In this document: positions 1 through 64,000 of the stretch, piece by piece
Layout of the letters: every line of letters starts with the position of its first letter
Position numbering within the stretch: the first letter of the stretch is position 1
Source: an uncultured Alphaproteobacteria bacterium
GTDB lineage: Bacteria; Pseudomonadota; Alphaproteobacteria; RF32; CAG-239
DNA length: 64,000 nt
Direction of reading: 5' to 3'
Assembly (NCBI GenBank): GCA_949493535.1
Contig: CASZWJ010000002.1
Location: 183,165-247,164, forward strand
Translations under genes and position numbers: made by a program
The notes under the pieces: generated by a model
Seen by the model: the letters and a program-made list of their open reading frames with translations, nothing else
Databases searched by the model: none
What the model was told of the DNA's origin: nothing

Positions 1-710
1 AGTTCTTTAACGGCCTTTTCAGACAGTTCCGGCCGGTAGCGGCGCAACAAAGAAGCGACAATCTTTTCATCAAGAGGTTTTAAGTTTAATTTTGCACAGC
101 GCGACTTAATGGTCGGAAGCAACCGGTTCGGATTATGGCTGATAAGCAGCATTAACGTTTTGTGCGGAGGTTCTTCCAGAACTTTTAATATTGCGTTTGC
201 CGAAGCGGTATTCATATCGTCAATGCTGTCAACAACAACGACACGCCAACCGTCATTTCCCGAACGCTTGGAAAGGAACTCGTTGACTGTGCGGACATCG
301 TCAATGCGGATAAAAGCCGATTTTTTCAAGCTTTTCAATTCTTCATTGCTCATCTGTTCGCCGTCTTTTATTGATTTCATCACCTTCTTGCGGTCTGTTT
401 CCGTATAATCGCGTTCAATAATTTTCAAATCAGGGTGCGAGTTGTTGGCAACCAATTTAAAGACCGCCGTATTTTCGCTGACATCAAGAGAGTTATAGGA
501 ATCTTTTTTACTGTAATCGGCATTTAAAATAAAACGGGCAAACTTATAAACCAAAGTCGCTTTGCCGATGCCTTCAATGCCCGATATCAGCCATGAATTA
601 TGGAGCGTGTTGTTTTTCCATGCGTCCAGCAAAAACTTTTCTTCCGCCTCAAAACCGAGCAGATAAGCATTATTGCGGGGAATTAAATTGTTTATGTCTA
701 CTTCGGGCAT
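1..710 (-). CDS. holB: DNA polymerase III subunit delta' (partial, C-terminus off the left edge)
   Basis: Clamp-loader subunit that, with DnaX and HolA, opens the beta clamp onto primed DNA. The reading frame is open from an ATG at 710 to the window edge, so about 236 N-terminal residues are visible and the C-terminal collar domain is missing. The AAA+ fold shows in a P-loop-like GIEGIGKATL near residue 44 and in the hallmark segment VVVVDSIDDMNTASANAILK followed by VLEEPP, typical of HolB/DnaX. The SRC motif of the arginine finger follows (IKSRCAKL). The start overlaps the end of tmk by 13 bases, implying translational coupling in a dacA-tmk-holB operon, the usual alphaproteobacterial arrangement. 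Identification is secure; only the right part of the gene lies in the window. Confidence 0.92.
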   Translation of the reverse strand, partial: MPEVDINNLIPRNNAYLLGFEAEEKFLLDAWKNNTLHNSWLISGIEGIGKATLVYKFARFILNADYSKKDSYNSLDVSENTAVFKLVANNSHPDLKIIERDYTETDRKKVMKSIKDGEQMSNEELKSLKKSAFIRIDDVRTVNEFLSKRSGNDGWRVVVVDSIDDMNTASANAILKVLEEPPHKTLMLLISHNPNRLLPTIKSRCAKLNLKPLDEKIVASLLRRYRPELSEKAVKE

Positions 711-1360
711 GAACTTAAATTAAACCTTTCTGTCACAACGGCAACAATCTTTTGATGCAGATTTTCAATCGGCTGGTCAGCGTTTATAACGACAAAACGT
801 TGCGGTTCCCTTTTTGCCATTTCAAGATAGCCGTCACGCAGGCGCTGATGAAATTCAAATTCGCGACTCTCATGGCGGGTTTCTTTAACAGCCATATGCC
901 CTGCTTTTTCCATTGAGCGAGCCAAACCGATTTTAGGATCTAAGTCCAACAAAATAGTCAAATCTGGCTTAAAATCTCCGACAGCCAGATTATAAAGATT
1001 TTCCAGCGTTTCAAACGGTACGCGTTTATCATAGCCGTAATATTGGTAGGCAACGCTTGAATCGGCAAAGCGGTCGCTTAGTACCCATTTGCCCTCATCT
1101 ATGGCAGGCCAGACTTTTTTTGTCAGGTGAATGCGACGGTCGGCATAATACAACAACGCCTCGGCTACGGCATCCATTTTGTCTTTATCGCCCGTTACCA
1201 GCATTTTGCGCAGTTCCTGCCCCAAATCCGTTCCTCCCGGTTCTTTGGTTTGGATTGCGGAAACACCCAATTGTTCCAAATATGCAGCCAACAGTTTCAA
1301 CTGTGTGGATTTTCCGGTGCCTTCGCCGCCTTCAAAGGTGATAAATTTGCCTTTTGCCAT
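698..1360 (-). CDS. tmk: Thymidylate kinase
   Basis: Phosphorylates dTMP to dTDP in the cytosol for DNA synthesis. The 220-residue length is normal for the family. The P-loop GGEGTGKST lies at residues 11-19, the substrate motif SDRFADSSVAYQ is near residue 95 in place of the usual DRYxxS, and the lid region is Arg-rich (around ETRHESREFEF). The ATG shares one base with the TAA of dacA (TAATG), so translation is coupled, and the end overlaps holB by 13 bases. Supply of dTTP and the clamp loader are therefore co-expressed with cell-wall genes dacA and rlpA, a common order in Alphaproteobacteria. Confidence 0.96.
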   Translation of the reverse strand: MAKGKFITFEGGEGTGKSTQLKLLAAYLEQLGVSAIQTKEPGGTDLGQELRKMLVTGDKDKMDAVAEALLYYADRRIHLTKKVWPAIDEGKWVLSDRFADSSVAYQYYGYDKRVPFETLENLYNLAVGDFKPDLTILLDLDPKIGLARSMEKAGHMAVKETRHESREFEFHQRLRDGYLEMAKREPQRFVVINADQPIENLHQKIVAVVTERFNLSSCPK

Positions 1361-2517
1361 TATTCAGCTCCAAATAATATATATTTGATATTTTCGAGAA
1401 TCCTTCCAAACCAGCCGACTTTTTTAATGTCTTTATTTGCAATAAGCGGAACTTCAATGCTTTCAGAACCGGGGATTTCAATTCTAACCGTACCGAGCTT
1501 ATCGCCTTGTTTAATCGGCGCTTTGACCGGTTTGTCATATACGGCTGTCATTTTGCTTTTTTGGGCTTTGCTCTTTTTTATCGTGCGTAAAACATCTTGA
1601 TTCACCAGTAAATCAACGCTTTTTTCGGTTCCGAACCAAACTGGAAGTTCTACAATTTTCTGCCCCTGTTTCAGCATTTTATAATTATCAAATTCCCTGA
1701 AGCCCCAATTCATTATTTTTTCGGCTTCTTCGGAACGTTCTTTATTGGAAGACAAACCGCTCATAACGCCAATCAACCTGCGGTCACCGCGTTTTGCCGA
1801 ACCTGTCAGGCAAAAACCGGCTTCTTCCGTATGTCCGGTTTTCAAACCGTCTGCTTCCGACATGCTGTAAAGCAGCGGGTTGCGGTTGCCTTGCTTGATT
1901 TTGTTATGTGTAAAATTGCGTTCGGAGAAAATAGGATAATACTCTGGAAATTCTTTGATAATTGCTCTGGCCAAGATTGCCAAATCTTCTACAGACATTC
2001 TCTGGTCCGGATGCGGCCAACCGGTAGCGTTGGCAAAAGAGGAATTATGCATTCCCATTTTTTGCGCTTTATCATTCATGGCTCTGGCAAAATCTTCTTC
2101 CGAACCGGCAATATTTTCAGCCGCAACGATACATGCGTCATTGCCTGATTGAATAATAATGCCTTTAATTAAATCTCCTACCCTGACTTTCTCGCCTATA
2201 TTCAAAAACATTGTTGAACTGCCGCTGGCCGCGCCGCCTTTTCTCCAAGCGTTTTCGCTTACAGTGAACGTATCATCCAAATGGAGAGAGCCGCCTTTAA
2301 GTTTTTCAAATATCATATAAACGGTCATCAGCTTGCTCATTGAAGCCGGCGGAATCATCTTTTGTGCATCTTTGGCATAAAGCGGCTGTCCGGTTTCATA
2401 ATCCACAAGAATCAAGTTTTTTGCTTTTGTTTCAATTGCAGCGGCTGAATGAACCGCGCCGAACAAAATTCCCGAAACTAATATGGTTGAAAGATATAAC
2501 TTGCTTTTGGATAACAT
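1360..2517 (-). CDS. dacA: D-alanyl-D-alanine carboxypeptidase (PBP5/6 family)
   Basis: Serine peptidase S11 that trims the terminal D-Ala of peptidoglycan stem peptides in the periplasm. From the chosen start the protein has 385 residues. It begins with a signal peptide (KSKLYLSTILVSGILFG...), followed by the three active-site motifs: SMSK at residues 59-62, SGN at 124-126 and KTG at 226-228. A C-terminal PBP5-type beta domain and an amphipathic-looking tail (WFGRILENIKYILFG) fit membrane-surface anchoring. I chose the ATG at 2517 over the in-frame ATG at 2538 because AGAGGT lies six bases upstream and the signal peptide begins there. It sits between rlpA and tmk, so wall remodelling genes are grouped. 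Confidence 0.93.
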   Translation of the reverse strand: MLSKSKLYLSTILVSGILFGAVHSAAAIETKAKNLILVDYETGQPLYAKDAQKMIPPASMSKLMTVYMIFEKLKGGSLHLDDTFTVSENAWRKGGAASGSSTMFLNIGEKVRVGDLIKGIIIQSGNDACIVAAENIAGSEEDFARAMNDKAQKMGMHNSSFANATGWPHPDQRMSVEDLAILARAIIKEFPEYYPIFSERNFTHNKIKQGNRNPLLYSMSEADGLKTGHTEEAGFCLTGSAKRGDRRLIGVMSGLSSNKERSEEAEKIMNWGFREFDNYKMLKQGQKIVELPVWFGTEKSVDLLVNQDVLRTIKKSKAQKSKMTAVYDKPVKAPIKQGDKLGTVRIEIPGSESIEVPLIANKDIKKVGWFGRILENIKYILFGAE

Positions 2518-2540
2518 TCTATTTACCTCTGTTAACATTT

Positions 2541-3392
2541 TTATTCAACAATAACTCTGGCGTCCGGCAATCCGGCATCTTTAATTTTCAATAATGCGAT
2601 GTTGGCATCCGTCTTGCCGTAAAAAGGCCCGACGCGCACCCGATAAAAACGGCTGCCGTTGACATCTGCCGGCATAACGTTTATTTCACCGTATTTGTGC
2701 AGCTGAGATTTCAGGTTATCGGCGACATCCTTATTGGCAAAAGAACCGGCCTGAATATAAAATATCCCGTCCTTGTTGAGCGTGCCGGTCGCCGTAGATG
2801 ACTGTGCAGCTTTGGGCGCAACGGTAATAACCGTTCCGGTGTTATTGGCTGCCGCATAAGCTGTGTTCGGAACAGGCTTTCCCGTTAAAGCGGCTTTCAG
2901 CGTTTTGCTTTCTTTTTCCATAATTTCAACTTTTACCTTAGCGGTTCCCTGTGTTTGAAAACCAAGCAGCTGGGCGCCGCGTTTGGAAATGTCAATAATC
3001 CGGTTTTTGGCAAACGGCCCGCGGTCATTAACCCTTAAGACCAATGAACGCCCGTTCTCGAGATTTGTCACTCTGACAATTGATGGCAAAGGCAATGTGC
3101 GATGCGCTGCCGTTAAGGTATTCATGTCATAAATTTCGCCGTTAGCCGTATATTTTGCATGAAAATCTTTGCCATACCAAGAGGCTGTGCCTGTTTCGAC
3201 ATAGTTATAATCTTCTTTGGGATAATACCATTTTCCCAAGACTTTATACGGGTTTCCTACTTTATAAGTGCCGCCTTTGCCGCTGATTGCCGCCGACTGG
3301 GAATATAAATCAACTTTATCCGTTGCGCATGATGACAGTGTCAGAACGACAAAACCCAGCAAAGTCAATATCTTATGGCTTTTAAAAATCAT
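2541..3392 (-). CDS. rlpA: RlpA septal lytic transglycosylase, lipoprotein with SPOR domain
   Basis: Outer-membrane lipoprotein that cleaves denuded glycan strands at division sites. The N-terminus is a lipoprotein signal (TLLGFVVLTLSSC, lipobox LSSC). A double-psi beta-barrel follows with the RlpA signatures GTASWYG, TANGE, TAAHRTLP and VNDRGPF. The last 75 residues form a SPOR domain (FYIQAGSFANKDVADNL ... RFYRVRVGPF), which binds glycan lacking stem peptides. The 283-residue length is typical. It is followed within 24 bases by dacA; an RlpA product and a D,D-carboxypeptidase side by side suggest joint action at the septum. Confidence 0.95.
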   Translation of the reverse strand: MIFKSHKILTLLGFVVLTLSSCATDKVDLYSQSAAISGKGGTYKVGNPYKVLGKWYYPKEDYNYVETGTASWYGKDFHAKYTANGEIYDMNTLTAAHRTLPLPSIVRVTNLENGRSLVLRVNDRGPFAKNRIIDISKRGAQLLGFQTQGTAKVKVEIMEKESKTLKAALTGKPVPNTAYAAANNTGTVITVAPKAAQSSTATGTLNKDGIFYIQAGSFANKDVADNLKSQLHKYGEINVMPADVNGSRFYRVRVGPFYGKTDANIALLKIKDAGLPDARVIVE

Positions 3393-3458
3393 AACCTTTC
3401 CTTACCTTTAAAATCTTGGGCTTAATTTAAACTTATTTTTGGCATTCGTAAAGAAACT

Positions 3459-4733
3459 TTACGCCCCCTTGTGCAATTTTCGCTCGGGAACAGGAACGGC
3501 AAAACCGATGTCCGGATTATAATTGTTAATTTTGTTAAGCAGCACAGCATCAGGATAACCGTCTTGAGGCAGGCGCGCTTTTTTCTGGACTTTTTTGATA
3601 GCTTCTCTGGTTTTGTTTCCGAGCATGCCGTCTTCATCGACTTTTGTTCCGCCAAAACGGTTTATAAAAGCCTGAATTAACAAAATGTCGTCGGTTCTCA
3701 GCCGAAGTGCGCTGTTCGGCTGAGATTCTTTCCATGTTTTTCCCGTGCGGATATAATCGGCCAATATGCCAATTGCCAAAGCATAGTTTTCAGACCGGTT
3801 CCATTTCATAATTTTGTTAAAATTGTTCAAAACCAGATAAGCTTTGCCTTTTTTCCCTTCGGGAACAATTATGGCGGCTTTCAGCTCATCAGGCAGGGAA
3901 AGTTTTTTATTGCCTTTTGTTTTTATCCCTAACTTCTTCCATTCTTTTATTGTTTTGATTTTGCCACGCCCGCTTTGGGAAAAGTCAAAATTCCAAGGCA
4001 GCGAAACTTCCTGCCCCCATTCCTGATTTTTATTCCAGCCGATTGAAGACAAATAGTTGGCAGCAGAAGCGGCCGCGTCTTCAAATGAACGCCAGATATC
4101 TATCGTATTATCATTATTATAATCAACGGCATAAGCATTAAATGTTGACGGCATAAACTGAAAATGCCCCATTGCGCCGGCCCAAGAACCTTGCATTTTT
4201 ATATGGTCTATATGCCATGTGTCAATAATTTTCAAAGCCTGATACAGTTCTTCCTTAAAAAACTTCGGCCTGCGTTTGTCATAGCTCAGAGTTGTTAAGA
4301 CATCTATGACCTGAAATCCGCCGAAGTTCTGCCCGAAATTGGTTTCAACCGCCCAAAAGGCAACGATGTAATGTGGCTGAACGCCATACTTATCCTGTAT
4401 TTTTTTCAAAACGGGATAAAGTTCTTTATACTGTTTTTGTGCGGTTTGAACACGCTTTTGATTGACAACCCGATTCAGATAATCTGATGAAGTTAAAACA
4501 AATTCCGTCTGTTTGCGGTCTATTTTGACAACGTTGTTGTTGGGTACGGCATAGCTTTCTTTGTAAACATCATCAACCGTTTTTTTAGAAATGCCGCGGC
4601 TAACCATTTCTTTTTTTAGATTTTCTAAAAAAATCCCGTATTCAGAATCCTCCGACGCAGAAGGCGACGCGCAGGCCGACGCCGACAATATCAAAGCAGA
4701 AGCCAAAGACACAAAACGCAGAGGAAAATGCAT
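3459..4733 (-). CDS. mltB: Lytic murein transglycosylase, MltB family with C-terminal peptidoglycan-binding domain
   Basis: Exported enzyme that cuts peptidoglycan with formation of 1,6-anhydro-muramic acid. The N-terminus is a signal peptide ending near a cysteine (SASACASPSA), so it may be lipidated, although the lipobox is poor. The SLT_2 (MltB-like) domain spans about residues 30-320, with the catalytic glutamate at 130 in FWAVETNFG and the family motif GSWAGAMGHFQFMPS. A PG_binding_1 domain occupies the last 75 residues (DEDGMLGNKTREAIKKVQ). AAGGA precedes the ATG by six bases. The gene lies 66 bases upstream of rlpA in the same direction and may begin the rlpA-dacA-tmk-holB run. Confidence 0.93.
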   Translation of the reverse strand: MHFPLRFVSLASALILSASACASPSASEDSEYGIFLENLKKEMVSRGISKKTVDDVYKESYAVPNNNVVKIDRKQTEFVLTSSDYLNRVVNQKRVQTAQKQYKELYPVLKKIQDKYGVQPHYIVAFWAVETNFGQNFGGFQVIDVLTTLSYDKRRPKFFKEELYQALKIIDTWHIDHIKMQGSWAGAMGHFQFMPSTFNAYAVDYNNDNTIDIWRSFEDAAASAANYLSSIGWNKNQEWGQEVSLPWNFDFSQSGRGKIKTIKEWKKLGIKTKGNKKLSLPDELKAAIIVPEGKKGKAYLVLNNFNKIMKWNRSENYALAIGILADYIRTGKTWKESQPNSALRLRTDDILLIQAFINRFGGTKVDEDGMLGNKTREAIKKVQKKARLPQDGYPDAVLLNKINNYNPDIGFAVPVPERKLHKGA

Positions 4734-4848
4734 GATTAATCCTTATAAAAAATCCCAACTTATTGATTTTAAAATAACAAACGAAGTTTTAGAAAAGATT
4801 AATGGCTTGTTTGAAAACGGCATTTTAAACTCTTTAACTGCAAGATAA
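4732..4848 (+). CDS. Possible small ORF, 38 residues, divergent from mltB
   Basis: An ATG at 4732 preceded by GAGGA at a seven-base distance opens a 38-codon frame (MINPYKKSQLI ... NSLTAR, stop TAA). It starts on the opposite strand within the first codon of mltB. The product has no signal or membrane segment and mixes charged and aliphatic residues as a small helical protein might. I recognise no family. The Shine-Dalgarno lies inside the antisense of mltB codons, so it may be accidental, and the frame would occupy the mltB promoter region. Confidence 0.25.
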   Translation: MINPYKKSQLIDFKITNEVLEKINGLFENGILNSLTAR

Positions 4849-4956
4849 ACGCCTGTAACAGCGAATTTGTATCTTATTATTTTAAAACTTTTTCTTCCCT
4901 GCCCCTTGAATATTCACAATACAGAATAAAATATTTTATTATAAAATAAAAAATGC

Positions 4957-4985
4957 TTGACGTTTTTAATTCTTTTGGTTAAAAA
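4957..4985 (+). promoter_or_regulatory. Putative sigma-70 promoter of tRNA-Ser
   Basis: TTGACG at 4957-4962 and an AT-rich -10 (TTAAAA or TAAAAA at 4979-4985), separated by 16-17 bases, lie about 26 bases upstream of the mature tRNA 5' end. The -35 is strong and the -10 is weak. Confidence 0.5.
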
Positions 4986-5010
4986 CATCTCCAGAACCAC
5001 AAAACATGTT

Positions 5011-5100
5011 GGAGAGGTGGCAGAGTGGTTTAATGCAGCGGTCTTGAAAACCGTCGAGGGGGCGACCCCTCCCAGAGTTCGAATCTCTGCCTCTCCGCCA
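5011..5100 (+). tRNA. tRNA-Ser (anticodon UGA)
   Basis: The 90-base gene includes an encoded CCA. The acceptor stem pairs GGAGAGG with CCTCTCC, the anticodon loop CTTGAAA carries TGA, there is a long class II variable arm (around CGAGGGGGCGACCCCTC), and the T-arm contains GTTCGAATC. All of these are diagnostic for tRNA-Ser reading UCA/UCG-type codons. A short hairpin with eight T (about 5110-5134) follows and may terminate transcription. Confidence 0.97.
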
Positions 5101-5312
5101 ATCAGAAGTACGATTTTATATCGGGCTTTTTTTTGTAAATGCGGAGATACGGCTCACGCGGCGCCCTGCTTGCGTTCTCCGGGCAGAGCTTACAATTTGA
5201 CGTTTTCGTAAAATAGACAAAATTTGCTTGAATTATTCCGTTTTCCATATTAGACTAAATAGAAATCAGAATTCTTGTGTATAAATATTACTTACTTTCA
5301 ATTCCTAGTCGT

Positions 5313-5705
5313 ATGAAAAAATTTAACATCAAAAGACTGGCGCTCATAAGTGTATTAATGCCTTGTTTGTTTTACTGGGGTGTGTTTATTGAAAATATTT
5401 TTGAGCCTTTTATCGGCGCTCTTATTTTCACTGTAATATATCTGCTTCTTCTATGCGGGAGAGCTCCCAGAGTATTTCGGGCAATTGCTTGTTTTACCAT
5501 GAGTTGGATTCTCTTTCTTTTTGCCCGAAGGCTTAATCTGGAAATGATAGAGTTTACGGCGCCTCTGCACGAACTTGATGCAGATTTGCCGCTTGTTCAA
5601 GCTAAATATGTCTTCGGATGCCAAACTCAGGGAATTATATCTATTGTGGTTGCCGCTGTTGCTTATTTGGTGGGTAAAAACAAATTTATTACCGTAGAAG
5701 AATAG
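5313..5705 (+). CDS. Small hypothetical membrane protein
   Basis: About 130 residues. The positively charged N-terminus (MKKFNIKRLAL) is followed by roughly four hydrophobic segments (near residues 8-27, 31-47, 55-72 and 105-122). A soluble acidic stretch (IEFTAPLHELDADLPLV) lies before the last one. I chose the ATG at 5313; a GTG at 5277 would add 12 residues, and neither has a good Shine-Dalgarno. No family is recognised. It stands alone between tRNA-Ser and a convergent Hsp70 gene, and ends at a strong bidirectional terminator. Confidence 0.65.
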   Translation: MKKFNIKRLALISVLMPCLFYWGVFIENIFEPFIGALIFTVIYLLLLCGRAPRVFRAIACFTMSWILFLFARRLNLEMIEFTAPLHELDADLPLVQAKYVFGCQTQGIISIVVAAVAYLVGKNKFITVEE

Positions 5706-5726
5706 CGTCAACATTTACCCAAACAA

Positions 5727-5762
5727 GAAAAAGGTGCCCCAAACGGACACCTTTTCTTTTTA
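5727..5762. terminator. Bidirectional intrinsic terminator
   Basis: AAAAGGTG(C)CC and GG(A)CACCTTTT form a stem around a CAAAC loop. The stem is flanked by A and T runs, so it serves both the plus-strand membrane gene and the convergent yegD-like gene, whose stop codon sits in the T tract. Confidence 0.85.
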
Positions 5763-7022
5763 TGCAAATCGCCTCAAGCTGTCATATGCCAACCCCAAAC
5801 CGACGGAAGACAATTTGTTTTCTCCCGAAATTTCTGCATGTGGAAATATGCTGCACAGGCTTTTCTGGACGAACGGAATTTCGCTCGAACCCCCGGTCAG
5901 AATTATCAGGTTGATATTCTCAGCTTTTGTCTGAGCCTGAGACAAGCATTCTTTTACAGCCTGAACAGTCTTGTTTACATTGTCTTTTATGGACAAGTTA
6001 AAATTGCGGCGGGTTGACTTTATGTGCGGCATTCCCTGTAAAAACTCCAAAATTTGCGTGTTTTCTTCGTTTTCCGTCAGCGCTATTTTTGCAGTTTCCA
6101 CCTGCCCTAAAAGTTCATGGCCTTTTTCTTTTTCAATCAACTCCAACAATCTGGAATATTTATCGGCATCGTGTGCCTCAGTTAAAACCTGCCTGATAAT
6201 CCTTTGGTTTTGAAAGCTGTAGGCGCCGTTGACTTTGCTCCATTCGGCCAAATCAAAAAACTGCGAACTCGGTACCGGCAAGTTTTTGCCGCCGTATGTT
6301 GTTTTCATGCCTAATGCCGGCATAAAGTCTGATATGCAAAGGTTCTTGTCAAAATCGTTTCCGCCGATGCGCACGCCGCTGTTTGCCAAGATGTCATCTT
6401 TACGGTCTGTTTTGGTTTTAAGCTTTCCCCCCAAGCGGATAATTGTAAAATCAGACGTACCGCCGCCAATATCGATAACGCAAGCCAGTTTTTCTCCCCG
6501 AATGCCGGCTTCATGGGCGTAGGCAGCGGCAATCGGTTCGTACTGAAACACAATATTTTCAAATCCGGCCTTTGCCGCAATTTGTTTCAGTTCAGCTTCT
6601 GCTGCTTTATCGCCATTTTCGTCATTATCACGAAAATGAACCGGACGCCCCATTACAACATGTTTGATTTCTTCTTCAGATATTACTTCGGCTTTGACTT
6701 TTAAGTGTTTGATAAATTGTGCTAAAATATTTTCAAATTTTACGGATTTCCCGTTAACGACCGTTCCGGCAGACATCAAATCCGTGCCTAAAACACGTTT
6801 GAGCGAGCGCATAAAACGCCCCTGCTCGCCGTTTATATATGCCGTTATTGCTTCATTGCCGAAAACAGGCGCCGATTTTCCCGTTTCATAAAAAATTGTT
6901 GACGGAATTGTATTTTTCTGCCCCTCAACGGGAACGAGAACCGGCTTTTGCCTCAAGCCGGCAAAGGCGACAGACGAATTGGATGTGCCAAAGTCTATGC
7001 CGCAGTAAAAATTATGGGACAT
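5760..7022 (-). CDS. yegD: Hsp70-family chaperone, YegD type
   Basis: A DnaK-related ATPase reduced to the nucleotide-binding domain plus a short tail: 420 residues against about 640 for DnaK, matching YegD of enterics (about 450). The phosphate-1 motif is GIDFGTSNSSVA at residues 8-19. The phosphate-2 motif is CVIDIGGGTSDFTI near residue 180 and the adenosine motif ILTGGSSEIPFVQ is near residue 375. The substrate-binding domain of DnaK is absent. Function in the family is poorly defined. The gene is monocistronic, bounded by the terminator downstream and a 150-base gap upstream. Confidence 0.9.
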   Translation of the reverse strand: MSHNFYCGIDFGTSNSSVAFAGLRQKPVLVPVEGQKNTIPSTIFYETGKSAPVFGNEAITAYINGEQGRFMRSLKRVLGTDLMSAGTVVNGKSVKFENILAQFIKHLKVKAEVISEEEIKHVVMGRPVHFRDNDENGDKAAEAELKQIAAKAGFENIVFQYEPIAAAYAHEAGIRGEKLACVIDIGGGTSDFTIIRLGGKLKTKTDRKDDILANSGVRIGGNDFDKNLCISDFMPALGMKTTYGGKNLPVPSSQFFDLAEWSKVNGAYSFQNQRIIRQVLTEAHDADKYSRLLELIEKEKGHELLGQVETAKIALTENEENTQILEFLQGMPHIKSTRRNFNLSIKDNVNKTVQAVKECLSQAQTKAENINLIILTGGSSEIPFVQKSLCSIFPHAEISGENKLSSVGLGLAYDSLRRFA

Positions 7023-7090
7023 GATGCCAGAACCCTCTTGTTTTGTTGTTGTCTGAGGGTTCTAACATCTATCATTCCGAGTGTCAATTA

Positions 7091-7726
7091 TTAAAGGCTT
7101 ACGCTGGCGGCAAAATCAAGTGACGCAATGCTTAATGTTCCATTGCTCAAACTGAAATTTTCAGATATTTTTCCAACATTTTGAACCATTTGGATGTATT
7201 TGTTTTGCAGCTCCAGCTTTTTCTTTTCCTTATCTTTGTCATCATCTTCTTCTAAGGCTTTCAGAGCTATTTTATATTTTTCTTTTATCTTCTGTGTGGC
7301 TAAATCCGAGGCATCGCTTAACAGCTTTTTAAGCTCGCCGGAAAAAGAAGAATCTTCATTCAAAACTTTTTCAATGGCTTCCTTATTTGCAACCTCTCCT
7401 TTTACGCGGACTTTACCGGAAGAATCTATTTCGAAGTCCAAATCTTTACTGAAATCGATGTTGCGCGACAATAAAAGGCGCGTCATTTTATTTTGTACGG
7501 CTTCGCTTTGCTCTTTGACTCTCATTTCCAGCGGCATCGTTCTGTCCATATCCGAAACGCCGCCGTTGTTTGCGGCAATAATTTCCTGCGCTTTCGTTGA
7601 TAAATCCAACACAAATGCCGGATTTGACGTATTAATGCTTTGTGTTTCGGCGGCATCATTTGCCGGTTTGGCGTTTCCAAAACCGTTTAACGGCTGTAGA
7701 AACGAGCTGACAGATAATATACTCAT
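7091..7726 (-). CDS. Hypothetical protein with charged central coiled-coil region
   Basis: About 211 residues, no signal peptide and no membrane segment. The middle (about residues 120-185) is Lys/Glu/Asp-rich and likely helical or coiled-coil (LKALEEDDDKDKEKKKLEL); the end is Ser/Ala/Leu-rich. The start was set at 7726 because AAGGGGA lies about six bases upstream. A longer frame reaches 7786, but its extra residues are encoded by a short tandem duplication rather than by conserved-looking sequence. I do not recognise the family. It is transcribed divergently from galE, with about 150 bases between them. Confidence 0.7.
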   Translation of the reverse strand: MSILSVSSFLQPLNGFGNAKPANDAAETQSINTSNPAFVLDLSTKAQEIIAANNGGVSDMDRTMPLEMRVKEQSEAVQNKMTRLLLSRNIDFSKDLDFEIDSSGKVRVKGEVANKEAIEKVLNEDSSFSGELKKLLSDASDLATQKIKEKYKIALKALEEDDDKDKEKKKLELQNKYIQMVQNVGKISENFSLSNGTLSIASLDFAASVSL

Positions 7727-7765
7727 ATTGAATCCCCTTTTATTATTGAATCTCCTTTTATTCCA
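7727..7765. repeat. Short tandem duplication carrying a Shine-Dalgarno
   Basis: Two near-identical 17-18 base units (plus strand ATTGAATC[C/T]CCTTTTATT) lie side by side directly upstream of the gene starting at 7726. Read on the minus strand, each copy holds an A/G-rich ribosome-binding sequence; only the proximal one is followed by ATG. Confidence 0.7.
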
Positions 7766-7875
7766 AACATGCAAATTCTGTGCCATTTTCCTCTTGCTGA
7801 TTATTCCGGTTTAGCCCTTTACAAGCCTTTTAATTATTTATAAGGTTGAAGCAGTTTATCTTAAGGAGAAATAAT

Positions 7876-8844
7876 ATGCATATTCTGGTTATCGGCGGCG
7901 CCGGATATATCGGCAGCCATGTGGTTAAAGCCCTGCTCAACCGCGGCATGAACGTGACGGTATTTGATAATTTGTCAACCGGAACCAAAATCAATTTGTT
8001 TGATAACGCGGATTTTATCGAAGGCGATATTTTAAAATATGAACAGATTTTGTTCGCGATGAAACAAAATGTGGACGGCATCGTTTTGCTGGCCGGCAAA
8101 AAAGCAGTTGGCGAATCAATGGAAAATCCGATGAAATATGCGTTTAATAATATCAACGGCGTGGTAAACGTTTTGAACGCCATGGTTGAATCCGGCGTCA
8201 ATAAAGCCATTTTTTCTTCTTCCGCCGCTGTTTACGGCGTGCCGCAGTATTCGCCGATGGATGAAGAACATCCGGTTAATCCGATGAGTTTTTACGGCTT
8301 CACAAAACATGAAACTGAGCGCCTGCTTAAGTGGTATGATGAACTGAAAGGCATCAAATTTGTTTCCCTGCGCTATTTTAATGCCGTGGGCTATGATGAA
8401 CAAGGCGATGTTAAAGGCTTGGAAGAAAACCCGCAGAATTTGCTTCCGATTGTTATGGAAGCTGCAATCGGCAAAAGAGACAAAGTCAAAATTTTCGGCA
8501 ATGACTATGAAACCAGAGACGGCACCTGTATCAGAGATTATATTCACGTGACCGATTTGGGCTCGGCGCATGCTCTGGCTTTGGAACTTTTGGAAAAAGG
8601 CGGCGCAAGCCAGATTTTAAACTTGGGAACGTCTCAGGGCAGCAGCGTTTTGGAAATGATTACCAAGACCCAAGAAGTCATCGGGCGCCCCGTTCCCTAT
8701 GAATTTGCACCCAGACGAGCCGGAGATCCTGCCGTTGTGACTGCCAAGGCTGACAAAGCCAGAGAAATTCTCGGCTGGGAAGCCCAACATTCCGATTTGG
8801 ACAACATTATCCGCTCAACATGGAATGTTTACAATAAACAATAA
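7876..8844 (+). CDS. galE: UDP-glucose 4-epimerase
   Basis: Interconverts UDP-glucose and UDP-galactose, using bound NAD, for surface polysaccharide synthesis. The 322-residue protein starts at 7876, where AAGGAG lies seven bases upstream; an in-frame ATG 30 bases earlier lacks such a site. The Rossmann signature GGAGYIG is at residues 7-13. The catalytic Ser and YxxxK motif occur as SSSAAVYG and FYGFTKHE, and the C-terminal part carries TRDGTCIRDYIHVTDL, typical of GalE. It is a single gene with its own terminator, between divergent and convergent neighbours. Confidence 0.95.
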   Translation: MHILVIGGAGYIGSHVVKALLNRGMNVTVFDNLSTGTKINLFDNADFIEGDILKYEQILFAMKQNVDGIVLLAGKKAVGESMENPMKYAFNNINGVVNVLNAMVESGVNKAIFSSSAAVYGVPQYSPMDEEHPVNPMSFYGFTKHETERLLKWYDELKGIKFVSLRYFNAVGYDEQGDVKGLEENPQNLLPIVMEAAIGKRDKVKIFGNDYETRDGTCIRDYIHVTDLGSAHALALELLEKGGASQILNLGTSQGSSVLEMITKTQEVIGRPVPYEFAPRRAGDPAVVTAKADKAREILGWEAQHSDLDNIIRSTWNVYNKQ

Positions 8845-8870
8845 TATTCAAAACTTTTGCTCTCAAATTT

Positions 8871-8899
8871 AATCCCCTGAAAACAGGGGATTTTTTTTA
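8871..8899 (+). terminator. Intrinsic terminator of galE
   Basis: AATCCCCTG / CAGGGGATT stem with an AAAA loop followed by eight T, 27 bases after the galE stop. Confidence 0.9.
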
Positions 8900-8915
8900 A
8901 TATCTGCCACAAGAA

Positions 8916-10781
8916 TTAACGGCGGTTGAAAAGCTTTTCTATGTCTTTGAGTTTCAGCTCAATATAGGTCGGGCGGCCGTGATTGCATTGCCCCGAATGG
9001 TCGGTTCTTTCCATATCGCGCAACAGGCGGTTCATTTCCTCAAAGTTTAGTTTGCGCCCTGCCCGAACCGAACCGTGACAAGCAAAAGTCGCGCAAATGT
9101 GGTGCAATTTATCAGCCAAAGCAAAACTGCCGCCCCATTCTGCAATTTCGTCAGCCAAATCCGTAATCAGGCTTTTAACATCGCAATCGCCGATTAAGGC
9201 CGGAATTTCGCGGATAATTATGGCGCTGATGCCAAATTCTTCAACAACCAGCCCTAATTGGTTTAATTCTGCCGCAGCGCTTAAAATGCGTTCTTTGGCA
9301 GAGCCGTCCAAGTCTATAATTTCCGGAATCAGCAGCATTTGCGAAGCAAGCCGCCCGCTTTTTTCCAAATTGGCTTTCATCTTTTCCATAACAATCCGTT
9401 CATGCGAGGCGTGCTGGTCAATAATAACAATACTGTCTTCGGTTTGCGAGATGATATAAGTATTATGGAACTGGGCTTTAGGGATTCCTAAAGGCCCGGC
9501 TTCTGCAATATTTTTATTTTCATAAACGTCCGGATTTTCAGTTTTAACAGAAAATTTATGTTCCAAATCAGGTAAATCAACCTGTGTGCGATGCGAAGAC
9601 GGTGCGATACTGCTTTGGAACGTGAAAGTTGCCGGACGCGGATTATGGGCGTGCAACGCCATTGTTTCGGGAATGTCATTAACCATAAACGGCGTTTGTA
9701 TCTGGGGTGTGGCCGGTACGCCGAAATCAGGAATTTCGTCTTTTACAAATTCGGCAATATCCAAAGTATTGGAAGACCGGCGGCTTTCAACATTCAATGC
9801 ATTGCGAATGGCACTGACCAGCAAGCCGCGTACCAAAGCATTATCATAAAAACGAACTTCGGCTTTGGCCGGATGAACGTTTACATCGACATAAGCCGGA
9901 TCTATATCAAAAAACAAAGCGCAGAGCGGATAGCGGTTTGATGCCAGAACATCCATATAAGCGCCTTTTATGGCACCGAGCAGCAGCTTGTCCCTGACCG
10001 GACGGTTGTTGACAAACAAATACTGGTGCAGCGAATTGGCCTTGTTCAGCGTCGGCAGGCTGACATAACCCGAAATGCGCAAATTATCGCGCGCGGCATC
10101 TATCAAAACCGAATTTTCGCCGAATTCTCGCCCCATAACGTCGGACAATCGCTTCAAGCGCGCGTCAAAAAGTTCGCCCTGCTCCGCATTTAAACTGAGC
10201 TTCTTGCGGTCGCCGTCTTTTAAGTAAAAAGAAATATGCGGGTTAGCCAAAGCAATGCGGGTTAAAATATCATTCACGGCATTTGCTTCGGAAACAGAGG
10301 CTTTTAAAAATTTCAGGCGTGCCGGCGTAGCATAAAACAAATCGCGCACTTCAATTCTGGTGCCGAACGGGTGCGAAGCCGGAACAGGTTTACTTTTCTC
10401 TCCGCCGTTTACTTCAATTTTCCAAGCGTTTTCAGCACCTTTCGGACGAGAAGTTATCGAAAGTCTGGCCACGGAAGATATTGACGGCAGCGCTTCGCCG
10501 CGAAAGCCTAAAAAATTGATGTTAAACAAATTATCATCCGGCAGCTTTGAAGTTGCGTGGCGTTCGACTGCCAATTCAAGCTCTTCAGGCGTCATGCCTT
10601 TGCCGTTGTCGGAAACGACAATCAGGCTCTTACCGCCGTCAACCAGCGTCACTTCAATCGAAGTTGCGCCGGCATCAATCGAGTTTTCAACCAGTTCTTT
10701 AATAACCGAAGACGGACGCTCGATCACCTCTCCGGCGGCGATCTGGTTGACAAGGTTTGACGGTAAGATTCTGATGCCCAT
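8916..10781 (-). CDS. mutL: DNA mismatch repair protein MutL
   Basis: Links MutS mismatch recognition to strand incision. The 621-residue protein has the N-terminal GHKL ATPase (GEVIERPSSVIKEL, VENSIDAGA, DNGKGM, FRGEAL, near residues 17-105). Its C-terminal dimerisation/endonuclease domain holds DQHASHERIVMEK, which fits the DQHA(x2)E(x4)E nuclease signature, plus ACHGSVRAGR and CNHGRPT. It is therefore the nicking type of MutL used by bacteria without MutH. It follows pgi by four bases, and its Shine-Dalgarno would lie in the end of pgi. Confidence 0.97.
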   Translation of the reverse strand: MGIRILPSNLVNQIAAGEVIERPSSVIKELVENSIDAGATSIEVTLVDGGKSLIVVSDNGKGMTPEELELAVERHATSKLPDDNLFNINFLGFRGEALPSISSVARLSITSRPKGAENAWKIEVNGGEKSKPVPASHPFGTRIEVRDLFYATPARLKFLKASVSEANAVNDILTRIALANPHISFYLKDGDRKKLSLNAEQGELFDARLKRLSDVMGREFGENSVLIDAARDNLRISGYVSLPTLNKANSLHQYLFVNNRPVRDKLLLGAIKGAYMDVLASNRYPLCALFFDIDPAYVDVNVHPAKAEVRFYDNALVRGLLVSAIRNALNVESRRSSNTLDIAEFVKDEIPDFGVPATPQIQTPFMVNDIPETMALHAHNPRPATFTFQSSIAPSSHRTQVDLPDLEHKFSVKTENPDVYENKNIAEAGPLGIPKAQFHNTYIISQTEDSIVIIDQHASHERIVMEKMKANLEKSGRLASQMLLIPEIIDLDGSAKERILSAAAELNQLGLVVEEFGISAIIIREIPALIGDCDVKSLITDLADEIAEWGGSFALADKLHHICATFACHGSVRAGRKLNFEEMNRLLRDMERTDHSGQCNHGRPTYIELKLKDIEKLFNRR

Positions 10782-10785
10782 TCTT

Positions 10786-12429
10786 TTACTTTCTCAGGCG
10801 TTTGATATATCTGATTAAAGACGCGGTCGAACTGTCATGCGTGATACCGAACGCATCTCCCTGCAATTCAGGCAGAATAGCCGTTGCCATTTCTTTGCCG
10901 AGTTCAACGCCGAACTGGTCAAACGAGTTAATATCCCAAATAACGCCCTGAACAAAAACTTTATGTTCATACATGGCAACCAGCATACCGAAAGTATACG
11001 GGTCAATTTTCTTGACGACGAAAGTATTTGACGGATTGTTTCCGGGAAAACTTTTGTATTTTTTGAGGAAATTGACTTCTTCCTTGCTTTTTCCTGCTTT
11101 GGCGAGTTCGGAAGCGGCTTCTTTAACGGTTTTGCCGCGCATTAAGGCTTCGCCCTGAGCCAGAACATTGGCAACCAAAATCTGATGATGGCTGCCGACT
11201 TCATTATGAGAAATGGCAGGAATAATAAAATCTACAGGAATAGGCGTTGTGCCTTGGTGCAGCATCTGGAAGAAAGAATGCTGGACATCTGTTCCGGGAC
11301 CGCCGAATACAACGGTTCCTGTATTATATTTGACAAACTCGTTTTCTTTTGAAACAAACTTGCCGTTGCTTTCCATTTCCAACTGCTGGAGATATGCCGG
11401 CAGATAGCGCAAATATTGGTCATATGGAACAACGGCGTTGCTGCGCAGACCGAAGAAGTTATTGTTCCAAATGCCTATTAAGCCTAAAATGACCGGAATG
11501 TTATGGGCAAAATCCGTGTTAAGGAAATGCAAATCCATTGCATGCGCACCCTCTAGCATTTTTTCAAAATTATCCATACCGATTGCAATGGCTATAGACA
11601 AGCCGATTGCAGACCACATGGAATAACGGCCGCCGACAAAATCCCAAAATTCAAACATATTTTCAGGATTTATGCCAAATTCCTTTACTTTTTCGGTATT
11701 GGTTGACAAGGCTACAAAATGTTTGGCTACGGCGTGTTCGCCCAAAGCGTCAATCAGCCATTTGCGGCAGGTTTTTGCATTTGTCAGCGTCTCAATCGTG
11801 GTAAAAGTTTTAGAAGCGACGATAAACAATGTCGTTTCCGGATCAATTTTGTTTAACACCTCGGCACAAGCCGTTCCGTCAATGTTAGATATAAAATAAT
11901 TATTGATGTCTTTGGCTCTGTATTTTTTCAATGCTTCGACAGCCATTACCGGACCCAAATCGGATCCGCCGATACCGATATTGACGATATTAGTCAATTT
12001 TTTGCCGGTATAGCCTTTAAATTCGCCAAAACGAACCGCTTCCGAGAACTTGCGCATTTTGGCAAGAACCTCATTGATTTTAATCATGACGTTTTCGCCG
12101 TCAACATACACCGGCGTATTACTGCAATTGCGCAAGGCTGTGTGCAAAACGGCGCGATGTTCGGTGAAATTGATTTTATCTCCTCTGAACATCTCTTTGA
12201 TTTTTTCTTCCAAACCGCGGACTTTTGCCAGTTCCAGCAAATATTTCATCGTTTTTTCGGTAATACGGTTTTTGGAATAGTCAAACAGCATATTATCAAG
12301 TTGCAGGCTGAATTTCTTTGCCCGCTCATTATCATCATCAAAAAGCTTGCGCATTTCGATTTTTTTCATCTTTTTACAATGGCGTTCAAGCCTTTTCCAC
12401 GCCCTGATTTTATTGACAACGCATTTCAT
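10786..12429 (-). CDS. pgi: Glucose-6-phosphate isomerase
   Basis: Interconverts glucose-6-phosphate and fructose-6-phosphate in glycolysis and gluconeogenesis. The 547-residue length matches the long Pgi class. Visible motifs are VNIGIGGSDLGPVMA, the signature FVGGRYSMWSAIGLS, and the catalytic region with SHHQILVANVLAQ. The C-terminal signature is FVQGVIWDINSFDQFGVELGK. AAAGGAG lies nine bases before the ATG. It sits between an M16 peptidase gene and mutL, an order seen in related alphaproteobacteria, probably as part of one long transcript from lspA. Confidence 0.96.
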   Translation of the reverse strand: MKCVVNKIRAWKRLERHCKKMKKIEMRKLFDDDNERAKKFSLQLDNMLFDYSKNRITEKTMKYLLELAKVRGLEEKIKEMFRGDKINFTEHRAVLHTALRNCSNTPVYVDGENVMIKINEVLAKMRKFSEAVRFGEFKGYTGKKLTNIVNIGIGGSDLGPVMAVEALKKYRAKDINNYFISNIDGTACAEVLNKIDPETTLFIVASKTFTTIETLTNAKTCRKWLIDALGEHAVAKHFVALSTNTEKVKEFGINPENMFEFWDFVGGRYSMWSAIGLSIAIAIGMDNFEKMLEGAHAMDLHFLNTDFAHNIPVILGLIGIWNNNFFGLRSNAVVPYDQYLRYLPAYLQQLEMESNGKFVSKENEFVKYNTGTVVFGGPGTDVQHSFFQMLHQGTTPIPVDFIIPAISHNEVGSHHQILVANVLAQGEALMRGKTVKEAASELAKAGKSKEEVNFLKKYKSFPGNNPSNTFVVKKIDPYTFGMLVAMYEHKVFVQGVIWDINSFDQFGVELGKEMATAILPELQGDAFGITHDSSTASLIRYIKRLRK

Positions 12430-12451
12430 TATTTTTTATTACTCCTTTTTA

Positions 12452-13867
12452 TCAGAACTGTCCTACATTGACTGAAATTTTATTTTCGGTCGAAAAATAG
12501 CGGCGGGCAGCTTTGTTTACGTCTTCAATGCTTACTTTTTTTACGTATTCATTCCTTTTTTGCAGAAAATCCCGCCCCAAATTGTCTTTTTGCATATACA
12601 CAAGTATTTCGGACAAATTGGCAACAGAAGCAAAACGCAGGTTATATGATGAAACAAGATAATTTTTTGCGTCTTCGACTTCTTGTTTCGTTGCCCCTTT
12701 TCTGCCAAACTTTTCCCATTCTTCGTTCAGAATAGAAACAACTTTATTGTAATTATCCTTAGTGCTGGAAAAACCGCCGCGAATTAACGGAGATTTATCA
12801 GCCAGACTGAGATAAGAATAAATCCCGTAAGTCAAGCCTTTGTCTTCTCTGGCTGCTTTTGACAAACGGGAATTTAACCCGGAACCGCCGAGGATATGGT
12901 TGGCTATATATAAAGGATAAAAGTCTTCATCTGTGCGTGAAACGCCGGGGGCTGCAAATGAAGAAATATTTTGTCCGGCGGCTGCCGGCAGATTAATGTT
13001 TTTATCGCCTTGTTTAAAATCGATTTCCGGATTGCGTACAAAGTTAATACCGGCATTTTGCGGCAAAGCTCCGAAAATCCTGTCTAAAACAAGCCCCAAT
13101 TTTTCAGGGCTTATATCTCCCGCAGCGCCTATAATCAAATTATTCAAAGCCAAATGCGAAGCTAAAAAGCCGCGCAAGTCATCTTCTGTTATGCGGCTGA
13201 TTGCATCAATGCTGCCCAATGGATTGCGCCCGTAGGGGTGTTTTCCGTATAGGAATTTGGCTAATTCCAAACTTAAAACAGAATTAGGATGCTCTTTTTG
13301 CATTAAAAACGATTTATAAGCCTGTTGTTTTATACGTTGCAAATCTTTTTCGGCAAACAATGGTTTTGTCAGGCTGTCAGCCAGCAGTTTATAAGCTTCT
13401 TCCTGATTTTCGGAAGTGGTTATCAACGAACCTGAGAAATCATCCACAGAGGCGTCAAAACTGATACCTATAGCCAGATTTTCCAGCTTTTCCTTAAAAG
13501 CCTGAGAGTCTAATTCACCGGAACCTTCAACCAGCATTGCCGCAACAACATTTGATATTCCCTGTTTGTTCGCATCGTCCGAAGCCAAGCCGGCATTTTT
13601 GAACAAAAAGCTGATACTGATTATCGGGTTGGCCTTGTCTTCTATCAAATAAGCTTTTATCTTGTGCCGCGGCGAAACAACTTCTGTCACTTGGGAAGCA
13701 AAAGTTTTTTCTTTCAAGACAGATTCTTCTAAAATCTGCTTGGGATTAAATGTAAAAAAACGGCTATATCCATACCATACCGCGTATATAACAAAGGCAA
13801 TTGCGCAAATTGTTTTGATGAGTTTTGACAACAGAGATGATGATCTTCGGCGGCGATATGCCATCAT
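12452..13867 (-). CDS. M16 (insulinase/pitrilysin) family protein, inactive subunit
   Basis: 471 residues with an N-terminal membrane anchor (LIKTICAIAFVIYAVWYGY, about residues 17-35) and the two-domain M16 fold. Where active M16 enzymes carry HxxEH, this protein reads QGISNVVAAMLVEG, so the zinc ligands are missing. The conserved C-terminal R/Y-containing segment (SGLNSRLSKAAREDKGLTYG) that closes over substrate is intact. Its ATG overlaps the end of the active paralogue by four bases. The pair is probably an M16B heterodimer, one chain supplying zinc and the other the substrate clamp, as in mitochondrial processing peptidase. It is likely periplasmic and inner-membrane anchored. Confidence 0.88.
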   Translation of the reverse strand: MMAYRRRRSSSLLSKLIKTICAIAFVIYAVWYGYSRFFTFNPKQILEESVLKEKTFASQVTEVVSPRHKIKAYLIEDKANPIISISFLFKNAGLASDDANKQGISNVVAAMLVEGSGELDSQAFKEKLENLAIGISFDASVDDFSGSLITTSENQEEAYKLLADSLTKPLFAEKDLQRIKQQAYKSFLMQKEHPNSVLSLELAKFLYGKHPYGRNPLGSIDAISRITEDDLRGFLASHLALNNLIIGAAGDISPEKLGLVLDRIFGALPQNAGINFVRNPEIDFKQGDKNINLPAAAGQNISSFAAPGVSRTDEDFYPLYIANHILGGSGLNSRLSKAAREDKGLTYGIYSYLSLADKSPLIRGGFSSTKDNYNKVVSILNEEWEKFGRKGATKQEVEDAKNYLVSSYNLRFASVANLSEILVYMQKDNLGRDFLQKRNEYVKKVSIEDVNKAARRYFSTENKISVNVGQF

Positions 13868-15213
13868 TTTTCTCCTTTAGGGCTTAAAATGCCGTCAATT
13901 CGGGCAGAAGACGAAAACAGCTTATTTGCGGCTTTTTTTACATTCTGATAACTTACCTTGCGGATATTGTCAGCGTGTTTTTCAATATCATCAACAGTCA
14001 TTCCGACAGCCGCCATTCCGCCGACAATTGATGCCGCTTCAAACGGATTGTCCTGCAAATAGACCAAGCCTGCAAGCATTTTGTCTTTGGTTTTATTAAC
14101 TTTGTCTATATTTAAGCCGTTAACGGCTTTGGCTAACTCTTCGTCAATGGCTTTGTTGAGATCCTCAGGGCTGACACCCTCTGCCGGCAGCGCCGAAATG
14201 CTGAAACGCCCGTAACTGCGGCTGGCAAAATCATAATCGGAAGAAACGCTCAATGCCAGTTTTTTATCCAGTACCAACGATTTATAAAGCTCTGAGGTTT
14301 CGCCCTCCCCCAGATATTTTGAAAATACGGACAAATTATATATTTCTTTTTTATCCGTATTATATGACGGCGCAATATAAGTTCTGACAAGGCGCTCGGC
14401 ATTAATCTGCGGCAATTCCATTTTTAAGGAAGCTCGGAGATTTTCGTTTATTTTCGGAAATTCTTTTTTTGAAGCCAAAGCTCTCGGTTTTATTTTGCCG
14501 TAATATTTTTCAGCCAAAACCTTAGCCGTAGCCGTGTCAATATCGCCGGACAAAATCAAAACGGCATTATCGGGCGAATAATAATCTTTGTAAAATTTTT
14601 TGACATCTTCGATTTTTAAGCTTTTTATTTCTTCCGAGGTTCCGCTGACCGGCCGCCCGTACGGATGTTCCTGCCACAAAAGGCGGCGGTAGCTCTCAGA
14701 AAAAGGCGCAGCCGGATTATTTTCAACCACCTGCTTGCGTTCTTGAAAAACAATATCCCGTTCCAATTCAAAATCTTTGGGCGTTATTTTCAAATTTTGC
14801 ATACGATCGGCTTCCAAAGCCATTGCCAATTCCAGTTTTGAAATATCAAGGCTTTGATGATATGCCGTATAGTCAAGGGAAGTGAAAGCGTTGCTTTCGG
14901 CGCCGTTTTGCTCCAGAATATCATTCAGGCGGCTGCCTTTGACTTTATCTGTTCCGCGAAACATCAAATGCTCAAGCAAATGCGCCGTCCCGCCTCTTCC
15001 GGATTCTTCATCCACTGCGCCTGCTTTATACCAAAGCATTTGTTTAACAATCGGAGCCTTATGGTTAGGAATAACAATTACCTGAAGCCCGTTATCCAAG
15101 AAAAAATTTTCCGCACCGAAAAGTTTAGCATTCGCAGGGCTGATGCTAAGGCTTAAAAACAATAAAACGGCATATATTTTACGAATTACTGTCAAAATAC
15201 GGAAAATCCCCAT
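13864..15213 (-). CDS. M16 family zinc peptidase, catalytic subunit
   Basis: 449 residues with a signal peptide (IYAVLLFLSLSISPANA, about residues 13-29). The inverted zinc motif HLLEH lies at residues 78-82, and the distal glutamate is probably in ERDIVFQERKQVVEN near residue 150. It is therefore the catalytic partner of the following M16 gene, whose start it overlaps by four bases (ATGA). Substrates are unknown; family members degrade peptides or process exported proteins. The gene follows the short lipoprotein bamF by five bases in the lspA cluster, so maturation, outer-membrane assembly and proteolysis of envelope proteins are co-expressed. Confidence 0.92.
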   Translation of the reverse strand: MGIFRILTVIRKIYAVLLFLSLSISPANAKLFGAENFFLDNGLQVIVIPNHKAPIVKQMLWYKAGAVDEESGRGGTAHLLEHLMFRGTDKVKGSRLNDILEQNGAESNAFTSLDYTAYHQSLDISKLELAMALEADRMQNLKITPKDFELERDIVFQERKQVVENNPAAPFSESYRRLLWQEHPYGRPVSGTSEEIKSLKIEDVKKFYKDYYSPDNAVLILSGDIDTATAKVLAEKYYGKIKPRALASKKEFPKINENLRASLKMELPQINAERLVRTYIAPSYNTDKKEIYNLSVFSKYLGEGETSELYKSLVLDKKLALSVSSDYDFASRSYGRFSISALPAEGVSPEDLNKAIDEELAKAVNGLNIDKVNKTKDKMLAGLVYLQDNPFEAASIVGGMAAVGMTVDDIEKHADNIRKVSYQNVKKAANKLFSSSARIDGILSPKGEK

Positions 15214-15218
15214 TTAAT

Positions 15219-15467
15219 TTAGTTAAACTTTGATACAAAAGCAGATTCGGCCGGCGTCAGGCCGTTCAAAGAAACTTCCGGTTTAACGGCCGGAGCTGTC
15301 AGAACCGGATTATAGTCATATTCGGGCGGCAGCACCAGAGGCGCTTTCGGCACAACCATAAATTCATCCGGCGCTTTTTTCGTTATACCCAGTTTTTCTT
15401 TAGTTGCCGAGCTGCAAGCCGTCAGCATTAATGCGGAAGCTAAAACTGCATAAACAAATTTTTTCAT
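15219..15467 (-). CDS. bamF: DUF3035 lipoprotein, BamF-like
   Basis: An 82-residue lipoprotein (signal with lipobox LTAC at residues 16-19). After the anchor comes the segment KKAPDEFMVVPKAPLVLPPE, the core of the DUF3035 family known in Caulobacter as BamF, a component of the outer-membrane beta-barrel assembly complex. Other members are usually longer, so this is a compact form that ends soon after the core. The ATG overlaps the lspA stop by four bases; LspA cleaves lipoprotein signals, which fits the coupling. Family membership is a recognition from sequence; the role here is inferred. Confidence 0.78.
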   Translation of the reverse strand: MKKFVYAVLASALMLTACSSATKEKLGITKKAPDEFMVVPKAPLVLPPEYDYNPVLTAPAVKPEVSLNGLTPAESAFVSKFN

Positions 15468-15946
15468 TTTTTTGTTCCCTCATTTTCTTTATTTTTTAAT
15501 ACAAAAATACCGTGCAAAACAATTAAGGCTGCGCCAAGGCAGATAAAACTGTCGGCAACGTTAAATGCCGGCCAATGGTGTCCGTTGACATGAAAATCCA
15601 AAAAATCAAACACGGCGCCGAGACGAATCCTGTCTATCACATTACCCAAAGCCCCGCCGATAATGAAGCCCAAGGAGACCTGTATCAGCCTGATTTTTTC
15701 GCCATACAGCCAATAGAGCAAGAAACCGACGATTGTCAAGGCAACAACAGACAAAATGACGGCGCCCCAATTTCCCCAATTATTAAACATTGAAAAACTG
15801 ACACCGGTATTCCAAGCCCTGACCAAATTGAAAAAAGACGTATAGCTTATGATGCCGTATTCGCTTAAGATATAATCCATTACATAATATTTTGTCGCCT
15901 GGTCAAGAATTATAACCAAAAGAGCAACGCTCAGCCCCAATAACAT
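15464..15946 (-). CDS. lspA: Lipoprotein signal peptidase (signal peptidase II)
   Basis: Inner-membrane aspartic protease that removes signal peptides from prolipoproteins after lipid attachment. 160 residues, four hydrophobic segments. The two catalytic aspartates are D105 in GNVIDR and D132 in FNVADS; LDQATKY near residue 14 and NTGVSF near 46 are also family signatures. It heads the lspA-bamF-M16-M16-pgi-mutL series, all minus strand with overlaps or short gaps. The 92-base gap to mgtE upstream should hold the promoter. Confidence 0.96.
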   Translation of the reverse strand: MLLGLSVALLVIILDQATKYYVMDYILSEYGIISYTSFFNLVRAWNTGVSFSMFNNWGNWGAVILSVVALTIVGFLLYWLYGEKIRLIQVSLGFIIGGALGNVIDRIRLGAVFDFLDFHVNGHHWPAFNVADSFICLGAALIVLHGIFVLKNKENEGTKK

Positions 15947-16038
15947 TTTTAAACTCCATAAAGCATGCAGAAAACCAGATTATTATACGCAGTTTTTGCA
16001 AGATAAAAAGATTAAACTCAAAGATATTCATATATTAA

Positions 16039-17457
16039 TCAGAACAGAAGTATCTTGGCCAGGCCTAAGAAAATGAAAAAGCCGCCGGAATCGGTCATGG
16101 CAATCAGAAAGACGCCGGAAGCAATTGCCGGATCAACTTTAAATTTGTTCAGAGTCAACGGGATTAAGATTCCGGCAAGGCTCGCGATTATTAAATTGCA
16201 GAGCATGGCAATCGCGATGATATTGCTTATCATTATTTTATCGGGAAACATGATATGGGTTATTCCCCAAATCATGGTCGCAAAGAGAGAACCGTTGCAC
16301 ACGCCGACCAGAAATTCTTTGCCGATCATACGCATTGTGTTGCGCGACGTCAGCTCTTTGGTCGCCAATGCGCGAACAACGACAGCAAGCGTCTGCTGCC
16401 CGGTGGTGCCACCCATTGAGGCAACAATCGGCATTAAAACCGCCAATGTGGAAACTTCGGCAATAATGTCTTGAAAACCTTTAACGACCGTTGAAGCGAG
16501 AATCGTCGCAAACAAATTCGTCACAAGCCAAACGGAACGCGATTTGAAAATTTCAAAAACAGATTTGTAAACGTCGCCCTCTTCCGTACCGGAAAGGTGC
16601 ATAATGTCTTCACTGGCTTCTTCGTGAATAATATGGACAATGTCATCAACCGTAATCGTACCGACAAGACGCCCGTTGTTATCAACGACCATGGCCGATA
16701 GCCAGCCGTATTCGCGGAACATATGAGCGACTTCTTCCTGATCCGTATAAGCGTCAACAGGGCAAACCTCGCAATCCATAATATCCCTTAACTTTTGAGC
16801 CGGCTTGGCACGTAAAAGCTTGTCCAAAGCAATCTCGCCGGTCGGATGCCGTTTAGAATCGGTTAAAAAGATTTCAAAAAACTCATCGGGAAGCTCTTGT
16901 TCCGTCAAGAGATATTGCCTGGCTTCTTTGACGGTCCAGTCATCAGGCATGCTGACAAAATCGCGCGACATAATACGGCCGGCAGAATCTTCGGGATATG
17001 AAAATGAGGATTTGACCTGATATTTGAGCTCAGGATCCAAACGGTCAATAATATTAGCCTGCTCGGCATCGTCCATATGTTCCAAAATTTCAACAGCATC
17101 GTCAGAATCGAGTTCATTAACGATTTTAACAACCTGATCTTCATCCAGGCTGTCGATAATCTGCTCTTGCACAACTTCGTTTAATTCGGGAAAAACGTCG
17201 GGATTAATCTTATCGCCGAGGATTTCAACCAATTCGCGGCGTTTATTATGATCCAGAGATTCAATCAGGCGGGCAAGTTCATATTCGCTTAACCCCTCAA
17301 CAATTTTGCGAACATGGATTTTATCATCTTCATCTAAAGCATGGATAATAGAATTAACCATTTTGGGGCCAAGCCCGAAAATGAAACTTTCTTTTTTCTT
17401 CTTTTTGATTGATTTGTTTTTCTTGGGAAGCAAGCCACGTTTGATACGTTTACTCAT
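16039..17457 (-). CDS. mgtE: Magnesium transporter MgtE
   Basis: Mg2+-gated channel of the inner membrane. The 472 residues are in the usual order: an N-terminal helical domain (about residues 35-150, with acidic repeats such as LDEDQVVKIVNELDSDDAVE), two CBS domains (about 155-280), and five transmembrane helices (about 290-470). The pore segment is MPIVASMGGTTGQQTLAVVV. Acidic residues at the N/CBS interface act as the cytosolic Mg2+ sensor in the family. The start has GGGAGGG upstream. It is probably a single-gene unit between tRNA-Leu and lspA. I saw no M-box type leader. Confidence 0.95.
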   Translation of the reverse strand: MSKRIKRGLLPKKNKSIKKKKKESFIFGLGPKMVNSIIHALDEDDKIHVRKIVEGLSEYELARLIESLDHNKRRELVEILGDKINPDVFPELNEVVQEQIIDSLDEDQVVKIVNELDSDDAVEILEHMDDAEQANIIDRLDPELKYQVKSSFSYPEDSAGRIMSRDFVSMPDDWTVKEARQYLLTEQELPDEFFEIFLTDSKRHPTGEIALDKLLRAKPAQKLRDIMDCEVCPVDAYTDQEEVAHMFREYGWLSAMVVDNNGRLVGTITVDDIVHIIHEEASEDIMHLSGTEEGDVYKSVFEIFKSRSVWLVTNLFATILASTVVKGFQDIIAEVSTLAVLMPIVASMGGTTGQQTLAVVVRALATKELTSRNTMRMIGKEFLVGVCNGSLFATMIWGITHIMFPDKIMISNIIAIAMLCNLIIASLAGILIPLTLNKFKVDPAIASGVFLIAMTDSGGFFIFLGLAKILLF

Positions 17458-17532
17458 AGAACCCTCCCATGCTTTGAATTTTGAACAAAAACCCGCTTAG
17501 CTGCGGCAAGCGGGCAAAACTTTCGTTTTGAA

Positions 17533-17619
17533 TGGTGCGGCCAAGAAGACTTGAACTTCCACGGGATACCTCCCATAACGACCTCAACGTTACGCGTCTA
17601 CCAGTTCCGCCATGGCCGC
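17533..17619 (-). tRNA. tRNA-Leu (anticodon GAG)
   Basis: The 87-base gene includes an encoded CCA. The acceptor stem pairs GCGGCCA with TGGCCGC. The anticodon stem TAACG/CGTTA encloses loop TTGAGGT, giving GAG. A class II variable arm (TGGGAGGTATCCCG) and T-loop GTTCAAGTC confirm tRNA-Leu, reading CUU/CUC codons. Confidence 0.97.
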
Positions 17620-17637
17620 AAATCAAAACTAGAAGTC

Positions 17638-17666
17638 TGTATAAGGCACAATGAGAAAATAATCAA
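17638..17666 (-). promoter_or_regulatory. Putative sigma-70 promoter of tRNA-Leu
   Basis: On the minus strand TTGATT and TATACA are separated by exactly 17 bases, ending 18 bases before the mature 5' end of the tRNA. Confidence 0.7.
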
Positions 17667-17702
17667 GCTTTTTCTGCGCCGAATGTTGAAAAAAATCAGA
17701 TT

Positions 17703-18416
17703 TTATTTTTTTGCCTTGAGTTTCGGATTATCAGGCTCGACCAACCCGCCTGAAATTATGAATTTAATTCCCTCTTCTACCGTCATATCCAACTCAATCG
17801 TATCTGTCTTCGGCACAAAAATCAAAAAGCCGGAAGTCGGGTTCGGCGTTGTGGGTATAAAGACATTCAGCATTTCTTCTTTAAGAAGCCTTTTAACCTC
17901 GCCTTTGGTTTCAGAACTGACTAATCCCAGAATCCAAAGCCCTTTGCGCGGATATTCAAGCAAAACGACTTTGTTGAAAGCTTGGGTTTTTGTTGAAAGA
18001 AATGTCTCAAAGACTTGTTTTAGCAGGGAATAAATGCTTGAAATTAACGGTAGCTTATAAACAATCCATTCGCCGAGACGCATGAAAAACTTGCCCATAA
18101 ATCCGGCGGCAAACATTCCCACGACAATCAACGCAACAATCAAAATCATCAACCCCAGCCCCGGAATGGTAAATGGCAGGATATCATTCAAATACGCCTG
18201 CAATTTCGGCGGCATCATCTGCCCGACCAAACGGTCAACCCAGAAAATAAACTTGTAAGCCATATAAAAAGTTATGGCGACGGGTGCCGTTACCAAAATA
18301 CCAGTAAAAAGATATGCTCTGATTTTTGAGCCCAGCTTCATAAAAGCGGCTTTTTCGCGCTCTAAACGTATCCGTTTAATGTTTTTAGCCCTTTTTTTCA
18401 AATCTTTTCCCGACAT
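17703..18416 (-). CDS. DUF502 family membrane protein
   Basis: 237 residues. A basic N-terminus (KKRAKNIKRIRLEREK) is followed by two long hydrophobic segments (about residues 32-55 and 85-112) and the DUF502 core (FMRLGEWIVYKLPLISSIYS, then KVVLLEYPRKG and the FIPTTPNPTSGF motif). Function in the family is unknown; a plant member is linked to ion homeostasis. The ATG follows the recJ TGA by one base (TGAAATG), with GAGGTG seven bases upstream, so it is translationally coupled to recJ. Confidence 0.9.
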   Translation of the reverse strand: MSGKDLKKRAKNIKRIRLEREKAAFMKLGSKIRAYLFTGILVTAPVAITFYMAYKFIFWVDRLVGQMMPPKLQAYLNDILPFTIPGLGLMILIVALIVVGMFAAGFMGKFFMRLGEWIVYKLPLISSIYSLLKQVFETFLSTKTQAFNKVVLLEYPRKGLWILGLVSSETKGEVKRLLKEEMLNVFIPTTPNPTSGFLIFVPKTDTIELDMTVEEGIKFIISGGLVEPDNPKLKAKK

Positions 18417-18417
18417 T

Positions 18418-20187
18418 TCAGCACCTCTTTATATCATCAATTATAAACTGTACGGAATTGCGCCCCTGCCAATTGTCGCGGCGTAAAACGCCGACGACGT
18501 CAAAAATTTCGCCTTTGGCTGTCAGCATGGCGTTGCCGATATCATTGTCAGCCACGCGAAACGCTATTGCTTTCAGGCTGCCGCCGTTGTCAGAGCCTAA
18601 AAAGCATTTTACATGCCCGCTGCCGATAATTGCGGCTTTGTTAATACGCACATGGCGCAACAAAAGCTTGGGTTCGCCGTTGCCTGATCCGTAAGGTTCC
18701 AATAATTCTAAATTTTCAGCCATCTCAACGGTAGCACCGGCAGCATCAAGTTCACCGTCAATATCTATGACCGGCGTTATCGCCTCGCCGCCGAGCTTTT
18801 CTTTGACATATTGCCCGACGAACTCGCGAAAAGCCTCAATCTTATCTTCCTGCAACGAAAAACCGGCTGCCATGGTGTGTCCGCCGCCTTTGGTTATCAG
18901 CCCTTTTTCTTTGGCTGAAATTATTAACGCCCCCAAATCGACTTGGGGAATAGATCGGGCCGAACCTTTAACCTCGTCTGCTTCAACAGACATGACAAAA
19001 GCCGGCAGATTATAACGTTCTTTAAGCTTTCCGGCAACAATACCGATCACGCCCTGATGCCAATCATTGCCGGCAACAAAGGCTATCGGATAAGTCTGCG
19101 GCGTGCCCTCAAGCATTTCTATCGCATTCAGCAAGACATAATTTTCAATATCTTTGCGCTGTTCGTTATATTCGCCAAGCTTATCCGCCAAAACTTTTGC
19201 CTGGGTTTCATCTTTCATGCACAGAAGTTTGTTGCCGAACGCCGCGTCCCCGACACGGCCGCAGGCATTAATCTTAGGTCCCAGCACATATCCCAAATGG
19301 AAAGCCGACGGCGCTTCGGAAATGCCGGATTTATCAAACAAAGCGCGCAAGCCGACATTCGTCCGCCGTGACATGATTTTCAACCCCTGACGAACAAACG
19401 CGCGGTTCAAACCTTTAAGCGGCACAACGTCGCAAACAGTTCCCAAGGCAACCAAATCCAGCCATTGCATCAGGTTTGGTTCGGGATTTTCCGGCGTGAA
19501 GAAATTTTGGCGGCGCAACTCGCGATTAACGGCGACAATCGTTACAAAAACAACGCCGACAGCGGCCATATATTTGAGATATTCGATACCGCTTTCATCA
19601 TCCAAACGTTTGGGATTAACCAGAGCATAAACAGGCGGCAGGCGCACTTCCGCTTCATGGTGATCCAGAACGATTACAGGAATCTTTTTTTCCGCGGCAT
19701 ATTCAAAAGTATCAAAAGCCGTAGTCCCGCAATCGACCGTAATTATTAAATCCGTTCCTATCGCGGCAAAGGCATCAACAGCCTGCCGGCTGGGGCCGTA
19801 GCCCTCTTCCCTGTCCGGAATGTGAATCTCCGGTGTGATGCCAACGCTTTCAAAATAAAGGCGCAGCACGGAAGAAGACGTGGCTCCGTCGACGTCATAA
19901 TCGCCGATAACAGCAACTTTTTGCTTTTTTATAACGGCTTCGGCAATGCGTTTGGCCGCTTTTTCCATGTCTTTCAAACAAGAAGGATCCGGCAGTAACG
20001 TCTGTAGTTTGGGGTTGATAAAGTCATTAACGCAGTCCGGACTGATTCCGCGGATTGTCAAAATTTTTGCCACAAGATAAGGCAAATTAAACCGCTGGCA
20101 GATTAATTCTGCCGTACGCTCATTGCAAACGGCCGTTTTCCATAGGTTTCCGCCTAATGATTTTTCATTGTCCGCCTGAGGAATCAA
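18418..20187 (-). CDS. recJ: Single-stranded-DNA-specific exonuclease RecJ
   Basis: 5'-3' exonuclease of recombination and repair. 589 residues. The DHH-family manganese motifs are VIGDYDVDGATS near residue 95, TVDCGTTAFD, and VIVLDHHEAE near 175, and the DHHA1 domain motif GGGHTMAAGFSL is near 435. The C-terminal OB fold ends the chain (WQGRNSVQFIIDD). The start appears to be TTG at 20187, with AGGAT eight bases upstream; no ATG is better placed. It is followed immediately by the DUF502 gene and preceded at 14 bases by an OmpA-like lipoprotein gene. Confidence 0.95.
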   Translation of the reverse strand: MIPQADNEKSLGGNLWKTAVCNERTAELICQRFNLPYLVAKILTIRGISPDCVNDFINPKLQTLLPDPSCLKDMEKAAKRIAEAVIKKQKVAVIGDYDVDGATSSSVLRLYFESVGITPEIHIPDREEGYGPSRQAVDAFAAIGTDLIITVDCGTTAFDTFEYAAEKKIPVIVLDHHEAEVRLPPVYALVNPKRLDDESGIEYLKYMAAVGVVFVTIVAVNRELRRQNFFTPENPEPNLMQWLDLVALGTVCDVVPLKGLNRAFVRQGLKIMSRRTNVGLRALFDKSGISEAPSAFHLGYVLGPKINACGRVGDAAFGNKLLCMKDETQAKVLADKLGEYNEQRKDIENYVLLNAIEMLEGTPQTYPIAFVAGNDWHQGVIGIVAGKLKERYNLPAFVMSVEADEVKGSARSIPQVDLGALIISAKEKGLITKGGGHTMAAGFSLQEDKIEAFREFVGQYVKEKLGGEAITPVIDIDGELDAAGATVEMAENLELLEPYGSGNGEPKLLLRHVRINKAAIIGSGHVKCFLGSDNGGSLKAIAFRVADNDIGNAMLTAKGEIFDVVGVLRRDNWQGRNSVQFIIDDIKRC

Positions 20188-20201
20188 ATTATTATCCTAT
20201 A

Positions 20202-20996
20202 TTAGTACGTAATATACACTTCAACGCGGCGGTTCAGGCGTTCGCCCTCCGGCATGACCTCCTGATATGCGGGAACGGAATCTGACAGGGCTTCCGTCTC
20301 TATTTGAGTTGCCGGCAAGCCATAGCGTTTTAACGCATCGGCAACGCTGGCTGCGCGTGCCGCAGAAACCTTAAAGTTTGCCAGTTTATGAGAAACGGCA
20401 TCGGTATTGCGTGTGCGGCTGGAAGCAAAACCCTGAACTTTTACAACGGCATTCTTTTTGGATTTTGCCTGTTTTACAATATTGCGAATCTGTCTGTTGT
20501 ATTTAGAATCCAGAACAGAACTGCCATTGGCAAAATAGAAAGTCTCCATGCGGTAGCTGACGCTCGGACCGGCATTTTCTTCAGCGAATATGCCTTGTTC
20601 GACTACGGTTTCCCCTTCGCTCAAATCAGCGCTTTCTTTCATATTTTCAGGTTCAATTTTTTTAATATCTTCTTTATTAACCGGAGTTGTTTTGACCGCA
20701 GCAATTTCATCATCTTTAACAAGAGAACTGTTCATGGCATCAGCCAATTCCTTATCATCTTCATCATAAGCGGCATTTTTATCATCTGCACGCAAACTGC
20801 TGCTTTCTTCCGGCAGAGAGAGTTCTATTTTTTTGCCTTTGCGGCTGACAAAACTGCTGTCTTCACTCATTACGGGCTCATTAACAGCTTCATCTTCCTC
20901 GATAATATCAGGAAAAACAGCCGAAGAACAAGAACACAACAAAGCAGAAACGGCAAAAACGCCGCAGGCACCTTTAAGATTTTGAAGCAATTTCAT
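20202..20996 (-). CDS. OmpA-family lipoprotein
   Basis: 264 residues. The lipoprotein signal ends at LLCSCSS (cysteine near residue 23). A long acidic, probably disordered linker (about residues 30-145, rich in Asp/Glu/Ser) is followed by a C-terminal OmpA domain (from FYFANGSSVLD near 152 to the end). The domain has the peptidoglycan-binding pattern in NFKVSAARAASVADALKRYG and a closing LNRRVEVYI. It therefore tethers the outer membrane to the wall, in the manner of Pal, but the long linker and sequence differ from Pal itself. AGGG lies eight bases before the ATG. Confidence 0.85.
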   Translation of the reverse strand: MKLLQNLKGACGVFAVSALLCSCSSAVFPDIIEEDEAVNEPVMSEDSSFVSRKGKKIELSLPEESSSLRADDKNAAYDEDDKELADAMNSSLVKDDEIAAVKTTPVNKEDIKKIEPENMKESADLSEGETVVEQGIFAEENAGPSVSYRMETFYFANGSSVLDSKYNRQIRNIVKQAKSKKNAVVKVQGFASSRTRNTDAVSHKLANFKVSAARAASVADALKRYGLPATQIETEALSDSVPAYQEVMPEGERLNRRVEVYITY

Positions 20997-21180
20997 TGAT
21001 ATAACCCTATCTAAATATTATTTTGCCTAAAAGAATACATTTAGTTTATGAATATAATATTAAACCATATAACACAAGAACAAAAAATAATTAACAAGCA
21101 GATTTTAGAAATGAAATTATTTGTTTTTAACGATATATTGCTCTATACTGTCTGCATAAAATAACACGGCGAGGTTTATT

Positions 21181-21720
21181 ATGACTGTTTCAGCGACAAA
21201 CTCCGGCATTGAGGTTGCCTATTGGTTCATTCAGAGAGCCGAAAAAGACAATATTTTTATTGAAGACGAAAAACTGCACCACTTGCTGTTTACGGCACAG
21301 CTTGCCTATGCGCGAAAAAACAGCCGCGCCGTTTTGATGCCGAGCTTGTTCATAACCGATGAAAACGGTTTTTCAGAACCCAATATTTTAAAGATGTTTT
21401 CGCTCGGACGCCCTTATATGCCGCCGGTTAAGCTGGAAAACGACGTCGCGGCATTATTAGAAATTATTTGGAAAAAATATGCCAAAACATCTGCCGCAGC
21501 CATGGGAAACACAATCAAAGCTTCGGAGGCTTATAAACAAAATTATAAAAAAGGCGAAAAACAGGTTGTTAACATCAACGATATTGTCACTTTATTTGAA
21601 ACGCCGGTACAAACCTCAGCCAACAGCAAAAGAAAAATGCTGATTTCGCAAAACGGTCCGGTTATGGTTTCCCAATGGACACCCCGTAAGCTTTCCCCTT
21701 CTGTCCGCAAAGGAGTTTAA
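21181..21720 (+). CDS. Hypothetical protein, possibly Panacea/SocA-like
   Basis: 179 residues, no signal or membrane segment. The N-terminal pattern VAYWFIQRAEKDN ... LHHLLFTAQLAYA resembles the start of Panacea-type (DUF4065, SocA-like) proteins, where a WFI helix precedes KLxKLLYYAQ. The rest is not clearly alike. That comparison is by eye and uncertain. The C-terminal third is basic. It lies one base upstream of a DUF192 lipoprotein gene, with which it forms an operon. The upstream 184 bases separate it from the divergent OmpA lipoprotein; CGAGG precedes the ATG. Confidence 0.65.
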   Translation: MTVSATNSGIEVAYWFIQRAEKDNIFIEDEKLHHLLFTAQLAYARKNSRAVLMPSLFITDENGFSEPNILKMFSLGRPYMPPVKLENDVAALLEIIWKKYAKTSAAAMGNTIKASEAYKQNYKKGEKQVVNINDIVTLFETPVQTSANSKRKMLISQNGPVMVSQWTPRKLSPSVRKGV

Positions 21721-21721
21721 A

Positions 21722-22177
21722 ATGCGCCCTCTCCTCATTTTGCTCACCATTTTATTAATCGGCGGATGCTCTGAAAAAGAAACATCCAATCCGCAGCGTC
21801 CGTTAACCGAATTAACTATCGGCAGCGGAAAGAAAGCCCGCCGCTTTGACGTTGAAACGTCCATTACGGAAAATGAGATGCGTTTGGGCTTGATGTATCG
21901 GCAGGAACTTCCCGATAATCAGGGTATGATTTTTATTTTTCCGCCGCGCAGCATTTCAATGTGGATGAAAAATACTTATATCCCTTTGGATATGATTTTT
22001 GTTGATACGGATAATAAAATTAACGGCATTGTTGAAAATACGGTTCCTTTTTCAGAAACATTCATTCAATCGCCCAAAGGCACAAAAGCTGTTATAGAAT
22101 TAAAAGCCGGAACCGTTAAAAAGCATAAAATTCATAAAGGAGAACGGGCAAAACATAAGCTGTTGGGCAATTTATAA
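21722..22177 (+). CDS. DUF192 domain lipoprotein
   Basis: 151 residues. The lipoprotein signal (LLILLTILLIGGCSE, cysteine near residue 16) is followed by a DUF192 domain: GLMYRQELPDNQGMIFIF, the family landmark SMWMKNTYIPLDMIFVD, and VIELKAG. DUF192 proteins are small exported beta-rich proteins of unknown biochemical role. It begins one base after the stop of the preceding gene. Confidence 0.88.
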   Translation: MRPLLILLTILLIGGCSEKETSNPQRPLTELTIGSGKKARRFDVETSITENEMRLGLMYRQELPDNQGMIFIFPPRSISMWMKNTYIPLDMIFVDTDNKINGIVENTVPFSETFIQSPKGTKAVIELKAGTVKKHKIHKGERAKHKLLGNL

Positions 22178-22181
22178 GCCT

Positions 22182-22280
22182 TCAGCGCTTTTCTTCCCGA
22201 TATCTATTCATATATGAAATTCCGTTTGATATCAGGTATACGATTGAAACCAGAGTGACGGAGAGTTTTAAAAAGCCCAT
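22182..22280 (-). CDS. Candidate 32-residue membrane miniprotein
   Basis: An ATG at 22280 with GGGAG at about nine bases upstream opens a 32-codon frame ending in TGA at 22182. The product is MGFLKLSVTLVSIVYLISNG followed by a charged tail (YMNRYREEKR): a single transmembrane helix with positive-outside flanks, as in many bacterial miniproteins. It starts six bases after the stop of the lipoprotein gene at 22287 and reads in the same direction, so it would be the last gene of the hfq-hflX run. No family is recognised. The frame is short, but the ribosome site and composition are good. Confidence 0.5.
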   Translation of the reverse strand: MGFLKLSVTLVSIVYLISNGISYMNRYREEKR

Positions 22281-22286
22281 TGTTTT

Positions 22287-22667
22287 TTACTCCCGAACGA
22301 CGCAGTCGTCGCCGTTAAAGGTGTAATTGACAATTTCTCCGTTTGTAATGGTGAATGATGTTTTGCAATAGTAATTATCATCCGCGTTATTAATCAGATT
22401 TTCACCGTAATCAGGCGTTTCTATTGCCTCATAGTCGACCTCAATTCCCGAGTAAGGGCGCGTGTTTCCGTTAATCGGTTTGTCTTCCGTTTGAATATAA
22501 GTCACGACTTTTGTTTGCGGCGTTACATAAAACTCCGATGCCGGACGCCCCCATGAATCATATAAGCTGATTTCCGGCATTCCGACCCATGGCTGTAAAC
22601 TTTGCTGATAAGTCTGAGAATGGCTGCAGGCCGTCAGCAGCAAGGATAATAAAATCAATTTTTTCAT
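22287..22667 (-). CDS. Hypothetical lipoprotein
   Basis: 126 residues with a clear lipoprotein signal (KKLILLSLLLTACSH, cysteine at about 14). The mature part begins with QTYQQSLQPWVGMPEISLYDSW-type sequence, resembling small lipoproteins in which a conserved WxG..E..L..SWG stretch leads a beta-rich domain. It contains two further cysteines near the C-terminus (YYCKTSF, DDCVVRE) that could form a disulfide. It lies 66 bases downstream of hflX and six bases before the candidate miniprotein. Function unknown. Confidence 0.75.
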   Translation of the reverse strand: MKKLILLSLLLTACSHSQTYQQSLQPWVGMPEISLYDSWGRPASEFYVTPQTKVVTYIQTEDKPINGNTRPYSGIEVDYEAIETPDYGENLINNADDNYYCKTSFTITNGEIVNYTFNGDDCVVRE

Positions 22668-22733
22668 TAATCTGCCTTTACAAAAAGTTGCTCTTAATGA
22701 AAAATATTTAATCGGAAATCATTGAAATTCAAG

Positions 22734-24041
22734 TCAGCTCAAGAGTTTTATTTGCGCTTTTCCGCTGAGCTTTGCCAAGCCGAGGCTATCTATTTTCACT
22801 TTTAAAATTTGTTGATCTTCTTGATTTTTTGCGCTTAGAACTTCGGCATTTTTATACAGCCAGGCAATCTGCTTTCCGTCAGAAGCAGGAAGCTTAACCT
22901 CGATAATTTTATGGTTTTCGGAAAGCTTATCGTCTACCGCTTTAAGAAAAGCCTCGCATCCCTCGCCGCTTAATGCCGAAGCGGGAATTATATAAGAGCT
23001 GCGCTTGGCATTCTCTTCAATATATTTTTTATCAGCTTCCGAAAGAATATCTATTTTGTTCCAAACTTCCAGATAGTTACTCTGCGTTTCAATATGCTCT
23101 AAACCCAAGTTTTTTAAAACATTCAAAACATCTTGCTTTTGCTGTTTGTTATCAGGATTTGCCAAATCCCGCACATGAACGACAATATCCGCCGCTAAAA
23201 CTTCTTCCAGCGTTGCACGAAAAGACATAACCAGTTCATGCGGCAAATCAGAAATAAAACCGACGGTATCGGATAAAATTATTTCCCGCCCCGAAGGCAG
23301 GCGCAATTTGCGCATCGTCGGATCCAACGTAGCAAAAAGCAAGTCTTCGGCAAAAACCTGTGCCTTAGACAGGCGATTAAACAAGGAAGATTTTCCGGCA
23401 TTGGTATAACCGACAAGCGCCACAACGGGATATGGGATACGTTTACGGGCGCCGCGCTGCAATTCTCTGGTTTTCTTGACTTTTTCCAAATCTTTTTTTA
23501 TTCGAACGATTTTGTCGTCAATGATACGGCGGTCCAATTCGATCTGCGTTTCTCCGGGGCCGCCCAAAAAACCGGCGCCGCCTCTTTGGCGTTCAAGGTG
23601 CGTCCAACTTCTGACCAAACGGCTGCGCTGATAAGTCAAATGCGCTAACTCGACTTGCAGATTGCCTTCTTTGGTGTTCGCCCGCTCGCCGAAAATCTCA
23701 AGAATGAGCGCCGTTCTGTCAATAACTTTTACTTTAAGTTTTTTCTCAAGGTTGCGCTGCTGAATTGGCGTAAGAGACGTATCTATTACGACTAATTCTA
23801 TTTCCTGTTCGGCTATTTTATTTTGCAGATTTTCTAAAAAGCCGTTACCAAAGAAAATGGCCGGCTTAATTTCGCGGACTTTGACAATCTCCGAACAGAT
23901 GACATTCAAATTTATAGCTTCGGCAAGACGAACTGCTTCTTCCAAACGGGAATCCGGAGCAAGAGATATCTCTTTGCCTGATACCAAAGGAAAAATGACG
24001 GCGGTTTTAACCGAAGATATATTAAACTCAATTCCGTTCAA
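22734..24041 (-). CDS. hflX: GTPase HflX
   Basis: Ribosome-associated GTPase that splits stalled or stress-damaged 70S ribosomes. 435 residues. It has an N-terminal HflX domain and the Gly-rich linker (RGGAGFLGGPGETQIELDRR, about residues 155-175). The G domain follows, with G1 VGYTNAGKSSLFN, G3 LSDTVGFISDLPHELV and G4 VWNKIDIL. The start seems to be TTG at 24041, three bases after hfq, so it depends on coupling. It follows hfq as in many proteobacteria. Confidence 0.95.
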   Translation of the reverse strand: MNGIEFNISSVKTAVIFPLVSGKEISLAPDSRLEEAVRLAEAINLNVICSEIVKVREIKPAIFFGNGFLENLQNKIAEQEIELVVIDTSLTPIQQRNLEKKLKVKVIDRTALILEIFGERANTKEGNLQVELAHLTYQRSRLVRSWTHLERQRGGAGFLGGPGETQIELDRRIIDDKIVRIKKDLEKVKKTRELQRGARKRIPYPVVALVGYTNAGKSSLFNRLSKAQVFAEDLLFATLDPTMRKLRLPSGREIILSDTVGFISDLPHELVMSFRATLEEVLAADIVVHVRDLANPDNKQQKQDVLNVLKNLGLEHIETQSNYLEVWNKIDILSEADKKYIEENAKRSSYIIPASALSGEGCEAFLKAVDDKLSENHKIIEVKLPASDGKQIAWLYKNAEVLSAKNQEDQQILKVKIDSLGLAKLSGKAQIKLLS

Positions 24042-24044
24042 GAC

Positions 24045-24290
24045 TTATTCTTCTGTTCCGTCAGCTTCTTCATCTTCGATTTCAAAATCAACAGCCGCAC
24101 TCGGCATAATTGTCGAAATGGCGTGCTTATAAATTAACTGGGTATGCCCATCGCGGCGCAGCAACAAGGAAAAGCTGTCAAACCATGTAATCAGCCCCTG
24201 CAGCTTTACGCCGTTAACCAAAAAAACCGTTACGGAGATTTTATTTTTACGAATATTGTTTAAGAAGTCATCCTGAACATTTTGTGACAT
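24045..24290 (-). CDS. hfq: RNA chaperone Hfq
   Basis: Hexameric Sm-like protein that pairs small RNAs with mRNAs. 81 residues: Sm1 ([27 protein letters not shown]) and Sm2 ([10 protein letters not shown]) are complete, and the C-terminal tail is short and acidic, as in Alphaproteobacteria. Q8/Q9-type residues of the proximal RNA site are represented by the [11 protein letters not shown]-terminus. It is placed between trkA and hflX. Its presence means Hfq-dependent regulation is available to any small RNA in this genome, including the candidate near 43 kb. Confidence 0.97.
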
Positions 24291-24386
24291 TATTTTTATC
24301 CTTTTTATTATCTTATAATGGTTTATTTTAACAATATTTTTTTAGATTAGTAAAGCTTAGATTGTAACAGGGGGATAATTTCCAAC

Positions 24387-25745
24387 CTAAGATATTATCT
24401 TTTCAACTTTACGGATTGCCGCGGAATCGACATAGATAATAACTTTGTCTCCTGCTTGCAAAACATCTGTTTCTCCTAGATAACTGATTTCTTCATTACG
24501 CAGACACGCACAAATTTTGCTGCTGGCAGGAAAATCTGCAGCTCGGACGGTTTTGCCGGCAATCGGTGAACCGTCGCTGATTTCCATTTCCCAGATTTCG
24601 CCCAGCCCGCGTCCGAGAGAATAAGCATTTTTAACATCTGCTTTGCGCAATTCCTGCAAAATACCGGAAATTGTAACTGACGTCCGGTCTACTAAAATAC
24701 TGTTGCCGATTAGTCCTATCAAATTGTTATAAGAAGGAGAATTTACCAAAGCAACCGTCGTATTAACACCGCTTTTTCCTGCCAGCATTGTCGCCAGCAG
24801 ATTATCGTTATCCTGCATGGTGACGGCAATTGCCGCATCGGTATTGCCAATGCCCGCTTCACTTAAAATTTTATCACTCATCAACGGACCGTGAATCACA
24901 ACGGTATTATTTAAATCTTTTGCCAAATTTCTGGCGGCTTGCAAATCTTCTTCTATGATTTTGCAGCTGATAATGTTATCGTCTTTTTCAAACAGTTTTC
25001 CCATATAACGTGAAATTTTATTGCCGCCGAAAATAATAACGCGTTCGACAGCCGGCCGCTCTATTCCAAAAGCGGCAATGGTTTCTTCAACCTTATCATC
25101 AGGGGTCAGCAAAAAGACTTCGTCTCCGGCTTCCAGCATGTCATTCCGATAGGGAATAAATATATTGCCGCGGCGGTTGACGCAAACAACCTCAACATTA
25201 ATATCTTCGGAAACCTGCCCTAAATTAAGCAGAGGAACTTTTATTAAAGGGCTTTCTTCCGGCATTTTAAAGCCCAAAAGCTGCATTTTGCCGTCAAACA
25301 GCGGCAGCACTTCGGAAGCTCCCGGAATTTTAAGCATATGATAAATATATTTGCCAATTTCTATTTCGGGAGAAATGATTAAATCAATCGGCAGGCTTTT
25401 TTCATTATAAAGCGTCGCCCACAAAGGCTCTAAAAAATCCTGAGCATCAATTCTGGCGATTTTGCGCGGAACATTGAAAACCGAATGCGCCACCTGACAG
25501 GCAACCATATTCACCTCATCAACATTGGTTGCCGCAATAAGCAAACGGGCTTTGGCGGCATCGGCCTTTTCAAGAACTTCCGGATGAGAAGCAGAGCCTA
25601 AAACGGGAAGGATGTCAAACTCCTGCGCCAAATCATCCAAGGCTTTTTGATTATTGTCGATAACGATGATGTCATTGTTGCCCTTTATCAGGTAACTGAC
25701 GATACTGCGTCCGACGCTTCCGGCTCCACAAACAATAATCTTCAT
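24387..25745 (-). CDS. trkA: Trk potassium transport system, NAD-binding subunit TrkA
   Basis: Cytosolic regulatory subunit of the Trk K+ uptake system. The 452-residue form starts at 25745, where GAGGA lies eight bases upstream; a longer open frame to 25883 overlaps dusB and is not credible. Two RCK halves are visible, each an N-lobe (GAGSVGRSIVSYL near residue 6; IIFGGNKISRYMGKLF near 235) and a C-lobe (LLNLG ... GDEVFLLTP; GSPIAGKTVRAADFP). It follows dusB by 11 bases. In many alphaproteobacteria ntrBC and ntrYX lie between these two genes; here they are absent. Confidence 0.94.
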   Translation of the reverse strand: MKIIVCGAGSVGRSIVSYLIKGNNDIIVIDNNQKALDDLAQEFDILPVLGSASHPEVLEKADAAKARLLIAATNVDEVNMVACQVAHSVFNVPRKIARIDAQDFLEPLWATLYNEKSLPIDLIISPEIEIGKYIYHMLKIPGASEVLPLFDGKMQLLGFKMPEESPLIKVPLLNLGQVSEDINVEVVCVNRRGNIFIPYRNDMLEAGDEVFLLTPDDKVEETIAAFGIERPAVERVIIFGGNKISRYMGKLFEKDDNIISCKIIEEDLQAARNLAKDLNNTVVIHGPLMSDKILSEAGIGNTDAAIAVTMQDNDNLLATMLAGKSGVNTTVALVNSPSYNNLIGLIGNSILVDRTSVTISGILQELRKADVKNAYSLGRGLGEIWEMEISDGSPIAGKTVRAADFPASSKICACLRNEEISYLGETDVLQAGDKVIIYVDSAAIRKVEKIIS

Positions 25746-25756
25746 TTTTTTATTCC

Positions 25757-26725
25757 TCAGTTTTGCTCTTCCAGTGCGGCAAAATAGCGGTCTATTTCGG
25801 CGTATGCTTCCGGAAAATTGTTTATTCTGACATAATTTTCCCGAAATCTGCGGGCATCGCGGCAATTTTTGCAATACCAACAAACATATTTGCGAGAAAC
25901 GGACAATGCCAATTTTTCTCCATAATAAGCAATCAATTCTTTAATATGGGTTAATAATGCCTCTTTTACAACAGTAAGAGGCACGGGCTGAGGTTCCCGC
26001 CCCGTTTCAAGATAGTCATGAGTTTGAGAAATTAACCAAGGCGCCCCCAAAGCCGCGCGCCCTATCATCACGGCGTCAACGCCTGTTTCGTTTATCATTT
26101 TTTCAGCATCATAAGGCGATGTGATATCACCGTTGCCGATAACCGGAATTTTTACGGCATTTTTAACTTTTGCAATTGTTTCCCAATCAGCCGTTCCTGA
26201 GTAAAAATCGCTTCTGGTACGCCCATGGACTGTCACATAGGCAGCTCCGCAGGCCTCGCACATTCGGGCAAATTCCGTTGCATTGACGGAATTATTGTCC
26301 CAGCCTTTACGAAATTTTACGCTAACCGGCAGCTGAGATGCAGCAACGGCAGCTTTGATAATTTTTTCGGCCAGCGGCATATCTTTCATCAGATAAGAGC
26401 CGGAATTGTTATTTACGATTTTTTTTACCGGACAGCCCATATTTATATCAATAGAACAAGCGCCAAGCTCTTCTGCCAAACGGCAGGCATCCGCAAACAA
26501 GGCCTCATCGCCGCCTACCAACTGCACAATGACGGGATAAGCTTCATCCCTGACATCAGCGATACGATAACTTTTCGGATTTTTGCGCTGAATGGCATTT
26601 ATCGCAACCATTTCGGAAACCATTTGCCCCGCCCCGAAATTTTTTACAAGCTTGCGCATCGGTTTATCTGTGATTCCGGCCATCGGCGCCAAAAAGACTT
26701 TTGAATCAAAATTGAGTATTGTCAT
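25757..26725 (-). CDS. dusB: tRNA-dihydrouridine synthase DusB (NifR3 family)
   Basis: Flavoenzyme that reduces uridines in the tRNA D-loop. 322 residues with an FMN-binding TIM barrel. The start APMAGITDKPMRKL, the catalytic-cysteine motif INMGCPVKKIVNN (near residue 100), and VHGRTRSDFYSG and IGNGDITS for FMN phosphate are all visible. Its ATG shares a base with the stop of the upstream unknown gene (TAATG), and AGGAT lies in that gene's end. Confidence 0.95.
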   Translation of the reverse strand: MTILNFDSKVFLAPMAGITDKPMRKLVKNFGAGQMVSEMVAINAIQRKNPKSYRIADVRDEAYPVIVQLVGGDEALFADACRLAEELGACSIDINMGCPVKKIVNNNSGSYLMKDMPLAEKIIKAAVAASQLPVSVKFRKGWDNNSVNATEFARMCEACGAAYVTVHGRTRSDFYSGTADWETIAKVKNAVKIPVIGNGDITSPYDAEKMINETGVDAVMIGRAALGAPWLISQTHDYLETGREPQPVPLTVVKEALLTHIKELIAYYGEKLALSVSRKYVCWYCKNCRDARRFRENYVRINNFPEAYAEIDRYFAALEEQN

Positions 26726-27309
26726 TAAATCCTGTAATCAAAATTGCGGTTATATTTATGCATATATTCAATGCGCATATCCGGCGCATTGTTCAGGTTA
26801 AATGTATAATTATACGCTTTATTGGCATAGCCGGCATCATTCGCCGTAAAACTGCCGCTCAAAAACAGCGGCGCTTCGGATATTTTATTGAGAAAATTCT
26901 GCCGATAAAGCTTTGTTACGAACTGAGCATCCGGTTTTGAAAAGTTCTGCAATTCCGAGGCAAAAGAAATGCCGTCAACCTGTTCATGATTGCCGTTGCG
27001 TTCTGCTTCTGCCTGCCGTTCATTATCCGCGGCCTGATTTTTCTGCCGGTTCTGCTCTCTGAGCTTGTCATCATTTTTCAAATCGGCACTAATGCGATGC
27101 AGGTTATATAAAGATGACGGTTCCAGATAAGAGAATGCATAACCGGAAAAGCCTGTTTGCTGAACTGAGGGGTCGGCATTTTGATTTTGTCGGGCCGAAG
27201 CAACAAAATCAGAAGCTGATTTGCGGCTGATATTTTTGACAGATTTAGAGATTTGCGAAGTCAAATCCGCATATAAATTTGTCATTTTATCTGCTGTCAA
27301 GCCGGTCAT
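26725..27309 (-). CDS. Hypothetical protein between polar coiled-coil gene and dusB
   Basis: 194 residues, no signal peptide or membrane segment. The first half is polar and probably helical, with a Gln/Asn/Arg-rich stretch (REQNRQKNQAADNERQAEAE near residues 85-105). The C-terminal 60 residues are richer in aromatics (FVTKLYRQNFLNKISEA, AYNYTFNL) and could be folded. I recognise no family. It begins ten bases after the 1334-residue coiled-coil gene and overlaps dusB by one base, so it may work with the former. Confidence 0.65.
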   Translation of the reverse strand: MTGLTADKMTNLYADLTSQISKSVKNISRKSASDFVASARQNQNADPSVQQTGFSGYAFSYLEPSSLYNLHRISADLKNDDKLREQNRQKNQAADNERQAEAERNGNHEQVDGISFASELQNFSKPDAQFVTKLYRQNFLNKISEAPLFLSGSFTANDAGYANKAYNYTFNLNNAPDMRIEYMHKYNRNFDYRI

Positions 27310-27319
27310 TTTCTATCCG

Positions 27320-30300
27320 TTAATTCAGTTTATCCAATGCCTTGGCAAGAATATAATAAACCTTTCCGATATCAGCTCCGGAAATAACCGAAAGCAAAAT
27401 TCCCGAATGTTCATTATTGCGCGCACGGGCAATTAAGGTTTCAAATTCGCTCAAATAACGCGTTACCAAAGTTCTAAACTCCAGATTTTTCTCAAACTGG
27501 CCGCGAATTGCCAGAACCTGTTGTTTGGTCATTGTTTTTGACAAATGGCGTACAAAAGCAGCACTGTCTCCGTTATAGTATTTTTTCCAGATTTCTTCTT
27601 CCGTAGCAGGATTGAAAATACGATTAATATCAACAGATGCCGTTTCCAGTTTTTCAATGATGTAGGAAGCATCTTTCAGGAAAGTGTCAACTCTGACGTT
27701 TTCACAACGTTTCTCAAATTCGCCAAGTTTATTTTCAGTTTTTTGAGATGTTTCGATTAATACTTTAAGCTGTTTGCTGACGATATCGTTGAAACTGATT
27801 GATTTCTTGATGATTTCATCACCTTTTGCCGAAAATTCAGAGGTGTTGTCATTTAACAAATTCATCACATCTCCTACCTTTTTCAGCGTATCGTCTGTCG
27901 CTGCAACCAAAACGCCGGACTGCTTGAGGAAAACTTCTCCCGAAGATCTGATTTCATTGGAAATACGCTCGGCATTCGAGGCTATTTCTGTCAGCGTTGC
28001 CCTTAATTTGCTGCCTGAATTTTCAAAATGGGTTGAACTCAGCTTGGTAGCTTCTTCCATTTGCATACTCAAAACTTTGAGATTTTCGCCCAAACCTTTA
28101 ACTTTGTCATATGCCATGTTTGCCCTGTTGGAAAGCTGTACCGAGGTGTCATTCAACACGGTATTAAAACATTCTACCAACTGTTTGGTATCTTCGGAAA
28201 TCTTAATCATTTTGTCGCTTTGCGCCGAAATCAGATTATTGATTTCAAAAACGCCGCTGCTGGCTTCTGCCGTTACCGTATTAAAGTCAGCAATATATTT
28301 TTCATAGTCTTTCATCACATTGCCGATCTTGGCTCCCGAAGCGTTCACATTCGCATGCAAATCGTCAACCAATTGGCTTAAAGACATATTTACCTGTTCA
28401 ATATTCTTAACAGAATCTCTCGACGATTTGTTAATATCTTCATTAACCTTCAGCAACCTGTCACCCAAAACGTTAAATTCATAAGCAATTTTTGCCGAGG
28501 TCTCAAAGACGTTATCCGTACTTTCTTTGAAGTTCTTATTAATTTCATTAACGCGCTGCGCAACTTCCGTCGAAGTATCAGAGAGATACTTATATTGCTG
28601 TGCCAAAGAAGCCTCACCCAAGCGCGTTTGGGTTGATACCGTATTAACAACATCGCTTAAAAGCTCATGCTGGCGTTCAAAGCTTTCTTTAATCAACTCA
28701 GACTGGTTAAGCGTCTTGACCAAAACCTGATCAATATTCTGGGCATGAACATCAAGCGTGGCCATGGTATTTTTACTCTCGCCGACAAGATTCTGGTTGG
28801 CGAGACTGATTTTATCGCAATTGCCGAGAATGGATGAGGTAAATTCATCCGAACTGATTGTCAGATCTTTAACCGTATTATTGAAAACTTGGAAATTATC
28901 GCGGAATGAAGCTGATATTAAAGCCAGCTTTTCGGTAATCTCCTGAATAAATTTGCTCACATCATTATTCTGAATCGTAATTGACTGATTAACCTCTGCC
29001 AATTTATCAATAGATTTGACTGAGTTTGCAACCACTGCCTCAACACGTTTGTTAACGTCTTCTTCCAACAATGTCATACGGGCAAAAACTTTATCCGCAT
29101 TTTGTTCAATAACGGCCACTTGTTTTTTCAAAGTGTTGCCCATGTTGTCAGTATTTTCCGTTAACCGGTCACATATGCTGAAAAATTCGTTTTCCTGCTG
29201 CTTGAACAACAAATTAATATTTTCAGCTTTTTCATCCAAAAGCTGAATAACATCAGCCACGTGTTTAACCGTTGTTTCAGCAACGTTATTCATGCTGTTG
29301 TTTTGCGCATCAAAAGATTCGGAGAGTTTTTGGAATGTGTTTTCACAATTGACGGTCGCAATATTAATATTAGCGGCTTGCTTTTCAAGTGTTTCGGCAA
29401 TAGTTTCGCTGTGTTCTGAAACTTGTCTGGCTATTTTATCCATTTCTTCCGATTTCAGATTGAGAATGCTCTCCATACGCACGACTTTGCTCAAAGCATG
29501 CTCTGCCTTGCTGTCAAAGATTCCTGCTTGTTCATTCAGGCTGCTGTTGACTGTTTTGGTTCTGTCAATCATGCTGTTGCATGTTTCTAATGTTTCGGAC
29601 ATCTGCTTTTTCAGCTGTTCGACCGTTGCCGCCGCTTCATGGCTCAAATAAGAAGACGCACGGGTCAGTTCATCAATCTGATATTTCAAATCTGCCTTAA
29701 TTTCTTCTATTCTGTTAGCTGACTCGGTAATATTACGCTGCTGCTGAGCCAAAGACGTTTCGCCCACCTTGCTCTGAGCCACGACCAAAGACGCCGCTTC
29801 GGCCAACTGCCCCGTGTGTTTTTGGACAACCTCTCCCACTTCATTTAATTTGGCTGAAGCCGAATCAGCCTGTTCGCGCAAGGCCGCCGCGTTGCCGTCT
29901 AACTGCTGGTTGACAAGCTTCATGTTAACAATGATATTATCCGTAATTTTACGCAAATCATCATTTTGCCTGCTGATACTTTCAGCCAAAGAAGCCGTAT
30001 TATTAATTCCTTGTTCGGACAGAGCTGATAAACGGGCAGCATTGTGTTCGCCTTCTGTAACAATAGCGTTCATTTGTCCGATGACACTCTTCGCCTTGCT
30101 GTCAATATCATTAATGCTTTCATCAAGATTTTGTTCAACGGTTTTGACTTCCGAACTGATTTTATCAGAAATTCCCTGAAGCTGATTAACCTGAACGGCT
30201 ACAGTTTCTTCAATCAGGTTTGAGCGGGCGATAATTTTATCAACTTCGCCTGAAATCATACGGCTGTGGACATTAAATTTATCCGTCAATTTTTCCGCAG

Positions 30301-31324
30301 ATTCATCAATTTTTGAAAGATAGCCTTCAACCGTTTCCGTTTGTCCGGTTAAAACATTTTCAATTTTGTTTACGCCGCCGTCAATTTTTGTAAAAATATC
30401 ATTGCAGGCGTCAACAGCCTCATTGGCAACATTCTTAAGCCGAACGGTTTGGGCATCAAGCAATTCGGCAACGCTTGAAACGCTTTGCGCGGCACGTCCG
30501 CCGAAATCGGCAAGTGCCTGCGAAGCCTTGGCCATTTTTGAATTATTATCCTCGGTAATGCTTTGTAACAGCTGGCTTGAAGATTTGAGTTCCTGAATAT
30601 GCGGAACTATTTTTTCGAACAATCCGTCGCAATTGCTTTCCAGTCCGGATATTGAACCGGAAAAATCGGCAATATAGCTCTTAAAAGTTTCTGTCGAGCT
30701 TTGAGCTTTGCCGGTTACGCGTTCAAAATTTTCTACCAGCGTTTTTACGCCGTCCGTCAGCTCAACAATCGTATGGGAAGAATAATTGTCAAGCGTGTTG
30801 ACCAATTTGGCAAAGTCATTTACACGGGCGCTCAGTTCGTTTTTGATAATTTCTGTCTGCTCTGTGGCATGGCGGGTTACTTCATGGAGTTCGGCTACCT
30901 GGGAACGGATAGCATCGGCCATGGCCTTGGCCGTATTGGCACCGCCGTCTTCGGGATAAACAAGCTGGTTCATGTAAGCCCGCAGAAATTTTGCCTCGTT
31001 CTTAAAACTTGAACCGCGGTCAATATAAGCCATTACCACCCAAATGATTGCCAGAGGCAGCGTTACGCCGGCCAAAAAGCCGCCGAATTCATCAGGCATC
31101 ATCAAAAATAAGTTAGACCAGCCGAAAAACTGGGTAATATATATCAAAACAATGATAAACCAAACGGCAGAAATACCTATCATTAATTTTGTCAGGTTAT
31201 TTGTCAGCCAGGAATTCTGCTCCGGCTCTTCGTTGTAATTGATTTTGCTGTTTTCAGACATAAATCCGGGAAGCGCAGAATCCGCTTTCCGTTGATTACT
31301 GTTATCAACTTGTTGATTTGACAT
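27320..31324 (-). CDS. Large membrane-anchored coiled-coil protein, TipN/GPR-like polarity factor candidate
   Basis: 1334 residues. A polar N-terminus (about 1-45) is followed by two membrane segments (about 47-68 and 80-101), then roughly 1100 residues of coiled coil rich in Ala, Glu, Asn, Ser and Val, of the kind annotated as apolipoprotein A1/A4/E-like. A compact C-terminal domain (about 1230-1334) carries EEIWKKYYNGDSAAFVRHLS, FRTLVTRYLSEFETLI and a closing SGADIGKVYYILAKALDKL. The layout and C-terminal pattern recall the alphaproteobacterial TipN/GPR (growth pole ring) proteins, which mark the growing or new pole; this is my comparison, not a search result. An internal duplication is visible: QSKVGETSLAQQ near residue 515 and QTRLGEASLAQQ near 898. 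The upstream region carries a DnaA box and an inverted repeat. Confidence 0.8.
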   Translation of the reverse strand: MSNQQVDNSNQRKADSALPGFMSENSKINYNEEPEQNSWLTNNLTKLMIGISAVWFIIVLIYITQFFGWSNLFLMMPDEFGGFLAGVTLPLAIIWVVMAYIDRGSSFKNEAKFLRAYMNQLVYPEDGGANTAKAMADAIRSQVAELHEVTRHATEQTEIIKNELSARVNDFAKLVNTLDNYSSHTIVELTDGVKTLVENFERVTGKAQSSTETFKSYIADFSGSISGLESNCDGLFEKIVPHIQELKSSSQLLQSITEDNNSKMAKASQALADFGGRAAQSVSSVAELLDAQTVRLKNVANEAVDACNDIFTKIDGGVNKIENVLTGQTETVEGYLSKIDESAEKLTDKFNVHSRMISGEVDKIIARSNLIEETVAVQVNQLQGISDKISSEVKTVEQNLDESINDIDSKAKSVIGQMNAIVTEGEHNAARLSALSEQGINNTASLAESISRQNDDLRKITDNIIVNMKLVNQQLDGNAAALREQADSASAKLNEVGEVVQKHTGQLAEAASLVVAQSKVGETSLAQQQRNITESANRIEEIKADLKYQIDELTRASSYLSHEAAATVEQLKKQMSETLETCNSMIDRTKTVNSSLNEQAGIFDSKAEHALSKVVRMESILNLKSEEMDKIARQVSEHSETIAETLEKQAANINIATVNCENTFQKLSESFDAQNNSMNNVAETTVKHVADVIQLLDEKAENINLLFKQQENEFFSICDRLTENTDNMGNTLKKQVAVIEQNADKVFARMTLLEEDVNKRVEAVVANSVKSIDKLAEVNQSITIQNNDVSKFIQEITEKLALISASFRDNFQVFNNTVKDLTISSDEFTSSILGNCDKISLANQNLVGESKNTMATLDVHAQNIDQVLVKTLNQSELIKESFERQHELLSDVVNTVSTQTRLGEASLAQQYKYLSDTSTEVAQRVNEINKNFKESTDNVFETSAKIAYEFNVLGDRLLKVNEDINKSSRDSVKNIEQVNMSLSQLVDDLHANVNASGAKIGNVMKDYEKYIADFNTVTAEASSGVFEINNLISAQSDKMIKISEDTKQLVECFNTVLNDTSVQLSNRANMAYDKVKGLGENLKVLSMQMEEATKLSSTHFENSGSKLRATLTEIASNAERISNEIRSSGEVFLKQSGVLVAATDDTLKKVGDVMNLLNDNTSEFSAKGDEIIKKSISFNDIVSKQLKVLIETSQKTENKLGEFEKRCENVRVDTFLKDASYIIEKLETASVDINRIFNPATEEEIWKKYYNGDSAAFVRHLSKTMTKQQVLAIRGQFEKNLEFRTLVTRYLSEFETLIARARNNEHSGILLSVISGADIGKVYYILAKALDKLN

Positions 31325-31434
31325 AAATATATTTCCCTAAATTTTTATTTTCCCATAAAATTTGCCGCGCAAAGCCTTCTGCTTTTCCCGGCAGGCATGA
31401 GTTTATAATAAATTTTTGAAATTTTAAAACATTA

Positions 31435-31453
31435 AAGTATTATCTTAATACTT
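31435..31453. promoter_or_regulatory. Perfect inverted repeat (possible operator)
   Basis: AAGTATTA-TCT-TAATACTT, a perfect 8-base dyad with a 3-base centre, lies about 110 bases upstream of the coiled-coil gene start. It abuts the DnaA box. Confidence 0.6.
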
Positions 31454-31460
31454 ATCCACA
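31452..31460 (+). promoter_or_regulatory. Consensus DnaA box
   Basis: TTATCCACA matches the strict DnaA-binding consensus. It is a single box in the 227-base gap between fhs and the coiled-coil gene, overlapping the end of an inverted repeat. A lone box suggests transcriptional control rather than an origin. Confidence 0.55.
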
Positions 31461-31551
31461 GTCAGTACAACCGGCAGCAAAAGTTTTGCAGGCAACCCGT
31501 TTGCGATATTTCCGTATTATTCGTTAAATATTCTGCCGCACTTCTTTTTAC

Positions 31552-33225
31552 TCAGAACAGACCCGATATTCTGCCATTATCATCAACATCAATATTTTCT
31601 GCGGCCGGATGTTTCGGCAACCCCGGCATATCTAAGATACTTCCGGCAAAAACAACCACAAATCCAGCCCCCGCCGATAAGGAAACGTCTCTGATCGGCA
31701 AAACATAATTCTGCGGCGCATTCAACAGCGTTTTGTCATGAGAAATTGAATTTTGTGTTTTGGCTATGCAGACCTGTAACTTTCCGTATCCGTTTTGCGT
31801 ATATTCTTTAAGTTTTTCTTCGGCCTCCGGCGAAAATTCAACATCTTTTGCCCGATAGATTTCTTTGGCTATTATACGAATTTTATCTGTTAAAGATAAA
31901 TCATCTTTATACAAATGGTTAAAATGCGCTTCGGAGCGGCACAAACCGACAAGTTCCTGCGCCAAATCGCACACGCCCTCGCCGCCTTTTGCCCAGCCGT
32001 CAGACAAAACAGCTTTAACACCGGTTTCTTTAACAATTTTTTGCAGCAGTTCCGTTTCCGCTTTCGTATCGGAAACAAAACGGTTAATGGCTACAATTGC
32101 GGGCAGACCGAATTTTTGCATGTTTTCAATATGAACCCGCAAATTTTCAAAACCGTTCTTCAAAGCTTGCAAATCTTCCGTACCGAGATTTTGTTTGGCA
32201 ATCCCGCCATGCATTTTGAGTGCGCGGATTGTTGCGACAATCACAACCGCATTGGGCTGAATTTCCGCTTGGCGGCATTTAATGTCTAAAAACTTCTCCG
32301 CTCCCAGATCGGCACCGAAACCGGCTTCGGTCACAACATAATCTGCCATTTTCAAAGCAGTTTTGGTCGCAAGAATACTGTTGCAGCCGTGGGCTATATT
32401 GGCAAAAGGCCCGCCATGAACCAAAACCGGCGTCTGCTCTAAAGTCTGCACAAGATTAGGTTTTATCGCGTCTTTCAAAACTGCGGCCAAGGCTCCTGTT
32501 ACTTTTAATTCTTTGGCCGCGACATCCCGGCCGCCATAGGTTTGGCCGATAATTATTCTCCCCAAGCGTTTTTTCAAATCAGGAATATCCTTAGCCAAAC
32601 ACAATACAGCCATGATTTCGCTGGCAACGCTTATGCAAAATTTGTCTTTGCGCTCAACACCGTTTATTTTAGCGCCTTGAGCAACAGTTATATCGCGCAA
32701 AACCCTGTCGTTTAAATCCACGCAACGCTTCCAAGAAATTGTTTCCGGATCAATCTGCAATTCATTGCCCTGATAAATATGATTATCAATAATTGAGGCC
32801 AATAAATTGGCTGCCGTTGTAATAGCGTGAATATCGCCGGTGAAATGAAGGTTAATTTCTTCCATTGGCGCAATTTGCGAAAATCCGCCGCCGGTCGCTC
32901 CGCCTTTTGCTCCGAAACACGGACCCAATGAGGGTTCGCGCAGAGCAATTACCGTTTTTTTGCCTAAACGGCGCAAGGCATCGCCCAAACCGATTGATAC
33001 CGTAGATTTGCCTTCTCCGGCCGGCGTCGGGGTTACGGCCGTTACCAATATCAATTTACCGCTCGGCCGTTGCGAATTTTGAATTTCCATAACCTTACCA
33101 TAGCTGATTTTTGCCTTATAGCGGCCATATGCTTCAATCTCATTTTCAGATAAGCCTACTTGGGCGGCAATCTCATTAATCGGCAGCAAATCAGACTGTT
33201 GGGAGATTTCAATATCGCTCAGCAT
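31552..33225 (-). CDS. fhs: Formate--tetrahydrofolate ligase
   Basis: ATP-dependent formation of 10-formyl-THF from formate, the entry to one-carbon metabolism. 557 residues, the usual size. Motifs: TPTPAGEGKSTVSIGLGD (ATP P-loop, near residue 65), LREPSLGPCFGAKGGATGGG, HFTGDIHAI, and the GGPFANIAHGCNS and ATIRALKMHGG signatures. Chain end SILDMPGLPKHPA is conserved. GGAAGAAG lies before the ATG and overlaps the end of the DUF6898 gene, so the two are cotranscribed. Anaerobes use Fhs with formate-producing enzymes for purine synthesis. Confidence 0.97.
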   Translation of the reverse strand: MLSDIEISQQSDLLPINEIAAQVGLSENEIEAYGRYKAKISYGKVMEIQNSQRPSGKLILVTAVTPTPAGEGKSTVSIGLGDALRRLGKKTVIALREPSLGPCFGAKGGATGGGFSQIAPMEEINLHFTGDIHAITTAANLLASIIDNHIYQGNELQIDPETISWKRCVDLNDRVLRDITVAQGAKINGVERKDKFCISVASEIMAVLCLAKDIPDLKKRLGRIIIGQTYGGRDVAAKELKVTGALAAVLKDAIKPNLVQTLEQTPVLVHGGPFANIAHGCNSILATKTALKMADYVVTEAGFGADLGAEKFLDIKCRQAEIQPNAVVIVATIRALKMHGGIAKQNLGTEDLQALKNGFENLRVHIENMQKFGLPAIVAINRFVSDTKAETELLQKIVKETGVKAVLSDGWAKGGEGVCDLAQELVGLCRSEAHFNHLYKDDLSLTDKIRIIAKEIYRAKDVEFSPEAEEKLKEYTQNGYGKLQVCIAKTQNSISHDKTLLNAPQNYVLPIRDVSLSAGAGFVVVFAGSILDMPGLPKHPAAENIDVDDNGRISGLF

Positions 33226-33226
33226 T

Positions 33227-33406
33227 TTATTCTTCTTCCATTTTCTTTAAGACATATTGCAATTTTTTCAAAGCATGAATCTGCATTTGCTGTTCCGATA
33301 AGCCAACCGGAACCACAACGCAAACTTCGGTTTTGGTTTCCGGCTCGACAGCGGTCACCTTCACATATTGCCCTTGTCTGGTATATTCAAACAAAATTTC
33401 TGCCAT
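33227..33406 (-). CDS. DUF6898-type small protein
   Basis: 59 residues (MAEILFEYTRQGQYVKVTAV near-identical in pattern to the alphaproteobacterial family DUF6898). It continues with EPETKTEVCVVVPVGLSEQQ and ends in HALKKLQYVLKKMEEE. The family is a short beta-hairpin plus helix of unknown function, often next to fhs or serine hydroxymethyltransferase genes and sometimes misnamed for them. It ends one base before the fhs ATG, so it is coupled to one-carbon metabolism. A terminator for parC lies just upstream. Confidence 0.82.
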   Translation of the reverse strand: MAEILFEYTRQGQYVKVTAVEPETKTEVCVVVPVGLSEQQMQIHALKKLQYVLKKMEEE

Positions 33407-33410
33407 TGTT

Positions 33411-33440
33411 CTAAAAGTAAAGCAGGCGGTTAAGCCTGCC
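33411..33440 (-). terminator. Intrinsic terminator after parC
   Basis: Minus strand: GGCAGGC-TTAACC-GCCTGC hairpin followed by TTTACTTTT. It separates parC from the DUF6898-fhs unit. Confidence 0.75.
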
Positions 33441-33448
33441 CCTTATGC

Positions 33449-35680
33449 TTAATCTTTCAAAAACTTGTTGCTCTTCGGAAAGCCGAACGGCGCCAATTTT
33501 CCAACCTGAGCACGGTGTCCAAGCCAAGCCAGCAAATCTGTTTCTGTCTTAGTTCCGCCGGCACGCGTATATGTAAAACCGTCTGCCTCGTTGAAAATCT
33601 GAATATCGCTCAAACCGCCGTCTTTGTATTTTTGCAACGTAACACCGCGGCCTCTGGCCATGGTCGGCACTTCTTCAGACTTAAAGACCAAGAGTTTGCG
33701 GTTGTCGCCGATAACGGCAACCATATCCCCGCTCATTTTCTTGCAAAATTTGGCATATTCGCCATTTTCAAGATTCATAATCTTACGGCCGTTGCGGGTC
33801 TGCGCCATGATGTGATTCTCGTCAACCAAGAAGCCGCGACCGCTGTTGGAGGCAATCAGATACTGCGCTTTAGGCTCAAAAACAAACATATCGCAGATAT
33901 TGTCATTGATTCCCAAATCGACCATTAAACGCAAGGGCTGCCCGAACCCGCGCCCGCAGGGAATCTCATTAGCCGAAACGGTAAAGAATTTGCCGGACGT
34001 GTCAAACAGGATAATCTTATCTGTCGTTTGGGCATGGATAGCAAAGAGCAATGAGTCGTCATCCTTAAACTTAAACTCATCATTCAAATCGCTGTAGCCT
34101 TTCAGCGCCCTGATCCAGCCTTTTTGCGAAAGGATAATCGTAATCGGCTCTTTTTCTATAAAGGCTTCAACCGGAACGTCAATTTCTTCGGAAACTTCGG
34201 CAAATTCGGTACGACGGCGGCCTATAGCCGTCTTTTTGCCGAATTTTTCTTTGGTGGCGCGGATTTCGTTTGAAATGGCTTCCCAGCGTTTGCCTTCGTC
34301 TGCCAATAAGGCTTCCAACTCGCCTTTTTCCGCAGCCAAGTCATCATACTCTTTGCGGATTTCCATTTCTTCAAGCTTGCGCAATGAGCGAAGCTTCATA
34401 TTCAGAATAGCCTCAGCCTGATTATCGGTCAATTCAAACTTTTTAATCAAAGATGCTTTCGGCTCTTCGTCTTCGCGAATTATGCGGATAACTTCATCCA
34501 AATTCAGATAGGCAATCAAATAGCCGCTTAAGAGTTCCATGCGCGCATTAATTTTATCCAGACGGAATTTCACACGGCGTTTTAAAACATTATGGCGATG
34601 ATTCAAAAACTCTTTCAAAACTTCTTTAATGCTCATAACCCTTGGAACAGTATCAGAATCAAGGACATTCATATTCATTGTGAAGCGGACTTCCAAATCA
34701 GTCTGCTTAAACAAATGTTCCATTAATAAAGCGGCATCTACCGTGCGGTTTTTGGGTTCTAATACAATGCGGACATCCTGTGCGGATTCATCACGGATAT
34801 CGCTCAGCATCGGCAACTTTTTATCCATTAACAGCGCGGCAATTTTTTCAATAAGCTTGGATTTGATAACCTGATAAGGAATTTCTTTGACAATAATCTG
34901 ATACTGCCCATGCCCCAAATCTTCTTTTTCCCATTTGGCGCGAATGCGGAATGTTCCTTTGCCGTTGGTATAAGCATCTAAAATCGTGGCAAACTTGTCA
35001 ATAATCACGCCGCCGGTCGGAAAATCAGGTCCTTTGATACGCTTGACCAAAGGCTCGATTTCACATTCCGGATTTTCAACCAGATAAAGCAAAGCATCGC
35101 AGACTTCGCTCAAATTATGCGGCGGAATGTTGGTTGCCATACCGACGGCAATACCCATTGAACCGTTACACAACAGGTTCGGCACCATTGACGGCATAAC
35201 GACCGGTTCATTTTCCTCACCGTCATAAGTATCGCGGAAATCAACGGCGTTTTCATTTAAGCCTTCCATCAAAGCCATGGCAAAATCTGTGAGGCGCGCC
35301 TCAGTATAACGCATGGCAGCGGCGCCGTCTCCATCAATATTGCCAAAGTTGCCCTGCCCGTCAACTAACGGATAACGCACGGAAAAATCCTGCGCCAGAC
35401 GGACCATTGCGCCATAAACGGCACTATCGCCGTGCGGGTGATATTTACCGATGACATCGCCGACAACGCGCGCACATTTCTTAAAACCGGATTTCGGATC
35501 CAGATGCAATTGGCGCATAGCATAAAGCAAACGGCGGTGCACGGGTTTCAAGCCGTCGCGCACATCGGGAAGCGCACGGTCAACAATCGTTGACATCGCA
35601 TAAGACAAATATCTCGTGCTAAGCTCTTCGGCTAAGTGGACATCTTTAATTTTTTCTACTGCTTCGGCCATATGTTTCAC
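33449..35680 (-). CDS. parC: DNA topoisomerase IV subunit A
   Basis: Decatenates daughter chromosomes together with ParE. 743 residues: the GyrA/ParC winged-helix and tower domains, catalytic tyrosine in [10 protein letters not shown] (near residue 122), and a C-terminal beta-pinwheel that lacks a GyrA box. [18 protein letters not shown] and [17 protein letters not shown] fit ParC rather than GyrA. The quinolone-determining region reads [18 protein letters not shown], with the wild-type-like serine. GTG at 35680 overlaps the recO stop (GTGA); an ATG three codons later is an alternative start. Confidence 0.95.
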
Positions 35681-36399
35681 CCGTTTAATCCTAAATTCAG
35701 CAGCAAATTAGCACGGTTTGGCGGGAATTTCAAGCCGTGAGTTTGAAAAAAGTTTTTGTTCAGGAAAAATGCCGTCATTTCCAGCAAATCCTTAAGTTCT
35801 CGAGCTGTCGGCGCATAATTTTGCTCCAATATGAACTGTGGAAAACTAAAAAGCCGGCTTTTATAAGGTTCACCGGCTTCGGCACAAACGGCTTTGCCTG
35901 TTTTGGGCGATACGTATTTAAGGTTTTCGGTGGTTCCCGTAGCCGAACACTCGCTTAAGTCAAGCGCAACCCCGAGAAAATCAAGAAGATAAAATTCAAA
36001 GTAAGCATAATGTGTTACCCAGTTATCTTCAAGTATCAAGTTAAAAAAACTGTCAACATAATAAAATAACCTGTCCAAAGCCATTTGCTCGGGCATGCAG
36101 ACATTGCACAGCCCACAGAAAGAAGCCAGAGTTTCAAGCTTTGCCGCATCAGAGATAAAATTGACGGCCGTCGGCGAAATTAATTCGACTTTCAGGCTCA
36201 GCATATTTTCATCAACTCTGGCATAGGCTTCTATTGCCACCAGGTTGCCGAGCTGGTAAACGCCGAGATTTTTTCTGGTTAAGCCGTTTTTGACAAAGCC
36301 GACGACTTTGCCGTTGTGACGGGTCAACACGGTCAGTACAGCCGAACTTTCACCGTGTTTTTTGATGTTGATGATATATCCCTCGTCATTAAACTTCAT
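35677..36399 (-). CDS. recO: DNA repair protein RecO
   Basis: Loads RecA onto SSB-covered DNA in the RecFOR pathway. 240 residues: an N-terminal OB fold ([20 protein letters not shown], then VKNGLTRKN) and a helical C-terminal domain with [11 protein letters not shown]. The four-cysteine zinc knuckle of some RecO proteins is not evident. GGAG precedes the ATG. Its end overlaps parC by four bases; recO-parC adjacency is common in Alphaproteobacteria. Confidence 0.92.
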
Positions 36400-36528
36400 T
36401 TTTTCTCCAATGTTCTGATTTTACGCTTTAGCCCTCAAGTGTCAACGAGTTAAAAAAGATTGATTTATTTTTGTTAATGTTTTATGTTCTGGCTTAAATT
36501 TATCTTACTTAATACATTATTGTATATG

Positions 36529-36536
36529 AAAAAAAA
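36529..36536 (+). repeat. A8 homopolymer directly after an ATG
   Basis: Eight A follow the ATG at 36526. With eight, that ATG reads 23 codons to a stop; with seven it would run in frame into the membrane-protein frame at 36578-36901. Confidence 0.9.
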
Positions 36537-36577
36537 TTATTCTTTTTTGGCTTATCGGCACAATTTGCGCCGCAGCG

Positions 36578-36901
36578 ATGTATGTTGTCGGACTTAGAGA
36601 CGAAAATCTGGCAAATTTAACTTTTGCCGTCGGCTGTGTTGCTTATGGTATTCCTTCTTTGGGTATCATAATGTCTCTGCTGTTATTCCATGGAATAGAA
36701 AAGGATTTTGTTTATGGCAATTTTATCTTTTCATGGTCTATTATAGCCCTAGCCGCAACTGTTCAATATGCCATCCTTTATAGGCTAACGCTGAACTGGC
36801 CGTTGTTCTATTCAATTCCGACAGCCTTAGGAACCGGCTTCCTTATTATATTGATTATGGAATATGCTCGCGAAGGGCTGTATGCAAAAGCCACTAAATA
36901 A
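36578..36901 (+). CDS. Small membrane protein, N-terminus disrupted by a homopolymer frameshift
   Basis: The open frame from the ATG at 36578 gives 107 residues with about three membrane segments. The same frame continues upstream without a start as KKIILFWLIGTICAAAMYVV, which is clearly another membrane helix. An ATG at 36526 is one base out of phase because of an A8 tract. The intact gene would therefore be about 125 residues starting MKKIILFWLIG. It may be a phase-variable gene, a recent pseudogene or a sequencing error. No family recognised. It ends at a terminator shared with kdsA. Confidence 0.6.
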   Translation: MYVVGLRDENLANLTFAVGCVAYGIPSLGIIMSLLLFHGIEKDFVYGNFIFSWSIIALAATVQYAILYRLTLNWPLFYSIPTALGTGFLIILIMEYAREGLYAKATK

Positions 36902-36910
36902 TAAAAATAA

Positions 36911-36951
36911 CAAAAAAGAGCCGAGATTATTATCTTGGCTCTTTTTTTGTT
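36911..36951. terminator. Bidirectional intrinsic terminator
   Basis: AGAGCC(G)AGA-TTATTA-TCT(T)GGCTCT stem flanked by an A run on the left and seven T on the right. It serves the small membrane gene on the plus strand and kdsA on the minus strand. Confidence 0.85.
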
Positions 36952-37796
36952 TAGTATGGTTTTACAATATTTTTAGTAACTTTATCATAAGCTTGAAGTT
37001 CTGATAAAACCCGTTTCATATCATGCAACGGAATCATATTAGGACCATCAGACAATGCCTTATCAGGATTATCATGTGTCTCAATAAACAGAGCCCCTAC
37101 TCCGACTGCAACGGCGGCTCGAGCCAAAACCGGCGCATATTCACGCTGTCCGCCAGAAGTTGTGCCATTGCCTCCCGGCTGCTGAACCGAATGCGTGGCA
37201 TCAAAAATTACCGGACATCCGGTATCCTGCGCCATTCTGGGCAAACCGCGAAAATCTGTAACCAGCGTATTATAGCCAAAACTGGCGCCGCGTTCAGTCA
37301 AACAAACATTCATATTTCCGGAATCTTCAACTTTTTTAACCAATGACTTCATATCCCAAGGAGCCAAGAACTGCCCCTTTTTAATATTAATCACTTTACC
37401 TGTTTTGGCAGCGGCGACGGCTAAATCCGTCTGACGGCACAAGAACGCCGGAATTTGCAGCATATCGACATAAGGGGCAACTCTGGCACATTGTTCATTT
37501 TCATGAATATCCGTTACAATAGGAATATTATTATAAAGCTTCTTTATCTCCTCAAAAGTACGTATGCCTTCGTCAATTCCGACCCCGCGAGCGGTGTTAA
37601 TCGATGTGCGGTTTGCTTTGTCAAAAGAGGCCTTAAAGATATAATTAATTCCGAGTTCTTTGGTTATTTCGACCAAAGCGCCGGCCATATCAATCGCATG
37701 CTGGCGGCTTTCAATTTGACAAGGCCCCGCCAGCAAAGCAAAAGGCAAACGGTTGCTGATTTCAAAATTGCCGACTTTTATTGCTCGCTGTTCCAT
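36951..37796 (-). CDS. kdsA: 3-deoxy-8-phosphooctulonate synthase
   Basis: Condenses arabinose-5-phosphate and phosphoenolpyruvate to KDO-8-phosphate for lipopolysaccharide core synthesis. 281 residues, TIM barrel. Motifs: LLAGPCQIESRQHA near residue 22, KASFDKANRTS, VTDIHENEQC and FDATHSVQQPGG near 200, and ALFIETHDNPDKALSDGPNM near 235. The TDIHE/EC pattern and the lack of the KdsA metal-binding cysteine pair were not resolved by eye. AAAGGT lies before the ATG. It is a separate unit; pyrG's terminator stands upstream. Confidence 0.96.
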   Translation of the reverse strand: MEQRAIKVGNFEISNRLPFALLAGPCQIESRQHAIDMAGALVEITKELGINYIFKASFDKANRTSINTARGVGIDEGIRTFEEIKKLYNNIPIVTDIHENEQCARVAPYVDMLQIPAFLCRQTDLAVAAAKTGKVINIKKGQFLAPWDMKSLVKKVEDSGNMNVCLTERGASFGYNTLVTDFRGLPRMAQDTGCPVIFDATHSVQQPGGNGTTSGGQREYAPVLARAAVAVGVGALFIETHDNPDKALSDGPNMIPLHDMKRVLSELQAYDKVTKNIVKPY

Positions 37797-37885
37797 ATTT
37801 TACCTTTCTTATTTTGTTAAATAATTACCAGCATTAACAGAGTTTATTGCTTTTGGCAACCACATAACTGAAGATATAACCAAAA

Positions 37886-37914
37886 CAAAAGCCCTCGTTA
37901 GTTGAGGGCTTTTG
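37886..37914 (-). terminator. Intrinsic terminator of pyrG
   Basis: AAAAGCCCTC / GAGGGCTTTT perfect 10-base stem with a GTTAGTT loop. On the minus strand it follows the pyrG stop by about 18 bases and continues in T-rich sequence. Confidence 0.85.
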
Positions 37915-37931
37915 CATTTTCGCGCAACAGT

Positions 37932-39569
37932 CTACAGCAGCCGGCATTTTTCAATTGACGCCTTTACAAAAGCCACAAACAACGGATGCGGGTCAAACGG
38001 TTTGGACTTGAGTTCAGGGTGGAATTGAACGCCGATAAACCAAGGATGGTTCGGGATTTCGACAATCTCAGGCAAACGGCCGTCGGGAGAACGCCCGCTG
38101 ACAACCATTCCGGCTTCATTCAACTGTTTTTCGTATTTTAAGTTTACTTCATAGCGGTGACGGTGACGCTCTGATATTTCATCGCTGCCATAAACTTTGC
38201 GCGCGAGAGAATCTTTTGTCAAAACGCAGGGATATGCGCCCAAACGCATCGTTCCGCCCAAATCGCCGTCTTTTGAGCGTTTTTGTTTGTCACCGTCTTT
38301 TTCCCACTCGGTCATCAAACCGACAATCGGTTCACAATTCGGACGAAGCTCGGTCGTATAGGCATTCTTGACGCCGCAGACATTCTGCATGGTTTCAATA
38401 ACGGCCATTTGCATGCCATAGCAAATGCCCAAGAACGGAATATTATTCTCACGGGCATATTTGACGGCGGCAATCTTGCCGTCTGTTCCGCGCTGGCCGA
38501 AACCGCCCGGAACCAAAATGCCGCAGACATCAGACAAATAAATATCCGGCTCGCTCTTTTCCAGAAGCTCGGAATCAATCCATTTGATTTTGACTTTGTA
38601 TTTATTGGCAATTCCGCCGTGGGTCAAAGCTTCGTTAATTGATTTATAAGCTTCCAGAAGCTGGGTATATTTGCCGACGACGGCTACCTTCACCTCGCCT
38701 TCGGGATGGCGGATTGTTTCAACAATTTTTTCCCATTTGCTTAAATCAGGCTCGCCTTCGCATTCAATGCCAAAGTGTTTGCAAACCTGTTTATCCATGC
38801 CTTCATGAGAATAAGAAATCGGCACCATATAAATATTATCAACATCCAATGCGGCGATTACATTTTCTTCGCGAATATTGCAGAACAAAGCAATTTTGCG
38901 TTTTTCATTTTGCGGAATCGGACATTGTGAACGGCAAAGCAGCATATCGGGCTGGATACCGTATTCCTGAAGCTTTTTAACAGAGTGCTGGGTCGGTTTT
39001 GTTTTCAGCTCGCCGGCCGTCGGAATATAGGGAAGCAAGGTCACATGGATAAACATCGCGCGTTCACGCCCCAAGTCATATGCAACCTGACGGATAGCCT
39101 CAAGATAAGGCTGGCCTTCAATATCGCCGACCGTACCGCCGATTTCGCAGAGGACAAAATCTTCATCGGTAATGTCTGACAAAATAAAATCTTTGATTTC
39201 ATTGGTTACATGCGGAACAACCTGAATGGTTGCGCCCAAATAATCGCCATGGCGTTCTTTATCAATTACGCGCTGATAGATTTTGCCGGTGGTGATACTG
39301 TCGGTTTTGTGACAGGCAACGCCGGAAAAACGTTCATAATGCCCGAGGTCAAGGTCTGTTTCGGCACCGTCATCAGTCACATAAACTTCTCCATGCTGAT
39401 AAGGGCTCATTGTTCCGGGATCAACGTTCAAATAAGGGTCAAGCTTGCGCATGCGGACTTTGAAGCCTCTGGATTGCAAAACGGAAGACAAAGAAGCCGA
39501 AGCCAATCCCTTGCCTAACGAAGAAACAACGCCGCCCGTAATAAAGATAAATTTTGTTTTTTCAGACAT
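37932..39569 (-). CDS. pyrG: CTP synthase
   Basis: Converts UTP to CTP with glutamine-derived ammonia. 545 residues. The N-terminal amidoligase domain has the P-loop-like [16 protein letters not shown] at residues 11-26, followed by [13 protein letters not shown]. The C-terminal class I glutamine amidotransferase domain shows [10 protein letters not shown] (nucleophile Cys near residue 385) and [10 protein letters not shown] (His/Glu). GAAGGA precedes the ATG. It follows secG on the minus strand, but a terminator lies between them. Confidence 0.97.
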
Positions 39570-39594
39570 TTGAATTTCCTTCTTTTAAAGTGAG

Positions 39595-39624
39595 AAAGGC
39601 ACCTCTTAAAAAAGGTGCCTTTTA
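39595..39624 (-). terminator. Intrinsic terminator after secG
   Basis: Minus strand: AAAAGGCACCT and AGGTGCCTTT form a stem, followed by T/C-rich sequence, between secG and pyrG. Confidence 0.7.
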
Positions 39625-39644
39625 TTTTAAGTTAAATCAGCCAT

Positions 39645-39962
39645 TTATTCACCAGCGACAGGAGCCTGCGGTTCGGCGGGCTCGGAAGAAGCCGCCGGCT
39701 GGGTTTCCAAAATGGAACCGGATTTACGGTCAAAACCCTTATGATAAATTGAGAGCGAAATACTGGTAATGATGAAAATCGTTGCCAGAATAGCTGTCAA
39801 TCTGGTTAAAAAGTTGCCGGTGCCGCGAGCCGTTAAGAAATTTGCCGCGCCGGAACCGCCGCCAAGGCCGTCCAAAGCGCCGCCCTCAGAGCGTTGCAAT
39901 AAAATTACGGCCACCAGAAATATAGCCACAATCAAATGAATTACCAATAAAACTGTTCCCAT
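39645..39962 (-). CDS. secG: Preprotein translocase subunit SecG
   Basis: Small accessory subunit of the SecYEG channel. 105 residues with two membrane segments (about 3-24 and 50-73) around the conserved cytosolic loop LLQRSEGGALDGLGGGSGAA, the SecG hallmark. The tail is Pro/Ala/Glu-rich and disordered. AAAGGAT precedes the ATG. It follows tpiA by 29 bases, a standard tpiA-secG pairing. Confidence 0.95.
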   Translation of the reverse strand: MGTVLLVIHLIVAIFLVAVILLQRSEGGALDGLGGGSGAANFLTARGTGNFLTRLTAILATIFIITSISLSIYHKGFDRKSGSILETQPAASSEPAEPQAPVAGE

Positions 39963-39991
39963 TGTTTATATCCTTTATTTTACGGCCGAAA

Positions 39992-40756
39992 TTAGCAACA
40001 GCCGGCATTTTTTGCAATATTGATAAAATCTTCAACTTTGAGGCTGGCGCCGCCGATTAAAGCGCCGTCAACATCCGGCAAAGACAAAAATTCTTTGGCA
40101 TTGGCCGGCTTGACGGAACCGCCGTAGAGAATGCGCATTTTGTTGGCATTGCCTTTACCCAATTTTTTAGCAAGAACTTTGCGAACCGCTGCATGGACAT
40201 CTTCAACATCTTTTGCGGTCGGGGTTTTGCCGGTGCCAATTGCCCAAACAGGCTCATAAGCAATAACAGTATTGCTTGATGTTGCCGTTTCGGGAACCGA
40301 ACCCAAAATCTGAGCGGAACAAACGTCAATGGTTTTTCCGGCATCGCGTTCAGCCAAAGTTTCACCGATGCAGATAATAACTTTTAAGCCGGCATCATAA
40401 GCAGCCTGAGATTTTTTGCAAATCAGTTCATTGCTTTCGCCATGGTCGGCACGGCGTTCGGAGTGACCGGTAATAACATATTGGCAGCCGGCGTCTTTTA
40501 ACATAACCGGGCTGATGTCGCCGGTGTGAGCGCCTTTTTCGGTAAAATGGCAGTCCTGAGCGCCCAAAGCAACTTTAGCGCCGCGCAGGGCTTTTTTAAC
40601 AGATGTCAGCAAAGTAAACGGCGGACAAACCAAAAATTCGCACTCGGGTTTACCCATTTTTTTGACTTCGGCGGCAACACCTTTAGCCAAAGCAACGCCG
40701 TCTTCCAACAAACCGTTCATTTTCCAGTTGCCGGCAATCATAATTTTTCTAGCCAT
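39992..40756 (-). CDS. tpiA: Triose-phosphate isomerase
   Basis: Interconverts dihydroxyacetone phosphate and glyceraldehyde-3-phosphate. 254 residues. Catalytic Lys in GNWKMNG (near 12), His in ITGHSERRA (near 96), Glu in AYEPVWAIGTGKTPT (near 167), with the flexible loop following, and the phosphate site YGGSVKP and GALIGGASL. AAAGGA precedes the ATG. It lies divergent to ppiD, a familiar alphaproteobacterial neighbourhood. Confidence 0.97.
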   Translation of the reverse strand: MARKIMIAGNWKMNGLLEDGVALAKGVAAEVKKMGKPECEFLVCPPFTLLTSVKKALRGAKVALGAQDCHFTEKGAHTGDISPVMLKDAGCQYVITGHSERRADHGESNELICKKSQAAYDAGLKVIICIGETLAERDAGKTIDVCSAQILGSVPETATSSNTVIAYEPVWAIGTGKTPTAKDVEDVHAAVRKVLAKKLGKGNANKMRILYGGSVKPANAKEFLSLPDVDGALIGGASLKVEDFINIAKNAGCC

Positions 40757-40911
40757 TTTTATCTTCCTTTAATAGTGAAATTCTCTTTTGCCCTCTTATT
40801 TAGCATAACAAAAATTAATTTTCCAGCCAAAAAAACTTTTCAACATGAATATTTTGATAAGATTTTCGTGTATTACTTTAAATAAGGTGCAGACAACTTC
40901 TAAAAATAAAG

Positions 40912-40917
40912 TATAAT
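40912..40917 (+). promoter_or_regulatory. Putative -10 element of ppiD
   Basis: TATAAT, a perfect consensus -10, lies 43 bases before the ppiD ATG. No convincing -35 is seen at 17-18 bases upstream. Confidence 0.4.
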
Positions 40918-40959
40918 CGGCACAATTAGTAAAATTAAGAGAAATAGGATTTAAACAAA

Positions 40960-42843
40960 ATGATTACTAAATTATCGAAATTTAAGGATTCATGGGTTAT
41001 CAAAGTTTTGCTGTCGCTGACTGCGCTCAGTTTTGTCTCTTTGTTCGGCATTACCAGCTATATCGGCAGCGCCGGCAAAAACAATGCCGTTATCAAAGTC
41101 GGGCCTGTCAGAGTGACCAAAGCTGAAATCAACGCCCAATATAACCATGAGTTGCAAACGGCTAAAAACCTTTTCGGCGATAATTTGGAAATCACGGATT
41201 CTATGCGTTTGGCTCTGATGCAAGGCATTATCCAAAAAGAACTGATTAATGCCATTATGAAAGAAACTGCTGATGATTTGGGCGTTTCAATCAGCAATGA
41301 CTATATCCGCAAGATTATTTTTTCACAGTCTGAATTTCTTGATGCCGACGGCAATTTCAGCAAAGATAAATTTAACCGCCTGCTCTCTGCTTCCGGCTGG
41401 ACAGAAAGCAAATACATCCAGACATTAAAGCAAGACGTTATTAAACAGCATCTTATTTACGGCCTGGCCGAAAACTTTAATATTCCGAAGTTTATGACTC
41501 CTTATTTTGAAAAGATTAACAATCAGCAGAAGGTTTTTAAATATATTACGATAGATTCCGAAAAACTGCCGATTGACCGTAAAATAAGCGAAGACGAACT
41601 GGAACAGTATTATCAGGATTTTGCACCGCAGTTTGTTGAGCCCGAGGCCCGCGATATTTCTTTCATAATGCTTTCGACCGATGATATTGCTGCTCAAATC
41701 AAGCCAAGCGATGAAGATATCGAAGCTTATTATCAGGAGAACATCAGCCAGTTTGTCACTCCTGAAAAAAGAAATATCCTGCAAATGGTGTTTGATGAAG
41801 AGGAAGACGCAGCAGCAGCTATGGCTAAGCTAAAATCCGGCGCTGATTTCTATGCCGTTGCCAAAGATTTGGCAAAACAGGATAAAAATGCCACGGAGCT
41901 GGGCTGGGTTGAGAAAGACCAACTGATTGCCGATATGGGCGACAAGATGTTCTCTCTTAAAAACGGCGAAGTTGCCGGACCGGTCAAATCAGAAATGGGC
42001 TGGCATATTATGAAATTATCAGGCATTAAAGCCAAAACAGAAATGCCCAAAGCAGAAGCCCGCAAAAAAATCATCAGCGAAATCCAAAAAGAAAGAGCTT
42101 ATGATGAAGCCTATGAAATCACAACCAAAATCGAAGATGAAATCGGTGCCGGAAAAACTTTGGAAGACATTGCCAAAGACAGCAAGGTTAAAATTTACAA
42201 AGCGCAAGGCATTCGCGATAACGGCAGTGCCCGAGTTATGCCTAAGGAATTTAACAAACTTCTTAAATCAACCGATTTTATCGACTCAGTATTCTCTTAC
42301 AATACCAATGAAATCAGCCAGGTTATTGAAGAAGAAGACGGCTTTGCCATCGTCCGCATAGACGCTGTTGCGGATGCTCATCCGAAAAGCATTGACGCTG
42401 TCCGTCCGGAAATTGAAAAAATGTGGGCTGCCAATGAACGCAGTGCAATTGCCCAGGAAATTATCAATGACGTGACCCATGATCTGGAAAACGGCGATAC
42501 GATTGACGAAGCAGCCGTTCGCTTTAAGCTTCCCATGAGCACAACGAAACCGTTAAAACGCAATGAGAATTTTGCTAACTTAAACGGTCTGCAAATGAAA
42601 GAGCTCTTTCAGGAACCGTTAGGCAATCCCAAACTTTACGGACAAGATAATGTTCAAATCATTGCCGTTGCCAGCAAAGTCATTGAAAGCGGCTCAAAAC
42701 TGAGCAAAGAAGAAACGAATGCCCTGCGCATGAAAACGGCTTCCGAAATTGTTCAGGATGCAGCTAACCAGTTGGTTAACGCCTATGGTTCAAATTATAA
42801 AGTCAAAGTCGATTACAAAGAAGCCGGCGTTGATGACTTATAA
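40960..42843 (+). CDS. ppiD: Peptidyl-prolyl isomerase PpiD (SurA_N and parvulin domains)
   Basis: Membrane-anchored periplasmic chaperone near the Sec channel. 627 residues: one N-terminal helix (VIKVLLSLTALSFVSLFGIT, about 13-32), a SurA_N-like helical domain (about 40-200), and a parvulin domain (about 230-360: VTPEKRNILQMVF, LGWVEKDQL, GPVKSEMGWHIMKLS). The C-terminal chaperone half has VIAxE-type helices. Like many PpiD parvulin domains, activity cannot be judged by eye. Proximity to tpiA-secG fits a role at the translocon. Downstream there is a strong terminator. Confidence 0.93.
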   Translation: MITKLSKFKDSWVIKVLLSLTALSFVSLFGITSYIGSAGKNNAVIKVGPVRVTKAEINAQYNHELQTAKNLFGDNLEITDSMRLALMQGIIQKELINAIMKETADDLGVSISNDYIRKIIFSQSEFLDADGNFSKDKFNRLLSASGWTESKYIQTLKQDVIKQHLIYGLAENFNIPKFMTPYFEKINNQQKVFKYITIDSEKLPIDRKISEDELEQYYQDFAPQFVEPEARDISFIMLSTDDIAAQIKPSDEDIEAYYQENISQFVTPEKRNILQMVFDEEEDAAAAMAKLKSGADFYAVAKDLAKQDKNATELGWVEKDQLIADMGDKMFSLKNGEVAGPVKSEMGWHIMKLSGIKAKTEMPKAEARKKIISEIQKERAYDEAYEITTKIEDEIGAGKTLEDIAKDSKVKIYKAQGIRDNGSARVMPKEFNKLLKSTDFIDSVFSYNTNEISQVIEEEDGFAIVRIDAVADAHPKSIDAVRPEIEKMWAANERSAIAQEIINDVTHDLENGDTIDEAAVRFKLPMSTTKPLKRNENFANLNGLQMKELFQEPLGNPKLYGQDNVQIIAVASKVIESGSKLSKEETNALRMKTASEIVQDAANQLVNAYGSNYKVKVDYKEAGVDDL

Positions 42844-42865
42844 TCCTGTCCGTTGAGATGACTTA

Positions 42866-42899
42866 AAGCCCCCGTTTTGAAACGGGGGTTTCTTTTTTA
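42866..42899 (+). terminator. Intrinsic terminator of ppiD
   Basis: GCCCCCGTTT / AAACGGGGGT stem with a TG loop, followed by TTCTTTTTT. Confidence 0.9.
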
Positions 42900-42987
42900 T
42901 CTATACCATTCTATATTTTTTATTGCCCAGAATAAACTTTTATTAATTTTCTTTACAAATCGGCATTTTTAATATAGCACTTATAGT

Positions 42988-43185
42988 GAATGTAGAGATA
43001 CATTCAGGGCGTCAGAAACCCTTAATACAATTAGTCGTTAGCATAGCGACTGAAATAATTATGCCGACTTCTGGTCTATGGACGGATGTCGGTGAATAAG
43101 GTCTTGGCCAAATAAGCCGAGCCGTTCTAATTGTATTACGGTTTCTGAACATCCGCCCACCTTTAATTTGGTGGGTTTTGTTTTA
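42988..43185 (+). ncRNA. Candidate structured RNA (about 150-200 nt) with its own terminator
   Basis: A GAATGTA/TACATTC hairpin (42988-43005) precedes a long terminal stem made of 43007-43011 with 43154-43158 (GGGCG/CGCCC), 43012-43020 with 43140-43148 (9 pairs), and 43023-43034 with 43127-43138 (12 perfect pairs). It encloses three hairpins. P3 is 43035-43049 (TCGTTA-GCA-TAGCGA), P4 is 43064-43092 (CCGAC/GTCGG with an inner TCT(G)GTC/GACGGA), and P5 is 43100-43123 (GG(T)CTTGGC/GCCGAGCC). The 43156-43175 terminator shares three bases with the closing stem. No open frame fits. It resembles no RNA family I can name; tmRNA, SRP RNA and RNase P motifs are absent. It may be a free small RNA or the leader of the lipoprotein pair starting at 43209. 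Confidence 0.65.
43156..43185 (+). terminator. Intrinsic terminator of the structured RNA
   Basis: CCCACC-TTTAATTT-GGTGGG followed by TTTTGTTTT. The 5' arm overlaps the 3' strand of the RNA's closing stem (43154-43158), so the two pairings compete. Confidence 0.85.
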
Positions 43186-43208
43186 ACTATAATCAGGATG
43201 TTTAGAAA

Positions 43209-43556
43209 ATGAAAAGATTTATTATAATAACACTTACGATATTATGTTTAAGCGGTTGCACGACCCATTTGACAGACGTATCTATAATTTCAAACAAAAA
43301 TATTTCCCTAGATAAACTTGATATTGACAGATGCCCTCAACGTAAGCTTGTTGAAGGAGAAGACAGTAAATTTGTATTCTTATTTATTCCTCTGGGACAA
43401 CCTAAGATTAAAGAAGCCGTCAATGATGCTTTGCAAAAAGGAAACGGTGATTTAATCGTAGATGCTTCCTTATATAAGAAATACTGGTGGTTTTTGATTG
43501 GTCAACAATCGATTCAGATTAAAGGTACCGTTGTCAAAACAAGGGGAGAAAAATAA
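43209..43556 (+). CDS. Hypothetical lipoprotein, first of a paralogous pair
   Basis: 115 residues with a lipoprotein signal (FIIITLTILCLSGCT, cysteine near residue 17). The mature domain has a conserved layout: VSIISNKNISLDKLDID, then FLFIPLG, IKEAVNDALQKGNGDLIVDA, WWFLIG and IKGTVVKTR. The next gene has the same order of motifs, so the two arose by duplication. The pattern recalls TRL-like small lipoproteins in which a repeated aromatic (W/F-W/Y) segment precedes a KGxxVKT end; this is uncertain. It lies 24 bases after the structured RNA's terminator. Confidence 0.72.
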   Translation: MKRFIIITLTILCLSGCTTHLTDVSIISNKNISLDKLDIDRCPQRKLVEGEDSKFVFLFIPLGQPKIKEAVNDALQKGNGDLIVDASLYKKYWWFLIGQQSIQIKGTVVKTRGEK

Positions 43557-43906
43557 TGAGAAATATTGTTTTAGGGATAATCATTTTTTGTGTATCTGCC
43601 TGTAGCGTCAGTCACGGAAATTTTACCGTATTATCTAATCGATTAGTTGATATTAAAAACTTTCATATTGATACTGAAAAGAAAATGAATAACGTAACAG
43701 GAAAAGATGTCAGCCATATAATTGTTTTTGTGCCGACAAAAGCAAATCCTAACTTAAACGATGCGTTAAATGATGTCTTCAGAAATACGGATGCGGATGT
43801 AATGACAGACGTAGAAATAACAAGTTGGCATTGGTATATTCCGTATATTTACGGACAAAGCGCATGGCAGGTTAAAGGTGATGCGCTGAAAACCAGAAAG
43901 AATTAA
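43556..43906 (+). CDS. Hypothetical lipoprotein, second of a paralogous pair
   Basis: 116 residues; lipoprotein signal LGIIIFCVSACS with cysteine near residue 16. It shares with the preceding protein the series FTVLSNRLVDIKNFHID, IIVFVPT, LNDALNDVFRNTDADVMTD, WHWYIPYIYG and VKGDALKTRK. Its ATG overlaps the preceding stop by one base (TAATG), so both are made from one mRNA. Outer- or inner-membrane placement cannot be settled; no strong inner-membrane retention Asp is seen at position +2. Function unknown. Confidence 0.72.
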   Translation: MRNIVLGIIIFCVSACSVSHGNFTVLSNRLVDIKNFHIDTEKKMNNVTGKDVSHIIVFVPTKANPNLNDALNDVFRNTDADVMTDVEITSWHWYIPYIYGQSAWQVKGDALKTRKN

Positions 43907-43913
43907 ACTACCA

Positions 43914-43943
43914 AAAAAGCCCCGGAACGGGGCTTTTCATTTT
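43914..43943. terminator. Bidirectional intrinsic terminator
   Basis: AAAAGCCCCG-GAA-CGGGGCTTTT stem with A run left and T-rich sequence right. It lies between the plus-strand lipoprotein pair and the minus-strand gene ending at 43951. Confidence 0.85.
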
Positions 43944-43950
43944 TCAGCTC

Positions 43951-44526
43951 TTATTCAATACAGCAGTCAACAGCTTTGCGGACAAAGGCTTTCATTTTTG
44001 CCAAAGCGCCTTGCGGAGCATCCTCTTTTGCCGGCTCCTCTGCTACGGCAGCATTAACTTTTGCCGAAAGCTTCTTCACATCTTCAACATTGTCTTCTAT
44101 CCATTTGACGTCGTCAATATTTAACATGTTCATATTTAAGCCCCAGAACAGACAATACAAGTCATACGCCTGATTAAACAAATCATACGCTTGCTTCTTA
44201 TTGCCAAGACTCTGCTGCTTGGTCCCTACTTCCATCAATCTCATTGACGACGCTAGTAAGTGTTTCGATATGCACCAAACTTCCCCTTCATATGCCGGTA
44301 TTATCTTCTGCATTAATGTTTTGCGCTTTTCGCGGACTTCTTCTACCAAATCATAAAAAGCGGTTTTGCCTGTTTTGGCACCTGAAAAAACCAAATGTTC
44401 TTCAATCGAAATCAGGTTCATTATCGCGATTGTCAAATCCTGATCTGATGACAGGTCTTTAGGATTAACCTTCTTGGAACTGTCTATCCGCTCTACAAAT
44501 TCTTTTACATTCTTCGCTTTATTCAT
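43951..44526 (-). CDS. Conserved hypothetical protein, helical
   Basis: 191 residues, soluble, largely helical. Distinct segments are VNPKDLSSDQDLTIAIMNL (near residue 20), SIEEHLVFSGAKTGK, VREKRKTLMQKI, YEGEVWCISKHLLASSMRLM and FNQAYDLYCLFWGLN; the tail is Ala/Lys-rich. I associate this pattern with hypotheticals common in candidate-phyla-radiation genomes rather than with proteobacteria; that is memory, not a search. It starts four bases after the membrane protein gene upstream, with GGAG before the ATG, so the two form an operon. Function unknown. Confidence 0.75.
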   Translation of the reverse strand: MNKAKNVKEFVERIDSSKKVNPKDLSSDQDLTIAIMNLISIEEHLVFSGAKTGKTAFYDLVEEVREKRKTLMQKIIPAYEGEVWCISKHLLASSMRLMEVGTKQQSLGNKKQAYDLFNQAYDLYCLFWGLNMNMLNIDDVKWIEDNVEDVKKLSAKVNAAVAEEPAKEDAPQGALAKMKAFVRKAVDCCIE

Positions 44527-44530
44527 TTTT

Positions 44531-45067
44531 TTACTCCATAAAACTTAAAATATCATCAGCCTTAACGCAAAGCGGATTATAATAAAACCATGTGCTCAGC
44601 AGTGTCAGAGCGGCAACAGGAACAAAAACCTTTTCAAAAGGGAAATGGGCATGGCCGCCGTTTTTGGCTTTCATCCATTGATAAAAATCCGAAGACCAGA
44701 TTAAAACCAAGGCACCGGCAATAACGCTGAACAAAAACGGATCAATATAAAATACCAAAATGGCAATCGGTTCATATTTCAACTTGCTTACATACATAAA
44801 GCCGATCATGGCAACGCTTAAGGTAATCAGCCAAAAATCACGGCCTTTGAAGTCCCAGCCTTTTTTATCAAACCACTTAACCATCCAAAAGCCGAGCAAT
44901 GCCAGAAATGCTCCGGCCCAAACGCCGACAACGCTGTCATCAACGCCGAAATGGCGGGCAATTTCCAAAGAAGCCCCGACGGCAATGGTGCAAACGGCGC
45001 AAGCCGGATTGGCCAAAGCCTTGGCACTAAAGGCGGTAACAAACATCAAAGCCAATATTAAAGTCAT
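44531..45067 (-). CDS. Conserved hypothetical membrane protein with CxxC motif
   Basis: 178 residues. A signal or first helix (LILALMFVTAFSAKALA) leads to NPACAVCTIAVGASLEIARH, with a Cys-x-x-Cys motif next to a helix start, followed by GVDDSVVGVWAGAF, WMVKWFDKKGWDF and four more hydrophobic segments. The same CxxC-TIAVGAG pattern is, in my recollection, widespread in candidate-phyla-radiation bacteria and scattered elsewhere. A thiol-redox or metal role is possible but not shown. It precedes the helical hypothetical in a two-gene operon, downstream of sulP. Confidence 0.75.
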   Translation of the reverse strand: MTLILALMFVTAFSAKALANPACAVCTIAVGASLEIARHFGVDDSVVGVWAGAFLALLGFWMVKWFDKKGWDFKGRDFWLITLSVAMIGFMYVSKLKYEPIAILVFYIDPFLFSVIAGALVLIWSSDFYQWMKAKNGGHAHFPFEKVFVPVAALTLLSTWFYYNPLCVKADDILSFME

Positions 45068-45136
45068 TTTTTATCCCTCTAAATTAAAAGTTTGGTTTAT
45101 TATCGCCTTTTGCGCTAAAAAAGCAATAAATATTTA

Positions 45137-46894
45137 CTACTTATCAGAATTGTCATCTTTCGGCATTTCAGAATTTTCTTCTTGAGCTTTAAGATAACGT
45201 CTGGTCATTTTCAAAGCATTTTCAAAAGTCGAAGCCGTTGAAATGCAGCTGTTGTCAATGCCTTCTTTATTCAAAGCATCATGCAGCACGCGGCGCGGTT
45301 GTTTCTTCACATTTGAAAATATAATCTTTGTATTGAATTTTTTAAGTTTCTTTACAAATTCGACAATCACATTTGCGCCGGTCGCGTCAACCAAAGGCAC
45401 ATAGCCCATACGCAGAATAACGACTTTCGGATGCTGATGCGGCAGATTAACTTTTTTCAAAAACTTTGAAATCTGCGAAGCAACGCCGAAAAACAGAGGG
45501 CCGGAGAAACGCATTGAAACAACGCCCTGCTCATGCAAAACCTCGGTCAAATCGCGTCCGCCGCCGTCATATTCCAGAGTATTTTCATCTGTTTCAATTT
45601 CAAGCTCTTTACTCATACGGTGCATAAAAATGATGCTTGCCATAATAAAGCCGACACTGATTGCCGTATTCAAATCAACCAAAACAGTCAACAAAACAGT
45701 AACGATTAAGGTATAGCGGTCGCCTTTGGGGCCTAAAACCAATTTATACATTTTATCCAGCCCGAGCATGTTCCAGCCGATAATAATCAGAATGGAAGAC
45801 AAGCAAGCAAGCGGTATAAACTTGGCCAGCGGAGACAACAAAAGCATAAATGCCAGCAAGAAAACAGACTGCATCATACCTGCTACCGGAGAATAAGCAT
45901 TTGCTTTAAAATTTGTAGCAGTACGGGCAATCGCACCCGTTGCCGGAACGCCGGTAAAGAAAGAACAAATTATGTTTGCCAGCCCCTCGCCTATCAATTC
46001 GGCATTGGAGTTGTGGTTATCGCCGCTCATACCGTCAACAACCGTCGCGCTCAACAAAGATTCTACGCCGGCCAAGAAAGCGATTGTCAAACCGCTCGGA
46101 ATAACTTTCAAAAATAGATCAAGGTCAAATTCGGGAATATGGGGCATCGGCAAAAAGTGGGGGATTCCGCCGAACTGGCTGCCGATCGTATCGACATGGA
46201 CGCCGAATATACTGACGATGCCTACAAATACGGTCGCTGCAATCACGCTCAGCAAATATGCCGGCAGTTTCGGATGTTTTTTATTAACATAAATGATAAT
46301 TCCGAATGAAAGGATTGTTACCAGAAGAGAACTGATGCTCAATGTATTCAGATTGCTCAGGTAAGCGCGCCATTTCGGTAAAAATTCAGCGGGAAGATTT
46401 TCAATTTTCAAGCCAAACAAATCTTTTATCTGGGTAGTAATCAGCAAAAGGCCGATACCGGCAGTAAAACCGATAACAACCGGATAAGGAATATATTTGA
46501 TATAAGTGCCGAATTTTAAAAAGCCGGCAATAATCAAAGTCAATCCGGCGACGAGCATGCACATTGCCAATCCGGCATAGCCGTACTGCTGCATTACGCT
46601 GAAAATAACCACAACAAAAGCGCCGGTCGGACCGCCTATCTGATAGCGGCTGCCGCCAAAAAACGCAATAAAAAAGCCGGCGACTATTGCCGTATATAAC
46701 CCTTGCGCCGGAGTAACGCCGGAAGCAATGGCCAAAGCCAGAGACAACGGGATTGAAATGACGGCAACGGTCATGCCGGCAATGCAGTCACGCTTAAATT
46801 CATTTTTCCCGTAACCTTTTTTTATTATTTCCACAAGTTTGGGAGCAAAATTTTTGCCATAATTTTCGGCAAAGCGGTGAAGTAACGCAAACAT
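45137..46894 (-). CDS. SulP family anion transporter with STAS domain
   Basis: 585 residues. The SLC26/SulP membrane domain (about residues 35-430) shows the signatures IPLSLALAIASGVTPAQGLYT, FFGGSRYQIGGPTGAFVVVI and LSATVVDGMSGDNHNSN. It is followed by a C-terminal STAS domain (about 455-560, VVILRMGYVPLVDATGANVI). The substrate may be sulfate, bicarbonate or another anion; it cannot be decided from sequence. A purine-rich site (AGAAAGAAG) precedes the ATG. A 69-base gap leads to the CxxC membrane protein gene. Confidence 0.92.
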   Translation of the reverse strand: MFALLHRFAENYGKNFAPKLVEIIKKGYGKNEFKRDCIAGMTVAVISIPLSLALAIASGVTPAQGLYTAIVAGFFIAFFGGSRYQIGGPTGAFVVVIFSVMQQYGYAGLAMCMLVAGLTLIIAGFLKFGTYIKYIPYPVVIGFTAGIGLLLITTQIKDLFGLKIENLPAEFLPKWRAYLSNLNTLSISSLLVTILSFGIIIYVNKKHPKLPAYLLSVIAATVFVGIVSIFGVHVDTIGSQFGGIPHFLPMPHIPEFDLDLFLKVIPSGLTIAFLAGVESLLSATVVDGMSGDNHNSNAELIGEGLANIICSFFTGVPATGAIARTATNFKANAYSPVAGMMQSVFLLAFMLLLSPLAKFIPLACLSSILIIIGWNMLGLDKMYKLVLGPKGDRYTLIVTVLLTVLVDLNTAISVGFIMASIIFMHRMSKELEIETDENTLEYDGGGRDLTEVLHEQGVVSMRFSGPLFFGVASQISKFLKKVNLPHQHPKVVILRMGYVPLVDATGANVIVEFVKKLKKFNTKIIFSNVKKQPRRVLHDALNKEGIDNSCISTASTFENALKMTRRYLKAQEENSEMPKDDNSDK

Positions 46895-47066
46895 CTTCTT
46901 TCTGTCTTTCTTTTCTTTGAAATTTTCTACATTTTTACGGGGTGTATGAATACTCCTTTTATTATGGCTGTCAAGTCTTTACAAAATAATTTTACACCAA
47001 AAAGATATTTACTTTATGCTTTTGCCATGCTAGCTTTTGCGGCAGATAAAAACGAGGATGAAAGCA

Positions 47067-48110
47067 ATGAAGAATCTGTTAGCAAAAGCAGCCGAAACGC
47101 ACAGTCTGTCCAAAGAAGAACTGATTGCCGTTTTGAATGACGATACTTGTATGGATGAATTGCTGCAAACTGCCGACGCAATACGCCAAAAATATGTCGG
47201 TGACGAGATTCATCTGCGCGGGCTGATAGAATTTTCAAATTTTTGCAAAAACAACTGCCTCTACTGCGGACTCAGACGCGACAATAAAAAACTTGAACGT
47301 TACCGGATTGATATTCCGACAATTATCTCTCTGGCTGAATATGCTAAAAATATGGGCTTAAAAACCGTTGTCCTGCAATCCGGCGAAGATATGCATTTTA
47401 CGGCTGAACGCATGGTTGAAATCATAAAAGGCATAAAGTCCCTCGGCTTGGCTTTGACTTTAAGCATCGGCGAAAAAAGCACGGAAGAATACGAAGCTTA
47501 TCGCAAAGCCGGCGCCGACCGTTATCTTATCCGTATAGAAACGACAGACAAGAAGCTTTATCAGGATAACGATCCTGATATGAGCTGGGAAAATCGTGTC
47601 CGCTGTATGAATGATTTAAAAAGCCAGGGATATGAACTCGGGTCAGGCTGTCTGGTCGGCCTGCCGGAACAGACAATAGAATCTTTAGCCGACGATATTT
47701 TATTTTTTAAAGAAATGAACTGCGATATGATCGGTATCGGCCCGTTTATTCCACATCCCGAAACGCCGCTGAAAGACGCCAAAGGCGGCACACTTGATTT
47801 ATCCCTTAAAGTTATGGCTCTTACCAGATTGATTTTGCCGGATATTAATATTCCGGCAACAACCGCGATGGAAGCCCTGGCCCCTGACGGGCAAGCCCGT
47901 GCCCTTTGCGGCGGCGCTAATGTCATAATGCCAAACATTACCTTAACGGACTATCGGAAACATTATCAGCTGTATCCCGGAAAGACCACAACGGGTTATA
48001 CTCCGGCAGAAAGCCTGAATAAGGTTATCAATAAAATCGAAAGTCTCGGCCGCACAGTCGGCAAAGGCTGCGGACGAAGCAAAAAATGGCTTAAAGAGCA
48101 ACAGGAATAA
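47067..48110 (+). CDS. hydE: [FeFe]-hydrogenase H-cluster maturase HydE
   Basis: Radical SAM enzyme that helps build the organometallic H-cluster subunit. About 347 residues from the ATG at 47067, chosen because GAGGA lies eight bases upstream; in-frame starts at 47037 and 47058 are less well placed. The cluster motif CKNNCLYC (C60, C64, C67) sits in FSNFC...GLRRDN, distinguishing it from BioB and fitting HydE. SAM-binding parts are VLQSGEDMHF and RIETTDKKLY. C-terminal GMQ-like GANVIMPNIT and the YPGKT motif also fit. HydF, HydG and the hydrogenase are not in this window. Nine bases separate it from the MATE gene. Confidence 0.9.
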   Translation: MKNLLAKAAETHSLSKEELIAVLNDDTCMDELLQTADAIRQKYVGDEIHLRGLIEFSNFCKNNCLYCGLRRDNKKLERYRIDIPTIISLAEYAKNMGLKTVVLQSGEDMHFTAERMVEIIKGIKSLGLALTLSIGEKSTEEYEAYRKAGADRYLIRIETTDKKLYQDNDPDMSWENRVRCMNDLKSQGYELGSGCLVGLPEQTIESLADDILFFKEMNCDMIGIGPFIPHPETPLKDAKGGTLDLSLKVMALTRLILPDINIPATTAMEALAPDGQARALCGGANVIMPNITLTDYRKHYQLYPGKTTTGYTPAESLNKVINKIESLGRTVGKGCGRSKKWLKEQQE

Positions 48111-48118
48111 TATTAAAT

Positions 48119-49480
48119 ATGTTAAAAGAATTGATTATAAAAGATGTGCAGAGGATTGCCAAACTCTCCTTTCCGATTACAACTGCGTTTGTCGCAATGG
48201 GGATTATGGGCATTGTTGATACAATGATTGTCGGCAATTACAATACCGACCAGTTGGCTTATATCGGCTTGGCAAATTCTATTTTCGTAGTGTTGTTTAC
48301 AATCCCTATCGGCCTGTTGCAAGGCGTGTTAATCAAATCATCGCAAAAATTCGGCGCGCGCAAATTTCAATCCTGCGGCAAAATCTTTAACGAAGGGCGC
48401 AAATATGCTCTGTGGTTAGGCTTGATATTTACACTTATCGGCATTCACGGAGAAAAGATTTTGCTGCTGCTCGGACAAGAACCCGAAATGGCGGCCAATG
48501 CCGGAAAAGTTTTGAGAATCTTCGTTTTCTCAATCCCGTTTATCCTCATCTATGTTAACGCCAATTTCTTTTTACAGTCTATTAAACGCCCTTATGTGGC
48601 AATGTATGCCATTCTTGTTGCCAATATTCTCAATGTGGCGATTAATCCGGTTTTGGTATACGGCAAATTCGGACTGCCGGAGCTTGGCGCCGTCGGTTCG
48701 GCAACATCTACCCTGATTGTGCGCGTTTTTCTGGCAATATATATGATTTATTATATCCGCCGAATGAAGAACAATCCCAAATTAAACAAAAGGTTCGGGC
48801 TTGACCGCTCTTATGACACTTGGTGGAATGACAGTAAAACAACCCGCAAAATCGGTTATGGCGTTGCAGTCACTACCATTGCCACCAACGGCTCTTTTTC
48901 CGCGGTAAGCACATTTGCCGGCTGGATGGGACAACATACCATGGCAACATATGTAATTATGATTAATATCAGCAGTTTAATTTTTATGGTTTGTTTTTCA
49001 ATTTCTCAAGCATCTTCCATTGTTGCGGCCAATTCATACGGCCGCCGAGACAAAGACGGTATCCTTTCCGCTGCCCTTTCCGGTTTTATTATCATTTTAA
49101 GCGCGCTGTTTGTTATGGAACTCCTGATGTATAATTTTCCCAATCAGATTTTCGGCATTTTTACAAATGACGAAAGCGTAATGGTTGTTATCCGCGGGTT
49201 AATCCTTTATCTGATGTTTGACGTGTTTATTGACTCCCTGCCCTTAAGCTTTTACGGCGCTTTAAATGGACGCAGCGATGTTAAGATTCCCACCCTTTTT
49301 CAAATTATTGCTTTTTTAGGCTGCCGTATTTCCGGAGCTTATTTCTTGGCTTTTTCCTGCGATATGGGGTTAAAAGGCTTAGTTCTCGGCCTTGCCTGCG
49401 GCGGCGCTGCTTCGCTGTTGCTTAACGGCGGACGCTTTATCTATTTGCGGCACAGGGATAATAAATACGGCTTAAAATAA
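48119..49480 (+). CDS. MATE family efflux transporter
   Basis: 453 residues with about twelve membrane segments. Typical MATE features: an N-lobe beginning KLSFPITTAFVAMGIMGIVDTMIVG, the internal pseudo-symmetry with a second lobe (GYGVAVTTIATNGSFSAVS), and the conserved Gln/Ala-rich helix SQASSIVAANSYGRRD. It probably exports cationic drugs or metabolites using Na+ or H+. It follows hydE by eight bases, but a functional link is not evident. It ends about 90 bases before a terminator. Confidence 0.92.
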   Translation: MLKELIIKDVQRIAKLSFPITTAFVAMGIMGIVDTMIVGNYNTDQLAYIGLANSIFVVLFTIPIGLLQGVLIKSSQKFGARKFQSCGKIFNEGRKYALWLGLIFTLIGIHGEKILLLLGQEPEMAANAGKVLRIFVFSIPFILIYVNANFFLQSIKRPYVAMYAILVANILNVAINPVLVYGKFGLPELGAVGSATSTLIVRVFLAIYMIYYIRRMKNNPKLNKRFGLDRSYDTWWNDSKTTRKIGYGVAVTTIATNGSFSAVSTFAGWMGQHTMATYVIMINISSLIFMVCFSISQASSIVAANSYGRRDKDGILSAALSGFIIILSALFVMELLMYNFPNQIFGIFTNDESVMVVIRGLILYLMFDVFIDSLPLSFYGALNGRSDVKIPTLFQIIAFLGCRISGAYFLAFSCDMGLKGLVLGLACGGAASLLLNGGRFIYLRHRDNKYGLK

Positions 49481-49573
49481 TTGTCATAAAAAAGTCACAT
49501 TATTTTTCCGAATTATATGGTATATATAAATTATATAATAAATTTATATTCCTATACTTCCCTACCACTTAAT

Positions 49574-49609
49574 AAAAAATGACAGGATTTTATTTCCTGT
49601 CATTTTTTA
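49574..49609. terminator. Bidirectional intrinsic terminator
   Basis: AAAAAATGACAGGA / TCCTGTCATTTTTT stem around TTTTATT, between the MATE gene and the convergent fprA. Confidence 0.88.
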
Positions 49610-49614
49610 TTTCC

Positions 49615-50793
49615 TTATGCAATCATTTCTTTAACACGTTCTTTAATCTTTTCAACCGCGTCGCATTTGGGCGTGTATTTTTCTTCAAACGGCAGAATTG
49701 TTTCCCAGCCCAAAGCCTCGAAAACATTTTGAATATTGTTTACAACGCCCGGTTTCCAGCCATAAGAGCCGAAAGCAAAACCTTTTTTGTTTTTGGGTGC
49801 CAAACCTTTCATATAAGTTACAAAACCGGCAACACGCGGGAATAATTCATTATTCAAAGTCGGCGAACCGATGCAGATATATTTGGCATCAAGGAAATCA
49901 ACCATAACTTCAGAAACATTTTTATTGCTCAGGCAATGTTTAATAACCGGAATGCCGGCATCTTGGAAAACAGACATGACAGCTTCGGCCAGAGTTGCCG
50001 TTGCACCCCACATCGTATCATAAACGATAACTGCTTTGCCTGCTGTTTCGCCGCTTGCCCATTTGGCATAAGCGGACAAAATTGCATTCACTTCCTTTTC
50101 GCCGGACCAAATACAGCCGTGTGACGGAGCAATCATATCGATTTCAAGCCCCAAATCTCCGGCCGTACTCAAAGCTTTTTCGGCCTGGGCGCCGTAAGGA
50201 AATAAAATATTGGCATAATAGCTTTGAGCTTCTCGCATCACAACGTCAAACGGAGCTTCTTTAACAAACAGTGCATCTGTTGCATAATGCTGTCCGAAAC
50301 CGTCATTTGAAAGAAGGAGTTTATCTTCTTTGACATAAGTCATCATAGAATCCGGCCAATGCAGCATCGGTGTTGTCACAAATTCCAGTGTCCGTTTGCC
50401 GATATTCAGTGTATCACCGGTTTTAACAATAACATATTCCCAGCCTTCTGTATCAAAATGGTCTTCCAGAGCGCGTTTACCCATAGCATTGGTTACAATT
50501 TTTGCCTGAGGGGCCAACTTCATAATAACGGGAATATTGCCGGAATGATCCATTTCAACATGGTTGACGACAACATATTCTAATTTTGAAAAATCTATCA
50601 GACTTTTAATCCGGCAGATATTTTCATCAGACATATAATGTTTGACGCCGTCTACCAACGTAATTTTGTCATCTATAAGCAAATAAGAGTTATAGGTTGA
50701 TCCGCGGGGTGTGCTGTATCCGTGAAATTCAGTCAAATTCCAGTCTTTTACGCCGACCCACCAAATATCTTTTTTGATTTCAACAGCTTTCAT
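49615..50793 (-). CDS. fprA: FprA-type flavodiiron protein
   Basis: Reduces O2 to water (or NO to N2O) in anaerobes. 392 residues: an N-terminal metallo-beta-lactamase-like domain with the diiron ligands HVEMDHSGN (H78, E80, D82, H83), a later His in TTPMLHWPDSM, Asp in LLLSNDGFG and His in APSHGCIWS. The C-terminal flavodoxin domain (about 250-392) binds FMN through VIVYDTMWGATATLAEAV. CAGGAGAA precedes the ATG. It is divergent from perR-rbr across a 129-base regulatory region, and together they form an oxygen and peroxide defence module. Confidence 0.95.
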   Translation of the reverse strand: MKAVEIKKDIWWVGVKDWNLTEFHGYSTPRGSTYNSYLLIDDKITLVDGVKHYMSDENICRIKSLIDFSKLEYVVVNHVEMDHSGNIPVIMKLAPQAKIVTNAMGKRALEDHFDTEGWEYVIVKTGDTLNIGKRTLEFVTTPMLHWPDSMMTYVKEDKLLLSNDGFGQHYATDALFVKEAPFDVVMREAQSYYANILFPYGAQAEKALSTAGDLGLEIDMIAPSHGCIWSGEKEVNAILSAYAKWASGETAGKAVIVYDTMWGATATLAEAVMSVFQDAGIPVIKHCLSNKNVSEVMVDFLDAKYICIGSPTLNNELFPRVAGFVTYMKGLAPKNKKGFAFGSYGWKPGVVNNIQNVFEALGWETILPFEEKYTPKCDAVEKIKERVKEMIA

Positions 50794-50838
50794 TTATATT
50801 CTCCTGTCTAACTGTTATATCTGATTTTATTGATATAA

Positions 50839-50867
50839 TATCTAGTTTGAAAATTGGCAGTTGACAA
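50839..50867 (-). promoter_or_regulatory. Putative promoter of fprA
   Basis: On the minus strand TTGTCA and TAGATA are 17 bases apart. The -35 overlaps that of the opposing promoter because TTGACAA reads as TTGTCAA on the other strand. Confidence 0.6.
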
Positions 50868-50889
50868 GAGCAAATGAATTATATAAACA
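50861..50889 (+). promoter_or_regulatory. Putative promoter of perR-rbr
   Basis: Perfect -35 TTGACA at 50861-50866, with TAAACA 17 bases later (or TATAAA at 15). It shares its -35 with the divergent fprA promoter. Confidence 0.65.
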
Positions 50890-50893
50890 ATAA

Positions 50894-50908
50894 TAGTAAT
50901 CATTATCA
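50894..50908. promoter_or_regulatory. PerR/Fur-type operator
   Basis: TAGTAAT-C-ATTATCA matches 11 of the 14 specified bases of the PerR box TTATAAT-N-ATTATAA. It lies between the -10 and the perR ATG, at the expected transcription start, so bound regulator would block perR-rbr and could also affect fprA. Confidence 0.6.
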
Positions 50909-50922
50909 GTTTTGGGCAAAAG

Positions 50923-51318
50923 ATGAAATATTCAAAACAAAGAGAGCTTATTTTAAAAACATTGCAGGAGAACATTGTTCATCCGACTGCAGATTTTATT
51001 TATGAGCGTTTGAGAGAAAAGATGCCTTCCGTCAGTCTGGCAACCGTTTACCGCAACCTGAACCAGTTGGCTGAAAACGGAATGATTAGAAAAATCGAGG
51101 GGTTGGACGGCAGCGTCCGTTTTGACCACAATCTGAAATCGCATTATCATTTTATTTGCACTAAATGTAATAAGGTATATGATGTGCCTTATGATATTGC
51201 GCCGAATCTGGCTGGCAGAGTATTGTCTGAAACCGGATTGTTGGTCGATAATTATGAGATTTCATTCAAAGGCACCTGCCCTGAATGCCATAACAATATA
51301 ACAAAAACTAACTTTTAA
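50923..51318 (+). CDS. perR: Fur-family regulator, PerR-like
   Basis: 131 residues. The winged helix spans about 1-80 ([19 protein letters not shown] as recognition region). The metal-binding dimerisation domain follows, with RFDHN, SHYHFIC and the structural zinc pairs CTKC and CPEC. The regulatory-metal residues His near 23 ([11 protein letters not shown]), Asp and the HYH pair follow the PerR pattern, in which Fe2+-catalysed His oxidation senses peroxide. It precedes rubrerythrin by 13 bases and has a PerR-like box at its own promoter, so it probably autoregulates. Fur and Zur remain possible but the context favours PerR. Confidence 0.85.
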
Positions 51319-51331
51319 TTGGAGAGAATAT

Positions 51332-51874
51332 ATGGAACTTAAAGGCTCTAAAACAGAAAAAAACTTAATGGACGCGTTTGCAGGAGAATCTATGGCCCGC
51401 AACAAATATACTTATTATGCGTCCAAGGCAAGAAAAGAAGGCTACAATATCATTGCCGATAAGTTTGAGCAAACGGCAAACAATGAAAAAGAGCATGCAA
51501 AACTCTGGTTCAAACTTTTACATGAGGATGCAGTTCCCGATACAATCACCAATCTGAAAGATGCGGCTGCCGGCGAAAATTATGAATGGACCGATATGTA
51601 TGACCGCATGGCCAAAGAAGCCGAAGAAGAAGGCTTTACCAAAATTGCTTACCTGTTCAGAGCCGTTGCCGCTATTGAAAAAGGCCATGAAGCCCGTTAT
51701 CAGGCTTTGCTTGATTCTTTGGTCGAGGGCAAAATTTTTGAACGCGAAACCAAAGTTATTTGGGAATGCGCTAACTGCGGCCACCGCGTAGAATCTCCGA
51801 AAGCTCCGGCAAAATGTCCGGTTTGCGATCATCCGCAGGCTTATTTCTTCCAATTGCAGGAAGTTGAATTCTAA
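51332..51874 (+). CDS. rbr: Rubrerythrin
   Basis: NAD(P)H-linked peroxidase of anaerobes. 180 residues: a four-helix diiron domain with ExxH ([10 protein letters not shown], near residue 52) and a second set ([15 protein letters not shown]). The C-terminal rubredoxin-like domain has two CxxC pairs (CANCGH, CPVCDHP). Gene start has a GGAGAG Shine-Dalgarno. It is cotranscribed with perR and faces fprA, forming a peroxide/oxygen response unit. Confidence 0.97.
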
Positions 51875-51890
51875 TAGAGTTTTATACAAC

Positions 51891-51929
51891 AAAAAAGGCT
51901 TTGGTTTTTCGCCAAAGCCTTTTTTGTTT
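51891..51929. terminator. Bidirectional intrinsic terminator
   Basis: AAAAAAGGCTTTGG / CCAAAGCCTTTTTT stem around TTTTTCG, 16 bases after rbr and just before the convergent hypothetical gene. Confidence 0.88.
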
Positions 51930-51937
51930 GTTTTACA

Positions 51938-52330
51938 TTAGCAATTCCATGCGCGGGAACATAATTCTTTGTTGATAACATTTATCCGAAGATTGATTAT
52001 TTCTTTTCCAGACACCAACGGACGAGGATAACGCTTGTCCTTGCTATATCTGTCATATTTTGCATAATCATCTGGGTGAAATTTCAAATATTCATCGAGC
52101 AAATTTTCGAGCTCTTTTGTTTTTAAGCGCCTATATTTTCGCTCGTTTTGTTTCAGAATATTTTTACGCTCGCCCTCTAACCTTTCACGCAGCTGCCTTA
52201 ATTTGAACTCTTTGTGAACGGGGCCAAAGCAACAAACAGATACCGTAACGAGGATTTGTAGCAGCGTCAGAGCAATCATCTGCCAAAAATTCAAAGTTTC
52301 CGATACATAGCCATAGCCGATAAAAACCAT
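51938..52330 (-). CDS. Hypothetical protein with one membrane segment and charged coil
   Basis: 130 residues. The N-terminal helix (FWQMIALTLLQILVTVSVCC, about residues 15-34) is followed by a strongly charged region (KLRQLRERLEGERKNILKQN) likely to be a coiled coil, then a short C-terminal polar tail ending in Cys. The start at 52330 has no clear Shine-Dalgarno. It lies 40 bases downstream of the 484-residue hypothetical, in the same direction, and could be cotranscribed. No family recognised. Confidence 0.6.
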   Translation of the reverse strand: MVFIGYGYVSETLNFWQMIALTLLQILVTVSVCCFGPVHKEFKLRQLRERLEGERKNILKQNERKYRRLKTKELENLLDEYLKFHPDDYAKYDRYSKDKRYPRPLVSGKEIINLRINVINKELCSRAWNC

Positions 52331-52370
52331 TGCCGCGAAGGGAATTTGTTTAATTTATCCGTTTCAAAAA

Positions 52371-53825
52371 TCAGCGGCTTTGCACAACAGCTTTAACTGG
52401 CGCTTTTATCATTTTCTTAATCACGCTGTCTGTTTTGGGCTGCTGTTTGGACGGCAAAACTATCGTTGTGACTTTTGTATAATCTTCCTGACGTTCCGAA
52501 ACCAAAGTCGTTCTTTCCGGATTAAGAGGATTCAAAGCCATTGCTCGGCCGATCTGACTGTTATGAAGCGTATTGCGAAAATCTTTCCAGGCAATAACCC
52601 TTTTATCGGCAGCCGGCTGATTTAAGATTTGGCTGACATTGGCACTCATAATTTTCAGGTTGCCTTCTATCGTTTTGCGCCCTACTCCGTTATATTTTGC
52701 ATTGCCGCCTTTGGATGCCGCAAAATAAGCAAACATTTTTTTGAAGCCGGCAGCAATTTTTTGACTGCCCAAACCGGCGGCCATAGCTTCATAAACATTA
52801 TTATAAGCTTTTTTGACGGAAACCATTATCGTCCGGCTGAAACTCTTAAGCTTAGAGGGCTGTTCTTTCAAGAAAGCAAACAAAGATACGTCTTTTTGTT
52901 CTTTGGCAGGATTGTTATTATGAACTGCAGCGGCAATTTTATCTGCCGTGAAAGTCGTTTTGCCGACATTTCCGGCCAACAGGGTCAGGTTAGAGGTTTT
53001 GGCCAACGGGCGCAAGAACTGATAAGCTTTGGGATAAACCTGAGCTAAAGCATTGTCCAGATTTTGCAGCTCTTCGGCAAGTTTGACCGAACCGGTATTT
53101 TTCTTAATCATTTCGGCAAAGTTATCATTACGGTTAATTTCTGCAATGGAAGTTCCGATAATGTTGCTGTTGCTCAATTTGAAACTTATCTTGCTTTCGG
53201 GGTCGATGATTGCGGCAAAACGCTTTTCGGCAATAATCCCGACTTTTTCTTTTTCAGCTTCCGTCAGCGGCCCTTTTCTGGTTGCGGTCATATTTTCAAC
53301 TATCTGGTTGGAGACAAGCACAAAAGCGTTCTCTTCCATTGCCATTAAGACAGCGTTGATATAATTTTTCTTTTGTTCTTCCGGTTTATGCTTATTGAAG
53401 TTTTTATCAAGAAGCAAATCTTTTTGCGCTGTTGTTCTGGCAACCGCCGCAGCCTGTAAAAACAAATCTTTGCCATTTACGGTTTCCGCTTCGGGCTTGT
53501 TTTCGACCTGAACGCGGGAGAAGAAATTAAAAACGGGCAGGATTTCAGAATGAACCGGACGGCCTTTGCTGTCCAATTCAAACAAATTAAAGCTGTTTTC
53601 AATATTGGCAAAAGTCCGGGCATTAACTTGAATCAGATTATTCATTTCAACGGCGGCCTGAGGCATATTCATTCCCGCCGGACTGTTCTGTAGAGTAATC
53701 AGCGCCTGAACGGCACGCGGATCGGCAGAGGCAGCCAACACATCTTTTATCAGCATCAAATCTTCAGGGCTGAGATCTCTAAAACGCCCACTGACAACTA
53801 ATTCTACCGCTTCTTCCATATCCAT
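52371..53825 (-). CDS. Hypothetical protein, 484 residues
   Basis: No signal peptide or membrane segment. It begins with a helical, acidic domain (MDMEEAVELVVSGRFRDLSP, then LMLIKDVLAASADPRAVQAL) and has alternating helical and Lys/Asn-rich segments throughout. The C-terminus is basic (KKMIKAPVKAVVQSR). GGAGAG lies seven bases before the ATG. I recognise no family; length and composition suggest a structural or adaptor protein specific to this lineage. A 160-base gap with the cspA terminator separates it from the cold-shock gene upstream. Confidence 0.65.
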   Translation of the reverse strand: MDMEEAVELVVSGRFRDLSPEDLMLIKDVLAASADPRAVQALITLQNSPAGMNMPQAAVEMNNLIQVNARTFANIENSFNLFELDSKGRPVHSEILPVFNFFSRVQVENKPEAETVNGKDLFLQAAAVARTTAQKDLLLDKNFNKHKPEEQKKNYINAVLMAMEENAFVLVSNQIVENMTATRKGPLTEAEKEKVGIIAEKRFAAIIDPESKISFKLSNSNIIGTSIAEINRNDNFAEMIKKNTGSVKLAEELQNLDNALAQVYPKAYQFLRPLAKTSNLTLLAGNVGKTTFTADKIAAAVHNNNPAKEQKDVSLFAFLKEQPSKLKSFSRTIMVSVKKAYNNVYEAMAAGLGSQKIAAGFKKMFAYFAASKGGNAKYNGVGRKTIEGNLKIMSANVSQILNQPAADKRVIAWKDFRNTLHNSQIGRAMALNPLNPERTTLVSERQEDYTKVTTIVLPSKQQPKTDSVIKKMIKAPVKAVVQSR

Positions 53826-53920
53826 AATTGAACTCTCCTAAGTTAATTAAGTGAGGGTATAATACCTCATTTTTGCATATAAATCAACCCTGTTTTGTCA
53901 ATTTTTTCGAAAAACATTTA

Positions 53921-53960
53921 TAAAAATATCCCCCTGCAAAATATGGCAGAGGGATATTTA
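53921..53960 (-). terminator. Intrinsic terminator of the cold-shock gene
   Basis: Minus strand: AATATCCCTCTGCC hairpin with GGGGGATATT followed by TTTTATAAA. It lies about 25 bases after the cold-shock gene stop. Confidence 0.75.
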
Positions 53961-53985
53961 GTATCTTGAAAGTAATATGGTAAAA

Positions 53986-54189
53986 CTATGCCAGTTTCAA
54001 TTCGCCGGCAACGGTTTTTCCTCTTTCGCTCAGAAGCTCATAAGAAATTTTGGCCCCTTCTTCAAGGCTTCTTAATCCGGCTTTTTGCACAGCCGAAATA
54101 TGAACGAAAACATCATTGCCACCTTCATCAGGAGTAATGAATCCATAACCTTTTTTATTGTTAAACCATTTTACTGTTCCTGTTGCCAT
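53986..54189 (-). CDS. Cold-shock protein (CspA family)
   Basis: 67-residue OB-fold single-strand nucleic-acid-binding protein that melts mRNA structure. RNP1 is KKGYGFITP and RNP2 is VFVHISAV. The start was placed at MATGTVKWFN (54189), where AAAGGA precedes; an upstream in-frame ATG adds six residues. A long gap upstream (to about 54330) is consistent with the structured leader typical of cspA mRNAs, but no specific cold-box is seen. Confidence 0.94.
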   Translation of the reverse strand: MATGTVKWFNNKKGYGFITPDEGGNDVFVHISAVQKAGLRSLEEGAKISYELLSERGKTVAGELKLA

Positions 54190-54482
54190 AACTTTTATCC
54201 TTTGCATTAACAGGTTAATCCATTTACATAACTACAGAGTGGGGTGTTAAACTGCTTGGGCCAAGACAAAGATGTTATGGAATCAACAAGTGAGATTTAA
54301 TCTTATTACCACCGCAATTAGTTATGCGCTGAGTCTAATATAACTAATTTAATTTGCAAGAGGTTTTTTGATAAAAAATGCCGGTTTTCTTTCAGCTTCC
54401 CTTGTTTTCGGCAATACCTGCATTATATCTTTTGTGTTTTACGCTTTTGCCAATTGAATTGTTTTTTGAAAGGATCCAAATT

Positions 54483-55022
54483 ATGAAAAAAATACTTTTC
54501 GCTTTATCCATGCTCCTGCCGCTGGCCATGATGAACGATGCCAACGCACAACGCGCCAACCATACAAAAAAAGACGTCGGCACCCGCATTGAAGAAACTT
54601 ATGACAATGCCGCCAAAGAAGTCAAAAAAGACATGCACGAAATGAAAAATAAAATCGACAAGCATGATAAACACCATAAAAAAGACAAACACGATAAAAA
54701 AGATAAGCATGACAAGAAAATGAAAGACAAAAAAGAACATCATGAAAAAATGAAGTTCAATCAAGAAGAAATTAACAAAGACTACGAAAAAGCCGTCAAG
54801 AAAATTGAAAAATCCCAATTCAGCGCCGACCAAAAGAAACTTTTGATGCAACAGGCTCAGGAAAACCGCGATTTGGCAATCAAACAATTGAATGACCGCG
54901 CAGAACTGATGAAAAAACATCGCAACGCCCGCATGAATGACGAAGGTTTCTTTAATGCCATGAAGTCGGACAAAGCAAACAAAAAAGCCGTTAAAGAAGT
55001 TTCCGAACTGCTTGACGACTAA
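54483..55022 (+). CDS. Exported Lys/His-rich low-complexity protein
   Basis: 179 residues starting MKKILFALSMLLPLAMMNDA, a signal peptide likely cleaved after ANAQ-type residues near 22. The start at 54483 was chosen because AAAGGA lies eight bases upstream; a longer frame from 54378 has no such site. Residues 57-90 are almost entirely Lys, His, Asp and Glu (units such as DKHDKK), with seven His in about 30 residues. The remainder is helical and Gln/Lys/Glu-rich. It could bind divalent metal or act as a periplasmic spacer. No family recognised. Confidence 0.75.
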   Translation: MKKILFALSMLLPLAMMNDANAQRANHTKKDVGTRIEETYDNAAKEVKKDMHEMKNKIDKHDKHHKKDKHDKKDKHDKKMKDKKEHHEKMKFNQEEINKDYEKAVKKIEKSQFSADQKKLLMQQAQENRDLAIKQLNDRAELMKKHRNARMNDEGFFNAMKSDKANKKAVKEVSELLDD

Positions 55023-55037
55023 TTTTAACTTTTAAGA

Positions 55038-55074
55038 CAACGCCTTGAAAACATATTTCAGGGCGTTGTTTTTA
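55038..55074 (+). terminator. Intrinsic terminator of the Lys/His-rich protein gene
   Basis: CAACGCC / GGCGTTG stem extended by TTGAAA/TTTCAG around ACATA, followed by TTTTTATTT. Confidence 0.85.
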
Positions 55075-55128
55075 TTTGTATTATTTTGCTGTTTACAACA
55101 GGTTATAAGTCTGCTAATCTGCTTTTCG

Positions 55129-55156
55129 CCTGCGCCATTGGGGGCGCGGGCTTTTA
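55129..55156 (+). terminator. Hairpin in the proS leader, possible attenuator
   Basis: GCCTGCGCC and GGCGCGGGC pair over nine positions (one T-G), loop ATTGG, followed by TTTTAATT. It lies 33 bases before the proS ATG and about 55 bases after the previous terminator, so it would act on the proS transcript. Confidence 0.55.
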
Positions 55157-55188
55157 ATTGCGATATTAAACTAAATAGGAATAAACTT

Positions 55189-56706
55189 ATGACTTTAAAA
55201 AATACAAGAGCAGGAAACTATCCTGAATGGTACCAAAATGTTGTGGCTGAATCTGATATGGCCGAGAACTCTTCCAGCCCCGGCTGTATGGTGATTAAAC
55301 CTTGGGGGTACGGCATTTGGGAACGCATCCGCGACGTTTTTGATGAAAAAATCAAAGAAACAGACCATGAAAACTGCTATTTTCCGATGTTTATTCCGCT
55401 TTCTTTCTTTCAAAAAGAGGCTGAGCACGTAGACGGTTTTGCGAAAGAAATGGCGGTTGTAACCCATTCTCGCCTGGCTATGGAAGACGGAAAACTCGTC
55501 CCCTCTTCCGAACTTGACGAACCTCTGATTGTGCGTCCGACCAGCGAAGCCATTATTGCCGACTCTTTTTCCAAATGGGTTAAATCTTACCGCGACTTGC
55601 CGGTCTTAATCAACCAATGGGCAAACGTTGTCCGCTGGGAAATGAGACCCCGCTTGTTTCTGCGTACCCGAGAGTTTTTGTGGCAGGAAGGCCATACCGC
55701 CCATGCAACGGCCAAAGAAGCAGAAGAAGAAACAACAAAAATGCTTGAAGCTTATCGCGAGCTTTGCGAAGATACGCTGGCGATGCCGGTCATTATGGGG
55801 CGCAAACCCGAATTTGACAAATTCCCCGGCGCGGTTGACACTTATTGCGTCGAAGCCATGATGCAGGACGGCAAGGCTTTGCAGGCCGGCACATCACACT
55901 TCTTAGGCCAGAATTTTGCAAAATCCGCCAATATCTCATTCATTAACGCCAATAACCAGCCCGAATTTGCATACACGTCCTCTTGGGGCGTATCAACCCG
56001 CTTAATCGGCGGCGTGATCATGACTCACGGCGATGACGAGGGTATGGTTGTTCCTCCGCGGATAGCACCTTATCAGGTTGTTATCATTCCTGTTGTCAAA
56101 AAGGCCGAAGACGAAGCCGCAATTATGGACTATATCAATACTCTTGCCAAAGAACTCAAAAGCCAAATGCCTTTCGGCGAGAAAATCCGCATTAAAATTG
56201 ACAAGCGCGACCGCAAGAGCGTTGACAAATTCTGGGAATGGACAAAGAAAGGCGCTCCCGTTATCTGCGAAATCGGCATGCGCGACGTTGAAGGCGGAAA
56301 CCTCATGGTTAAAGAGCGCCTGAAACTCGGCACTCCCGAAGGCAAAGAGATTGCCGGCAGAGAAGAATTTGCCCAAACAATTGCAAACCGTTTGGAGAAT
56401 ATTCAAAAGGCAATGTTTAACAAAGCCAAAACCCGCATGGAAGCAAATATCCGCACCGATATTAAAACGCCGGAAGCTTTCAGAGCTTATTTTGAACAGT
56501 CCAACGCCTGGATTGAAGATGGCGCAGACGGCAAAGTTGCTTTTGTTCGCGGCAAATGGAGCGGCGATGAAAACAGCGAAGCCCTGTTGAAAGAGATGAA
56601 AATCAACATCCGTTGCCTGCCTTTTGACCAAGACGGCAAAGAAGGCGTCTGCCTTTTGACTGGAAAACCGGCGACTATCGACGTTATTTATGCACGGTCA
56701 TATTAA
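55189..56706 (+). CDS. proS: Prolyl-tRNA synthetase, archaeal/eukaryotic type
   Basis: Charges tRNA-Pro. About 505 residues from ATG 55189, with AGGA nine bases upstream; the open frame runs back to 55045, but those 48 codons have no start signal and overlap the leader hairpin. Class II motifs: motif 1 around NCYFPMFIPLSFFQKEAEH, motif 2 RTREFLWQEGHTAHAT, and motif 3 near SWGVSTRLIGGVIMTHGDD. There is no bacterial editing insertion, and the sequence style (TRAGNYPEWYQNVV, VVPPRIAPYQVVIIP) is that of archaeal and eukaryotic ProS. An anticodon-binding domain and a C-terminal zinc-type extension follow. Most alphaproteobacteria have the bacterial type, so transfer is likely. Confidence 0.95.
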   Translation: MTLKNTRAGNYPEWYQNVVAESDMAENSSSPGCMVIKPWGYGIWERIRDVFDEKIKETDHENCYFPMFIPLSFFQKEAEHVDGFAKEMAVVTHSRLAMEDGKLVPSSELDEPLIVRPTSEAIIADSFSKWVKSYRDLPVLINQWANVVRWEMRPRLFLRTREFLWQEGHTAHATAKEAEEETTKMLEAYRELCEDTLAMPVIMGRKPEFDKFPGAVDTYCVEAMMQDGKALQAGTSHFLGQNFAKSANISFINANNQPEFAYTSSWGVSTRLIGGVIMTHGDDEGMVVPPRIAPYQVVIIPVVKKAEDEAAIMDYINTLAKELKSQMPFGEKIRIKIDKRDRKSVDKFWEWTKKGAPVICEIGMRDVEGGNLMVKERLKLGTPEGKEIAGREEFAQTIANRLENIQKAMFNKAKTRMEANIRTDIKTPEAFRAYFEQSNAWIEDGADGKVAFVRGKWSGDENSEALLKEMKINIRCLPFDQDGKEGVCLLTGKPATIDVIYARSY

Positions 56707-56718
56707 TTTATAACAGCA

Positions 56719-56757
56719 AGAAAAAGCCCCAAAGTTCGAAACTCTGGGGCTTTTTTT
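56719..56757 (+). terminator. Intrinsic terminator of proS
   Basis: AAAAAGCCCCA(A)AG-TTCGAAA-CT(C)TGGGGCTTTTTTT stem with long T run. Confidence 0.9.
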
Positions 56758-56828
56758 AATTATTATTTTGACTATCGGCAGGAATTAAAATAAACTCTCA
56801 GCCATGGATTTTATAAGGAGCATTTGCT

Positions 56829-58133
56829 ATGAAAAAAACGGTATACTTGCTAGGTTTAACTCTGCTTTGCGGTTTTCAGGCGCAAGCCCAGAATACGCCG
56901 GAGCAAGTTGTTCTGTTTAACGATCAGGAAAACAACTTTTCATCAGATGCCGATAAAACAGAAAACATTGCGCAAGCGGCTGTTCCGGCAGAAGACGAGC
57001 AAACCATTTTTTTCAGCGATGATTTGCTTGATGAGACTGACGAAGAATTGAAAGCTCCCCTTTTTGTCTCAGATGATAAAGTAAAACAGCCAAAGGCTTC
57101 CGATATTCCGCTTGTCAAAATCCCTGAAGAAGTCAAAACTCCTGCAATAAAACCTGCTCCCGTTTTAAAAGAAGAAACAGAGGAAGCTTTCCCTGTTCAT
57201 TCAGAAGAAGATACTATTGCCGCAGCGGCTCGTGAAGAGAATGAAACGGATGAAACTGCTCATTCCATAGAAACAAATGCTACCCCGCAGGTTGATATTG
57301 AAAAGAACGGCCAAGAAGAAGTTATGCCACTTCAAAAAAATGAATCTCCTGAGGTTTCAGAAGATGCTTTGACTGTTCACCAGCCTCAGGCAGAAACGAT
57401 TGATGAGCAGGATGAAAAAGCTGTTGAAGAACCTGTAATCCCAAAAATTGAAGAACATAACGGCAATGATATGTCAGAGCAGAACGAGCATCCGGCACCG
57501 GCTGACGCTTCCGAAACAGAGAATTCTTCACCGGAAATACCTGCCGTTGCAGAAACAGCCGAAGTTTCCGATACTCAATCAGAAGAACCGACAGCACCCG
57601 ACACCGTAGAAACAGCCGAGGTTCCTGCTATCCAGCCTGAAGAGCCGGCTGCACCTGTTGCGGAAAAAGCGGCAGAAGTTTCAAATACTCTGTCGGAGCA
57701 AGCAGAGGCAACAGCCCCCAAAGAAAAACCGGCACCAAAGAAAAATGCTTTTTCATTAGATGAAAAAGCCCTTTTGCAACAGCAGGTTCAAAACAATTCG
57801 TATTCGCTTGATTCCTCGGCACTTTCCGGAAGTTTCTTAAAAAGCGACGCCCTTTCTCCCAGCGTTTTAAACCGCAGCATTATCAATATTTCTCCGGAAC
57901 AACGTGCGAAAATGATGATGAAGAAGAAGTATGACGAAATGGATGCAAACCAAGACGGCATGGTTTCTGAAGAGGAATTTGTTGAATATAAAACTCAGGA
58001 AGCCCGCAAAATTGCCCATCAGGTATTCAGACAGATTGACCGCAATGACGATAAAATGCTTTCTCAATATGAATATGGCCTGCTAGTCGATAAGATGATT
58101 GAAAACTTCATCCGACCGCAACAAAAGAAATAA
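56829..58133 (+). CDS. Exported acidic protein with C-terminal EF-hands
   Basis: 434 residues. Signal peptide (KKTVYLLGLTLLCGFQAQAQ, cut near residue 21). A long Glu/Pro/Ala/Thr-rich, disordered region covers most of the chain. Within it three imperfect repeats of about 19 residues (for example AETAEVSDTQSEEPTAPDT and VETAEVPAIQPEEPAAPVA) occupy about residues 239-300. A Ser/Leu-rich segment follows, then two EF-hands: D372-ANQDGMVSEE-E383 and D404-RNDDKMLSQY-E415. The first has the canonical calcium ligand spacing. AAGGAG precedes the ATG by eight bases. It is probably a periplasmic or surface calcium-responsive spacer protein. No specific family. Confidence 0.8.
   Translation: MKKTVYLLGLTLLCGFQAQAQNTPEQVVLFNDQENNFSSDADKTENIAQAAVPAEDEQTIFFSDDLLDETDEELKAPLFVSDDKVKQPKASDIPLVKIPEEVKTPAIKPAPVLKEETEEAFPVHSEEDTIAAAAREENETDETAHSIETNATPQVDIEKNGQEEVMPLQKNESPEVSEDALTVHQPQAETIDEQDEKAVEEPVIPKIEEHNGNDMSEQNEHPAPADASETENSSPEIPAVAETAEVSDTQSEEPTAPDTVETAEVPAIQPEEPAAPVAEKAAEVSNTLSEQAEATAPKEKPAPKKNAFSLDEKALLQQQVQNNSYSLDSSALSGSFLKSDALSPSVLNRSIINISPEQRAKMMMKKKYDEMDANQDGMVSEEEFVEYKTQEARKIAHQVFRQIDRNDDKMLSQYEYGLLVDKMIENFIRPQQKK
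57543..57700 (+). repeat. In-frame tandem repeats within the EF-hand protein gene
   Basis: Three imperfect units of about 54-60 bases, each coding for an (A/V)E(T/K)AEV...EEP/AP motif. The DNA copies have diverged at synonymous positions. Confidence 0.65.
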
Positions 58134-58406
58134 GTTGGATTTAGCCAGTAACAGCTGTCGTGTAGCATTAATAAAACAAGGTAGATGCCTAACCTCGCGG
58201 CAAGCCGCTCAGGGCATGACATTAATGAGAGTGTATCCCTACAGAGCATGACATCCATTCAGTCGCCGCTTGAACGAACGGAGCGAGTGAGGCCAGCGGC
58301 CTGCTTTGCTTCAATTCCGGATTCCGGCTTTTGCAAGAATGACAAACTGCCGAGCTTTTTCACGTCGTTCAGAATGGCATAAGCAAAACATTTCGATTAA
58401 CGGCAC
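58134..58406. repeat. Intergenic region with degenerate repetitive element
   Basis: No gene is seen in this 283-base gap. It contains several related short strings: GGGCATGACATT, AGAGCATGACATCC, AAGAATGACAAAC and AGAATGGCATAAG, plus GGAGCGAGTGAGGCCAGCGGCC. Together they read like a decayed, GC-richer intergenic repeat of the kind ending in GAATGACA found in some Alphaproteobacteria. Only this copy is in the window, so its repetitive nature is inferred. Confidence 0.4.
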
Positions 58407-58437
58407 AAAAAAGCGGCTATTCAGCCGCTTTTTTATT
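58407..58437. terminator. Bidirectional intrinsic terminator overlapping a stop codon
   Basis: AAAAAAGCGGCT-ATTC-AGCCGCTTTTTT perfect 12-base stem. The last codons and stop of the minus-strand gene at 58417 form one arm. Confidence 0.88.
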
Positions 58438-58842
58438 TCTTTTTTTGAGCCACTTTTTCCATTTTTGCCCGTTTATCAGCAGTCGCTTCAAATGCGGCTG
58501 TTTGTTTTTAGGATAAGCAAAAACTAAATCTATTGCCAGTTTTTCCTTAAGGATAATTCTATCCAATTCTTGAGCGGCATACTCGGGAAGATAATAATTA
58601 TAAATGCTTTTAAAGCGGCTCGGATGACATAAATTATCTGAAAACTGGCTACAATCGGTTTCCTGCCAATTCAAACGCAAATTCAGATAATGGCCGGAGA
58701 TAAGATTACGCGGATCATATCCCTCTGCCCTGATTGTTATTTCCGGCGCTTTTTTGATTTTATAATCAATTCTTGCCGTCCAGATGCCTAAAACAACTAT
58801 CGGAAAAACAAGAGCCAAAGCCAATAATGATGATTTTGACAT
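58417..58842 (-). CDS. GDYXXLXY-type membrane-anchored protein
   Basis: 141 residues with one N-terminal membrane helix (SLLALALVFPIVVLGIWTA). The soluble part carries YDPRNLISGHYLNLRLN, the position of the GDYxxLxY motif that names the family (here GHYLNLRL). It then has two cysteines (DCSQFSDNLC) and a basic tail. The family usually stands beside DUF2157 proteins; here the gene overlaps the DUF2157 gene by one base. Function unknown. The stop codon lies inside the terminator stem. Confidence 0.82.
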   Translation of the reverse strand: MSKSSLLALALVFPIVVLGIWTARIDYKIKKAPEITIRAEGYDPRNLISGHYLNLRLNWQETDCSQFSDNLCHPSRFKSIYNYYLPEYAAQELDRIILKEKLAIDLVFAYPKNKQPHLKRLLINGQKWKKWLKKRNKKAAE

Positions 58843-60011
58843 TATTTTGATTCCTTTACGCTAATCAGAGAATTAAGGTGAAGCTTGCGCCAAGCAAAAA
58901 TGATTCCCAGGAAAACAACGCCGCAAATAATCAGCCCAACTCCGGTCATGAGCAGAGATCCGAAGACCTGCAAAAATACAATAAAAAACCGCAATGCCAT
59001 CAGTGCCGTTGCCAAGTTTAACAGTTTGACCCTTGATTTTATCAAGGCATAGGCAACCAGACAGCTCAACACGGACATACTCAGCAAAAACCCCCAGATA
59101 TTTAAGACATCTTTGTTTTCCGGCAGGGCATTATACACCAGCGAGAACCCCAGCAGAATTGCCAAAATGCAAGTCAATAGTCTGGAATAGTTGTATTTAT
59201 AGCTGAAATATCCAAAACCGACCGTTCCCAAAATCAGCCCGCAAATAACAATGACCGAAGCCCAGCTGTAATTATCAAACAACCGGCTGATAAACATGGA
59301 ACCAAAGACATCTCCGGCGCCGAAATCCATTACCAAGACCAAAACAGAAATATCAAACACCAGCCAGAATTTCATCGCCTTGACCTGAGCCGCCAAACGA
59401 GTACGGAAATGAACAGCCAACAAACGATAAATAAAAGCAAAAGCCAATATACCAGCAATAGAAATTGCAAAAGGAAACGTTTTCTGCAATATTCCAAGTA
59501 TCAATTCAAAAAAATACATATCATTTAAGGCATCAATCAAAGAGAGCATAAATACCGGCAGCCAAACCAAAGGCAAAACAATTCTTTTGCTAAACAGCAT
59601 AACCGGAAAAGCCAGAACAGCCCAAAGCAAATAACCGCGCAACCCCTCCGGTTGGATCTGGTATATTTGCGCAATTAATCCGATGCTGGCCAGAATTAAT
59701 CCGGCAAAGAACAGAAGCAGCCATTCAAACCAAATCTCCCGCCCTTCCCTATACATTTTCAAGACATATCCGCCTGTCAGGGCAAGCAATGCAAAATCTA
59801 AAAACAGTTTATATTCAGGAGCAATCTCCTGCCAATTTGCCGAAATGACCGAAACTGTTCCCAAAAGGATGCAAAAACAGGCCAAAGCCAGCAAAGACCA
59901 CATTAAAACAGGTTTGCGGCCGCGGTGTTCAAAAGCGGCTATTGCTTCGCCCTGCGCCGATGAGATTAACTTTTCCTGTTGCCAAACAGCTAATTTTTTT
60001 TGCAAATTCAT
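58842..60011 (-). CDS. DUF2157 multi-pass membrane protein
   Basis: 389 residues. A cytosolic N-terminal part (LAVWQQEKLISSAQGEAIAA) of the DUF2157 type is followed by about twelve hydrophobic segments. The conserved pairing with a GDYXXLXY protein supports the family call. The role is unknown; no transport or enzyme motif is visible. The ATG has a weak GAGAG upstream. It ends by overlapping the next gene by one base (TAATG). Confidence 0.88.
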   Translation of the reverse strand: MNLQKKLAVWQQEKLISSAQGEAIAAFEHRGRKPVLMWSLLALACFCILLGTVSVISANWQEIAPEYKLFLDFALLALTGGYVLKMYREGREIWFEWLLLFFAGLILASIGLIAQIYQIQPEGLRGYLLWAVLAFPVMLFSKRIVLPLVWLPVFMLSLIDALNDMYFFELILGILQKTFPFAISIAGILAFAFIYRLLAVHFRTRLAAQVKAMKFWLVFDISVLVLVMDFGAGDVFGSMFISRLFDNYSWASVIVICGLILGTVGFGYFSYKYNYSRLLTCILAILLGFSLVYNALPENKDVLNIWGFLLSMSVLSCLVAYALIKSRVKLLNLATALMALRFFIVFLQVFGSLLMTGVGLIICGVVFLGIIFAWRKLHLNSLISVKESK

Positions 60012-60077
60012 TTATAAAGCTCTCATAAAATTATTTTGTTTTGATTTTATGTCTTTCAGTTTCGATGTCAACCAGAT

Positions 60078-60110
60078 AATAAAAAAGAGACGCTGCCACG
60101 CCCCTTTTTT
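60078..60110 (-). terminator. Intrinsic terminator of ppa
   Basis: Minus strand: AAAGGGGCG-TGGCAG-CGTCTCTTT stem (two G-T pairs) followed by a T run, a few bases after the ppa stop. Confidence 0.65.
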
Positions 60111-60114
60111 TATT

Positions 60115-60666
60115 TTATCCGCCATATCCTGCCAAAGCCGTTTTATGCTCTTCATATAGGTTGCGGGCATCGGCAACGGCTTTCTTCGCTTCTTCGGGGC
60201 CTAGAAAAGCCTCAATTTTAACTTCTTTGTTTTCCAAGACTTTGTAATCTTCAAAAAAGCGCTGCAAAGTTTTCAGGCAATGCTGGGGGAGTTCATCAAT
60301 CGATTTATACTGCGCATACTCGGGATCATCGACGTGAACGGCAATAATCTTGTCGTCAGCCTCTCCCTGATCTATCATTTTCATAACGCCTATCGGTTTT
60401 GCCCTGAGAATAGATAAAGGCACGACCGCTTCCTGGCCTAAGACCAAAATGTCAAGAGGGTCATTGTCGGCGCAATATGTTTTGGGAATAAATCCGTAAT
60501 TGGCCGGATAATGGACTGCACTGTAAAGGATGCGGTCCACTTTTAGCAAACCGCTTAATTTATCCAATTCATATTTTGTTTTGGAACCTTTGGGAACCTC
60601 TATTATGGCGGTTACAATTTCAGGCATGTTTCTGCCGATTTCTACGCCGTGCCACGGGTGAAGCAT
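60115..60666 (-). CDS. ppa: Inorganic pyrophosphatase (family I)
   Basis: Hydrolyses pyrophosphate, pulling biosynthetic reactions forward. 183 residues. Motifs: [14 protein letters not shown] with substrate lysines, [11 protein letters not shown], and the metal-binding core [11 protein letters not shown]. It then has [14 protein letters not shown], with the expected aspartates. The start at 60666 ([11 protein letters not shown]) fits the family N-terminus. It is a single-gene unit. Confidence 0.96.
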
Positions 60667-60761
60667 TTTCTAATATCCTTATTTTATTTATCATTATGGC
60701 ATAAAGATATGTCTTTTTTTTACTTTGTCAAAGCAATTTGCAAACTGTGAACAAACACAAA

Positions 60762-60802
60762 TAAAAAAAAGAAGACAGGACGCTTAAAGCGGACTGTCTT
60801 CT
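60762..60802 (-). terminator. Intrinsic terminator after the 60839 gene
   Basis: GAAGACAG / CTGTCTTC stem with an inner CGCTT/AAGCG, followed on the minus strand by nine T. Confidence 0.85.
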
Positions 60803-60838
60803 ATACAGGATGAAATTTCATAAGCCGACTTGGATGGG

Positions 60839-61354
60839 TTAATCTTCAAGATAGCGGTTGAAGCCTTCGACAAATTGCTTTTTGGTTCCGCGTACCTGCG
60901 TAAACTTGAAAAAAGCAACCTGCAAAAGTTCAACCAGAGAAATCTTCATATTTTCGATTTCCTCTTTTTCTTCCAGAAGCTTTCTCAACTGCTTATTAGC
61001 TCGGAAAAGGATTTTCCAAAAACCATAAGGCCTGATTTTTTCTGAAAGTTCTTTGAGACGCTTGTAGTCTTCATAAAACTTCAGAATCCTTTTTTCTCCT
61101 TTTTCCGCGTCAGGCGTGAATTTCTCTAAGGCATTGCTTATGTCTTGTTTGAGGCGCCCTGAATATTCGAACAGCTCCCAGGGAGATAAAAATCCGCCGT
61201 ACGGACTGTACTCATTAACAACGGAAGTTGTTGATGAAACACTACTGTACTTATCTGCCGAAACAGCATTTATATACAGTTGAAACAGCCCCTTAAGGTC
61301 GTGTCCGTTTTCTTTAAATAAACTGACCGCCGAGGATACTTTAATTTCTTCCAT
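60839..61354 (-). CDS. Hypothetical helical protein
   Basis: 171 residues, no signal or membrane segment. The first 60 residues are Ser/Val/Tyr-rich and the rest is helical and charged (FYEDYKRLKELSEKIRPYG; FRANKQLRKLLEEKEEIENM). The start at 61354 has no clear Shine-Dalgarno. It is a monocistronic gene with its own terminator. No family recognised. Confidence 0.65.
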   Translation of the reverse strand: MEEIKVSSAVSLFKENGHDLKGLFQLYINAVSADKYSSVSSTTSVVNEYSPYGGFLSPWELFEYSGRLKQDISNALEKFTPDAEKGEKRILKFYEDYKRLKELSEKIRPYGFWKILFRANKQLRKLLEEKEEIENMKISLVELLQVAFFKFTQVRGTKKQFVEGFNRYLED

Positions 61355-61515
61355 AGTGTATTTAGTTTAAATAATTTTCATAGTAATTCAGAAATTAAAA
61401 TATATTTAACACAATTTTAGACAAAACGCAATGAAAAAAGTCAGTTATTTTGTAAAAATAATCCGATGCCTGTCAGATTCTTATCCGCAATTCTCTCTTT
61501 AAGCGGAAATAATTG

Positions 61516-62196
61516 TCAAAGCCGATTCAAAATATTACTTTTTTTCTGAGATTTTGCGAGGATATTCGCCAGTAAAAGAATACAAAGCAAAGATAATCCG
61601 GCCGTAATTGCCGTCAAAACATCATGTTCGCTCCAAGCCGGCGTAATTTCATTTACATTTACTGCCGTTCCGACAATCTTAAAGCCTTTTACATTGTTTT
61701 GATGCAGAATAGTTGCCGTAATCTGATTATCAGGATTGAGAAAATCAAAAGTTATTATAATGGCATTGTCAATTTTTTCCAAATGCGCGGAAACAGCCGG
61801 CGACGTTTCGTTTTTATCTATTGTATAGTGTGTTACGCCGGCATCCTGCGGAATCACAATCCTTATCGGATCATGGCCTATTTTTGAAACATCGCTTCCG
61901 GCCAAGGCCTGCTCGCCGTTGTTTATTAGCGTTACGTTTGTTTGATATAAATCTTTATATTCCTGAGATTTGACAATGACTTTGAAATCATTTTCATTTT
62001 TAGATGAAATTACGTTATTGGTTACTGCCGTATACTGCAAAATCGGCTTATTAATATAAAACTGATAGCTGCCGACCAAAATTGCAGAAATACCAATCAG
62101 GAAAGCTCCGGTCTTACTGGTTAAAAAATCCCAACTGTTATGCAAAAAATCTTTAAACCGGCTCCGGTGAAAAAAACTTCTCTCATAATCAAACAT
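61516..62196 (-). CDS. Hypothetical protein with two membrane segments
   Basis: About 226 residues from ATG 62196, which has AAGGAG seven bases upstream; an in-frame ATG at 62229 is weaker. One helix lies near the N-terminus (TGAFLIGISAILVGSYQFYI) and one at the C-terminus (DVLTAITAGLSLLCILLLANI). Between them is a beta-rich domain of about 140 residues (TAVTNNVISSKNENDFKVIV ... LINNGEQALAGSDVSKIG) that resembles an immunoglobulin-like or extracytoplasmic fold. No catalytic motif. It is 63 bases upstream of nothing else in its direction and stands alone. Confidence 0.7.
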   Translation of the reverse strand: MFDYERSFFHRSRFKDFLHNSWDFLTSKTGAFLIGISAILVGSYQFYINKPILQYTAVTNNVISSKNENDFKVIVKSQEYKDLYQTNVTLINNGEQALAGSDVSKIGHDPIRIVIPQDAGVTHYTIDKNETSPAVSAHLEKIDNAIIITFDFLNPDNQITATILHQNNVKGFKIVGTAVNVNEITPAWSEHDVLTAITAGLSLLCILLLANILAKSQKKSNILNRL

Positions 62197-62259
62197 GTAT
62201 ATTCTCCTTATCAATTGACATATAATCATTTGATAAAGAGTTTAAATACCTGATAAAAT

Positions 62260-62823
62260 TTATTCCTTATATTCGCTTTTGAGTTTTGAAAATACATTAA
62301 TATCCCTGAATTTCTCTTCCGCCGCATTCCATTCGGCCTGCCGCATTATACCGTCTAAATGATAGCCCAGTTTTTGCGGAACATTTGCCGATTTCATATT
62401 CAAGGCACCTGTCCTGATAACAATCCGGTTAATGCCCTGCGTGAAAAATTCTTTTTCAATCAGCTTTACGGCTTCTTTCATGTATCCATTGCCGGCAAAG
62501 CGCGTCGAAATCCAATAGCCTATTTCAACAGACTTATTTATATCATGGATATTCAAAACAGAAATCATCCCCATAAACTGTCCGGACAAATCCTGAATCA
62601 TATAGTTAAAACCTTTGCCCTCAGTCCATTCTTTTTCGCAGCCTTGCAGATATTCGTAGCAGCTTTCGACATTATACTGAGGCGTTGCCCAGCCCAACCA
62701 CGGACGGAGATTCATCAGGCTGTTTTTAATTTCTATCAAAGAAATATTGGCCTGCATGAAACTTTTTTCCGCTTTTTTCAGAATTATCCTTTTTCCCTTT
62801 ATCTGTTCCGCCGGTTTTAACAT
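62260..62823 (-). CDS. GNAT acetyltransferase, RimJ/RimL-like
   Basis: 187 residues with the GNAT fold: an N-terminal KGKRIILKKAEKSFMQ, MISVLNIHDINKSVEIGYWI (beta4-beta5) and the acetyl-CoA loop ISTRFAGNGYMKEAVKLIEK. It is followed by INRIVIRTGALNMKSANVPQ and LGYHLDGIMR. This is the style of RimJ/RimL and related acyltransferases that modify ribosomal proteins, amines or antibiotics; the substrate cannot be told. AAGGAG precedes the ATG. It ends 63 bases before the next minus-strand gene. Confidence 0.88.
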   Translation of the reverse strand: MLKPAEQIKGKRIILKKAEKSFMQANISLIEIKNSLMNLRPWLGWATPQYNVESCYEYLQGCEKEWTEGKGFNYMIQDLSGQFMGMISVLNIHDINKSVEIGYWISTRFAGNGYMKEAVKLIEKEFFTQGINRIVIRTGALNMKSANVPQKLGYHLDGIMRQAEWNAAEEKFRDINVFSKLKSEYKE

Positions 62824-62991
62824 TTTTCTTCTCCTTTTACTTTCAGATTAGATTTTAAACAATTATTATGCAACAAATAATTTATGGAAATACATTATGC
62901 TTGAATTGGCTTTGCCTGACGATAAATATATTTGAATCCATTAAAGAGCATCTATGGAGCCCCACACAACGCCCATAACTAAAAAAAGTTC

Positions 62992-63020
62992 TTGCAATTA
63001 ATTTTGGAACGTTTTATAAG
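62992..63020 (+). promoter_or_regulatory. Putative sigma-70 promoter of tRNA-Pro
   Basis: TTGCAA at 62992-62997 and TATAAG at 63015-63020 are separated by 17 bases and end 12 bases before the tRNA. Confidence 0.7.
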
Positions 63021-63032
63021 GTGTTTGTTATT

Positions 63033-63109
63033 CGGGACGTAGTTCAGCCTGGTAGAGCGCTTGCATGGGGTGCAAGATGTCGGAGGTTCGAATCCTCTCG
63101 TCCCGACCA
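63033..63109 (+). tRNA. tRNA-Pro (anticodon GGG)
   Basis: 77 bases with encoded CCA. The acceptor stem is CGGGACG/CGTCCCG. The anticodon stem CTTGC/GCAAG encloses ATGGGGT, so the anticodon is GGG, reading CCC/CCU. The D-loop AGCCTGGTAGAGC and T-loop GTTCGAATC are normal. Confidence 0.97.
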
Positions 63110-63118
63110 GTTAGAAAA

Positions 63119-63144
63119 GACCTGCTTTGCGCAGGTTTTTTTTG
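63119..63144 (+). terminator. Intrinsic terminator of tRNA-Pro
   Basis: ACCTGC-TTTGC-GCAGGT stem followed by eight T, ten bases after the tRNA end. Confidence 0.85.
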
Positions 63145-63418
63145 TACCCGATTGGCAGGCGCCGTTCTTCTGGTGCGGAACGCCAAGCCGCAAAGGCTTG
63201 GCAGAGGATTATTACTCAGGCTCATAAATTCGCCGCGGCACCTGCTCTCTTCCTTCTATATTCTTTTCTATAATAAATTCCTTCAAACAGATTAAAGTGT
63301 TTTATAAATTTCATCATATATTATTTGTCTATTTTTCAATAATTTTCTTGAAAACGTTAATATTTCGTGCTATGTCTTTTAGCGATTTTATACAATTGTA
63401 TCACTAAATTTTTATAAC
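63145..63418. other. Non-coding gap after tRNA-Pro
   Basis: No gene is seen in the 309 bases between tRNA-Pro and the next gene. It contains a GCCAAGCC-GCAAA-GGCTTGGC perfect hairpin (63182-63202) in a GC-richer stretch, then strongly AT-rich sequence that probably holds the promoter of the gene at 63419. No repeat of the tRNA 3' end and no integrase is present. Confidence 0.6.
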
Positions 63419-63805
63419 ATGAAAAAAGAAAAAATTATTAGACAAGCTGACTATTCTATTTTAGCGGCAGCCCTAGCCTGTTTTATTTGGTGGTTATTAA
63501 GCTATCAGACGACTTTTTTGGGCCTTACGGTCATTTTGTTTGTCTTTGCCATTCTTCTGAATGCTTACAGGGAAAAACTGAAAGAAGATAAAAATCCGCT
63601 TAATAATAAACGGATTAGTGAAGCATTATCCTACTGTTCTGAAAGCAGGCGCGGAGTTAAAAGTGATTTTATAAATCTTTACGGACAAGAAATGTATGAC
63701 CTATTTCTGAGCAAAGGATATATACATGAACCCTTTGAAGACTATGGCACCGTATGGGAATTAACTAAACTCGGTTTACGGATGAAAACACAATTTTCAT
63801 CCTGA
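63419..63805 (+). CDS. Small membrane protein with possible winged-helix-like tail
   Basis: 128 residues. Basic N-terminus, two close membrane segments (about residues 14-29 and 34-48), then a cytosolic part of about 75 residues. Its end, FEDYGTVWELTKLGLRMK, has the wing-and-helix look of small DNA-binding domains (an aromatic strand followed by LTxLG). That reading is tentative. No Shine-Dalgarno is clear. It ends with a good terminator. No family recognised. Confidence 0.65.
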   Translation: MKKEKIIRQADYSILAAALACFIWWLLSYQTTFLGLTVILFVFAILLNAYREKLKEDKNPLNNKRISEALSYCSESRRGVKSDFINLYGQEMYDLFLSKGYIHEPFEDYGTVWELTKLGLRMKTQFSS

Positions 63806-63818
63806 CGCAAAACACCGC

Positions 63819-63856
63819 GGGCATCAGAAATGCTTCTGATGCCTTTAAGTTTTTTA
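63819..63856 (+). terminator. Intrinsic terminator
   Basis: GGCATCAGA-AATGCT-TCTGATGCC stem followed by TTTAAGTTTTTT, after the gene ending at 63805. Confidence 0.85.
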
Positions 63857-63937
63857 AAGATATTACATATTAGACTTGTCAAACACAAAATGAGAATATA
63901 GCTTATATTTAAACATATTTATCAGACGGGAAAAGCT

Positions 63938-64000
63938 ATGAACAGGATGGAAGAGATTTTAAAATATTACGGTGTTGATGGTCAAATTGTACGAACAACA
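63938..64000 (+). CDS. Start of a possible gene cut by the right edge
   Basis: An ATG at 63938 preceded by ACGGGAAAAG opens a frame that stays open to the window end (MNRMEEILKYYGVDGQIVRT). Only 21 codons are visible. The first residues look like a normal cytosolic protein start, but no identification is possible. Confidence 0.45.
   Translation, partial: MNRMEEILKYYGVDGQIVRTT

Follow-up and report, generated by a model that had tools for sequence, protein, structure and literature searches.

A probable C4-type antisense-RNA leader with a terminator ahead of surface-protein genes in a family of Alphaproteobacteria

What kind of RNA lies at 42988-43185 of a 64,000-nucleotide stretch of DNA from an uncultured Alphaproteobacteria bacterium (the window, contig CASZWJ010000002.1), and which genes does it serve? 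The first-pass annotation described a structured RNA there (parts in Table 1), ahead of a pair of lipoprotein genes, and read it as either an independent small RNA or a riboswitch/attenuator.

The structured RNA is genuine, with a minimum free energy (MFE) of -79 kcal/mol against -46.2 +/- 4.4 for shuffled sequences (z -7.4), none of 200 shuffles being equally stable. In the MFE fold, the element consists of the P0 hairpin (42988-43005), a closing stem with three hairpins, and a terminator (43156-43183). This is the layout that had been described, though with 22 pairs in the closing stem where 26 had been claimed, and the reported three-base overlap between that stem and the 5' arm of the terminator is a CCC common to both. 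The element extends beyond the terminator, in that its 3' arm complements the ribosome-binding site (RBS) of the lipoprotein gene. The closing stem of this first-stage fold is made up of the helices a1:a' and b1:b'; additional GGGC/GCCC pairs at its base were dropped, distant relatives supporting the H1 hairpin instead. The only match to a promoter consensus within 42952-42987 is weak (TCGGCA-16-TATAGT, 42960-42987, 9/12), and a -35-like CTTTACA/CTTGATT is found at the equivalent place in most copies. The peptidyl-prolyl isomerase-like gene upstream is followed by a strong terminator hairpin at 42866-42891, which makes it probable that the leader is transcribed as a unit of its own. By eye, many relatives carry a hairpin of altered sequence at the position of P0. 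None of the evidence involves Hfq, whose gene the annotation had pointed out in the window.

Table 1. Features of the leader and of the adjoining genes, in window positions
Feature	Position	Strand	Basis or remark
Probable promoter of leader, TTTACA ... TATAGC/TATAGT	42952..42987	+	inspection
P0, 5' hairpin GAATGTAGAGATACATTC	42988..43005	+	fold
H1 hairpin AGGG/CCCT, loop contains a1 (TCAGAAA, 43012-43018)	43006..43022	+	covariation, covariance-model match
b1 AATACAATTAG, 5' strand of long-range helix P2	43024..43034	+	covariation
P3 hairpin AGTCG/CGACT, loop GCATA (43041-43045)	43033..43051	+	97.8% paired
P4a, GCCGAC (43063-43068) with GTCGGT (43088-43093)	43063..43093	+	99.6% paired
sRNA-Xcc1-like / C4-like RNA, outer stem with P4b, P5 and P6 inside	43080..43166	+	RF02221 match
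Outer stem, GGACGGATG with CATCCGCCC, then ACC	43080-43088 with 43150-43158	+	RF02221 match
P6 hairpin GCCGT/ACGGT, loop b' (CTAATTGTATT, 43127-43137)	43121..43142	+	covariation
a' plus anti-Shine-Dalgarno TTTCTGAACATCC	43142..43154	+	pairs with leader a1 or RBS
Intrinsic terminator CCCACC/GGTGGG + T-run	43156..43183	+	5' arm overlaps outer stem by CCC
a2, RBS GGATGTTTAGAAA, complement of 43142-43154	43196..43208	+	13 contiguous pairs
Lipoprotein gene 1, 115 aa	43209..43556	+	phrog_7441 match
Lipoprotein gene 2, 116 aa	43556..43906	+	weak similarity to gene 1

Compensatory changes, for which a check had been proposed, are abundant. A covariance model (R1) was built from 45 copies, all of them from Alphaproteobacteria of the source's bacterial family, and across these copies the full helix set (H1, a1:a', b1:b', P3, outer stem, P4b, P5 and P6) was paired in 94.7% of cells, falling to only 34-44% when the partner was shifted by 1-3 columns. 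Doubly changed cells numbered 162 against 48.7 in shuffles (0/500). The long-range helix P2 (b1:b') was compensated at 7/7 counted pairs and P1 (a1:a') at 3/6; H1 was paired in 97% of cells, with a full-length match to the covariance model, and P6 in 97.8%, its CCGU/ACGG changing to CCAU/AUGG with compensation. Kinship of P6 with group II intron domain V (GAGCCGU...ACGGUU) was dropped; this same change occurs, and the loop is b'. The P3 loop GCATA can form a pseudoknot with TATGC at 43060-43064, for which cognate pairing was stronger than permuted pairing (duplex energy -4.48 vs -3.50, 0/2000). P4a draws on some of the same bases as two helices of the Xcc1-type fold, the outer stem and P4b, and excludes them, which gives two competing folds. 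In the 45-copy alignment the outer stem shows hardly any variation, and one of its strands is a third copy of the anti-Shine-Dalgarno (anti-SD)/SD motif (GGATG, GGGTG or GGAAG).

The second partner of the 3' part is the start of the downstream gene. In the window, UUUCUGAACAUCC faces GGAUGUUUAGAAA in 13 contiguous pairs, one of them G-U, that end at the AUG, and the longest run at 38 control ORF starts in the window is 5-8 pairs; by duplex energy, the cognate site (-18.5) ranks fourth, behind three of these control starts. We ran permutation tests, in which the relatedness of the sequences was ignored, on a near set, a distant-alpha set of 16 copies and an Xcc1 set. Between 5' domain and 3' part, cognate pairing was -33.7, -31.3 and -37.1 kcal/mol, respectively, vs -22.3, -19.8 and -26.8 for non-cognate pairing (each 0/2000). 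Between RBS and 3' part, cognate pairing was again stronger than non-cognate pairing in the near (-15.9 vs -14.3, 0/2000), distant-alpha (-14.7 vs -12.7, 4/2000) and Xcc1 sets (-22.2 vs -15.9, 0/2000). The control pairing of RBS with 5' domain gave a signal only among the 16 distant-alpha copies, where it was weak (36/2000), and none in the other two sets. Thus, in all groups the 3' part of the RNA is complementary both to its own 5' domain and to the downstream RBS. Anti-SD and SD change in step (AACATCC with GGA in 80 copies, AACACCC with GGG in 8, wobble in 2), and the base next to them covaries too (32/5000). Several family copies have only 7-9 contiguous RBS pairs, and cognate RBS pairing in the near set was just 1.6 kcal/mol better than non-cognate pairing, so copies may cross-react. 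In Xcc1 and phage members the target around the SD is often split in two, into the blocks a2 and b2; b2 is clear in these members, and none was seen in the window.

A reading frame follows the element in 82/87 copies, and in 80/87 the start codon lies 40-70 nt after the core; most of these genes encode a lipoprotein, an adhesin, a pilin or another exported protein. The analysis upheld both the placement of the element as a leader for the lipoprotein pair and the competition between its closing stem and the terminator, but not the notion that the locus might always stand upstream of these lipoproteins, as the source genome holds five copies and the others precede unrelated genes. Targets in the near group include lipoproteins, autotransporter-like adhesins, type IV pilin-like proteins, outer-membrane barrels, glycosyltransferases and others (several named by eye from sequence), and no metabolic theme or common pathway was found among the target genes. 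In the copy-rich genomes sampled, the leader stands mostly before a family of Cys-rich exported proteins. This family is large, with the motif C..LGY..SC...G.KCPFG..WAC (L312, L317, L322, L318 and similar; G098, G112, G117, G129), and each copy read had its own leader copy. The gene 1 lipoprotein belongs to the phage protein family phrog_7441 and has ~33% identity to Salmonella and Klebsiella phage proteins adjoining tail genes. The leader precedes its close homologues in 4/5 cases; in the fifth (G054), the lipoprotein pair adjoins phage tail and internal virion genes and is without the leader. Two phage homologues have too little upstream space for a leader, so the leader may be a later addition to the lipoprotein gene.

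As the annotation had found by eye, no RNA family could be assigned at the Rfam threshold. The best match was sRNA-Xcc1 (RF02221), at 28.8 bits over model positions 1-87 and below the gathering score of 53; no match to 6S RNA, the known family that had been named, appeared up to E 10, and the other Rfam matches up to that value were taken as noise. The best RF02221 score in the bacterial family (46.7 bits) is likewise under the cutoff. The window and other family copies have the RF02221 layout, an outer stem around inner hairpins over positions 1-87, and RF02221 also matches distant copies in other alphaproteobacterial families, to which the 5' domain is common. The 3' half of the element is a divergent relative of sRNA-Xcc1.

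Matches to RF02221 above its cutoff were found in 39/398 Pseudomonadota genomes. Upstream of most of 30 loci read from among the strongest of these, we recognized by eye a domain with H1/a1, b1 and a P3-like hairpin (unclear or not seen in L262, L270, L278 and L279; L265 left out), and the genes directly 3' encode SymE, Bro-N, KilA-N, Rha, P22_AR_N or unknown small proteins, and ORF6N in Aeromonas. Among phage matches, 5/6 inspected directly precede annotated antirepressor or KilA-N genes, and R1 has a full-length match (E 8e-4) to the ant leader in phage Aaphi23. Xcc1 members of phages and other genomes have the same 5' domain, and the RBS of the antirepressor-type gene or symE is covered by a two-block a2 + b2 pairing. 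Because the 5' domain and a target gene flank most of the Xcc1 loci read, the Rfam family sRNA-Xcc1 appears to represent no more than the 3' half of a larger leader. The RNA itself is ~88 nt long, with its 5' end mapped to the outer stem by RACE in Xanthomonas (PMC2996969), and its position upstream of symE was already known (PMC12444791). A c4-2 RNA match below threshold (L263, 2890-2958) is situated ~1.3 kb away from one Xcc1 copy on the same strand, and in Xylella fastidiosa strain De Donno the C4 and Xcc1 matches are a few hundred bases apart.

These relatives bear on how the element works. The complex pseudoknotted fold with its invariant core positions, an expression platform with terminator and anti-SD, and the several unrelated genes per genome would all suit a metabolite or ion riboswitch, whose 5' domain would bind a ligand and set terminator against antiterminator, with SD sequestration as a second output. 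We consider this improbable, however, since the sequence of the most variable helices, a1:a' and b1:b', is found again at the RBS that Xcc1 and phage relatives target, which is antisense logic, since phage relatives precede antirepressor genes, and since the targets lack a metabolic theme. The steady spacing to the start codon and the covariation of the anti-SD with the RBS of its own downstream gene also make it quite improbable that the element is a free-standing trans-acting sRNA, comparable to that of Xanthomonas, whose position before the lipoprotein is incidental, even though it has its own terminator and probable promoter, and RF02221, which carries an sRNA annotation, was detected as a ~88-nt RNA. 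Between the two options first proposed, the evidence favors a combination, a leader with an antisense RNA against the RBS of its own gene.

R1 matches were found in 105/126 genomes of the bacterial family, and five copy-rich genomes held 19-54 copies each; sequence-pattern matches, which include chance ones outside Alphaproteobacteria, were left out of these figures. Some copies stand in tandem (L214, 2015-2126 and 2300-2416; L245, 1501-1655 and 1742-1892; G080 C48, 5988-6447), with no gene between the two in L245. Two genomes of the family have stretches identical to records of Azospirillum sp. CAG:239 and of an uncultured Alphaproteobacteria bacterium, and many further matching public records come from faeces, rumen or colon samples; given these records and sample origins, the hosts of the leader are most likely gut Alphaproteobacteria. 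Multiple identical copies had been named as a sign of a mobile element, and a MITE- or REP-like repeat spread by transposition without a regulatory role would fit five copies here, up to 54 in one genome, inverted ends and the tandem pairs, but is highly improbable with copies that are only 76-83% identical to that of the window (DNA search), follow the coding strand and keep a constant spacing to the genes they precede, show covariation at the RNA level and change in step with each gene's SD sequence. Fixed distance before unrelated genes and covariation with each gene's RBS argue that the copies are not a passive repeat. An integron attC site was dropped as well, since copies are scattered before genes.

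We therefore regard the locus as probably a C4-type antisense-RNA leader with a terminator, acting in cis and in trans and domesticated for surface genes. Homology, the covarying helices, the two rival pairings, the match to the RBS in cis and the gene context are observed; transcription, processing, repression and the inducing condition are inferred. A single transcript would run from a 5' decoy domain (with a1 in the H1 loop and b1 in P2) through the ~88-nt Xcc1-like RNA with its antisense segments (a' with the anti-SD, and b') and the terminator to a2. In the nascent leader, a' and b' would pair back to a1 and b1 as the closing stem, occupying the anti-SD, and most transcripts would then stop at the terminator. 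By analogy with C4, RNase P would probably cleave at the outer stem and free the 3' half, the presumed processing site being the 5' end of the 43080-43166 RNA. Once freed, a' and the anti-SD would pair with the RBS up to the AUG and block translation, either in cis, on RNA that has read through the terminator, or on other transcripts in trans; a trans role besides the cis one is likely. This model is based on C4 biochemistry (PMC5320573) and on a predicted shift in anti-SD:RBS pairing probability from 0.09 in the full leader to 0.91 without the 5' domain (folding ignored pseudoknots; a' was taken as 43143-43155, shifted by one base from 43142-43154). A gut alphaproteobacterial family appears to have taken over a phage-type device before its surface-protein genes. 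More speculatively, and on balance doubtfully, the leaders could form a genome-wide surface-protein switchboard, in which dozens of paralogous exported proteins each have their own antisense RNA. Cross-silencing groups would be set by anti-SD and RBS variants, with each member's RNA shutting off the rest of its group, so that surface display would be ordered or mutually exclusive without any DNA rearrangement.

In Xanthomonas and Xylella, sRNA-Xcc1 has so far been regarded as a trans sRNA linked to virulence. As the 3' half of a C4-like leader, its adjoining gene is suggested to be its first target (antirepressors in phages, symE in cassettes), and the surface-gene copies indicate that an uncultured gut lineage has made a lysogeny-control device of phages into a common means of controlling the translation of its surface genes. 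Both claims are open to simple reporter tests. In a literature search conducted mostly without subscription papers, we found no paper linking sRNA-Xcc1 to antirepressor control and came across no account of its 5' domain or of the expansion ahead of surface genes. Homologues of sRNA-Xcc1 in vesicles of Xylella fastidiosa have been read as virulence sRNAs (PMC12189769), and the leader reading may apply to them.

Compared with sRNA-Xcc1 in its known settings (Xanthomonas, and integron cassettes upstream of symE), the window leader has the same outer stem and inner hairpins, and most of the above-threshold members read here likewise have the 5' domain and a complemented downstream RBS; it differs in its U-tailed terminator, the lack of a visible b2 and its surface-protein targets. 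Like riboswitch leaders that control a terminator or sequester the SD, it has mutually exclusive helices that would control both, but here the signal appears, in our model, to be RNA-RNA pairing. In P1, the a1-b1 segments of the C4 system are positioned ahead of the small RNA, with which the motif name c4-a1b1 is consistent. RNase P cuts C4 of phages P1 and P7 at the outer stem, a' and b' act against the RBS, and chromosomal C4-like copies are known in Acinetobacter (PMC5320573). The Rfam C4 (RF01695) and c4-2 (RF02944) models gave no match in the window region, and the C4 models none at the Xcc1 copies, so kinship with C4 rests on layout, and the window copy, which reaches neither threshold, was filed under neither RF02221 nor RF01695. 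That layout is shared in its a1-b1 segments, its small RNA with a', b' and an outer stem, and a target over the RBS, and phage copies of the Xcc1-type leader target an antirepressor-type gene, as C4 does. As in C4, a' is complementary to the RBS of the gene downstream on the same predicted transcript (13 pairs in the window; three permutation sets), the upstream decoys a1 and b1 form covarying helices with a' and b', and an outer stem beginning with GG and an RCC after the core in 67/87 copies are consistent with an RNase P site. Unlike in C4, a' with the anti-SD covers the window RBS from SD to AUG, no b2 was seen in the window, and window-type leaders target lipoproteins, adhesins and pilins. 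The best reading is that the window copy works like a C4 leader.
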